The translations under genes were made by a program, and so were the position numbers. A stretch of DNA of 40,694 nucleotides from Terriglobia bacterium (lineage in GTDB: Bacteria; Acidobacteriota; Terriglobia; Acidiferrales; UBA7541): assembly GCA_020072805.1 (NCBI GenBank), contig JAIQGC010000061.1:1-40694 (forward strand), in the 5' to 3' direction. Shown in pieces: positions 1-40,694 of the stretch (positions are counted from its first letter, which is position 1; the number at the start of each line of letters is the position of its first letter). The notes under the pieces were generated by a model. That model ran no database searches. It had not been told where the DNA came from and saw only the letters and a program-made list of their open reading frames with translations.

Positions 1-103
1 GGGGTGGATCAACTGGGCGCGGTTGATCATCTGGCTGGTGATCGGGCTGGTGATTTACTTCACCTATAGCGTGAAGCACAGCCGGGTGCGCGGGCACAGC
101 TGA
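1..103 (+). CDS. APC-family amino acid permease, C-terminal fragment
   Basis: Only the last 33 codons are inside the window, read from base 2 and ending at TGA 101-103. They encode one hydrophobic helix (IIWLVIGLVIYFTYS) followed by a short basic tail (VKHSRVRGHS). A final helix of the type LVIYFxYSxxHS is typical of the C-terminus of APC-superfamily amino acid/cation transporters, so this is probably an inner-membrane amino acid permease. A strong terminator follows at 131-171, which marks it as the end of a transcription unit. With so little sequence, another multi-span transporter family cannot be excluded. Confidence 0.6.
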   Translation, partial: GWINWARLIIWLVIGLVIYFTYSVKHSRVRGHS

Positions 104-130
104 GCGGAAGAGACAGCAAGAGCAGGAAGT

Positions 131-171
131 GCGGCGCGGGGGCGAAGAGCTTCCGCGCCGCGTTTGTTTTT
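131..171 (+). terminator. Rho-independent terminator after the permease gene
   Basis: A perfect 9-bp GC stem (GCGGCGCGG at 131-139, CCGCGCCGC at 153-161) encloses a 13-nt loop and is followed directly by GTTTGTTTTT. It lies 28 nt after the permease stop codon and separates that gene from the phosphatase gene downstream. Confidence 0.75.
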
Positions 172-203
172 GGCGCGTTCCGGCAGCGGCGTCCTCTTCT
201 TTC

Positions 204-231
204 TTGCCTATGGCTTCGGGTAGAGTAAGAT
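204..231 (+). promoter_or_regulatory. Putative sigma-70-type promoter of the SpoIIE phosphatase gene
   Basis: TTGCCT (204-209), a 16-nt spacer and TAAGAT (226-231) resemble -35 and -10 boxes. The expected start near 238 would leave a leader of only about 9 nt before ATG 247, and I see no clear Shine-Dalgarno sequence there. Confidence 0.4.
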
Positions 232-246
232 TCGCAACGGGCGCCC

Positions 247-2172
247 ATGAACAGGCTAACGGCAAGAGCGCGGGAAATCGGGAAGCGGGTGACGCGGCTG
301 GACGCTGCGGCGCTGGGGTTTGTGGCGGCGGGAGCGGTGGCGCAGGCGGTGGGGCTGGGGACGCTGGGCGGGATTTTGAAGTTCGCGGGAGTGGTGGCGG
401 CGGGGTATCTGGCGGTGCGGCTGGCGAAATGGTCGCGGGAGCGGGTGCTGTGGAGCCTGCGCAGCCGGCTGATTGTCGCGTATCTGTTTATTGCCGTGGT
501 GCCCGTGCTGCTGCTGATGGTGCTGGCCGTCCTGGCGGGACAAATTCTCTATTCACAATTGGGAGCGTATCTGCTTTACGAGGATGTGCAGAGCCGTCTG
601 GAACTGATGCAGAGCGCGGCGGAAAGCCTGGCGGGAGGGTCGGCGACGGGGGTGGCAGCGAGGGCGGACTTGCCCGGCTTACATATTGATTACAAAGAAG
701 ATACATCTTATTTGCAGCAGTTGGCGGGGGAGCGGGCCCGGTCGTTTGCGGGGATTGTGCAGACCGGGGGGCAACTGCGGCTGACGGTGCTGAGGCGCCT
801 CGAAGGGGGCCAAGGGGCCAAGGTGGTGGAGCTGGGCGTGCCGGTGACGGGAGAGTTCCTGGAGACGCTGGCGCCGGAGCTGGGGCCGGTGCAGGTGACG
901 GTGGCGCAGCGGGTGGAGGCGGGCAAGAAGACGAACAGCGTGAGGATCGGGGAGGCGGACTATCGCGCGGTGGGGAGGGTGGCCACGCGGCGGCGGGCGC
1001 TGCAGGCGGCGGAGTATTGGGTGGACCCGGTGATCGAGGGCTTTTCCAAGCTGGAGGCGACGTATGTGGCGGGCGGGGAGAGGGTGGAGCGGGGGCATCC
1101 GGTCTTCGCCTTTTTCAAGGCGCGGCCGTCGCAGTTGAACCGCAGGATATTTTCCTCGCTGGGGGAGTTGAGCCGGGGGAAGCTGCTGTATTTCCAGATG
1201 GCCACGGTGTTTCTGCTGCTGATCGAAGCGGGGGCGCTGGTGACGGGGATCATCCTGACGCGGGCGATCACCGGCGCGGTGGACGAACTCTACCGGGCGA
1301 CGCAGCATGTGCAGGCGGGTGACCTGACGTACCGGGTGAAGGTGGAGCGGCGGGACCAACTGGGCGTGCTGGGAGACTCATTCAACAAGATGACGCATTC
1401 GATCAACCAGTTGATCGCGGAACAGAGGCAACTGCAGAATCTGGAAAATGAAATCTCCATCGCGCGGGAGGTGCAGGCGCAGCTGTTTCCCCGGAAAATG
1501 CCGGCGGTGCCGGGAGTGGAACTGGAGGCGGCCTGCCGCGCGGCGCGGGTGGTGAGCGGGGATTATTACGATTTCATTCAGATGGGGCCGTCGCAAGTGG
1601 CCATGGTGGTGGCGGACATATCCGGGAAGGGGATCTCGGCGGCGCTGCTGATGGCCAGCCTGCAGGCGGCGCTGAGGAGCCAGGCGCTGCTGGAGGGAAG
1701 CGGGAGCCTGAGCACGGCGGAAGTGGTTTCCCGGCTGAACCGGCATCTGGTGCGGAATACGAGCGAGGACCGGTTTGCAACGCTGTTTCTGGCAGTGTAT
1801 GACAGCACCACGCGGCGGCTGCGCTACACGAATGCGGGGCACCTGCCGGCGGTGTGCATCGCGGGAGGGGTGGCGCAGAGGCTGGAAGCCGGAGGGATGG
1901 TGCTGGGGGTCGTGGAAGATTACCGGTATGAAGAAGGGGAGCTGGAGGCAGCGCCGGGGACGCTGCTGATCGGGTACAGCGATGGATTGGTGGAGCCGGA
2001 GAATGAGTACGGGGAGGAGTTCGGGATGCACCGGCTGGAGGCGGAGGCGATGCGCAGGCAGGGGGCGGGGCCGCGAGAGATTGCCGAGGCCCTGATGAAC
2101 GCCGCGGACGAATGGGCGGGGGCGGGGGAGCAGGCGGACGATATGACGGTGATTGTGGCGCGGTTGGGGTAA
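247..2172 (+). CDS. Membrane HAMP-PP2C (SpoIIE/RsbU-type) serine phosphatase
   Basis: 641 residues. The N-terminal hydrophobic part has helices around residues 18-58 and 74-98. An extracytoplasmic region of about 215 residues follows, then another membrane helix near 318-338 (ATVFLLLIEAGALVTGIILT), a HAMP segment at about 335-390 ending in GVLGDSFNKMTHSI, and a complete PP2C/SpoIIE catalytic domain. Metal-site motifs are all visible: SGDYYDF, VADISGKGISAALLM, YTNAGHLP, GYSDGLVEPEN and EQADDMTVIVARL. Proteins of this build sense a signal across the membrane and dephosphorylate an anti-anti-sigma (STAS) protein, controlling an alternative sigma factor by partner switching. No anti-sigma or STAS gene lies nearby, so the partner is unknown. 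The gene stands alone behind its own promoter. Confidence 0.9.
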   Translation: MNRLTARAREIGKRVTRLDAAALGFVAAGAVAQAVGLGTLGGILKFAGVVAAGYLAVRLAKWSRERVLWSLRSRLIVAYLFIAVVPVLLLMVLAVLAGQILYSQLGAYLLYEDVQSRLELMQSAAESLAGGSATGVAARADLPGLHIDYKEDTSYLQQLAGERARSFAGIVQTGGQLRLTVLRRLEGGQGAKVVELGVPVTGEFLETLAPELGPVQVTVAQRVEAGKKTNSVRIGEADYRAVGRVATRRRALQAAEYWVDPVIEGFSKLEATYVAGGERVERGHPVFAFFKARPSQLNRRIFSSLGELSRGKLLYFQMATVFLLLIEAGALVTGIILTRAITGAVDELYRATQHVQAGDLTYRVKVERRDQLGVLGDSFNKMTHSINQLIAEQRQLQNLENEISIAREVQAQLFPRKMPAVPGVELEAACRAARVVSGDYYDFIQMGPSQVAMVVADISGKGISAALLMASLQAALRSQALLEGSGSLSTAEVVSRLNRHLVRNTSEDRFATLFLAVYDSTTRRLRYTNAGHLPAVCIAGGVAQRLEAGGMVLGVVEDYRYEEGELEAAPGTLLIGYSDGLVEPENEYGEEFGMHRLEAEAMRRQGAGPREIAEALMNAADEWAGAGEQADDMTVIVARLG

Positions 2173-2192
2173 GGAAACATCCGGGTACCAAG

Positions 2193-2741
2193 ATGACAAA
2201 GAGGAACCGAGTGTTGCGGCTGTTGTTACTCGTTCTGATCCCTGTGGCGGGAGGATACCTCGTCTATATCAGGTGGCCACAGATTGCAGCCAGGGTCTGG
2301 CATTGGAGGCACGGATATTCGGTAGTTGTTGATGATTACGAAGTTCCGGTGCCCGACCATTGGCGAGTTTTGTATCTGGAGAGTCCACATAGTATTTTGT
2401 TGGGTGATACGCGCCGGAGAAAGCCTGGACGCCCTGGAAACGTGATCACCATCGATGTCCGCTCTCGTCCATTTCGTAACTTCGATTCTTGGATTAATGC
2501 CATGCGAACTCAGGCGGAACCCGATGGCCGAAGAGATTTTGAAAGAACCGTGGAGGTATCCGACGAACGAATCGCCTGTTTGGGAGGCTATCAATTTCGC
2601 GAATTGATGCATCTTCCGACGACCGATCCCATATCGCTAGAATGCTGGTCAACCGAGCGGCTGACCCTGCTCTTCGTGGGGACACAAGAAGGGTCCGAGG
2701 AATTCTATTCAATTGCTTCGCAAATCCGAAAAAGAAAATGA
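2193..2741 (+). CDS. Small membrane-anchored protein of unknown function
   Basis: 182 residues from ATG 2193, only 20 nt after the phosphatase stop codon. An upstream in-frame ATG at 2112 lies inside the phosphatase gene and would add 27 glycine-rich residues, so the later start is preferred. One signal-anchor helix (about residues 8-27, LRLLLLVLIPVAGGYLVYI) follows a basic start (MTKRNR), and the rest should be periplasmic. No family was recognised. The gene is visibly richer in A and T, with more varied third codon positions than its neighbours, which suggests recent acquisition. It may be co-transcribed with the phosphatase. Confidence 0.7.
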   Translation: MTKRNRVLRLLLLVLIPVAGGYLVYIRWPQIAARVWHWRHGYSVVVDDYEVPVPDHWRVLYLESPHSILLGDTRRRKPGRPGNVITIDVRSRPFRNFDSWINAMRTQAEPDGRRDFERTVEVSDERIACLGGYQFRELMHLPTTDPISLECWSTERLTLLFVGTQEGSEEFYSIASQIRKRK

Positions 2742-2800
2742 AAATTTGGTGGCGGAAAAGCAGGGTAAGAAGGAATATAGAAGAAGGGGCTTTGCTGGGC

Positions 2801-2806
2801 TATACT
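2801..2806 (+). promoter_or_regulatory. Possible -10 element of the SDR gene
   Basis: TATACT lies 22 nt upstream of ATG 2829 in the 87-nt gap after the small membrane protein. No convincing -35 box was found. Confidence 0.3.
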
Positions 2807-2828
2807 GAAAAACTTAACGGCGAAACTT

Positions 2829-3572
2829 ATGGCGATACGAAACCGCGTGGTATTGATAACAGGAGGCAGCCGGGGAATCGGGCGGGGAATCGCGCTGCGC
2901 TTCGCGCAGGAAGGCGCGCGGGTGGCGCTGGCTTACCGGTCGAATAAGGCGGCGGCGCAGCAGACGCTGCGGCAGATCCAGACGGTGGGAGCGGACTGCG
3001 TGGCGGTGGAGACGGATATCACGGTGCCGGCGCGCGCGGAGCAACTGGTGCAGACGGTGGTGGACCGCTTCGGGCGGGTGGATATTCTGGTGAACAACGT
3101 GGGGGATTTCCGCTGGGGAGTGCTGGCGGACTCGTCGGTGGAGGAGTGGAACCAGATTTTTTCGTCGAACCTGCAGAGCGTCTTCTATATGTGCCGGGCG
3201 GTGCTGCCGCACATGCGCAAGGGGCGCTGGGGCCGCATCATCAATATGGGAGCGGTGGGAGCGGAGCGGGCGTTCGGGCAGGCCAAGATTTCGGCGTATG
3301 CGGCGGCCAAGGCGGCGGTGGTGGCGCTGTCGAGGTCGCTGGCGCTGGAAGAGGCCAAGAACGGGATCACGGTGAACGTGGTCAACCCGTCGAACATTGA
3401 CGAGAAGGAATTGACGCTGAACGAAGCGCGGCGGATGAAGGATGCGCGCTTTCCCATCGGGCGGCCGCCGACGGCGGAGGACGTGGCCGCGGCGGCGCTG
3501 TTTTTTGCGTCGGAGGAATCGGAGTACGTGACCGGGCAGGTAGTGAACGTGAGCGGCGGGTGGATGTTGTAG
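2829..3572 (+). CDS. Short-chain dehydrogenase/reductase, FabG-like, catalytic Ser replaced
   Basis: 247 residues, the usual length of a classical SDR. The Rossmann motif is ITGGSRGIGRG (about residues 9-19), the NNVG motif is present, and the Tyr/Lys pair is YAAAK (Tyr157, Lys161). The position normally occupied by the catalytic Ser (N-I-G-S in FabG) reads N-M-G-A, with Ala142. The segment between it and Tyr157 is about two residues longer than in FabG and rich in charge (GAERAFGQAK). The C-terminal YVTGQVVNVSGGWML is typical of the family. The product is an NAD(P)-dependent oxidoreductase or a degenerate SDR; the substrate cannot be read from the sequence. It does not sit in a fatty-acid operon, so the symbol fabG is not applied. 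Confidence 0.85.
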   Translation: MAIRNRVVLITGGSRGIGRGIALRFAQEGARVALAYRSNKAAAQQTLRQIQTVGADCVAVETDITVPARAEQLVQTVVDRFGRVDILVNNVGDFRWGVLADSSVEEWNQIFSSNLQSVFYMCRAVLPHMRKGRWGRIINMGAVGAERAFGQAKISAYAAAKAAVVALSRSLALEEAKNGITVNVVNPSNIDEKELTLNEARRMKDARFPIGRPPTAEDVAAAALFFASEESEYVTGQVVNVSGGWML

Positions 3573-3629
3573 GCCGCGCCGGGCGATGGAGGCCTGGAGA
3601 GTTTTTGTGTTACGCCCGAATTGGAAGTC

Positions 3630-3671
3630 CTGCTTGTTCTGAAGCAGACGGGGCAAGCCCCGCCCCTACGG
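3630..3671. repeat. Intergenic hairpin repeat ending in GCCCCTACGG
   Basis: Two small hairpins lie side by side: CTGCTT/AAGCAG (3630-3635, 3642-3647) and GGGGC/GCCCC (3650-3654, 3657-3661). The second is followed by GCCCCTACGG, which also ends the palindromic element at 16007-16042. It lies between the SDR gene and nnrD and looks like a copy of a dispersed non-coding repeat. Confidence 0.5.
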
Positions 3672-3711
3672 AACCCGGTGGGAATAGGCAGTTTCGCAGT
3701 GTGAACCATCC

Positions 3712-5319
3712 ATGAAAGCACTTACCGCGGCCGAAATGCGCGAAGTGGATCGCCTGAGCAGCGCGCGATTCGGAATCCCCTCGAGACAATTAATGGAAGA
3801 AGCCGGAAGGCTCGTGGCGGAGCATGTGCGGGAGAACGTGCCGGGGTTGCCGGTGCGCGTGGCGGTGCTGTGCGGGAAGGGCAACAACGGAGGGGACGGG
3901 CTGGTGGCGGCGCGCTACCTGAAGAGCGCGGGCTATCAGATGCGGGTGATGCTCTTTGGGCGGGCGGCGGAGATGCGCGGAGACGCGGCGGAGAATCTGG
4001 CGCGGTGGAAGGAGGGCGGAGAAGGAGTCACGGAGGTTGTGGATACGGCGGGATGGGAAGCGGCGTGGGCGGAGGTGGCAGGCGCGGACGTGATTGTGGA
4101 TGCGCTGCTGGGGACGGGTTTGCGGGGAGCGGCGGAAGGGGCGGTGGCGCAGGCTATTGCGGACGTGAACCGTTTATCCGGTAACGGGACGAGCAGCCGG
4201 CCGAGACTGATTGTGGCGGTGGATATGCCCTCGGGGCTGCCCTCGGATGGCGGGGCGGCCGAGGGAGAGGTTTTGCAGGCGCATGTGACGGTGACGTTCA
4301 CGGCGCCGAAGGTGGGGCAATTGGTTTCGCGGGATGCCGCCGCGATAGGGACGCTGCGGGTGCGGCAGATTGGATCGCCCGCGGCGCTGGTGGAGGGAGT
4401 GGGGCAAGGGCGGGTGCGCTGGTGCGAGCCGGGGGAGTTTGCCGGGCTGCGGCTGGTGCGGGCGGCGGGAACACACAAGGGATCGTATGGACACGTGCTG
4501 CTGGTGTGCGGGTCGGTGGGGAAGAGCGGGGCGGCGGTGCTGGCGGGGCGGGGAGCGTTGCGGGCCGGAGCGGGGCTGGTGACGGTGGCGGTGCCGGGCG
4601 CGGTGCGCGCGGAGGTGGCCGTGGGACAGCCGGAATATATGACCGAAGGGTTGGATACGACGGAGGAAGGAACGGCGGACCTGAGCAGTTTTGGGTATGG
4701 GCGGATGGCGCGGATATTGGCGGGGAAAAGCGTGATGGGACTGGGGCCGGGGCTGGGAACGCAGGCGGCGACGCAGCAGTTCATCCGGGAAGTGGTGGGC
4801 GGGGCGGAGATACCGGTGATCCTGGATGCGGATGGGCTGAATGCGTATGCGGGGCAGACGGAGATGCTGAAGGGGAACCAGGGGAGGCCGCTGACAGTGA
4901 CTCCTCACCCGGGAGAGATGGCGCGGCTGATGGGGAGCACAAGCGCGGCGGTGCAGGCGGATCGATTGGGCACGGCGGTCGAGGCGGCGCGGCGGTGGAA
5001 TGCGTGCGTGGTGCTGAAGGGGTTTCATACGGTGGTGGCGGGGCCGGAGGGAAGCGTATTTGTGAATACGAGCGGAAACGCGGGGCTGGCCAAGGGCGGG
5101 TCGGGAGACGTGCTGACGGGCGTATTGGCGGGGCTGGAGGCGCAATGGGGGAGCGAAGATAGAACCAGAGTGGCGGCGCTGGGTGTGTACCTGCACGGAG
5201 TGGCGGCGGAGCGCGCGACGCGGGGAAGGGATTGTTCTGGGCTGCTGGCCAGCGAGGTGGCGGAGGCCATTCCGGCGGCGCGGCGGGAACTGCTGGGAGA
5301 GTTGCAGAAGCGTGGTTAG
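3712..5319 (+). CDS. nnrD: Bifunctional NAD(P)HX epimerase/dehydratase
   Basis: 535 residues, the normal length of the fused enzyme (also called YjeF or Nnr). It repairs damaged hydrated NADH and NADPH. The N-terminal epimerase domain (about 1-220) carries GNNGGDGLVAARYL and the VAVDMPSGLPSD motif. The C-terminal ADP/ATP-dependent dehydratase domain (about 240-530) carries THKGSYGHVLLVCGS, ILDADGLNAY, VTPHPGEMARLMG and GLAKGGSGDVLTGVLAGL. All nucleotide-binding glycine motifs are intact. Its 3' end overlaps the start of tsaE by 8 bases, an arrangement with tsaE that is common in bacteria and implies co-transcription. Confidence 0.95.
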   Translation: MKALTAAEMREVDRLSSARFGIPSRQLMEEAGRLVAEHVRENVPGLPVRVAVLCGKGNNGGDGLVAARYLKSAGYQMRVMLFGRAAEMRGDAAENLARWKEGGEGVTEVVDTAGWEAAWAEVAGADVIVDALLGTGLRGAAEGAVAQAIADVNRLSGNGTSSRPRLIVAVDMPSGLPSDGGAAEGEVLQAHVTVTFTAPKVGQLVSRDAAAIGTLRVRQIGSPAALVEGVGQGRVRWCEPGEFAGLRLVRAAGTHKGSYGHVLLVCGSVGKSGAAVLAGRGALRAGAGLVTVAVPGAVRAEVAVGQPEYMTEGLDTTEEGTADLSSFGYGRMARILAGKSVMGLGPGLGTQAATQQFIREVVGGAEIPVILDADGLNAYAGQTEMLKGNQGRPLTVTPHPGEMARLMGSTSAAVQADRLGTAVEAARRWNACVVLKGFHTVVAGPEGSVFVNTSGNAGLAKGGSGDVLTGVLAGLEAQWGSEDRTRVAALGVYLHGVAAERATRGRDCSGLLASEVAEAIPAARRELLGELQKRG

Positions 5320-5746
5320 GGAGCGCATCACGAGCACGGCGGAAGAGACGATCAGGCTGGGGCGGGAGATCGCCGCGGAGTTGAAGGCGCCGGTGCTGGT
5401 GCTGCTCTACGGAGAGCTGGGCAGCGGGAAGACGACGCTGGCCAAGGGGATTGTCAGCGGGCTGGGAGCGGCGGAGGAAGAGGAAGTGACCAGCCCGACG
5501 TTTACGCTGGTGCATGTGTATGGGAAGGGCGCGAAGGTGTATCACGCGGACCTGTACCGCATCGAGAGCGCGGCGGATTTCGAATCGCTGGGGATGGAGG
5601 ACATTTTCGCGAAGCCGGGCGTGGTGATTCTGGAGTGGCCGGAGAGGGTGCCAGTGCCGGGGGAGTGGCCGAAGGTGCGCATCCGGCTGGAGCATCTGGG
5701 AGGGGACCAGAGAAGGATTCGGGTGATGGGCGGGGATGATGAATAG
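5312..5746 (+). CDS. tsaE: tRNA threonylcarbamoyladenosine biosynthesis ATPase TsaE
   Basis: 144 residues if translation starts at GTG 5312, which overlaps the end of nnrD. A longer reading frame upstream is unlikely because it lies wholly within nnrD and adds residues with no family resemblance. The Walker A motif is GELGSGKTTLAKG. Further family marks are SPTFTLVHVYG and VYHADLYRI, where the Asp sits in the switch region. TsaE is the ATPase that works with TsaB and TsaD to form t6A37 on ANN-decoding tRNAs. Neither tsaB nor tsaD is in the window. Confidence 0.92.
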   Translation: MVRERITSTAEETIRLGREIAAELKAPVLVLLYGELGSGKTTLAKGIVSGLGAAEEEEVTSPTFTLVHVYGKGAKVYHADLYRIESAADFESLGMEDIFAKPGVVILEWPERVPVPGEWPKVRIRLEHLGGDQRRIRVMGGDDE

Positions 5747-5802
5747 GGCACAAAACGGCTTACCCGTTAACCTCCCGTGAACGCTCCCAGGATGTGTTCT
5801 TG

Positions 5803-5818
5803 CCCCTCATGGGAGGGG
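5803..5818. other. Short hairpin between tsaE and the cyclase-like gene
   Basis: CCCCTC and GAGGGG form a 6-bp stem around ATGG, followed by TTGTTA. It may be a weak terminator for the nnrD-tsaE unit; the T-tract is short. Confidence 0.35.
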
Positions 5819-5854
5819 TTGTTACGGTAAAGATTGCCCGTTGGGGCGGGTTGC

Positions 5855-8341
5855 ATGCCGACTGAACTGTTTTCATCGGACCCGGGAGGATCGGGCCGGA
5901 TCGAATTAACGCCATATCATGCGACGATCCCGCTGGGATCGATCGCCATTGGCGTTGACAATATCCATTACGACGTCTACCTCAGTCCCAAGTTCGTCCA
6001 AGCCTCGCGCGAATACCTCTTTGAACTGATCCGGCAGACGGTGAGCAATACGTATCTGGCCGGGATCGAGGTGCGTCCGGCGAAGAGCATTGACAGCAGC
6101 GGGTACCGCAAGCTGCTGAATGAATTGCTGCATGGCGCGCTGACGCAGGCCAAACACCACAAAAACATCGAGATTGACCACCTGTTCCGCGTGGCGCTGG
6201 TGAAGTTCCTGACGCAGGAGCTGGGCAACCAGTTCGGCAACCTACTGCTGGAGGGGAAGGCCTGGATCCGCCAGCGGGGCGAATATTTCGAGCGCAGCCA
6301 GGGGGCCCACGTATTGAAGGCGCGGCTCTCGGAGCTGCAGGCGGCGCGGCGCAACGTGCTGCGGGGGCCCGGGCAGCAGATCCAGCAGATGCTGATCGAC
6401 ATCGAGGAAAATGTAATCAGCAAGGCCCGCAAGGCGCTCTTCGGGGAGGACTACGCGCCGGTCTATGAGCTGCTGAAGAACCGCATCGTGTTTCTGGACG
6501 GGGGCAAGGACGAGATATTTTTTCTGGAAAATTACGTGCTGCTGGGGAGCTATGCGCGGGACCCGGACCGCTTCGAGGAGATGGACGCGCTGTTTCAGCA
6601 GTTTGTGCGGGAGGCGGGGATCGAGCTGTCGCTGGAATCGGAGCAGGGGGAAGCGGGGAAGAGCTACGGCGAACTGCTGGAGCAGGTGCACGCGGTGCGC
6701 AAGGACATCGCCACGCTGGAGGAGCAGCGGGAGGCGTTGCTGCGCAAGCAGGAGGGCGGAGGCGGAGGTCTGCTGTCGCGCTTCATGGGCGGGGCGGAGC
6801 CGGGGGATGTGCGGGCCTCGCTGAATGACGTGGAGATGCGCTTGAAGCACCAGCAGGTGCGGCTGGAGGAGTTGGGGCCGCAAATGGATGAGGCGCGGCA
6901 GAAGATGGATTTTTACCAGAAGGAAAACGCGGGGCGGCTGGGAGATTACCTGAACGAGCCGGAAAATGCGCGGCGGATGTTTGACGTGGCCTCGGCGGAG
7001 GGAGAAGAGGCGGGCAAGCGGGGGAAGCTGCTGGGGCGGCTGATTGACCGGCTGGAAGAGCGGGAAGTGCTGCTGCACGTGCTGGCCAGTTACGAGGTGC
7101 GGCCGGTGCGGCACGAATACTGCCCGCCGGTGCATTTGCAGCAATTGAGGAAGGCGCTGGTTTCCAAGGAGGAATTGAAGCGGGTGGAGGAGGTGCTGAA
7201 GCAGGTGCCGGCGCGGCAGTTGTCGCTGAAGCCGCTGGAAGAGCTGGCCAGGAGGATCCGGAAATATTCGAGGAGCGAGAAGGAACCGCTGGTGCTGAAG
7301 TTCGCCACGGATTTTCTGCGGCTGCGGAGGGACCTGCGGGACGCGGAGCATCTGGCGGCGTGCATGGAGCGCGTGAGCCTGGTGACCACGGAGCAGATGC
7401 GGGATCTTTCGCGGATGAACAACCGGCTCTATGAGTGCGTGCTGCAAGGGGAGGCGCGGGCGGCGGAAGAGCGGGTGATCTCGCACGTGATCATCAAGAC
7501 GGACGTGCGCGGGTCCACGGGGATGACCCAGGATCTGCTGGCGCGGGGGCTGAATCCGGCGTCGCATTTCAGCATGAATCTGCACGAGCCGGTGAAGAAG
7601 CTGCTGGACCGCTACGACGCGAAGAAGGTGTTCATCGAAGGGGACGCGATTATTCTGGCGATCTTCGAGACGGACGTGAACCAGGCGTATGCGCGGGTGG
7701 TGGCCAAGGCGTGCGTGCTGGCGCGGCAGATTCGCGCGGTTTCCAATACGTACAACGACAAGGCGTCGGCGGGAGAACTGCCGCGGCTGGAGATCGGCAG
7801 CGGCATCGCGTTTCAGGGAGACGCGCCGGCGTATTGGACGGACGGGGATTCCAAGATCATGATTTCGAAGGCGCTGAACCTCTCGGACCGGCTCTCGGGA
7901 TGCGCCAAGCTGGCGCGGCGGCTGCTGGCGGGGCAGAAGACACACTTCAGCGTGTTTCAGTTTCTCTCGGTGGTGGAAGGAGCCTCGGCGGAAGAGGCGG
8001 ATGAGTTTCTGGTGCGCTACAACATGAACGGGATCGAGCTGAACGAGGACGGATTTAAGAAATTGTCGGAAGAGATCTCCATGGACCGGATCGAGACGGC
8101 GCTGGAGATGCCCTGGGGCCGGGACCAGGTGACGCTGTGCTACGGGGAAGTGCCGCTGGGAGACTCGGTGGAGCTGATTGTGCTGCGCAAGGGATATGCG
8201 CGGGAACTGCTGCCGGACGGGCGGATCGGCAAGGCCACGGAGCATTCTTACTACGAAGTGTGCACGGCGCCGGCGCTGCACCAGTTGGTGGCGGCGCTGG
8301 CGCGGGCGCAGGCGGCGCAGAGCGGCGGGGTGCGGCAGTAG
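5855..8341 (+). CDS. Large cytosolic protein with C-terminal class III nucleotidyl-cyclase-like domain
   Basis: 828 residues from ATG 5855; a TTG seven codons upstream is an alternative start. No signal peptide or membrane helix is seen. Residues about 1-540 match no domain I recognise and contain long charged helices likely to form coiled coil (about 270-300 and 320-360, e.g. EEQREALLRKQE). The C-terminal part (about 540-760) has the landmarks of a class III adenylate/guanylate cyclase: IKTDVRGSTGMT with Asp550, FIEGDAIILAIF with Asp597, and ISKALNLSDRLSG with Asn675 and Arg679 at the spacing seen in the VNxAxR motif. All four residues needed for two-metal catalysis and transition-state binding seem present. 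The usual substrate-selecting Lys or Glu is not obvious, so ATP/GTP preference is unknown. It could also be a cyclase-derived sensor without activity. Confidence 0.75.
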   Translation: MPTELFSSDPGGSGRIELTPYHATIPLGSIAIGVDNIHYDVYLSPKFVQASREYLFELIRQTVSNTYLAGIEVRPAKSIDSSGYRKLLNELLHGALTQAKHHKNIEIDHLFRVALVKFLTQELGNQFGNLLLEGKAWIRQRGEYFERSQGAHVLKARLSELQAARRNVLRGPGQQIQQMLIDIEENVISKARKALFGEDYAPVYELLKNRIVFLDGGKDEIFFLENYVLLGSYARDPDRFEEMDALFQQFVREAGIELSLESEQGEAGKSYGELLEQVHAVRKDIATLEEQREALLRKQEGGGGGLLSRFMGGAEPGDVRASLNDVEMRLKHQQVRLEELGPQMDEARQKMDFYQKENAGRLGDYLNEPENARRMFDVASAEGEEAGKRGKLLGRLIDRLEEREVLLHVLASYEVRPVRHEYCPPVHLQQLRKALVSKEELKRVEEVLKQVPARQLSLKPLEELARRIRKYSRSEKEPLVLKFATDFLRLRRDLRDAEHLAACMERVSLVTTEQMRDLSRMNNRLYECVLQGEARAAEERVISHVIIKTDVRGSTGMTQDLLARGLNPASHFSMNLHEPVKKLLDRYDAKKVFIEGDAIILAIFETDVNQAYARVVAKACVLARQIRAVSNTYNDKASAGELPRLEIGSGIAFQGDAPAYWTDGDSKIMISKALNLSDRLSGCAKLARRLLAGQKTHFSVFQFLSVVEGASAEEADEFLVRYNMNGIELNEDGFKKLSEEISMDRIETALEMPWGRDQVTLCYGEVPLGDSVELIVLRKGYARELLPDGRIGKATEHSYYEVCTAPALHQLVAALARAQAAQSGGVRQ

Positions 8342-8376
8342 AGCGGCGGAATGGCAATCAGCCGGCGGGCGGCGCA

Positions 8377-8406
8377 TTGGCGCGCGGAGCCGGGAATCCC
8401 TATAAT
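8377..8406 (+). promoter_or_regulatory. Promoter of the selenocysteine tRNA gene
   Basis: TTGGCG (8377-8382), an 18-nt spacer and a perfect TATAAT (8401-8406). The expected start, 7 nt past the -10 box, is base 8413, the same base as the predicted 5' end of the mature tRNA. Confidence 0.75.
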
Positions 8407-8412
8407 TGCAGC

Positions 8413-8511
8413 GGGGGCGAAAGGGGTCCGGTGACTCTCCCGGCCTTCAAAGCCGGCGATCCCTGCCATCGAGGCAGGAATGGTGGATTCGACTTCCACA
8501 CGCCTCCGCCA
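8413..8511 (+). tRNA. selC: Selenocysteine tRNA, anticodon TCA
   Basis: 99 nt including an encoded CCA, which is the length class of bacterial tRNA-Sec. The acceptor strands are GGGGGCG (8413-8419) and CGCCTCC (8501-8507), followed by discriminator G and CCA. The eighth acceptor position is A-A rather than a pair. The D arm contains CCGGTGAC, as in E. coli selC (CCGGTGAG). The anticodon stem CCGGC/GCCGG (8440-8444, 8452-8456) closes the loop CTTCAAA with anticodon TCA at 8447-8449. The long variable arm is a perfect CCTGCC/GGCAGG stem (8462-8467, 8473-8478), and the T arm is GTGGA-TTCGACT-TCCAC. The gene implies UGA recoding in this organism, although selA, selB, selD and selenoprotein genes are not in the window. 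Confidence 0.95.
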
Positions 8512-8583
8512 GATCCGGTTTTTTCTTATCCTGAAATACGAAGTTGCGGTGGGCCGATTGACGAGCGGATTGCCGGGCGGACG

Positions 8584-10053
8584 ATGAAGATACTGCTGGT
8601 GGCGAGCGAAGGAGTGCCCTACGCGAAGACGGGCGGGCTGGCCGACGTGGTCGGCGGGCTGTCCAAGGCGCTGGTGGAGGCGGGGCACGAGGTGGCGGTG
8701 GTGCTGCCGCGCTACCGCGGAATCAAGCCCGGGCCGGTGGTGAAGGCCAGCGTGACGGTGGCGCAGGGCGGGGCGCTGCGGTTTCCGGCGATTACCGGCG
8801 GGCGGCGCGTGAAGGGCGTGCGCTATTTTTTTGTGGAGGACGCCGAGTATTTCGACCGCGAGGGGATTTACGGCGACCGCAGCGGCGATTATGCGGACAA
8901 TGCCGAGCGCTATGGCGAATTCTGCCGCGCGGCGATTGAAATCGTAAAGCAGGTGTGGCCGGCGGAGGTGATTCACTGCCACGACTGGCAGGCCGGGTTG
9001 CTGCCGGTGCTGCTGCGCTCGGAATTTGCCAATGATCCGGCGGTGAACAAGATTCCGGTGGTGTTCACGATTCACAATATGGGCTATCACGGGCTGTTCG
9101 AAAAGGAGGCGCTCGAGCGCGCCGGCATTCCGGAGAGCGAATATCATCCGGGAGGCCTTGAATTTTTCGACAGCGTGAACCTGCTCAAGGGCGGGCTGGT
9201 GTACGCGGATTACCTGACCACGGTGAGCCGGAAATACGCCGAGGAGATTCAGACGCCGGAGTTTGGGCATGGGCTGGATGGCGTGGTGCGCGAGCGGCGC
9301 GGGCGCTTGCGCGGGATTTTGAACGGCGCGGATTACGCGGAGTGGAATCCGGAGACGGACCGCAAGATCGCGGCGAATTATTCGGCGGCGGAGTTGCGCG
9401 GGAAGAAAAAATGCCGCGCGGACCTGCTGGAAGCGTTTCATTTGGGAAAAAACGGGGAAGGGCGCGCGGTGGTGGGAATGGTGTCGCGCTTCGCGGGGCA
9501 GAAGGGGTTCGATTTGATCGAAGAGCAGGCGGAAGCGCTGCTGAAAGAAGACCTTCTGCTGGTGGCGCTGGGCCAGGGCGAGGAGCGCTACGAAAAAATG
9601 TTCAAGCGGCTGGCGGCGAAGCATGCGGGGCGCGCGGGCGTGAAGATCGCCTACAACGACGAGCTGGCGCATAAGATCGTGGCCGGAGCGGATATTTTCC
9701 TGATGCCCTCGCGCTACGAGCCCTGCGGCCTGAGCCAGATCTACAGCCTGAAATACGGCACGGTGCCGGTGGTGCGGGCCACGGGCGGTTTGGATGATAC
9801 GATTGAGGCGGTGGACCCGGCGACGGGAACCGGAACCGGGTTCAAGTTCGCGGCCTATACTGGCGAGGCGATGATGGGGGCGTTGCGCGAGGCGCTGACG
9901 TGTTATAAGGACGACGCGCTGTGGCGGAAGATTCAGGCTGCGGGGATGGGGCGCGATTTTTCCTGGAAGGCATCCGCCGCCGAGTACGGTAAGCTATATG
10001 AGGAAGCGCTGGCGGGACGAAACCAAATGCGCGGAGCAGCATCTAAAGTCTGA
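8584..10053 (+). CDS. glgA: Glycogen synthase, ADP-glucose type (GT5)
   Basis: 489 residues from ATG 8584, close to the usual 470-490. The N-terminal ADP-glucose-binding motif is KTGGLADVVGGLSKAL with Lys15, as in E. coli GlgA. The catalytic region includes IHCHDWQAGLLPVLL and VVFTIHNMGYHGLF. The C-terminal Rossmann domain shows VSRFAGQKGFDLI, and the acceptor/phosphate-binding motif is PSRYEPCGLSQIYSLKYGT, followed by VRATGGLDDTIEA. It elongates alpha-1,4-glucan from ADP-glucose. No other glycogen gene (glgB, glgC, glgP) is adjacent. A longer open frame upstream runs through the tRNA gene and is not credible. The preceding 72 nt after selC hold no clear promoter. Confidence 0.95.
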   Translation: MKILLVASEGVPYAKTGGLADVVGGLSKALVEAGHEVAVVLPRYRGIKPGPVVKASVTVAQGGALRFPAITGGRRVKGVRYFFVEDAEYFDREGIYGDRSGDYADNAERYGEFCRAAIEIVKQVWPAEVIHCHDWQAGLLPVLLRSEFANDPAVNKIPVVFTIHNMGYHGLFEKEALERAGIPESEYHPGGLEFFDSVNLLKGGLVYADYLTTVSRKYAEEIQTPEFGHGLDGVVRERRGRLRGILNGADYAEWNPETDRKIAANYSAAELRGKKKCRADLLEAFHLGKNGEGRAVVGMVSRFAGQKGFDLIEEQAEALLKEDLLLVALGQGEERYEKMFKRLAAKHAGRAGVKIAYNDELAHKIVAGADIFLMPSRYEPCGLSQIYSLKYGTVPVVRATGGLDDTIEAVDPATGTGTGFKFAAYTGEAMMGALREALTCYKDDALWRKIQAAGMGRDFSWKASAAEYGKLYEEALAGRNQMRGAASKV

Positions 10054-10133
10054 TTGGCGGAATTGATAGAATTTGGCAGGGCAGGGAATTCAATATCGAG
10101 GCGGCCCGCGGGACGCCCACAGGGGAAACGAAA

Positions 10134-10469
10134 ATGGCAGAGAACGTATTGGCGGTGAATGACGCAAATTTCGAGGCCGAAGTGATCACGGCCAGCCAGA
10201 CCCAGCCGGTGGTGGTGGACTTCTGGGCGGAATGGTGCCGCCCGTGCCACATGCTGGCGCCCACGGTGGCGGAAGTGGCCCAGGACTACGCCGGCAAGGT
10301 GAAAGTGACCAAGCTGAACGTGGATGAAGCCATGAATTCGGCGGGGCGCTTCAACATTCGCGGCATTCCCACGCTGCTGGTCTTCAAGGGCGGGCAGGTC
10401 GTCGGGCAGATCGTCGGCGCCGTTCCCAAGGAGCACATCACCAAGGAACTCGACCGGCACCTGGGATAA
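10134..10469 (+). CDS. trxA: Thioredoxin with WCRPC active site
   Basis: 111 residues, the standard thioredoxin length, with no signal peptide, so cytosolic. The core motif is VVVDFWAEWCRPCHMLAP, with redox cysteines at residues 35 and 38. The cis-Pro loop is IRGIPTLLVFKGGQ. The dipeptide between the cysteines is Arg-Pro rather than the classical Gly-Pro, which should change redox potential or partner choice. A Shine-Dalgarno-like AGGGGAAACG precedes ATG 10134. It stands between glgA and a methyltransferase gene, with gaps of 80 and 60 nt. Confidence 0.95.
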   Translation: MAENVLAVNDANFEAEVITASQTQPVVVDFWAEWCRPCHMLAPTVAEVAQDYAGKVKVTKLNVDEAMNSAGRFNIRGIPTLLVFKGGQVVGQIVGAVPKEHITKELDRHLG

Positions 10470-10529
10470 CTCCCCAACAAGCGGCGGCAGGGACGAAACG
10501 CGCGCACGAGTCTGTCTGGAGACGGAATC

Positions 10530-11330
10530 ATGGAAGCAGCCGAGACGACCTCACGGAAGATCAAGCCGGCTTCGCACCCGCCCATGCTGGCGGGCGAGCG
10601 CGGGCCGCAGGCCATGTCCCGGCCGGGACTGCACGATACGGTGATGAAAATCCTGGAGCCGCTGCCGCGCGGAAGAATTCTGGATTGCCCCGCGGGAGAA
10701 GGCGCGCTGGCCGAGCGCATGGTGGCCGCGGGATTTGACGTGCGCTGCAGCGACCTCTATGCGGAACTGTTTCGCCTGGACGGCGTGGAGATCAAGCAGG
10801 GAGATCTGTCCGGCACGCTGCCTTACGCGTCGGAGAGCTTCGAATACATCACTTCGCTCGACGGGCTCGAGCACATCGATTCGCCGCCGCAGGCCTTTCG
10901 TGAATACCGCCGCCTGCTGAAGCCGCGCGGCCACCTGATCATCAGCGTGCCCAACATCATGAACATCGAGGAACGCCTGAAGTGGCTTCTCTTCGGCTAC
11001 ACCTCGCACTTCAAGCCGCTCTCCGACCAGTCCAAGACGAAAATTCGTTACGACTACGCCGGTAAGGACGAAATCGCGGTGCACGCCAATCCCATCGGCT
11101 ACAACGAGCTGCGTTATTACCTGGAAAAGAACGGCTTCGCCATCCAGGGCGTCTACCGCGACTGCAAAAAAGCCAACCAGTGGCTGTATTGGCCGCTGGT
11201 GGCCCTCATTCGCCTGCTGGCCCGGCTGACGCCGGAAGCGCGCCGCAAAGACCGTTGGACCGCGGAGTTGGTGTCCGACCCGGTGCTGCTCGGCGGCAAC
11301 ACCATCATCATTCACTCCATCAAGCAGTAG
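10530..11330 (+). CDS. Class I SAM-dependent methyltransferase
   Basis: 266 residues. Motif I is RILDCPAGEGALAERM (about 50-65), followed by an acidic motif II region (VRCSDLYAELF) and motif IV-like SLDGLEHIDSPPQAF. The post-motif region LLKPRGHLIISVPNI is typical of methyltransferase type 11/MetW-like folds. A hydrophobic segment near the C-terminus (WPLVALIRLLARL) may touch membrane. The substrate cannot be inferred. It is unlike BioC in context, being 20 kb from the bio operon, and no quinone or sugar genes flank it. Confidence 0.82.
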   Translation: MEAAETTSRKIKPASHPPMLAGERGPQAMSRPGLHDTVMKILEPLPRGRILDCPAGEGALAERMVAAGFDVRCSDLYAELFRLDGVEIKQGDLSGTLPYASESFEYITSLDGLEHIDSPPQAFREYRRLLKPRGHLIISVPNIMNIEERLKWLLFGYTSHFKPLSDQSKTKIRYDYAGKDEIAVHANPIGYNELRYYLEKNGFAIQGVYRDCKKANQWLYWPLVALIRLLARLTPEARRKDRWTAELVSDPVLLGGNTIIIHSIKQ

Positions 11331-11373
11331 AGCATTCCCTTGGCCTTGGGTGACCTCCGGGGCAATTCTTCGA

Positions 11374-11403
11374 TTTACGAATGACGGGGAATGGTCATAC
11401 AAT
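11374..11403 (+). promoter_or_regulatory. Promoter of the POTRA protein gene, apparently leaderless
   Basis: TTTACG (11374-11379), an 18-nt spacer and TACAAT (11398-11403). The expected start at 11410-11411 coincides with the A of ATG 11411, and no Shine-Dalgarno sequence could be transcribed. Confidence 0.5.
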
Positions 11404-11410
11404 CCCCGCC

Positions 11411-12730
11411 ATGACTTTATACCGTGCGTCCGCGAAAATCGCGGGCTTGCTCTTTTCCTTCTATCTGCTGATTGTGCCCGAGCGCTTCGCCGCGGCGCAG
11501 ACCCATCCGGCGGAGCGCCGCCTGGGAAGCATGCGCGTCACCGGACAAAAACACTACAGCGAACAACAGATCCTTGCGGCCAGCGGGCTGCATAAGGACG
11601 ATCCGTTCAACGACAACGCTCTGAACGCCGCGACGCAGAGGCTGGGGCAGACCGGAGCATTCGAGCAGGTGAGCTTCCGCTACCGTTTCGCCGGGGAGCG
11701 CGCGGAGGTCGAGTTTTTAGTGAAAGAAGCGGGCAAATTCCACCGCTGTTCGTTTGGGAATTTTATCTGGGGCGATCCGCGGGAACTGGAGGAGCGGCTG
11801 CGCCGCGAAGTGCCGCTTTATGACGGCCAGGCGCCGGAATCGGGGGGGATGCTGGATGAGATCGCGGCCTCGCTGGAGAGGTATCTGAAGACCAAAGGGG
11901 TTGCCGGAACGGTGGAACAAACGCGCATCGGCGCGCTGAACGACGCCAATTGGGATCACCTATTTCTGGTGAAAGGACCCCGCATCAAGATTCAGAGCGT
12001 GGCGTTTCAGGGCAGGCAGGCGGTGGAAGAAGCGGTGTTGCAGCGGGAAGCGAAGCCGCTGATCGGGAGAAATTATTCCCTGATGGATTGCATGCTTTTT
12101 GGCCAGGGAACGCTCGTGCCGTTTTACCGCGAACGCGGGTATCTGCGGATGAGAATCGAGGAACCGCTGGCGAAGGTGCTGCAGCACGTTGAGGGAAGCA
12201 ACGACTACACGATGGAGATCGCCTACCGGCTGACGGAGGGTATCGCTTATCGTTGGGAGCCGGCGGAATGGACCGGAAACCGCGTGTTGTCCGCCGGCGA
12301 GCTGGATAAGATGACGAAGATGAAGCCTGGAGAAGTGGCCGGGGAGAAGAAAATTGCGCAGGGGTGGGAGACGATTGCGCAGATGTACGCAGGCAAGGGA
12401 TACGTCGCGGCGCGGCTGAAGGCGGAGCCGGTATTTGACGATACCGCCGCAACCGTTCATTTCCGCGTGACGATTTTGGAAGGGGCGCAGTACCGCATGG
12501 GAAAGTTTGAAGTGGACGGGGCCTCGGAGGCGCTGGAGAAGCGCTTGCGAGGGAAATGGCGGCTGCAGAGCGGAGAGATTTTCGATGGCGGCTCCGTGAA
12601 GGAATACATGCAAGCTGCGTTCCGGCCCGGCGCGCTGGCATCGGCCGAGGGAGCCGGGAGAGTGTCGGTGGAAACGCACCTCAATGAAGAGAATCTGACC
12701 GTGGATGTGCTTCTGCATGTGCAGCAATAA
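11411..12730 (+). CDS. Exported multi-POTRA protein without a beta-barrel
   Basis: 439 residues from ATG 11411; an in-frame ATG ten codons upstream overlaps the putative -10 box. A signal peptide (about 1-30, AGLLFSFYLLIVPERFAAAQ) directs export. The mature part reads as about five successive POTRA-like units: LGSMRVTGQKHYSEQQI; FHRCSFGNFIWGDPREL; IKIQSVAFQGRQAVEEAV with YRERGYLRMRI; YRWEPAEWTGNRVLSAGEL with YAGKGYVAARL; and YRMGKFEVDGASEALEKRL. BamA also has five POTRA domains before its 16-strand barrel, but this protein ends after the fifth, so no barrel is encoded. A role as periplasmic chaperone or scaffold for outer-membrane assembly is inferred. No omp or bam gene is next to it. Confidence 0.75.
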   Translation: MTLYRASAKIAGLLFSFYLLIVPERFAAAQTHPAERRLGSMRVTGQKHYSEQQILAASGLHKDDPFNDNALNAATQRLGQTGAFEQVSFRYRFAGERAEVEFLVKEAGKFHRCSFGNFIWGDPRELEERLRREVPLYDGQAPESGGMLDEIAASLERYLKTKGVAGTVEQTRIGALNDANWDHLFLVKGPRIKIQSVAFQGRQAVEEAVLQREAKPLIGRNYSLMDCMLFGQGTLVPFYRERGYLRMRIEEPLAKVLQHVEGSNDYTMEIAYRLTEGIAYRWEPAEWTGNRVLSAGELDKMTKMKPGEVAGEKKIAQGWETIAQMYAGKGYVAARLKAEPVFDDTAATVHFRVTILEGAQYRMGKFEVDGASEALEKRLRGKWRLQSGEIFDGGSVKEYMQAAFRPGALASAEGAGRVSVETHLNEENLTVDVLLHVQQ

Positions 12731-12746
12731 CGTGAATGGAGGCGAA

Positions 12747-13310
12747 GTGGTACGCTGCACATGGGCCGGGAATGCGCTGAATATTCCTTATCACGATGCG
12801 GAATGGGGCGTGCCGGTGCATGATGACCGCACGATTTTCGAATTCCTGATTCTGGAGGGAGCGCAGGCGGGATTGAGCTGGGACACGATTCTGCGCAAGA
12901 GAGAGCGTTACCGCGAAGTGTTCGACGGGTTCGACCCCGCGCGCGTGGCGCGATATGACCGGCGCAAGATTCAGGCGCTACTGAAGGATGCGGGAATCGT
13001 GCGCAACCGTTTGAAAGTCGCTTCGGCCGTGGCCAATGCGCGGGCGTTTTTGAAGGTGCAGGAGGAGTTCGGGACGTTCGACGCCTACATCTGGCGCTTC
13101 GTGGGTGGGCAGCCGAAGCAGAACGTCTGGAAGACGCACAAACAAATCCCTGCGCGGACGGCGGAATCGGATGCGCTGAGCAAGGATCTGAAAAAGAGCG
13201 GGTTCGGCTTCGTGGGCTCGACGATCTGTTACGCGCACATGCAGGCCACGGGCATGGTGAACGACCACCTGGTGAGTTGTTTCCGCTATGCGGAGTTGGG
13301 CGGACGGTAA
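12747..13310 (+). CDS. tag: DNA-3-methyladenine glycosylase I
   Basis: 187 residues from GTG 12747, exactly the length of E. coli Tag. GGAGG at 12738-12742 sits just upstream of this GTG. An ATG at 12705 would overlap the previous gene and add 14 residues. The protein excises 3-methyladenine from alkylated DNA. The zinc ligands of the family are in place: Cys4 (VVRCTWAG), His16 (IPYHDAEWG), and the C-terminal His and Cys in NDHLVSCFRY. The catalytic-region motif LEGAQAGLSWDTILRKRE and the GFVGSTICYAHMQATGMVN block are typical. The gene ends convergently against a minus-strand gene, with hairpin repeats between them. Confidence 0.95.
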   Translation: MVRCTWAGNALNIPYHDAEWGVPVHDDRTIFEFLILEGAQAGLSWDTILRKRERYREVFDGFDPARVARYDRRKIQALLKDAGIVRNRLKVASAVANARAFLKVQEEFGTFDAYIWRFVGGQPKQNVWKTHKQIPARTAESDALSKDLKKSGFGFVGSTICYAHMQATGMVNDHLVSCFRYAELGGR

Positions 13311-13335
13311 GGGGGAAGGCTCACTTCAACCAGTC

Positions 13336-13370
13336 ATCCTTCGGCGAACCGTTCCGGTTCGCCGAAGGAT
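13336..13370. repeat. Perfect 16-bp inverted repeat downstream of tag
   Basis: Arms at 13336-13351 and 13355-13370 are perfectly complementary around a 3-nt loop (TTC). The hairpin is very stable but has no T-tract. It lies in the gap between the convergent genes tag and the secreted protein, so it may end transcription from one or both sides or be a REP-like element. Confidence 0.8.
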
Positions 13371-13405
13371 CTCAACGGGAAGTTACTGTAGCGCGTTCAG
13401 CTGAG

Positions 13406-13442
13406 ATTCTTCGTCCCGGCAAAAGACGCCGGGACCCAGAAT
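13406..13442. repeat. Second intergenic hairpin between convergent genes
   Basis: GTCCCGGC/GCCGGGAC (13413-13420, 13428-13435) forms an inner 8-bp stem, and ATTCT/AGAAT (13406-13410, 13438-13442) an outer one. With the element at 13336 it fills most of the 171-nt gap. The sequence resembles dispersed non-coding repeats rather than a coding remnant. Confidence 0.6.
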
Positions 13443-13481
13443 GACAGATTTTATCTTTTTGCAGGTCATTCGACCGCGGAA

Positions 13482-14375
13482 CTACGGCTTGGCTGCGGGC
13501 TTCTTTTCCTCGTCCTTGGACGCAGCAGGCGGCGCCGCGGCGGGTGGCGCGGCATTCTTGGGCGTCCAGAATTCGGGGTCGGATTTTACCCATTCGGCCG
13601 GTGGATAGCTCATCCGGGGGTTCACGGCAAAGAGATTGCTTTCCGAAGATTCGATGGAAGCGGCGGCGAGTTCGGCGATCTTCTTCATCCCTTCCCCGCC
13701 CATCGAGGCCATGTACTTCTCCTCGACTGCGCTCTGGCGATCCAGTTCCGCGCCCGATTCGCTGTGTTCAAACAAAACAAAAGATCCGCTGGGCCCGCCG
13801 TACATCGCGCTGTACATCGCCCAGTTGCCCTCGGGCACGTCCTTTTCCGCGGCGGCCTTGTAGGCCTTGGCGATTTGCAGGAACTCCATTTCGTGGCCGG
13901 GCTTGACGTAGAAACGCGTGAGGGTCCAGTAGCGAGCCTTGGAGAGGTCGCGCTTGGAGGGCCGGCTGTATTCCTCGAGGTAGCGCAGGACAAACGCGTC
14001 CGCGGAATCAAGGTTGGCGCTATCGGCTCTGGCGGCGCGATCAAGAGCCGCGGAGAGAGACTGATTTTTTTGCTGCGCGTGAACGTCCTTTTCCCATGCC
14101 TCCATGGATTCGTAGGGGCCCACGAAGAGCACGCGGGGTTTGCCGGAGAGGGACTCAAAAGCGAGATAGTGCTGGGGCCATTTAGCGGCGGTGTAAGCGC
14201 GGGCAAAAGCAGCCTCGGTTTTTTCGTGATCCGCGGATTTGAGTGGCTTGATATATTCCCGGAAGATGGTGAGGACTTTGGGCGGTCCGGTCATCGCCGG
14301 TTCCTGCGCGGCAAGAGCCGCGGCGAAGCAGGCGAGAGCGAGTAGAGCCAAAGAAAAGCGGATTGGTTTAGACAT
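13482..14375 (-). CDS. Secreted protein with two NIPSNAP/ABM-like alpha-beta units
   Basis: 297 residues. The signal peptide (about 1-23, SLALLALACFAAALAAQ) predicts export. The mature protein appears to hold two similar units. The first contains VLTIFREYIKPLK, then HYLAFESLSGKPRVLFVGPY; the second contains YWTLTRFYVKPGHEMEF, then WAMYSAMYGGPSGSFVLFEH. This pattern (strand, acidic/basic helix, strand pair with Gly-Pro turn) resembles the dimeric alpha-beta barrels of NIPSNAP or antibiotic-monooxygenase-like proteins, but I recognise no named family. The C-terminus is an Ala/Pro/Lys-rich tail (AAPPAAAPPAASKDEEKK). AAGGAG lies 11 nt upstream of the ATG. It is divergent from purA. Confidence 0.7.
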   Translation of the reverse strand: MSKPIRFSLALLALACFAAALAAQEPAMTGPPKVLTIFREYIKPLKSADHEKTEAAFARAYTAAKWPQHYLAFESLSGKPRVLFVGPYESMEAWEKDVHAQQKNQSLSAALDRAARADSANLDSADAFVLRYLEEYSRPSKRDLSKARYWTLTRFYVKPGHEMEFLQIAKAYKAAAEKDVPEGNWAMYSAMYGGPSGSFVLFEHSESGAELDRQSAVEEKYMASMGGEGMKKIAELAAASIESSESNLFAVNPRMSYPPAEWVKSDPEFWTPKNAAPPAAAPPAASKDEEKKPAAKP

Positions 14376-14542
14376 GGACGTTGATTCTCCTTCTTGTGAA
14401 GTGGCGTGCGGTCAATCCGAGGGGAAACAAGGGGGAAGGTCCGGCACGTCGTAGATTAAGGAACCCGGAGCCCAGGAAAGGCTAGTCCCAAAATTGGAAT
14501 AGGGTCAAGCAAAATTGCGAGAGAAGCCCGGAAGAGTGCGCC

Positions 14543-14571
14543 TTGCGTTGAAAGCGAGGCGGGCGTACGAT
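14543..14571 (+). promoter_or_regulatory. Putative purA promoter
   Basis: TTGCGT (14543-14548), a 17-nt spacer and TACGAT (14566-14571). It would give a leader of about 108 nt containing two hairpins. Confidence 0.45.
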
Positions 14572-14611
14572 GATTTGTCTGTTCGTAGGTGTGAATTCCC
14601 GCCTGAAATTT

Positions 14612-14664
14612 CCTTCACGCAGTGACAGTGAAGGGCGGGGTGCGGGCCCCGATAGGATCGGGGC
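14612..14664 (+). other. Two hairpins in the purA leader
   Basis: CCTTCAC/GTGAAGG (14612-14618, 14628-14634) and GCCCCGAT/ATCGGGGC (14646-14653, 14657-14664) form stems of 7 and 8 bp. The second ends 21 nt before ATG 14686. They may regulate purA or be copies of a dispersed repeat. I recognise no known riboswitch class. Confidence 0.5.
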
Positions 14665-14685
14665 AGGCGGTTTGAGAGGCGCAGG

Positions 14686-15984
<1,299 letters not shown>

Positions 15985-16006
15985 AGCGGGACAGGCAATC
16001 GTGCTG

Positions 16007-16042
16007 CCGTAGCAGCGGGCACGGCATGCCGTGCCCCTACGG
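16007..16042. repeat. Palindromic intergenic element before moeA
   Basis: A perfect 20-nt palindrome (16017-16036, GGGCACGGCA followed by its complement) is flanked by CCGTAG (16007-16012) and CTACGG (16037-16042), giving a large cruciform. Its end, GCCCCTACGG, is shared with the element at 3630-3671. Confidence 0.75.
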
Positions 16043-16054
16043 GCGCTAAAGCCG

Positions 16055-16060
16055 TAGTAT
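16055..16060 (+). promoter_or_regulatory. Possible -10 element of moeA
   Basis: TAGTAT lies 12 nt before ATG 16073, so a transcript starting 6-7 nt later would have a leader of about 5 nt. No good -35 box is seen because the palindromic repeat lies there. Confidence 0.3.
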
Positions 16061-16072
16061 CTTTGACATAGC

Positions 16073-17284
16073 ATGCTTTCCTACGAACAGGCGCGACAAG
16101 TCGTCATCCGGGAAGTGACCGCGCTCGGGCAGACGACGGGTGTGGCGAAATGCGCTTTACGCGAGGCGCTAGGGTTTGTGCTGGCGGGAGAAGTTCTCGC
16201 CGACCGCGACTATCCTCCCTTTCATCGTTCGACGCGCGATGGCTATGCCGTGCGCGCGGCGGAGGCGCAGGCGGGTGCGGCGCTGCCGTGCGTGGGGGAG
16301 TGGAAGGCCGGAGATGCTTCCACGACGCCGCTAGCCGCGGGAACGTGCGTGCAGATCATGACCGGGGCGGGCGCGCCGCCGGGCGCGGACGCGATTGTGA
16401 TGATCGAGCACACCGAGCGCGAGGGCGAGCGGGTTAAGTTTTTGCGCAGCGCAGTGGCGGGGCAGAATATCGTGGCGAGGGGCAGCGAAGCGCGCGCGGG
16501 GAATGCGCTGCTGCGGCCCGGGCAGCGCATGGGTTTTGCGGAAATTGGTTTGGCGGCGCAAGTAGGTGCGGTGCAGGTGACGGTGCATTCGAAACCGCGC
16601 GTGGCCATTCTTTCCACGGGCGACGAAGTTGTTTCCGCGGAAGAAACTCCCGGACCCTTCCAGATTCGCAACAGCAACAATTTTTCGCTGGGCGCGCAGG
16701 TGCGCTCGGCGGGCGGCGTGGAAGTTTCTCTCGGCAACGCGGCGGACCGCATGGAGGCGATTCGCGCGAAAATCGAGGAAGGTTTGCGCTGCGATGCGCT
16801 GGTGATTTCCGGCGGCGTTTCCATGGGGAAATACGATCTGGTGGAGCCGGCGCTGCGGGAGCTGGGCGCGCAATTTCATTTCGATGCGGTGGCCATACGC
16901 CCGGGCAAGCCGGCGGTCTTTGCGACCTGCCAGGGCAAGCCGGTGTTTGGCCTGCCGGGAAATCCCGTTTCGACGATGGTGACGTTTGAGCTGTTTGCGG
17001 CGCCCGCGCTGGATATTCTGAGCGGGGCGCCGGCGCGGCCTCTGGCTCTGCTGCGAGCGCGGCTGGCGGAAGCGGTGCGGCAGAATGCCGGGCTGACGCA
17101 TTTCACTCCGGCGCGGATCGCGTGGGTGGAGGGAGAACCGGTGGTGCGGGAACTGCGCTGGCGCGGCTCGGGCGACATCGCGGCGCTGGGGCAGGCCAAC
17201 TGTTTTCTGGTGGTGGATGGGGATAAGGGGGAGATGGCGGCGGGCGAGTGGGCGATGGTGCTTCCGCGGAGGGATGTGGTGTGA
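16073..17284 (+). CDS. moeA: Molybdopterin molybdenumtransferase
   Basis: 403 residues, usual for MoeA. It inserts molybdate into adenylylated molybdopterin. Diagnostic segments are [12 protein letters not shown] (about residues 52-63), [49 protein letters not shown] and [21 protein letters not shown]. The last of these is the MPT-binding loop shared with MogA. It is first in a cluster with moaC, a REC-DUF4388 protein and mogA. The neighbouring moaC start is 14 nt downstream, so the genes are likely co-transcribed. Confidence 0.95.
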
Positions 17285-17298
17285 GGGGCAAAGGCGAG

Positions 17299-17738
17299 AT
17301 GACGAAATTGTCGCATTACGGGAAGAGCGGAGAAGTGCGCATGGTGGACGTGACCGAGAAAGCGGTGACGGCGCGGACGGCGGTGGCGCGAGGATTTGTG
17401 AAGATGCCGGCGGCGGTGGTGCGGGCGGTGCGGCGGCTGAAGAATCCCAAGGGGAACCCGCTGGAAGTGGCGCGAATTGCGGGAATTGCCGCAGCCAAAA
17501 GGACTTCGGAGTGGATACCTCTTTGTCATCCGCTGCCGCTGTAACGGCCACGGCCCGGACAGGCGTGGAAATGGAAGCGCTGGTGGCTGTTTCCGCGGCG
17601 GCCCTGACGGTCTACGACATGTGCAAAGCTCTGGATAAAGGCATCGAAATCCGGGAAATCCACCTCCTCGAGAAGAGCGGGGGAAAGAGCGGGCACTATG
17701 TGCGCGCGGGCGGACGAGGGAAGGGCGGGAAGCGATGA
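17299..17738 (+). pseudogene. moaC: Cyclic pyranopterin monophosphate synthase, disrupted by deletion and frameshift
   Basis: The first part, from ATG 17299 ([13 protein letters not shown]), reads well as MoaC through [17 protein letters not shown] and then hits TAA at 17542-17544. The remainder continues in another frame: [38 protein letters not shown] and [11 protein letters not shown], to TGA 17736-17738. Compared with E. coli MoaC, about 21 residues between LCHPL and KTGVEMEAL are missing and the frame has moved, which fits loss of 61 or 64 nt around 17541. The active-site residues around HPL, GVEME, YDMCK and KSGGKSG are still encoded, but no complete protein can be made from this sequence. 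Either the gene is dead or the assembly has dropped a short segment. Its end overlaps the next gene by 4 nt (ATGA). Confidence 0.88.
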
Positions 17739-18490
17739 GTGGCGCGGGAGGAGCGGCGGTCCGGCTGCTGGTCGCGGAAGATAATCCGCTGGTGCGGGAA
17801 CTGATCGTGAAGGGGATGGAGCCGTATTGCGAAGTGATCACCGCGAACGACGGAACGGACGCGCTGATGAAGGCCATGGACAATCCGCCGGACGTGATTC
17901 TGTGCGATTACAAAATGCCGGGAGTGGACGGGCGGCAGCTCTTTGAGAAATTGCGCGGGCGCGAGGCCACCAAGAGCGTTCCGTTCCTGATCATGGCCAG
18001 CCGGGGAGACATCGAGGAGCGGCTGCGGCCGCTGCTGGAGGGCGTCGAGGACTACATCACCAAGCCATTTTTCATCAAGGACCTGGTGGGCGCGGCGAAG
18101 AAGGTGGTGGACCGGCTGCACCTGGAGAAAATGCAGAAGCGGGCTTCGCGGCCGGGAGTGATTCAGGGGCGGCTGGAGGAGATGAGCATCATTGATTTGA
18201 TGCAGTCGCTGGAGATGGGCGCGAAATCGTGCAAGCTGACGGTGCGGCACGAAAAGGAAACCGGGGAAATGTTTTTCGCCAATGGGCAATGCAGTGACGC
18301 GCGAGTGGGAGGGGTGGAAGGCGACGACGCAGCCTACAAGGTGATCTGCTGGACGACGGGCGAATTCGAGATTGATTTTAACGCGGCGAACGCCTCGGGG
18401 CGCACGACAACGACGAAGAACACGACGGGATTGTTGATGGAAGCGATGCGGCTCATGGACGAAGCCAGCCGCGACGCGGTGGATGCGTAG
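17735..18490 (+). CDS. Response regulator with DUF4388 (PatA-like) output domain
   Basis: 251 residues. The N-terminal receiver domain (about 8-125) has the acidic pair in VAEDNPL, phospho-acceptor Asp58 ([13 protein letters not shown]) and Lys110 (YITKPF). The switch Thr/Ser position reads Ala88 (FLIMASRGD). Residues about 143-220 match the DUF4388/PATAN pattern ([18 protein letters not shown], then [18 protein letters not shown] and the aromatic-rich [11 protein letters not shown]), a domain thought to mediate protein interactions in two-component systems of myxobacteria, acidobacteria and cyanobacteria. It starts inside the last codons of moaC and ends just before mogA, so it is probably co-transcribed with Moco genes. 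No histidine kinase is adjacent. Confidence 0.88.
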
Positions 18491-18503
18491 AGAAAGATTC
18501 TTC

Positions 18504-18980
18504 ATGCGAGTGGCCATTCTGACAGTGAGCGATTCGGTGAGCCGGGGGGAGTACGAGGACAGCTCGGGCCCGGCGGTGGAAGAGTTCTGCGGCGCGCGGG
18601 AGTGGAGCGCGGTGGCCAGCGCGGTGGTGCCGGACGAGCAGGAAAAGATTGAAGGGCAACTGCGCAGTTGGGCGGATGCGGGCGAAGTGGACCTGATTCT
18701 GACCACGGGTGGCACGGGAATCGGGCCGCGGGATGTGACGCCGGAAGCGACCGCGGCGCTCTGCCAGCGGCTGATCCCAGGCCTCGCCGAGGAAATGCGC
18801 CGCAAGGGCGTCGAGAAGACGCCGCGGGCGGTGCTTTCGCGGTCGGTCGCGGGAGTGCGTGGGACGGTGCTGATCGTGAATCTGCCGGGAAGCCCCAAGG
18901 GCGCGATTGAGTCTCTCGCCGCCATCGCCGATCTCCTGCCGCATTGCGCCAAAATCGTGCGTGGCGCGCGCCACGATTAG
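18504..18980 (+). CDS. mogA: Molybdopterin adenylyltransferase MogA/MoaB-type
   Basis: 158 residues from ATG 18504; an in-frame ATG at 18483 would overlap the previous stop codon and add seven residues (MRRERFF). Family motifs are ILTVSDSVSRGEYEDSSG at the N-terminus, DLILTTGGTGIGPRDVTPEA, and GTVLIVNLPGSPKGAIE near the C-terminus. It adenylylates molybdopterin before MoeA inserts molybdate. The length is nearer MoaB than MogA, and the two cannot be separated by eye. It closes the moeA-moaC-regulator-mogA cluster; moaA, moaD and moaE are not here. Confidence 0.88.
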   Translation: MRVAILTVSDSVSRGEYEDSSGPAVEEFCGAREWSAVASAVVPDEQEKIEGQLRSWADAGEVDLILTTGGTGIGPRDVTPEATAALCQRLIPGLAEEMRRKGVEKTPRAVLSRSVAGVRGTVLIVNLPGSPKGAIESLAAIADLLPHCAKIVRGARHD

Positions 18981-18997
18981 CCCTCGTATCTCCCTAT

Positions 18998-19053
18998 CTG
19001 TAGCCGCCCTCTTCAGTCGCAAGACTCCGGGCAGCAGCCGGAGAGGGCGGGCC
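18998..19053. repeat. 56-nt dispersed repeat, copy A (plus orientation)
   Basis: This stretch, 17 nt after the mogA stop, is present again in inverse orientation at 23189-23244 with only about two differences. It includes GACTCCGGGCAGCAGCCGGA, which can fold by CTCCGG/CCGGAG. Both copies lie immediately downstream of a stop codon. Confidence 0.85.
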
Positions 19054-19121
19054 TTTCCGCTCCGCCAGCACATGCCTGTCTTTCCTTGCAAAAAAATATC
19101 CGGAATCCCCAAAATCGCCGA

Positions 19122-19149
19122 TTGACGCAAACGGCTGGGTCGTTAAGAA
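19122..19149 (+). promoter_or_regulatory. Putative proC promoter
   Basis: TTGACG (19122-19127) and TAAGAA (19144-19149) are 16 nt apart. The predicted start near 19156 is only a few bases before ATG 19160. Confidence 0.45.
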
Positions 19150-19159
19150 TGGAAGAACC

Positions 19160-19987
19160 ATGGGCAAAAAACTGAACGAGCAGAAACTGGCGGTGCTGGG
19201 CGCGGGCAAACTGGGCGGGATTTTACTCCGCGCGTATTTGAAGCAGGGGCTCTTTGCGGCCAAGCGGGTGACGGCGACGGTGCGGCACGCGGAGAAGGCG
19301 GCGGCGCAGAGCAAGGCACTGGGTGTGCGCGTGACGACGGAGAACCGCGAAGCGGTGCGCGGCGCGGACATTGTGCTGCTGGGAGTGAAGCCGCAGGTAG
19401 TGGGGGAGGTGCTCAAGGAGATTCGTCCCGAACTGGGACCCAAGACGCTGGTGATCAGCGTGGCCGCCTCGGTGCCCACCAGCTACATCGAGCAGCACCT
19501 TGGAGGAAAAATTCCCGTCGTGCGGGCCATGCCCAATACCTGCTCGGTGGTGGGCTGCGGGATGACCGGGATTTGCCGGGGGACGCATGCGACGGAGGCG
19601 GACCTGGAGACGGCGCGGGCCATGTTCGACGCCGTGGGGCGCACGGTGGTGGTGGACGAAAAGCACATGGATGCGGTGACCGGGCTGTCGGCCAGCGGGC
19701 CGGCGTTTGCCTACATTATTCTGGAATCGTTCGCGGAGGCGGGCGTGAAGGTGGGCTTGCCGCGGGACGTTGCGACGCTGCTGGCGGCGCAGATGATGAA
19801 GGGCGCGGCCAGCGTGGTGCTGGAGACGGGCGACCATCCGGCGCTGCTGAAGGACTCGGTGACCACGCCGGCGGGCTGCACGATTGACGGGATCATGGAG
19901 CTGGAAGAGGGCAAGCTGCGCGTGACGCTGATCAAGGCGGTGGTCAAGGCCACGCACCGCGCCGGGGAACTGCTGTTCGAAAAGTAG
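19160..19987 (+). CDS. proC: Pyrroline-5-carboxylate reductase
   Basis: 275 residues, the usual length. The Rossmann NADPH-binding motif is LAVLGAGKLGGILLRAYL (about residues 10-27). Further family signatures are VLLGVKPQVVGEVL, VVRAMPNTCSVVGCGMTG, GLSASGPAFAYIILESFAEAG and the C-terminal block TTPAGCTIDGIMELEEGKLR. It performs the last step of proline synthesis. It appears monocistronic, preceded by the 56-nt repeat and its own promoter. The family usually continues from glutamate-derived genes proA and proB, which are absent here. Confidence 0.95.
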   Translation: MGKKLNEQKLAVLGAGKLGGILLRAYLKQGLFAAKRVTATVRHAEKAAAQSKALGVRVTTENREAVRGADIVLLGVKPQVVGEVLKEIRPELGPKTLVISVAASVPTSYIEQHLGGKIPVVRAMPNTCSVVGCGMTGICRGTHATEADLETARAMFDAVGRTVVVDEKHMDAVTGLSASGPAFAYIILESFAEAGVKVGLPRDVATLLAAQMMKGAASVVLETGDHPALLKDSVTTPAGCTIDGIMELEEGKLRVTLIKAVVKATHRAGELLFEK

Positions 19988-20057
19988 GCATTTGGCCTCC
20001 GCTGCGCATCAATCAGGCTTCGTTTTACTTTAACTAGGCACGTTTCTTTGTCTGCAC

Positions 20058-20063
20058 TATAAT
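20058..20063 (+). promoter_or_regulatory. -10 element of the kinase gene, apparently leaderless
   Basis: A perfect TATAAT ends 10 nt before ATG 20074. A start 7 nt downstream leaves about 4 nt of leader. There is no Shine-Dalgarno sequence in TCCCCCGCGTC. A -35 box is not clear. Confidence 0.6.
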
Positions 20064-20073
20064 CCCCCGCGTC

Positions 20074-22770
20074 ATGCCTATTTCCTCGGGAACAAAACTA
20101 GGACCGTATGTGATCGAAGGGCCGCTGGGCGCGGGCGGCATGGGAGAAGTCTACCGCGCGAACGATACGCGGCTGGGCCGCACCGTGGCCATCAAGATTC
20201 TTCCGGGCGAGCACGCCGCCACGGCGGAGCTGCGCCAGCGCTTCGAGCGCGAAGCGCGCGCGGTTTCCAGCCTGAATCATCCGCACATCTGCACGCTCTT
20301 TGATGTGGGCCACGAGAGCGGGACGGATTTTCTGGTGATGGAATATCTGGAGGGAGAGACGCTGGAGGCGCGCATCACCCGGGGGCCGCTGGCGCGGGCG
20401 GAGATGCTGCGCACGGCGATCGAGATTGCCGGGGCGCTGGACAAGGCCCACCGCCAGGGCATCGTGCACCGCGATTTGAAGCCGGGCAATATCATGCTGA
20501 CCAAGGGTGGCGCCAAGCTGCTGGATTTCGGTCTGGCCAAGCCGGGCGGCGGGGCCATGCTAATGAGCGGCGAGACGCTGCTGACCACCCCGGCGGGAGC
20601 CAAGGCGCTGACCGCGGAGGGCAGCATCGTGGGCACGGTGCAGTATATGTCGCCGGAGCAACTCGAAGGAAAGGAAGCGGACGCGCGCAGCGATATTTTC
20701 AGTTTTGGGGCGGTGCTCTACGAGATGGCGACGGGAAAGAGGGCGTTCGCCGGAAAAAGCCACGCCAGCCTGATTGCGGCGATTCTGGAACATGAGCCCA
20801 AGCCCATTTCCGAACTGCAGCCGATGACGCCGCCGCCGTTCGAGCGCGTGGTGCGCAAGTGCATGGCCAAGGACCCGGAGGAGCGCTGGCAATCGGCGGG
20901 GGATCTGGCGAGCGAGTTGAAGTGGATCGCGGAGGGCGGGTCGCAGAGGGGTGTAGCCGCCGTGGTGGCGGCGCCGAAGGCGAAAGGCGCAAGGGCGGTT
21001 GCCTTGCCTGCGGCCATTGCGATTGCGGCGCTGCTGGCGGGCGCGATGGGCACGCTCTTTTTCGCTGGGCGCAAGCCGGAGCGCGTTCTGCGCGCAAACA
21101 TCCTGCCGCCGGAGAAGACTTCGTTCCGGTTTATCGGGGACAAGGCCGGACCTCCGGTGATTTCCCCGGATGGCACGCACGTGGTTTTCCTGGCCGCCCT
21201 GGACGGCAAATCGCAACTCTACTTGCGCGCGCTCGACGCAGCCACAGCCGTACCGTTGCCGGAGACACTCAACGCCAGTTTCCCCTTCTGGTCGCCGGAC
21301 AGCCGTTCGATCGCCTTTTTCTCCGATGGAAAGCTCAAGCGCATGGAAATCAGCGGCGGGCCGCCGCTGACCATTTGCGATGCCCCACTGCCGCGGGGAG
21401 GAAGCTGGGGCTCGAAGGGAGTAATCGTCTTCGAGCCAACGATTAATTCCGGAATTTTCGAGGTGCCGGACAACGGCGGCACGCCGCGCGAAGTCATCAA
21501 GCCGGACAACATGAAATACACGACCTACCGCTGGCCGTGGTTTTTGCCCGATGGAAAACGCTTTCTCTATCTCGCCGCCAGTCACAATGCCACGGAAAGC
21601 GCGGATACGGCCGTGTACCTGGCGTCTCTCGATGGCAAAGAAAACCGGCGTGTGGTTCAGACGCTCTCGGGGGCCATCGTGGTTTCGGGATATCTGCTTT
21701 TCATGCGGCAAAACGTCCTCATGGCGCAGAAATTCGACGCATCGAAGGGAGAACCGCAGGGCCAGGCCGTGGCTCTCGCCGATGGCGTGCAAGATGATGC
21801 CGGCGTGTGGCGTGGCGTCTTTACGGCTTCGGAGCACGGTATCTTGCTCTATCAAACCGGGAAAGTCGGTTCGCTGAAACGCCTCGTCTGGTATGACCGG
21901 GCGGGGAAATCGCTGGGTACCGTGGGCGAGGCTGAGAATTTCCAGGGCGTGGACCTTTCACCGGACGGAAAACAGGCTGCCGTGATTGTGGGGGATCCCC
22001 AAGGAGCCGTGTGGATCTACGATTTGAAGGGCAATACGAAGAACCGCATCACCTTCGACATTGGCAGATACATGGCGTCGGCATGGTCCTCGGACGGCAA
22101 GCAGGTTGCCTATGCTTCCGGAAGCCGCGCGAACAGGCAGAACATGGCCCCGGCCCTGTATGAAAAACCGGCCACGGGTGCGGGAGAGGAACGGCTTTTA
22201 TTGGAAGAGGGCAAAGTCGACCGGGTGGTTTGTGCCTGGTCTCCCGACGGGCGCTATTTGATCTATGCCGATGGCGTGGCCGGTGTGGGGACGATGGGCG
22301 ATCTGTGGGTTCTGCCGATGTCCGGGGACCGCAAGCCTTTTCTCTATTTGCAAACGAGCAGGGACGAAAGAGACGCGCAGTTTTCTCCCGACGGGCGCTG
22401 GGTGGCCTATATGTCCAATGAAAGCGGCCAGAACGAAGTCTATGTGGCGCCGTTTCCGTGGACCGGAGCGAAATGGCAGGTCTCCACGCAAGGGGGGGCC
22501 ATCCCGCGCTGGCGGCACGACGGCAAGGAACTTTTTTATGTGCCGCTGGGGGACAACATGCTGACGGCCACGGAAGTCAGCGGGAGCGGCGCGGAGTTTC
22601 ACCTGGGCGCCACGCACCCCTTATTTCGAATCAACAGCAATTTCAGCGGATGGCCGTACGCCGTTTCGCCGGACGGCCAGCGTTTTCTGGTGGCCACCTC
22701 GGGCGACGAGAGCGCCGAGGCGGTGACCCTGGTGGAAAACTGGACGGCGGAACTGGAGAAAAAGAAGTGA
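20074..22770 (+). CDS. Membrane Ser/Thr protein kinase fused to a PD40 (TolB-like) beta-propeller
   Basis: 898 residues. The cytosolic Hanks-type kinase (about 10-285) is complete: glycine loop [12 protein letters not shown], Lys41 in VAIKIL, catalytic Asp134 in [11 protein letters not shown] Asp151, and the activation segment with [13 protein letters not shown]. One transmembrane helix (about 309-331) follows. The extracytoplasmic half is a propeller built from PD40 repeats: [66 protein letters not shown] and [16 protein letters not shown]. The C-terminal [11 protein letters not shown] is common to acidobacterial members. The build is that of a receptor kinase sensing an extracytoplasmic ligand; ligand and targets are unknown. 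Confidence 0.93.
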
Positions 22771-22828
22771 AGCTCCGGGCAAATCGCTGCCTGCGAATGT
22801 GGTAGGATGCCGTTTGGTGAGGTAACTC

Positions 22829-23188
22829 ATGCCCAGCGCATACGTTCCGGTGCTGATCTTCGCGGTCCTGGTGGCGTCGTTTCCCGCGGTCACGCTCCTC
22901 CTCTTCAAATTCATCCGCCCCGCTTCCCGTCCCGTGGGCGACAAGCTCAAGCCCTACGAGTGCGGCGTCCTCCCCGAAGGCGGCTCCCGCGGACGCTATT
23001 CCGTGCGCTATTACATTATCGCCATGCTCTTCGTAATTTTCGACGTGGAAACGATTTACCTGTATCCGTGGGCCATCCAGTTTAAGGCCCTGCGGATGTT
23101 CGGGCTGGTTTCCATGTTTGTTTTTCTGGGGATTCTGCTGGTCGGCTACGTTTGGCTCTATAAAAAGGGCGCGCTCGACTGGGTGTAA
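22829..23188 (+). CDS. nuoA: NADH-quinone oxidoreductase subunit A (isolated gene)
   Basis: 119 residues with three membrane helices (about 6-26, 63-83, 91-111). The family signature KPYECGVLPEGGSRGRYSVR is followed by YYIIAMLFVIFDVETIYLYP, which contains the conserved acidic residues of the second helix. NuoA is a membrane-arm subunit near the quinone site of complex I. GAGG lies 7 nt before ATG 22829, and TAGGAT (22803-22808) may be its -10 box. The usual partner genes nuoB, nuoC and nuoD do not follow. Instead the gene is flanked by the kinase and an AsmA-like gene. Confidence 0.95.
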   Translation: MPSAYVPVLIFAVLVASFPAVTLLLFKFIRPASRPVGDKLKPYECGVLPEGGSRGRYSVRYYIIAMLFVIFDVETIYLYPWAIQFKALRMFGLVSMFVFLGILLVGYVWLYKKGALDWV

Positions 23189-23244
23189 GGCCCGGCCTCT
23201 CCGGCTGCTGCCCGGAGTCTTGCGACTGAAGACGGCGGCTACAG
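23189..23244. repeat. 56-nt dispersed repeat, copy B (inverse orientation)
   Basis: It begins immediately after the nuoA stop codon and is the reverse complement of 18998-19053 apart from about two bases. It contains TCCGGCTGCTGCCCGGAGTC. The near identity of two copies 4.1 kb apart in non-coding DNA marks it as a mobile or amplified repeat. Confidence 0.85.
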
Positions 23245-23383
23245 AAAATTGCGCATCATTAGAAATGGCGCCGGCCCTCCGGGGAGCGCCTGTGTCCCCC
23301 GTTACAGCCAGCACTTCCTGCCTGTGCTATGCTTTTTTCGCCGCAGTTGGCTGTTTCTGCCGCTGAAAGTCCGGGAGGTTCTC

Positions 23384-25156
23384 ATGAAGAAAATTCTGCT
23401 GATTGGCGCTATTGGTCTGGGAGTGTTGCTGGTCGTGCTGGCCATTCTCCCCTTTGTGATTCCCGTGGACCGTTTCCGTCCGCTGGTCGAGGAGCAGATT
23501 TCCGACGCGCTGGGCCGCGACGTGAAGCTGGGCAAGCTCAGCCTGTCGGTGTGGACGGGCTCGCTGGCCGCGGAGAATCTGTCCATTGCGGATGACCCTA
23601 AGTTCAGCTCGGCGCCTTTCCTCAAGGCGCAGGAGTTGAAGGTCGGCGTCGAATGGATGCCGCTGATTCTTGACCGCGCCGTGCGCGTGACCGGCCTGAC
23701 CATCGTGAAGCCGGAGGTTTTGTTGCTGCAGGATACCGCGGGCCGCTGGAATTTTTCCTCGATCGGAGGGGAGAGTCCGAAAAAGACGGCCAGCAAGGGG
23801 AAGGAAAAAGCCGGCGCGCCGGACCTCGCCGTGCAAAAGCTGACGCTTACCGGAGGACGGCTGACGCTGGGGAAGAAGGGCGTGGCCAGGAAATCGGTTT
23901 ACGACAACGTGGACGTGGAAGCCTCGGGCGTTTCCTACGCCGCGTCGTTTCCCGTGAAGGTCAGCGCGGGCCTGCCCGGAGGCGGCAGTTTTCAACTGGA
24001 GGGCCGCGTGGGCCCGGTGAACCAGAGTGACGCTTCGCTTACGCCAGTGGACGCAAAAATCGTGATTCGCGGATTCGACCTGGGCGCTTCCGGCGTGCTG
24101 GACGCCTCCTCGGGCTTCGGCGGAAAAATGGACCTGGACGCGCAGGTGAAATCGCAGAACGGCGAAGCGCAGACGCGCGGCACCATGAAGCTGAACAAGC
24201 TGTTGCTCGTGGCCGGGGGATCGCCTTCGGCCATTCCGGCGGAGGCGGATTTTTCCACGCGCTCGGACCTGCGCAGGGACACCGGCGTGCTGAATCCCTC
24301 GGTCATCAGGATTGGCAAGGCCGAAGCACATATCGGCGGGACGTATGACTCGCACGGCGAAGACACGGTGGTCAACATGAAATTCGACGCGCAGGATATG
24401 CCCGCGAAGGACCTGGCGGCGTTTCTTCCGGCGCTGGCGGTGAACCTGCCCAAGGGAGCGGCGCTGGAATCCGGCCTGCTCAGCGGCAATCTGGAAATCA
24501 AAGGCCCCACCGACCGCCTGCTTACCTCCGGCACGGTGAATCTGGTGAATGCGAAGATCACCGGGTTCGACCTGGGCGCGAAGCTGGCGGTGGTTTCCGC
24601 GCTTACCGGGATCAAGACCGGCTCGGACATCATCATCGAAAAGATGACTTCCGGGATACAGATGAATCCGGCCGGAATCCGCGCGGAAAATTTCAATATG
24701 ATCGTGACCGGGCTGGGCACGCTGACCGGCGCGGGCACCGTGGACGCCAAAAACAATCTGAATTTCAAAATGCTGGCGACGCTGGCGGGCAAACCAGCGG
24801 CCGCTCCCGCGGCAGGAGCAGCGGCGGGGACAACGCCCGCGGCGGGCGGACAGCCGTCCGGGTCCGGCGGTCTGGGGGGAATGCTGGGCGGCTTGCTGGG
24901 GCAGGGGGGCCAGCCGGGCCAGGCCAAAGGCGGTTCCGAACGCCGCATCCCGTTCCTCATCCAGGGCACGGCTTCCGATCCCAAATTCCTACCCGACGTC
25001 GGGGCCATGGGTTCCGAATTGCTGAAGACCGCGCTCGGCGGTGCCAGTAAGCAGCCGGACAGAAAAAAAGACGCGACAGCACAGCCCGATCAGCAGCAGA
25101 ATCAGAGCCCCCTCGGTGGCCTGGGCGATCTCTTCAAGAAAAAGAAGAAGCCGTAA
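23384..25156 (+). CDS. AsmA-family membrane-anchored periplasmic protein
   Basis: 590 residues from ATG 23384, with GGGAGG 7-8 nt upstream. A frame extending to 23249 would include 45 atypical residues overlapping the repeat region. One N-terminal anchor helix (LLIGAIGLGVLLVVLAILPF, about 4-24) precedes a periplasmic AsmA region: VDRFRPLVEEQISDALGRDV, LGKLSLSVWTGSLAAENLSI, then DLAVQKLTLTGGRL and the C-terminal AsmA segment with SGLLSGNLEIKGPTD and ITGFDLGAKLAVVSALTGIK. The end is low-complexity Gly/Ala/Pro followed by a Lys tail. AsmA-like proteins are repeating-beta-groove proteins linked to lipid transport and outer-membrane homeostasis. Confidence 0.85.
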   Translation: MKKILLIGAIGLGVLLVVLAILPFVIPVDRFRPLVEEQISDALGRDVKLGKLSLSVWTGSLAAENLSIADDPKFSSAPFLKAQELKVGVEWMPLILDRAVRVTGLTIVKPEVLLLQDTAGRWNFSSIGGESPKKTASKGKEKAGAPDLAVQKLTLTGGRLTLGKKGVARKSVYDNVDVEASGVSYAASFPVKVSAGLPGGGSFQLEGRVGPVNQSDASLTPVDAKIVIRGFDLGASGVLDASSGFGGKMDLDAQVKSQNGEAQTRGTMKLNKLLLVAGGSPSAIPAEADFSTRSDLRRDTGVLNPSVIRIGKAEAHIGGTYDSHGEDTVVNMKFDAQDMPAKDLAAFLPALAVNLPKGAALESGLLSGNLEIKGPTDRLLTSGTVNLVNAKITGFDLGAKLAVVSALTGIKTGSDIIIEKMTSGIQMNPAGIRAENFNMIVTGLGTLTGAGTVDAKNNLNFKMLATLAGKPAAAPAAGAAAGTTPAAGGQPSGSGGLGGMLGGLLGQGGQPGQAKGGSERRIPFLIQGTASDPKFLPDVGAMGSELLKTALGGASKQPDRKKDATAQPDQQQNQSPLGGLGDLFKKKKKP

Positions 25157-25295
25157 TCGTCCTACGATGTTCATGAACAGGGTGCGGATCGCGCCGCTGC
25201 GGGTCATCCGATTGGAACGAAACAGCGCTTTGCCGCGTCTATCTTCACGACACCAAGGCGGCGAGTCCTGCCTGCTTCCTTGAGAGGAGCAATTC

Positions 25296-26747
25296 ATGTC
25301 TGTAACAAAACGTCATGGAAATCCCCTTGTGCTCGCGCTGGGCGGGATTTTTTTCGCCATTTTCGCCATTTTCGCCATTTTCGCCATTTTCGCCGCGGTT
25401 CCGCAAGCGGCGGCGCAGGGAGGAGAGCCGTCTTCTTTCGCGATTCGCGGTGCGCGCGTCGTTGCGGTCTCCGGCCCGATCCTGGAGGAAGCCACCGTGG
25501 TCGTCTCCCGCGGGATGATCGTGGCGGTGGGGAAGGACGCTGCGATACCCTCCGAAGCATGGATCATTGACGGCAAGGGATTGACAGTTTACCCCGGCCT
25601 GATTGACGGCTTGACCGACGTTGCCCTCCTCTCCGCCGGCGTCGCTCCCGGCAGGCTGGCCGCCGAGATCTCTCCCGCGCACGCGCCCCAGCCCGCCGCG
25701 AGCGGTCCCGAAGACCGTCCCGGGGCCACGCCCTGGCGCAGTGCCGCCGATGAAGCCACGCTCTCCGACAAGCGCATCGAAAGCTGGCGCGAAGCCGGGT
25801 TCACTACGGTCGTCGCCGCGCCCAAGGATGGAATCTTCCCGGGGCAGGCCGCGGTGCTGAATCTTGCTGGGGATCGCCCTGGGGGGATGGTGGTGAAAGG
25901 GGCGGTGGCCGTGCCCCTCTCGCTCAACCCCGTAGGGAGCTTCCGCAGCTTCCCCGGCTCGCTTATGGGCGTGCTGGGATACGTGCATCAAGTTTGGCTG
26001 GATACGGAATGGTACAAGCAAGCTTCCGCTGGCTACGCGAAAAATCCGCGCGGGCAGGCCCGTCCGGCCTATGACCGCAGCGAAGCGGTCCTGCAGCAGG
26101 CGCTCGATAGCAAAGCGCTGGTGCTGATCCCGGCGAACAACTCGGTGCAAATCCGCCGCGCACTCGCTCTGGCCGAGCGCTGGAAGGTGCGCGCGGTGCT
26201 CTATGGCGGGCAAATGGGCTACGAAACCGCCGGCGAGATCGCCGCCAAAAAGATTCCCGTGCTGGTGAACCTGCAGTGGCCGGAGAAGTCCAAGGACGCC
26301 GACCCCGATGAGCCGCCCACGCTGCGCGTTTTGCGCTTCCGCGACCGCGCGCCCTCCGCCCCCGCGGCGCTCGCCAGGGCCGGCGTAAAGTTTGCCTTTT
26401 ACTCCGGCGCGATCAGCGCTCCCAAAGACATCTTGAAAGCGGCCAGGAAAGCGGTGGACGCCGGCCTGGCCGAAGACGCGGCTCTCCGCGCGCTCACTCT
26501 TTCACCCGCGGAAATCTTCGGCGTGGCCGACCGCCTGGGCTCGATCGAAGCCGGGAAAATCGCCAACCTAATTGTCGCCGACGGCAGCCTCTTTGCGGAA
26601 AAGACCAAAATCAAAATCGTCTTCGTGGACGGCCGCAAATTCGAAATTCGCGAAACGCCCAAACCCGCCGAACCTACGAAAAACGGTCCTACGGGAGAAA
26701 AGCCCGCCGAAGAGTTCGCTCTTCCCATGGCCGGAGGTGCCCAGTGA
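25296..26747 (+). CDS. Exported amidohydrolase-fold protein lacking the HxH metal site (probable pseudoenzyme)
   Basis: 483 residues with a signal peptide whose core is the repeat FAIFAIFAIFAA. The fold is clearly amidohydrolase: N-terminal composite domain (FAIRGARVVAVSGPILEEAT), VYPGLIDGLTDVALLS, and C-terminal ALTLSPAEIFGVADRLGSIE with AGKIANLIVADG. In active enzymes the segment reads PGLIDxHxH; here Leu106 and Asp108 replace both His. The later His positions (LIPANN, VLYGGQMG) and the strand-8 region (FAFYSGAIS) are also changed. The mature protein should be periplasmic or secreted. GAGGAG lies about 10 nt before the ATG. It is the first of three genes joined by 4-nt GTGA overlaps. Confidence 0.88.
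   Translation: MSVTKRHGNPLVLALGGIFFAIFAIFAIFAIFAAVPQAAAQGGEPSSFAIRGARVVAVSGPILEEATVVVSRGMIVAVGKDAAIPSEAWIIDGKGLTVYPGLIDGLTDVALLSAGVAPGRLAAEISPAHAPQPAASGPEDRPGATPWRSAADEATLSDKRIESWREAGFTTVVAAPKDGIFPGQAAVLNLAGDRPGGMVVKGAVAVPLSLNPVGSFRSFPGSLMGVLGYVHQVWLDTEWYKQASAGYAKNPRGQARPAYDRSEAVLQQALDSKALVLIPANNSVQIRRALALAERWKVRAVLYGGQMGYETAGEIAAKKIPVLVNLQWPEKSKDADPDEPPTLRVLRFRDRAPSAPAALARAGVKFAFYSGAISAPKDILKAARKAVDAGLAEDAALRALTLSPAEIFGVADRLGSIEAGKIANLIVADGSLFAEKTKIKIVFVDGRKFEIRETPKPAEPTKNGPTGEKPAEEFALPMAGGAQ
25351..25394 (+). repeat. 9-nt tandem repeat inside a signal peptide
   Basis: Four perfect copies of TTTTCGCCA and a fifth differing in its last base run head to tail. The unit is a multiple of three and encodes FAI/IFA, so copy-number changes lengthen or shorten the hydrophobic core of the signal peptide without a frameshift. 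Confidence 0.95.
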
Positions 26748-28240
26748 GCTGCTTCGTGAACCGCACCCTGAAGCGCACAAAGACGCAACCCGCGATGCCC
26801 CTGGCCAATCGTTCCGCTGCGCGAACGCTCCTGGCCGCCGGCCTGCTGTTTTTCTCGGCCTGCGCAGTCCACGCCGCTCCGCCCGATGCCGCCCCGGTGA
26901 TTCTCATTCGCAATGCCACGCTCCTCACCGTTTCTCACGGCACCATCGAGCATGGCTCCGTGCTGATCCGCGACGGCAAAATCGCCGCCGTCGGCCAGAA
27001 AATCGAGGCCCCCGCGGGCGCGCAGGTGATTGACGCCACCGGCCAGTTCCTCATGCCCGGCATCATCGATTGCCATTCGCACATCGCCATCGAAGGCGGC
27101 GTCAACGAAGGCAGCGTCTCCGTCTCCTCCATCGCCGATGTGGCCGAAGTCATTGATCCGGACGATATGGACATTTACTACGACCTCGCCGGCGGCGTCA
27201 CCTCCTCCAATATCCTTCACGGCAGCGCCAACGCCATTGGCGGGCAGACCATCCTCATCAAGCTGCGCTGGGGCCAGCCTGCCGATCGCCTGCCCTTCGA
27301 AGGCGCTCTGCCGGGAATCAAGTTCGCCCTGGGCGAAAATCCCAAGCGCTCGAACTTCTCCTTTCCCGGCGCGCCCAAGCGCTATCCCGCCACGCGCATG
27401 GGCGTGGAAGAAGTCATCCGCGCGGCCTTCACCGAAGCCCGCGATTACAAAAAGAAACTCGACGACTACAACCGCCGCCTCAAGGCCGGCGAAAAAGACC
27501 TGATCGCTCCCCGCACCGACCTGCGGCTCGAACCCCTCGTCGAAGTTCTCGAGGGCAAGCGTTACGTCCATGCGCACAGCTACCGCGCCGACGAAATCGT
27601 GATGCTTCTGCGCGTGGCCCGGGAGTTCGGCTTCAAGGTGCGCACTTTTCAGCACGTTCTCGAAGGCTACAAAGTCGCCGACGAGATCGCCGCCTCCGGC
27701 GCGAGCGCTTCCACCTTCTCCGACTGGTGGGGTTATAAGATGGAAGCCTACGACGCTATCCCCTACAACGCCGCGCTCATGACCCACCGCGGCGTGCTGG
27801 TCAGCATCAATTCAGATAGCGGCCAGGAAGCCGCTCACCTCAATCAGGAAGCGGCGAAAACCATGAAGTACGGCGGCCTCTCCGAAGAGGAGGCCCTCAA
27901 GCTCATCACCCTCAACCCCGCCATTCAACTGGGCGTCGAAAAACGCGTGGGCTCGATTGACCCCGGCAAGGACGCCGATCTGGTTCTCTTCAATCATCAT
28001 CCGCTCAGCGCCTATGCCGTCGCGCAGATGACCTTCATTGACGGACGCATTTACTTCGACCGGCAGCGCGACATTGCCGGCCGCGCCACCCTGCAAAAGG
28101 AAAAAGACGCCCTGATCGAGAAAGAGAAGAAGGTGGCCGCGGCCAAGGAAAAGTCCGCCGAGAAAAAGCCGGAAGAGAAGAAATCGGACGAGAAACCCAA
28201 ACCATCCTCGGCCGGCTCGGCCAAGGGAGGCGCACAGTGA
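26744..28240 (+). CDS. Exported metal-dependent amidohydrolase, catalytic member of the triplet
   Basis: 498 residues from GTG 26744, which overlaps the previous TGA and follows GGAGG by 8 nt. ATG 26795 is an alternative start. An N-terminal export signal (ARTLLAAGLLFFSACAVHAA) is present; the Cys within it may instead be a lipobox-like site, but the context is weak. The metal site is intact: MPGIIDCHSHIAIEGG with His111 and His113, further His in KRYVHAHSYRADE and TFQHVLEG, and the strand-8 Asp in VSINSDSG. The C-terminal TLNPAIQLGVEKRVGSIDPG with DADLVLFNHHP resembles imidazolonepropionase-like enzymes. A Lys/Glu-rich tail of about 45 residues follows. The substrate is unknown; a cyclic amide or dipeptide-like compound is plausible. 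Confidence 0.9.
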   Translation: MSCFVNRTLKRTKTQPAMPLANRSAARTLLAAGLLFFSACAVHAAPPDAAPVILIRNATLLTVSHGTIEHGSVLIRDGKIAAVGQKIEAPAGAQVIDATGQFLMPGIIDCHSHIAIEGGVNEGSVSVSSIADVAEVIDPDDMDIYYDLAGGVTSSNILHGSANAIGGQTILIKLRWGQPADRLPFEGALPGIKFALGENPKRSNFSFPGAPKRYPATRMGVEEVIRAAFTEARDYKKKLDDYNRRLKAGEKDLIAPRTDLRLEPLVEVLEGKRYVHAHSYRADEIVMLLRVAREFGFKVRTFQHVLEGYKVADEIAASGASASTFSDWWGYKMEAYDAIPYNAALMTHRGVLVSINSDSGQEAAHLNQEAAKTMKYGGLSEEEALKLITLNPAIQLGVEKRVGSIDPGKDADLVLFNHHPLSAYAVAQMTFIDGRIYFDRQRDIAGRATLQKEKDALIEKEKKVAAAKEKSAEKKPEEKKSDEKPKPSSAGSAKGGAQ

Positions 28241-29604
28241 GGAGCGCACGCATGATTCGCGGAACTCGTTGGACGACGCTGTTGGCCGCAGGCATTCTGG
28301 CCGCGGGGATCGCCATTCCCAACATGGCCCAGACTCAAGCCCAAACCAGGCTCGCAACGGTCTATGCCATCACGCACGCCAAAATTTTCACCCTCGCTGG
28401 CGCACCCATCGATGACGGCACCATCATTTTCCGCGACGGCAAAATCGCCGCCGTTGGCGCCAAGGCCGAAATTCCCGCCGATGCCCAGGTGATTGACGCC
28501 ACGGGCCTGCAAGCTTATCCCGGCCTCTTCGATTCGCTCTCCCAGATGGGGCTGAGCGAAGTCGCCGCCGTCTCCTCCACCGTGGATTCCACGGAGACCG
28601 GCGATTTCAATCCGGACGTCGTCGCCGCCGAGGCCGTGCATCCCGCGAGCGAACACATTCCGGTCACCCGCGCCGCGGGCATCACTCATGCGCTGGCCGT
28701 CCCAGGCAGCGGCGGCTTTGACTCGGGCCGCGACAGCGGCGTGATCACCGGCCAGGCCTCCGCCATTCATCTCGCCGGATGGACGATGGAGGAGATGCTC
28801 ATCAGCAAGAGCGTGGCCATGGGCCTGGACTGGCCCACGATCGAGACCCGCACCTTCGACCTCTCCACCTTTAGCCGGAAGGACAAGCCCTACGCCGAGG
28901 CCAAGAAGGAGTACGAGAAAAAACTCGACGAACTGGCCGATTGGCTCGAACGCGCCCGCCATTACGCCCAAGCCCTGGAAAAAGGTTCGGCAGCCCGCTT
29001 CGACCGCGACGTTAAGCTTGAAGCCCTCGTCCCCGTCGTGCACGGCGAACTGCCCGTGCTGGTCTTCGCCTCCCGCGCCCGCGATATTCGCAATGCCGTC
29101 GAGTTCTGCGAAAAGCAGAAGCTGCGCATGGTCCTCGCCGGAGGCGATGAAGCCGCCCGCGTGAAAGACCTGCTCAAGGCCAGGGGCATTCCCGTGATCT
29201 TGGGCCCCGTGCAAAACGCCCCCGCGCGCGAAGACGACCCCTACGACCAGCCCATGGCCCAGCCCGCCGAACTGTCCGCCGCCGGCGTCAAGATCGCCTT
29301 CGCCAGCTTCGATAACTCCTTCGCCCGTCGCCTCGGCCAGCAGGCCGCCGTCGCCGTCGCCTACGGACTGCCCTATGACGAAGCCCTCAAAGCCGTGACC
29401 CTCTATCCCGCGCAGATCTTCGGCCTGGACAGGGAATTGGGCACGCTCGAACCGGGCAAACTCGCCAACCTCATCGTTACCAACGGCGATCCACTCGAAC
29501 TCACCACTGAGCTTCGCTTCCTTTTCATCAAGGGCCAACTCACGTCCCTGGAGAACAAGCACACCCGCCTCTACGACAAATACCGCAACCGCCCCAAACC
29601 CTGA
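28237..29604 (+). CDS. Exported amidohydrolase-fold protein lacking the HxH metal site (second probable pseudoenzyme)
   Basis: 455 residues from GTG 28237, coupled to the previous gene by a GTGA overlap with GGGAGG upstream. Signal peptide WTTLLAAGILAAGIAIPNMAQ. The family frame is evident (YAITHAKIFTLAGAPIDDG, IIFRDGKIAAVGAKAEIPA, and C-terminal LYPAQIFGLDRELGTLEPG). At the metal site it reads YPGLFDSLSQMG, with Leu101 and Gln103 in place of the two His. The later His positions (VLVFASRARD, MVLAGGDEAA) are lost as well. It is more like the first gene than the middle one in these losses. It probably forms a complex with, or regulates, the middle enzyme. Confidence 0.88.
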   Translation: MRSARMIRGTRWTTLLAAGILAAGIAIPNMAQTQAQTRLATVYAITHAKIFTLAGAPIDDGTIIFRDGKIAAVGAKAEIPADAQVIDATGLQAYPGLFDSLSQMGLSEVAAVSSTVDSTETGDFNPDVVAAEAVHPASEHIPVTRAAGITHALAVPGSGGFDSGRDSGVITGQASAIHLAGWTMEEMLISKSVAMGLDWPTIETRTFDLSTFSRKDKPYAEAKKEYEKKLDELADWLERARHYAQALEKGSAARFDRDVKLEALVPVVHGELPVLVFASRARDIRNAVEFCEKQKLRMVLAGGDEAARVKDLLKARGIPVILGPVQNAPAREDDPYDQPMAQPAELSAAGVKIAFASFDNSFARRLGQQAAVAVAYGLPYDEALKAVTLYPAQIFGLDRELGTLEPGKLANLIVTNGDPLELTTELRFLFIKGQLTSLENKHTRLYDKYRNRPKP

Positions 29605-29984
29605 CGCTCTGCCGGCTGCAAGCCCTTTGCCCGCAGACCACTCCCTGGATGCCGAACTCTTTGCTTTCTAAGGGACTGGGTTTAGAGTGAAATTCATGCA
29701 CAGCGTAGCCGGGAACTGCAGTGCGCCTCTTACGCCCGCTGTGGCGTGATACGCCTATTTGATTGCTTCGCGCCAGATACTACGATCCCTCCGCCTTGGC
29801 CATGCGCCACGGTTCACCCGTCACGCATATTCAGCGCTGTCAGGAAGTGGCACAATCGTAGGGCTGCGACCCCGGCGAAGTTTGCAGGACCGCAAGCGTC
29901 AAAATTTGGTAGCATCAGTGAATCGGATGACTTGGGAGAAGACGCGGTCGTGTTATTTTCACTGGAGTTGTGTCTGGGGGCCAG
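29605..29984. other. 380-nt intergenic region before the biotin operon
   Basis: No gene is supported here. A short open frame at 29746-29988 has no coding character. A possible bioB promoter is TTGGGA (29932-29937) with TATTTT (29954-29959), 16 nt apart. I looked for a BirA-type operator (inverted TTGTAAACC half-sites) and found none. No terminator was recognised after the amidohydrolase triplet. Confidence 0.5.
29932..29959 (+). promoter_or_regulatory. Putative promoter of the biotin operon
   Basis: TTGGGA (29932-29937), a 16-nt spacer and TATTTT (29954-29959), 25 nt before ATG 29985. It is a moderate match only. Confidence 0.35.
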
Positions 29985-30956
29985 ATGAGCGGGGACGGGC
30001 AAGTGCGGTCGGACTGGAGCATGGCGGAAGTCGGGGAGATCTACGCGCTGCCTTTGCCGGAACTGATTTTTCGGGCGCAGACGGTGCACCGCCAGCGGCA
30101 TGCGCCGGAGCGCGTGGAGACCTGCCAGCTCATTTCCATCAAGACGGGGGGCTGCCCGGAGGATTGCGGCTACTGCCCGCAGAGCGCGCACTACGACGCC
30201 GGAGTGCAGCGCGAGGCCCTTATGGATGTGGACGCGGTGGTGGCCACGGCGCGGGAAGCGGCCGCGCGCGGGGTCACGCGCTTCTGCATGGGCGCGGCCT
30301 GGCGGGAAGCTCCGCAGGGCCGGGAATTTGAAAATGTTCTCGCCATGGTGCGCGGGGTGGCCGCGGCGGGGCTGGAAGTCTGCTGCACGCTGGGCATGCT
30401 CAATGAGGAGCAGGCGCGGGAACTGAAGGCTGCGGGGCTCACCGCCTACAACCACAATCTGGACACTTCGCCGGAATTCTACGGCAACATCATCACCACG
30501 CGGGTCTACGAGGATCGCCTGCGCACTCTGGCCGCGGTGCGCCAGGCGGGGATCACCGTATGCTGCGGGGGAATTCTGGGCATGGGCGAGCGGCGCGTAG
30601 ACCGCATCGGGCTGCTGCGGCAACTGGCCACGCTTGATCCGCATCCGGAAAGCGTGCCCATCAATATGCTGGTGCGCGTGGAAGGAACACCGCTGGGCCA
30701 GGCCGCTTTGCTCGATCCCCTGGAAATGGTGCGGGCCATCGCCACGGCGCGCATCCTCATGCCCGCTTCCCGCGTGCGCCTGGCCGCGGGACGCAAGCAG
30801 CTTTCTCCGGAGGCCGTGGCGCTGTGCTTTCTCGCGGGAGCGAATTCCATTTTTGTGGGCGAAAAGCTGCTGACCACGCCCAATCCCGTGCCCGATGAAG
30901 ACATGGTCCTGCTGGATTCGCTGGGGATGAAGCCGCTGGAGCATCATGCTCTCTAG
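29985..30956 (+). CDS. bioB: Biotin synthase
   Basis: 323 residues from ATG 29985, preceded by GGGGG at a fair distance; GTG 29970 is an alternative. This radical-SAM enzyme inserts sulfur into dethiobiotin. The SAM-cluster motif is [11 protein letters not shown], with Cys57, Cys61 and Cys64. Further family blocks are [44 protein letters not shown] and [10 protein letters not shown], which supply ligands or neighbours of the auxiliary [2Fe-2S] cluster. The Arg ligand region [11 protein letters not shown] is present. It begins a bioB-bioF-bioD-bioA operon with overlapping genes. Confidence 0.96.
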
Positions 30957-32111
30957 GACGCACGTCCGTTTGCGCGAGGAACTGGCCGGGGAACTGCGCG
31001 GCCTCGATGCGCGCGGACTGCGCCGCTCCTTTGAAGAGCTGCCCGCCGGGAATTTCTGCTCCAACGATTATCTCGGCCTGGCCGGGCATCCGCACCTGCG
31101 CGAGGAAGTGCTGCGCGCGGTGCGGGAAGCGCCGCGGGTGGCCAGCACGGGTTCGCGCCTGCTCTCCGGCCACGTGGCCGCCTGGGGAGAATTGGAAGAG
31201 GAGTTCGCGCAATTCGCGGGGAGCGAAGCGGCGCTCTATTTCGGCAGCGGCTACGCGGCGAATCTCGGCCTGCTCACCACGCTGCTGGGCCCCGGCGATT
31301 TGGTTTTTTCGGACGCGCTGAACCACGCCAGCCTGATTGACGGCATGCGTCTTTCCGGCGCGCGCAAGCTCGTCTATGCGCATCTCGATTTGAATGCCCT
31401 GGAAGACGCTTTGCGGGCGCATGCGGCGGAAACCTGCCGGAAAGTGATTGTCACCGAAAGCGTGTTCAGCATGGATGGCGATTGCGCTCCGCTCGCGCGA
31501 TTGCTCGAACTGGCGGAACGCTACGGAGCTGGCGTGGTGGTGGACGAAGCACACGCCACGGGCGTGCACGGGCAGGGTGGGCGCGCTGCCGGGAAGGTCG
31601 TCCGGAAAATTGGGCGGTCGTGCACACCTGCGGCAAGGCGCTGGCCGGCGCGGGCGCGTTTGTCTGCGGCAGCGAACTACTCAAGCAAACGCTGCTGAAT
31701 CGCGCGCGCACCCAGATTTTCAGCACGGCTCAGCCGCCCTATCTCGCCGGGCAAATTCGCGCCGCGCTGCGGCTGGCCATTCCCATGGACGCGGAGCGCG
31801 AGCGCTTGCTGGAGACGTCGCGGAACTTCGCCGCGGCGCTGCGCGCGGCCGGATGGAACACCGCCGGCAGCGCCTCGCAGATCGTGCCGGTGATCATCGG
31901 AGACAATGAAGCGGCACTGGCCGCGGCGGCGCACCTGAACGAAGCCGGCTTCGCCGTGCGCGCCATCCGGCCTCCCAGCGTGCCGGAAGGGCAGGCGCGG
32001 CTGCGTCTTTCGCTCACCACGGAAATAAGCGATGATTCGCTGGGAAAACTTTGCGCGGCGCTGGAGCAGTGGTCCGCTCGGAATCAGCCGCGCGCGGCGG
32101 CAGTCGCATGA
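30946..32111 (+). pseudogene. bioF: 8-amino-7-oxononanoate synthase with a frameshift
   Basis: The start ATG 30946 overlaps bioB by 11 nt. The first frame gives a good BioF: NFCSNDYLGLAGHPHL, STGSRLLSGH, NHASLIDGMRLSGA, ESVFSMDGD and VVDEAHATGVHGQGGR. Then homology moves to another frame at about 31585-31611, and the original frame ends at 31698. The second frame continues with WAVVHTCGKALAGAGAF, which holds the PLP lysine, then RARTQIFSTAQPPYL and LRLSLTTEISDDSL to TGA 32111. Adding one base in the GGG at 31591-31593 would restore a seamless protein (about 388 residues). This is either a real inactivating mutation or a sequencing error; the rest of the operon is intact. The stop codon overlaps bioD by 4 nt. 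Confidence 0.92.
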
Positions 32112-32761
32112 AGCAGCAGTTTTTCATCACCGGAACGGACACGGGCGTGGGCAAGACGGTGCTCTCCGCCTTGCTTTGCGCGGCGCTCGAGGCCTACTAC
32201 TGGAAACCGATTCAGACCGGCACGATGGAGGATACCGACCGCGTCACGGTCATGCGCCTGGCGGGCATCGGAACGGACCGCGCGCTCGAAGAAATCTATT
32301 CGTTCGTGCCGCCCGTCTCGCCGCATCTGGCGGCGCGCTGGGCCGGCACGGAGATCAATCTCTCGCGGATAGAGATTCCCGAGCATCTGGCCAATGAGCG
32401 GCTGATCGTGGAAGGCGCGGGCGGAGTCCTGGTGCCGCTCAATGACGACGCCTTCATGCTGGACCTGATGGCCCGGCTGCGCCTGCCGGTGATTCTGGCG
32501 GCGCGCAGCGGATTGGGCACCATCAACCACACGCTGCTTTCTCTCGCCGCGCTGCACGCCGCGGAACTGCCCGTGCATGGGGTGGTGCTGATCGGCGAGC
32601 CCAACAAGGACAACCGCGAAACGATTGAGCGATTCGGCCACTCCAAGGTGATTGGGCAGATTCCCCGCCTTCCGCATGTGCACCGCACCGTGCTGCTGCA
32701 GGTCTTCAATAATTTCTTCGACCGCGACACCTTTCCCAATGAAGCCCGCGCCGCCGGATAA
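32108..32761 (+). CDS. bioD: Dethiobiotin synthetase
   Basis: 217 residues from ATG 32108 (ATGA overlap with bioF). The P-loop is ITGTDTGVGKTVLSALL (about residues 7-23). The substrate-binding region YYWKPIQTG includes the conserved Lys, and VEGAGGVLVPL carries the glycine-rich carboxylate-binding turn. Further blocks are LAARSGLGTINHTLLSL and GVVLIGEPNKDNRETIE. It closes the ureido ring using DAPA, CO2 and ATP. Its last 23 nt overlap the start of bioA, indicating tight translational coupling. Confidence 0.95.
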   Translation: MKQQFFITGTDTGVGKTVLSALLCAALEAYYWKPIQTGTMEDTDRVTVMRLAGIGTDRALEEIYSFVPPVSPHLAARWAGTEINLSRIEIPEHLANERLIVEGAGGVLVPLNDDAFMLDLMARLRLPVILAARSGLGTINHTLLSLAALHAAELPVHGVVLIGEPNKDNRETIERFGHSKVIGQIPRLPHVHRTVLLQVFNNFFDRDTFPNEARAAG

Positions 32762-34055
32762 TTCGCCGCTGCGCATCTGGCATCCCTTCACCCAGGCGGC
32801 GCTCGACCCCGCACCGCTGCGCATCGTGCGCGGCGAAGGCGCGCACCTGATCCGCGAGGACGGCAGCCGCACCGTGGACGCCATCTCCTCGTGGTGGGTG
32901 ACGCTGCACGGCCACGCCCACCCGCGCATCGCCGCAGCCGTGGCCGAACAGGCGCGGAAACTGGAGCAGGTAATCTTCGCGGGATTTACGCACGAACCGG
33001 CGGAAGAGCTTGCGGCGCGGCTGCGCCCCTGGCTGCCCGCGGATTTGACGCACATGTTCTTTTCCGACGACGGCTCGACCGCCGTCGAAGTGGCGCTCAA
33101 GATGGCCCTGCAATACTGGAGCAATCTGGGCCGGCCGGAACGCCGCGAGATCATCGCTTTCGAACACGGCTATCACGGCGATACCGCCGGGGCCATGTCG
33201 GTGAGCGATGATTCGCCGTTTACCGCGCCGTTCGCGGGGATGCGTTTTGCGGTGCATCGCGCGCAATCGGCGTCTTGCGCTCGCTGCCCGGTGGGATTGC
33301 GGCGGGTGAGCTGCCGGATCGAGTGCGCGCAGAGCCTGGAAAAGTTGCTCGAGCAGCACGGCGGGCGCGTGGCCGCGGTGATTATCGAGCCGATGGTGCA
33401 GGGCGCGGGGGGAATGATTGTGCATCCCGCGGAATTCCTGCAAAAGGTGCGCGAGCAGTGCACGCGGCACGATGTGCTGCTAATTGCCGACGAGGTGATG
33501 ACCGGCTTCGGGCGCACCGGAAAAATGTTCGCTTGCGAGCACGCTGGGATTGCGCCGGACCTGATGTGCCTTTCGAAAGGGCTGACCGCCGGGTTTCTGC
33601 CCATGGCCCTGACCATTGCCACCGATCGCGTGGAAGCGGCGTTCCGCGGGGAAGACCGATTGCGCACTTTTTTCCACGGGCACTCGTTCACGGCCAATCC
33701 GCTGGCCTGCGCGGCGGCCTGCGCCAGCCTGCGAATTTTCGACGAAGAACCCGTTTTCGAACGCATTGCCTCCATCGCGCAAATTCACACCGAGCGCCTG
33801 GCGCAATTGCGGGAGCATCCCGCGGTGGGGGATACGCGCGGCATCGGAACGATTGCCGCGATTGAGCTGCGCGCCGAGGACGCCGGCTATCTTTCCAGCC
33901 TGCGCCCCAAGCTATACCGTTTTTTTCTGGAGCGCGGCGTGCTCCTCCGCCCTCTGGGCAACGTCATCTATCTTCTTCCGCCGTACGTCATCGAGCCGGA
34001 CGATCTGCATCGCGTTCACGACGTCGTCGCGGAAGCGATCCATACCCTGCTGTAG
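32739..34055 (+). CDS. bioA: Adenosylmethionine-8-amino-7-oxononanoate aminotransferase
   Basis: 438 residues from ATG 32739, inside the end of bioD. A longer frame from 32652 adds residues antisensical to the family. Class III aminotransferase marks: WHPFTQ and SSWWVTLHGHAHPRI at the N-terminus, FFSDDGSTAVEVALKMALQ, EHGYHGDTAGAMSVSD, ADEVMTGFGRTGKMFACEH, Lys280 in CLSKGLTAGFLPM (PLP lysine) and FFHGHSFTANPLACAAA. A cysteine-rich insert (SASCARCPVGLRRVSCRIEC) of the kind found in many BioA proteins is present. It transaminates KAPA to DAPA with SAM as amino donor. It ends the biotin operon; bioC, bioH and birA are not here. Confidence 0.95.
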   Translation: MKPAPPDNSPLRIWHPFTQAALDPAPLRIVRGEGAHLIREDGSRTVDAISSWWVTLHGHAHPRIAAAVAEQARKLEQVIFAGFTHEPAEELAARLRPWLPADLTHMFFSDDGSTAVEVALKMALQYWSNLGRPERREIIAFEHGYHGDTAGAMSVSDDSPFTAPFAGMRFAVHRAQSASCARCPVGLRRVSCRIECAQSLEKLLEQHGGRVAAVIIEPMVQGAGGMIVHPAEFLQKVREQCTRHDVLLIADEVMTGFGRTGKMFACEHAGIAPDLMCLSKGLTAGFLPMALTIATDRVEAAFRGEDRLRTFFHGHSFTANPLACAAACASLRIFDEEPVFERIASIAQIHTERLAQLREHPAVGDTRGIGTIAAIELRAEDAGYLSSLRPKLYRFFLERGVLLRPLGNVIYLLPPYVIEPDDLHRVHDVVAEAIHTLL

Positions 34056-34119
34056 CGGGGAATTCGCGGCGGGGGAAGAAATCTGGCGCGCTAAGGGGCA
34101 AGCCGCTGCCCGCTCCTGC

Positions 34120-34125
34120 TACAAT
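34120..34125 (+). promoter_or_regulatory. Possible -10 element of the VTT/DedA-like gene
   Basis: TACAAT lies 26 nt upstream of the TTG start at 34152. No clear -35 box was seen. Confidence 0.35.
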
Positions 34126-34151
34126 TTCAAGAGGCGGTATAGGAGAGAGAA

Positions 34152-34772
34152 TTGGCGGTTCATCTGGCGGCGGTGCGCGACAAGATTCTGATTTTTGCAG
34201 GCGGCCTGGGAGCTCCGGGGCTTTTTGCCATTTCCTTTCTGGACTCTTCGGTGCTCAGCTTTCCGATTGTGAACGACCTGCTGCTGATTAATTTTTCCAT
34301 TCAGCATCCGGCGCGCATGCCGATTTACGCTCTTTCGGCCGCGCTCGGTTCGCTGGCGGGCTGCGTGCTTCTTTATTTTCTCTCGCGCGAGGGCGGCCAC
34401 GCCCTGTTTCATCGCAAGGCCGGCGCGCACGCCGGGGCCATCCGCCACTGGATGGAAACAAACGGCTTCCTGGGCGTGCTGATTTCCGCGCTGCTGCCGC
34501 CCCCGGTGCCCTTCAAGATTTTCGTGGTCGCCGCGGGAGTGTTCGAAGTGCCGCTGGGCGGTTTTACCGCGGCGGTGCTCCTGGCGCGGCTCATCCGCTA
34601 CTTCGGGATCGGCTATCTTTCCATCCGCTTTGGCGCGGAGGCGCTGCCGTATCTGGCGCACCACAAGCTGCAACTGACCGGAGCGGTGGTGGGGTTGGTG
34701 CTGGCCAGTTACCTGGTTTCGAAACTGGTTCTCAAGAAGAGGCCCCCACACGAAGAGCCGAAGCAGGACTGA
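34152..34772 (+). CDS. VTT (SNARE-associated/DedA-YqaA-type) membrane protein
   Basis: 206 residues from TTG 34152, supported by AGGAG 7 nt upstream. Hydrophobic segments at about 12-30, 40-55, 60-78, 108-130, 135-155 and 172-195 indicate a polytopic membrane protein. The re-entrant-loop motifs of the VTT family are visible: LFAISFLDSSVLSFPIVNDL and, after the middle, LPPPVPFKIFVVAAGVFEV followed by LLARLIRYFGIGYLS with the conserved Arg. Members of this family are thought to act as phospholipid scramblases or flippases and to affect envelope homeostasis. The 3' end converges on the minus-strand gene with a gap of only 9 nt. Confidence 0.85.
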   Translation: MAVHLAAVRDKILIFAGGLGAPGLFAISFLDSSVLSFPIVNDLLLINFSIQHPARMPIYALSAALGSLAGCVLLYFLSREGGHALFHRKAGAHAGAIRHWMETNGFLGVLISALLPPPVPFKIFVVAAGVFEVPLGGFTAAVLLARLIRYFGIGYLSIRFGAEALPYLAHHKLQLTGAVVGLVLASYLVSKLVLKKRPPHEEPKQD

Positions 34773-34781
34773 GGCGCGGCA

Positions 34782-35798
34782 TTATCTGCGCGCGGCGGTT
34801 TCCCACACGATTCCCTGTTCGAGAATTGTTCCTTCCGAGTTAAACAGCACAAAAACAGACATCGCGCGTTCGCTGTTGCCTGCGGCCGCGTAACGCAGGT
34901 CATGCAGTTCCACGCGATACCCATCGGGTGTTTTTTCCATTGTGGCCTTGGGAAAACGGGCGACGGCCAAAAATCGCCTTGCGGACTCAGTGTTTTGCGC
35001 GGCTTCCAGAATCTTCGTGGGCTCGGGCTTGAAGATATCCAGCGCCGCTTCGGGATCGAGCGCCGCGCCGGGACCGGCGTTCAGCGCCAGCAGGTGCAGT
35101 GCGCTTCTGGTTTCGACGATGCCGCGCCAACGGAAGGGGGAAAGAGTTTCGGGAAACGCCGCGACACGCAGGGGCAGTTCGCCGCGATACGTGCAAGCAT
35201 CCATCAGGGCCACGGCGCGTTCATGCAGTACCCCGCGCGCGCCGAGGCAGGCGCAGATAGCGGCGAGGGTCCAGACGGCGGCCGCGCGGCCGCGCGGTCC
35301 TTTTTCCTTCGCGCCGATCTCTTCTGTGACCAGACGAAGCAGCGCGGGAAAGAGTACCCCGGCCAGCAGCAGAGCCAGAATCCACGGGTCGGTGGCGCCA
35401 GTCCAGTCCAGCGCGGTGCGCCGCGCGCTGAGTGGCCAGAGCAGCGCGACGCCATCCGATTGGCAGAGATCCAATGCGACGTGCAGCAACGCGCCCAGGC
35501 CGGCGGCGGCAAAGAGTGGCGCTCGCGGCAACGGCGCTGTCTGCGGCTGCGTCTTGCCGCGCGGCAGTACAAGAAAAACTCCCGCGACCATGGCCGCCAG
35601 CAGCAATGCTCCGGGAAGGGAATGCAGCCAGCTTCCCTGCACGCGCAGCCACGCGGAGGGGCCCAAGAGCACGGCGATGCGGTCGGCATCGGCGAGCGTG
35701 CCGGCGGCCAGCGCAGCGAACAGTATCTTGCGCGAAGCGCGCGGAAAAAATGCCCGCGCTGTCGCGTAGCTGGCCAGTGCGTGTGTCAGCGGGTCCAT
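34782..35798 (-). CDS. YdjM-like membrane-bound metal-dependent hydrolase (DUF457)
   Basis: 338 residues. The N-terminus MDPLTHALASYATARAF is the family hallmark with His6, and the acidic GTLADADRI and WLHSLPGALLL (His) follow, giving the expected putative metal ligands. Several membrane helices follow (about 60-80, 92-112, 140-160, 168-190). The C-terminal 150 residues form a soluble domain with GYRVELHDLRYAAAG. The biochemical activity of the family is unproven; in E. coli YdjM is LexA-regulated. Its ATG lies 4 nt after the dagK-like stop codon, so the two are co-transcribed. Confidence 0.85.
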   Translation of the reverse strand: MDPLTHALASYATARAFFPRASRKILFAALAAGTLADADRIAVLLGPSAWLRVQGSWLHSLPGALLLAAMVAGVFLVLPRGKTQPQTAPLPRAPLFAAAGLGALLHVALDLCQSDGVALLWPLSARRTALDWTGATDPWILALLLAGVLFPALLRLVTEEIGAKEKGPRGRAAAVWTLAAICACLGARGVLHERAVALMDACTYRGELPLRVAAFPETLSPFRWRGIVETRSALHLLALNAGPGAALDPEAALDIFKPEPTKILEAAQNTESARRFLAVARFPKATMEKTPDGYRVELHDLRYAAAGNSERAMSVFVLFNSEGTILEQGIVWETAARR

Positions 35799-35802
35799 GG
35801 GG

Positions 35803-38876
<3,074 letters not shown>

Positions 38877-38915
38877 TTGTCCGTGGCAGGCGCAGTTGTT
38901 TTCCCCTCTTCGCGG

Positions 38916-38921
38916 TATAAT
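38916..38921 (+). promoter_or_regulatory. -10 element of rnpB
   Basis: TATAAT at 38916-38921, with 7 nt before the first base of the predicted P1 helix at 38929. The -35 region is weak. Confidence 0.65.
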
Positions 38922-38928
38922 AAGAACT

Positions 38929-39438
38929 GGCGGATGGGCCGGGTGATCGCTGGTTCCGATTCATCGGAACGGGAGGAAAGTCCGGACACCGTGGCGCGGG
39001 CCGCAAGGCTGCGCGCTAAAGGGTAACGCGCCTGGTAACGCCAGGGGGCCGGGTTGGCGACGATCCGGTCACGGACAGTGCCACAGAGAAGATACCGCCG
39101 GCGATGATGAGCACGGTGACAGCTCGAAGGAAAACCTTCGAGACGTCTTCGCAAAGCTCGCGGCGCATGGTAAGGGTGAAAAGGTGGGGTAAGAGCCCAC
39201 CGCCCCGGTGGCGACATCGGGGGCACGGCAAACCCCGCGTGGTGCAAGGCCAAATAGGAGGGGAGGGCTGGCCCGGCCCGAATATCCGGAGTGCGCGCAA
39301 GCGGACGACGGGTTGCGACCCTCGGGTAGGCTGCTGGAGCCGCGGCGCGAGCCGCGGCCTAGAGGAATGATCGCCGCGGCATGCAGGCCGATGTTTGGAC
39401 GCATGCCGCACAGAATCCGGCTTACAGGCCCATCCGCC
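38929..39438 (+). ncRNA. rnpB: RNase P RNA, type A, unusually long
   Basis: The ends GGCGGATGGGCC (38929-38940) and GGCCCATCCGCC (39427-39438) pair perfectly as helix P1. Universally conserved blocks occur in order: GAGGAAAGTCCGGACACC, ACAGTGCCACAGAGA, GGTAAGGGTGAAAAGGTG, GGTAAGAGCCCACCGC, GGCAAACCCC, GTGCAAGGCCAAATAGGA, GGGTAGGCTGCTGGAG, CCTAGAGGAATGATCGCC and ACAGAATCCGGCTTACAG. RNase P RNA is the catalytic subunit that trims tRNA 5' leaders. The span of 510 nt is about 130 nt longer than E. coli's 377. Extra length seems to sit before ACAGTGCC, in P12 (including CTCGAAGG-AAAA-CCTTCGAG at 39123-39142) and near the P16/P17 region. Confidence 0.97.
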
Positions 39439-39625
39439 AATTTTCGTTTTGTTCTTTCCGTGGCATTACTCATCTCCGCACTCCCCGCGCAATTGAGCAC
39501 TCTTTGTTTCTCTTTTATTTGCAAATCTTGCGCGGTTCGCTCATCATTACATTTCTGTTCAGGGAACAGCCGCTGGCTTGTTTGCGCCTGCTCTTGCTTT
39601 TATCTCCCGTACCCAGAGGATGCAC
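39439..39625 (+). other. 187-nt leader region between rnpB and the inositol-phosphate synthase gene
   Basis: It is locally T-rich, starting with TTTTCGTTTTGTTCTTT right after rnpB, which may help end that transcript. A weak promoter-like pair TTGAGC (39493-39498) and TATTTG (39516-39521) is 17 nt apart. No gene is supported. Confidence 0.4.
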
Positions 39626-40694
39626 ATGGATAAGCCCGGAAAAATCGCTCCGCCCAAAGGAAGATTGGGAATTCTACTCGTCGGCATGGGCGCCGTGGGC
39701 ACCACGTTCATGGCCGGAGTCGAGCTGATTCGCCGCGGCAAGGCGCAGCCGATCGGTTCGGTGACGCAGATGGGCACGATCCGTCTGGGCAAGCGCACGG
39801 ACAATCGCACGCCGCTGGTGCGCGATTTTGTACCCCTTGAAAAAATTTCCAATCTCGTCTTCGGCGGCTGGGACCCCATTCCGGACAACGCCTACGTGGC
39901 CGCGGCCAAGGCCGGCGTGCTGGGGCCGGAGCATCTGGCGCTGGTGAAGCCGTTTCTTTCGAAGATCAAGCCCATGAAGGCCGCCTTTGACCGCGAATAC
40001 GTGAAAAAGCTCGACGGCACGCACGTCAAGAAGGGCAAGACCAAGTACGACCTGGCGCTGCAGATCAAGGCGGACATCGCCAATTTCAAGAAGGCCAACC
40101 GCTGCTCGCGGCTGATGATCATCTGGTGCGGCTCGACGGAGATTTTCCTGACGCCGCATGAAGTGCACTCGACGCCGGAGAAGTTTGTGGAAGCGATGAA
40201 GTCCAATCACGCGTCCATCGCGCCCTCGATGCTGTATGCCTGGGCCGCGGTGACCAGCGGCGTGGGCTTCGCCAACGGCGCGCCCAACCTGACCGTGGAC
40301 ATTCCCGCGATTCAGCAGCTGGCCATCGAGCACGGTGTGCCCATCTGCGGCAAGGATTTCAAGACCGGGCAGACGCTGATGAAGACGATTCTGGCGCCGG
40401 GGTTCAAGGCGCGCATGCTGGGCATGGCCGGATGGTATTCGACGAACATCCTGGGCAACCGCGACGGCGAAGTGCTGGACGATCCGGGGTCGTTCAAGAC
40501 CAAGGAAGAGTCCAAGCTGGGCGTGCTGGAATATATTTTGCAGCCGAAGATGTATCCGCAGCTGTACGGCAAAATTCACCACAAGGTGAGCATCAATTAT
40601 TATCCGCCGCGCGGAGACAACAAAGAGGGCTGGGACAACATCGATATTTTCGGCTGGCTGGGATATCCCATGCAGATCAAGGTGGATTTCCTGT
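39626..40694 (+). CDS. ino1: Myo-inositol-1-phosphate synthase, 3'-truncated by the window
   Basis: 356 codons are visible from ATG 39626 (AGGA lies 6 nt upstream; ATG 39620 is also in frame), and the frame is open to the window end. The N-terminal Rossmann NAD-binding motif is LGILLVGMGAVGTTFMAG (about residues 14-31). Other family segments are IGSVTQMGTIRLGKRTDN, LVFGGWDPIPDNAY, LMIIWCGSTEI, GVGFANGAPNLTVDIPAI, VPICGKDFKTGQTLMKTILA, GWYSTNILGNRDGEVLDDP and WDNIDIFGWLGYPMQIKVDF. It converts glucose-6-phosphate to inositol-1-phosphate, the entry to inositol lipids or solutes. The remaining C-terminus lies outside. Confidence 0.95.
   Translation, partial: MDKPGKIAPPKGRLGILLVGMGAVGTTFMAGVELIRRGKAQPIGSVTQMGTIRLGKRTDNRTPLVRDFVPLEKISNLVFGGWDPIPDNAYVAAAKAGVLGPEHLALVKPFLSKIKPMKAAFDREYVKKLDGTHVKKGKTKYDLALQIKADIANFKKANRCSRLMIIWCGSTEIFLTPHEVHSTPEKFVEAMKSNHASIAPSMLYAWAAVTSGVGFANGAPNLTVDIPAIQQLAIEHGVPICGKDFKTGQTLMKTILAPGFKARMLGMAGWYSTNILGNRDGEVLDDPGSFKTKEESKLGVLEYILQPKMYPQLYGKIHHKVSINYYPPRGDNKEGWDNIDIFGWLGYPMQIKVDFL

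Follow-up and report, generated by a model that had tools for sequence, protein, structure and literature searches.

Amidohydrolase-fold proteins without a metal site are known from vertebrates, where the neuronal dihydropyrimidinase-related proteins (CRMPs) have been retained for non-catalytic roles. The closest solved relative of the three bacterial proteins described here (A, B and C) is 3ooq, an amidohydrolase of Thermotoga maritima which, unlike A and C, keeps its metal ligands; no paper naming 3ooq was found in the open-access literature searched. In Pseudomonas, one report (PMC7053772) describes a class A2 aspartate transcarbamoylase whose activity needs an inactive dihydroorotase-like chain.

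The window analysed here, a stretch of DNA of 40,694 nucleotides, comes from a 3.98 Mb genome (99.77% complete), in which it is contig 157; the nearest named relatives are Acidobacteria, e.g. Candidatus Acidiferrum typicum. It carries the genes for A, B and C side by side. Our main reading, to which we assign a probability of about 0.7, is that they encode an exported 1:1:1 heteromeric metallo-amidohydrolase in which B is catalytic and A and C are non-catalytic.

The gene trio and its family

The first-pass annotation had described three consecutive open reading frames with GTGA overlaps and ribosome-binding sites, and this arrangement was confirmed at positions 25296-29604:

Gene A: 25296..26747, forward strand; 483 aa, ATG start; predicted exported amidohydrolase-fold pseudoenzyme, Pfam Amidohydro_1 48.0 bits
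A-B junction: 26733..26747, forward strand; ribosome-binding site GGAGGTG, GTGA stop/start overlap of 4 bases
Gene B: 26744..28240, forward strand; 498 aa, GTG start; predicted catalytic amidohydrolase, Pfam Amidohydro_1 66.5 bits, 3ooq E 2.6e-61
B-C junction: 28223..28240, forward strand; ribosome-binding site AAGGGAGGC (GGGAGGC), GTGA stop/start overlap of 4 bases
Gene C: 28237..29604, forward strand; 455 aa, GTG start; predicted exported amidohydrolase-fold pseudoenzyme, Pfam Amidohydro_1 43.8 bits

A second plausible start for C is the ATG at 28252, which has AGGAG upstream. Where relatives have separate genes, most junctions show an NTGA overlap (A>B 58 of 83, B>C 69 of 94), and because the coupled arrangement recurs in this way, the GTG starts are favoured. 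The hydrophobic N-termini noted earlier on all three proteins were also recovered, with best 13-residue mean hydropathies of 3.02 (A), 2.28 (B) and 2.55 (C); export signals were judged here by a simple rule on hydropathy alone, and no signal-peptide program was run.

Two peculiarities of the A gene were observed. Within its signal peptide (25350-25395), a run of the nine-base repeat ttttcgcca reads FAIFAIFAIFAIF, a slippage-prone stretch. At its other end (26660-26747), the window A lacks the C-terminal GxW-motif domain of ~110 residues that is carried by sister A proteins of the genus (L054, L056, L057); it ends in the same GGAQ as they do, as if the domain had been lost internally and in frame. 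By a crude motif, the GxW domain follows 58 of 116 A domains, and it had no Pfam match in L054 or L142.

All three proteins pass the 25-bit cut-off of PF01979 (Amidohydro_1) at the scores listed above, and their mutual identity is 26-30%. The best solved relative of each is 3ooq (B 2.6e-61, C 2.1e-34, A 3.3e-19), and the alignment with B spans B residues 52-441. By these sequence comparisons, A, B and C are paralogues within one amidohydrolase subfamily whose nearest solved structure is 3ooq. For each protein, the 25 best NCBIfam models listed all stay under their cut-offs. The Xaa-Pro dipeptidase model NF051886, the best NCBIfam match for A and C, gave 43.0 (A), 59.5 (B) and 55.2 bits (C), far under its cut-off of 500, and the imidazolonepropionase model HutI (TIGR01224) gave 34.9, 64.5 and 39.1 bits in the same order against a cut-off of 298.15.

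The metal site, its loss and the ancestry of A and C

The metal ligands of the superfamily (HxH, Lys, His, His, Asp) are present in B and absent in A and C. The sites in the window are as follows:

His111-Ser-His113 of B: 27074..27082, forward strand; strand 1 metal ligands, context PGIIDCHSH
Lys193 of B: 27320..27322, forward strand; ligand column, strand 4, presumably carbamylated as in the superfamily
His278 of B: 27575..27577, forward strand; ligand column, strand 5
His304 of B: 27653..27655, forward strand; ligand column, strand 6
Asp358 of B: 27815..27817, forward strand; ligand column, strand 8
Former HxH site of A: 25605..25619, forward strand; D-G-L-T-D (PGLIDGLTD), entropy percentiles of the former His positions 92nd and 76th among 116 A domains
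Former HxH site of C: 28531..28545, forward strand; D-S-L-S-Q (PGLFDSLSQ), entropy percentiles of the former His positions 100th and 92nd among 117 C domains

At the places of B Lys193, His278, His304 and Asp358, the window A has Pro, Pro, Gly and Gly, and the window C has Gly, Phe, Gly and Phe. Sequence and alignment thus bear out the earlier statement that the HxH motif is intact only in the second gene and that A and C also lack the later ligands.

The same pattern was found across relatives, counted over domains that exclude those shorter than 330-340 residues. Of 114 B domains, 113 have HHKHHD in the ligand columns, the sole exception being one B-typed domain of L163 that keeps the Lys only. 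Among 99 A domains, 70 keep no ligand, 25 keep one and four keep two; the corresponding numbers for 111 C domains are 84, 23 and four. More than two ligands, or both HxH histidines together, occurred in 0/99 A and 0/111 C domains. In 69 further domains from other phyla and plasmids, all six ligands were present in 25/26 B domains, and more than two were kept in 0/16 A and 2/27 C domains. The three exceptions all come from one odd multi-copy cluster, L209: a B without the strand-6 His, and two C-typed domains with three and four of the six ligands, one of which has the HxH. In this cluster (L209 1-12190), at least eight amidohydrolase domains follow one another, some with an intact and some with a broken ligand set. 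Another unusual case is L163 (1170-8867), from a 2.1 Mb genome, with a series of five amidohydrolase frames: B, a B that lacks most ligands, a further B, C and a B=C fusion.

When L163, L209 and the two-part systems were excluded, all six ligand columns were invariant in 120 B domains, and Gly had replaced the strand-6 His in most A (91%) and C domains (85%).

The ancestry of the pseudoenzymes was examined in a tree of 91 rows, built with the ligand columns removed, with L163 and L209 left out, and rooted on 3ooq and four plasmid-borne active homologues. A (100/100), B (100/99) and C (100/99) each formed a single clade. The active B side (95/87) splits from the pseudoenzymes (99/96), and A lies well inside the pseudoenzyme side (100/98), where it adjoins C (92/89). 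The two pseudoenzymes had at first looked independent; the tree does not support independent losses, as a single branch separates all of its pseudoenzymes from the rest. On this tree, it is likely that one duplication was accompanied by a single loss of the metal site and that a second duplication then gave rise to A. The single loss is likely rather than proven, because fast-evolving rows may attract each other, the tree does not contain L163 and L209, and rival topologies were not compared by an AU test. B and C branch in partly mirrored order, the two-part systems included.

Co-occurrence, fusion and predicted structure

We examined how often the three genes occur together in 142 stretches, which were mostly picked for a C match, come in many cases from one genus, and include two (L170, L171) with none of the genes. 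All three were found in 112 of the 142 (111, plus L204, whose frame 5083 is C by profile and was reassigned to A by the tree). B and C only were present in 13 stretches, two of which (L092, L100) are cut by contig ends and have A elsewhere in the same genome, on a separate contig (L093, L110). A and B only were present in eight, six of them at contig ends; C lies 8 kb off on the other strand in L207 and on another contig in L208. C only was found in four: L105 is at a contig end, L140 has A-B elsewhere, L096 has broken frames without B, and L169 is a short contig without B. This leaves one stretch with a single B, two with odd clusters and the two empty ones. In 13 additional stretches, 11 had all three genes, one had B-C and one A-B. 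So far as tested, therefore, solitary homologues of A and C are not the usual case, and the proposal that one intact and two metal-less amidohydrolases are kept as a unit held up in these counts and in the natural fusions described below.

Acidobacteriota were sampled with 396 genomes. A C match at E 1e-20 was present in 191 of these (strong in 153), and a B match at 1e-95 in 162. All 162 fall within the 191, and 149 of them have a strong C match, i.e. about 1e-60 or better, a limit that was set because B can weakly match C. Eight of the 13 B genomes without a strong C match were inspected, and C lies beside B in 8/8. Four genomes have a strong C without B at 1e-95 (G068, G123, G321, G367); G068 and G123 do have a B adjoining C. 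Parted genes were seen in G350, with A-B on one contig and C inside another, and in G491, where ~8 kb and a change of strand separate A=B from C. C had no adjoining B in G047, where it is in broken frames, or in G144, where it is on a short contig. The phylum to which L022 (a Verrucomicrobia record) belongs had C matches at 1e-20 in 13/194 genomes, with three below 1e-60; for that of L024 (a Chthonomonadaceae record), the corresponding figures were 21/101 and four. The weaker matches in these two phyla include two-part systems and split matches. Lone B-like enzymes occur on Cytobacillus and Monoglobus plasmids, which indicates that the fold does not need partners.

Some copies of the genes have broken frames (L096, L102, L103, L192). 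In L192 (4469-8475), the trio is on a Hymenobacter volaticus plasmid, with A and B split into several frames. L019, a trio with a B=C fusion, comes from a metagenome bin with the label Actinomycetota, although the tree places its C with the window C; the label may be wrong.

Fusions were frequent. A=B=C in one open frame was found in ten stretches of two phyla: L118, L121 and L122, from one family of Acidobacteriota, and L196 to L201 and L215 (cut by a contig end) from the phylum of L024. The other fused layouts comprised A=B-C (16), A-B=C (14), B=C with A after it (four) and A=B with C at a separate place (two). One of the 16, L073, was set aside as fusion evidence because its frame crosses an assembly gap (X residues). 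By the hydropathy rule, and where enough upstream sequence was present, a signal-peptide-like stretch precedes the first domain of the frame in 88/109 A, 82/95 B and 86/92 C. By the same hydropathy limit, such a stretch is missing from 35/35 B=C linkers and 25/27 gap-free A=B linkers, in a set (28 A=B and 35 B=C frames) that includes broken or odd frames in L192, L163 and L209. These repeated natural fusions argue for contact and for 1:1:1 assembly.

AlphaFold2 models were obtained for the B-C fusion of L132 (pLDDT 84.5, pTM 0.86; alignment of 20 natural fusions including L132) and for the A-B fusion of L145 (pLDDT 84.8, pTM 0.85; alignment of 15 natural fusions). A pTM this high for two domains of similar size suggests that the domains are confidently placed relative to each other in both models, a score that refers to the fused chains of relatives only. 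The domains from these fused relatives matched the fold of 3ooq with Z 47.9 for B (2.1 A, 371 residues) and Z 47.2 for C (2.3 A, 366 residues).

Possible roles of A and C, and known systems

In the reading that we prefer, the separately encoded A, B and C would be exported, probably to the periplasm, and would assemble 1:1:1 into one heteromeric amidohydrolase. B would hold the sole metal site (His111, His113, Lys193, His278, His304, Asp358) and perform the hydrolysis. A and C, as amidohydrolase barrels whose metal site was lost long ago, would have been retained as structural or substrate-positioning subunits, on which B would now depend.

Three other accounts of A and C were weighed against this assembly. 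If A and C were decaying duplicates kept by linkage only, the broken frames mentioned above would fit, as would their pace of change: the mean amino-acid difference over 150 locus pairs from 89 loci was 0.577 for A and 0.537 for C, against 0.405 for B. However, omega over 14 near locus pairs, some of which have a locus in common, was far below 1 for each gene (A 0.065-0.192, B 0.031-0.212, C 0.052-0.197). A and C are under purifying selection, each is a single old clade, and their open frames are kept in three phyla. Decay, which was rejected on omega, is thus extremely improbable. Although faster than B, A and C change in step with it (correlations 0.905-0.937), for which shared species history alone would suffice.

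Purifying selection would equally be expected if A and C were separate proteins with new activities, as binding proteins or new enzymes, that belong to the pathway of B and share no complex with it. Strongly conserved acidic residues (Asp236 of A, 1.00; Glu108, Asp117 and Glu120 of C, 0.99, 1.00 and 0.99) also point in this direction. Glu120 of C is aligned with a Glu of B, and judging from the alignment, the acidic trio of C could in principle bind a metal. Against new activities, five of the six former ligand columns drift (68th-100th entropy percentile in 116 A and 117 C domains), neither set has a His or Cys with conservation of 80% or more, and the repeated fusions argue for contact, so that we regard this account as distinctly unlikely. 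A variant of the heteromer explanation is that A and C regulate B, e.g. as a ligand-responsive lid or inhibitor, and are not a plain scaffold. Pseudoenzymes elsewhere serve regulatory roles of the lid or inhibitor type, and the conserved acidic residues of C closely follow the old HxH site in sequence, whereas the variability of the old pocket speaks against a single conserved ligand at that place; regulation appears unlikely to us.

The neighbouring genes give few hints about the substrate. In the window, these encode a protein kinase with PD40 repeats, an AsmA-like protein and a biotin-synthase-like radical SAM protein, and they do not represent a lasting context, since the largest neighbour family common to at least four loci beyond the nearest relatives covers only 9/111 loci. 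In G003, of the same genus, an active/inactive pair (L081 2082-9121) lies on one strand between an S15 X-Pro dipeptidyl-peptidase and an S9 prolyl oligopeptidase, and in Qipengyuania citrea a two-part relative lies between a peptide transporter and an FKBP. No peptidase neighbours were found at eight more two-part loci, each partly scanned (L097, L101, L125, L159, L160, L194, L213, L214), and the substrate therefore stays a guess; a small peptide, perhaps with proline, is a rather doubtful candidate. A bolder extension of the preferred heteromer is that the trio is an exported three-barrel machine shared across phyla, in which two dead barrels, both derived from one lost enzyme, would line the active site of B in part or form its entrance; an enzyme still found alone in some other bacteria would thereby have been made obligately three-part, perhaps for proline-containing peptides. 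We consider this possible but somewhat short of probable.

The results suggest an undescribed exported three-part enzyme that is preserved, and often fused, in several bacterial phyla. The natural series of solo enzyme, two-part system, three-part system and single chain offers a way to ask how pseudoenzymes become necessary. The trio also carries a warning for annotation: two of its three proteins, which profiles assign to the 'amidohydrolase family', cannot use the usual metal chemistry.

After 3ooq, the next fold matches of the B domain are the amidohydrolase-type Xaa-Pro dipeptidases or prolidases 3n2c, 2p9b, 2qs8 and 3mtw (Z 24.6-26.2), which are tied with adenosine deaminases and others. 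CRMPs share the metal-less fold with A and C but are not known to be coupled in an operon to an active sister. In the open-access literature searched, where most subscription papers are missing, we found no description of an exported bacterial amidohydrolase with two dead paralogues that spans phyla and is repeatedly fused. The principle of enzymes with dead sister subunits is known, and this trio was not found described. The metal-dependent bile salt hydrolases of a 2026 preprint (PMC13081902) were considered and set aside, as these are different enzymes, of the Amidohydro_3 type. The Pseudomonas aspartate transcarbamoylase (PMC7053772) resembles the trio in that an inactive amidohydrolase-fold chain stands beside an active partner, with the dependence on that chain being, for the trio, our inference. 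It differs from the trio in that its active partner is a transcarbamoylase, whereas B is itself an amidohydrolase, and in that it has one kind of pseudo-chain rather than two and serves pyrimidine synthesis.
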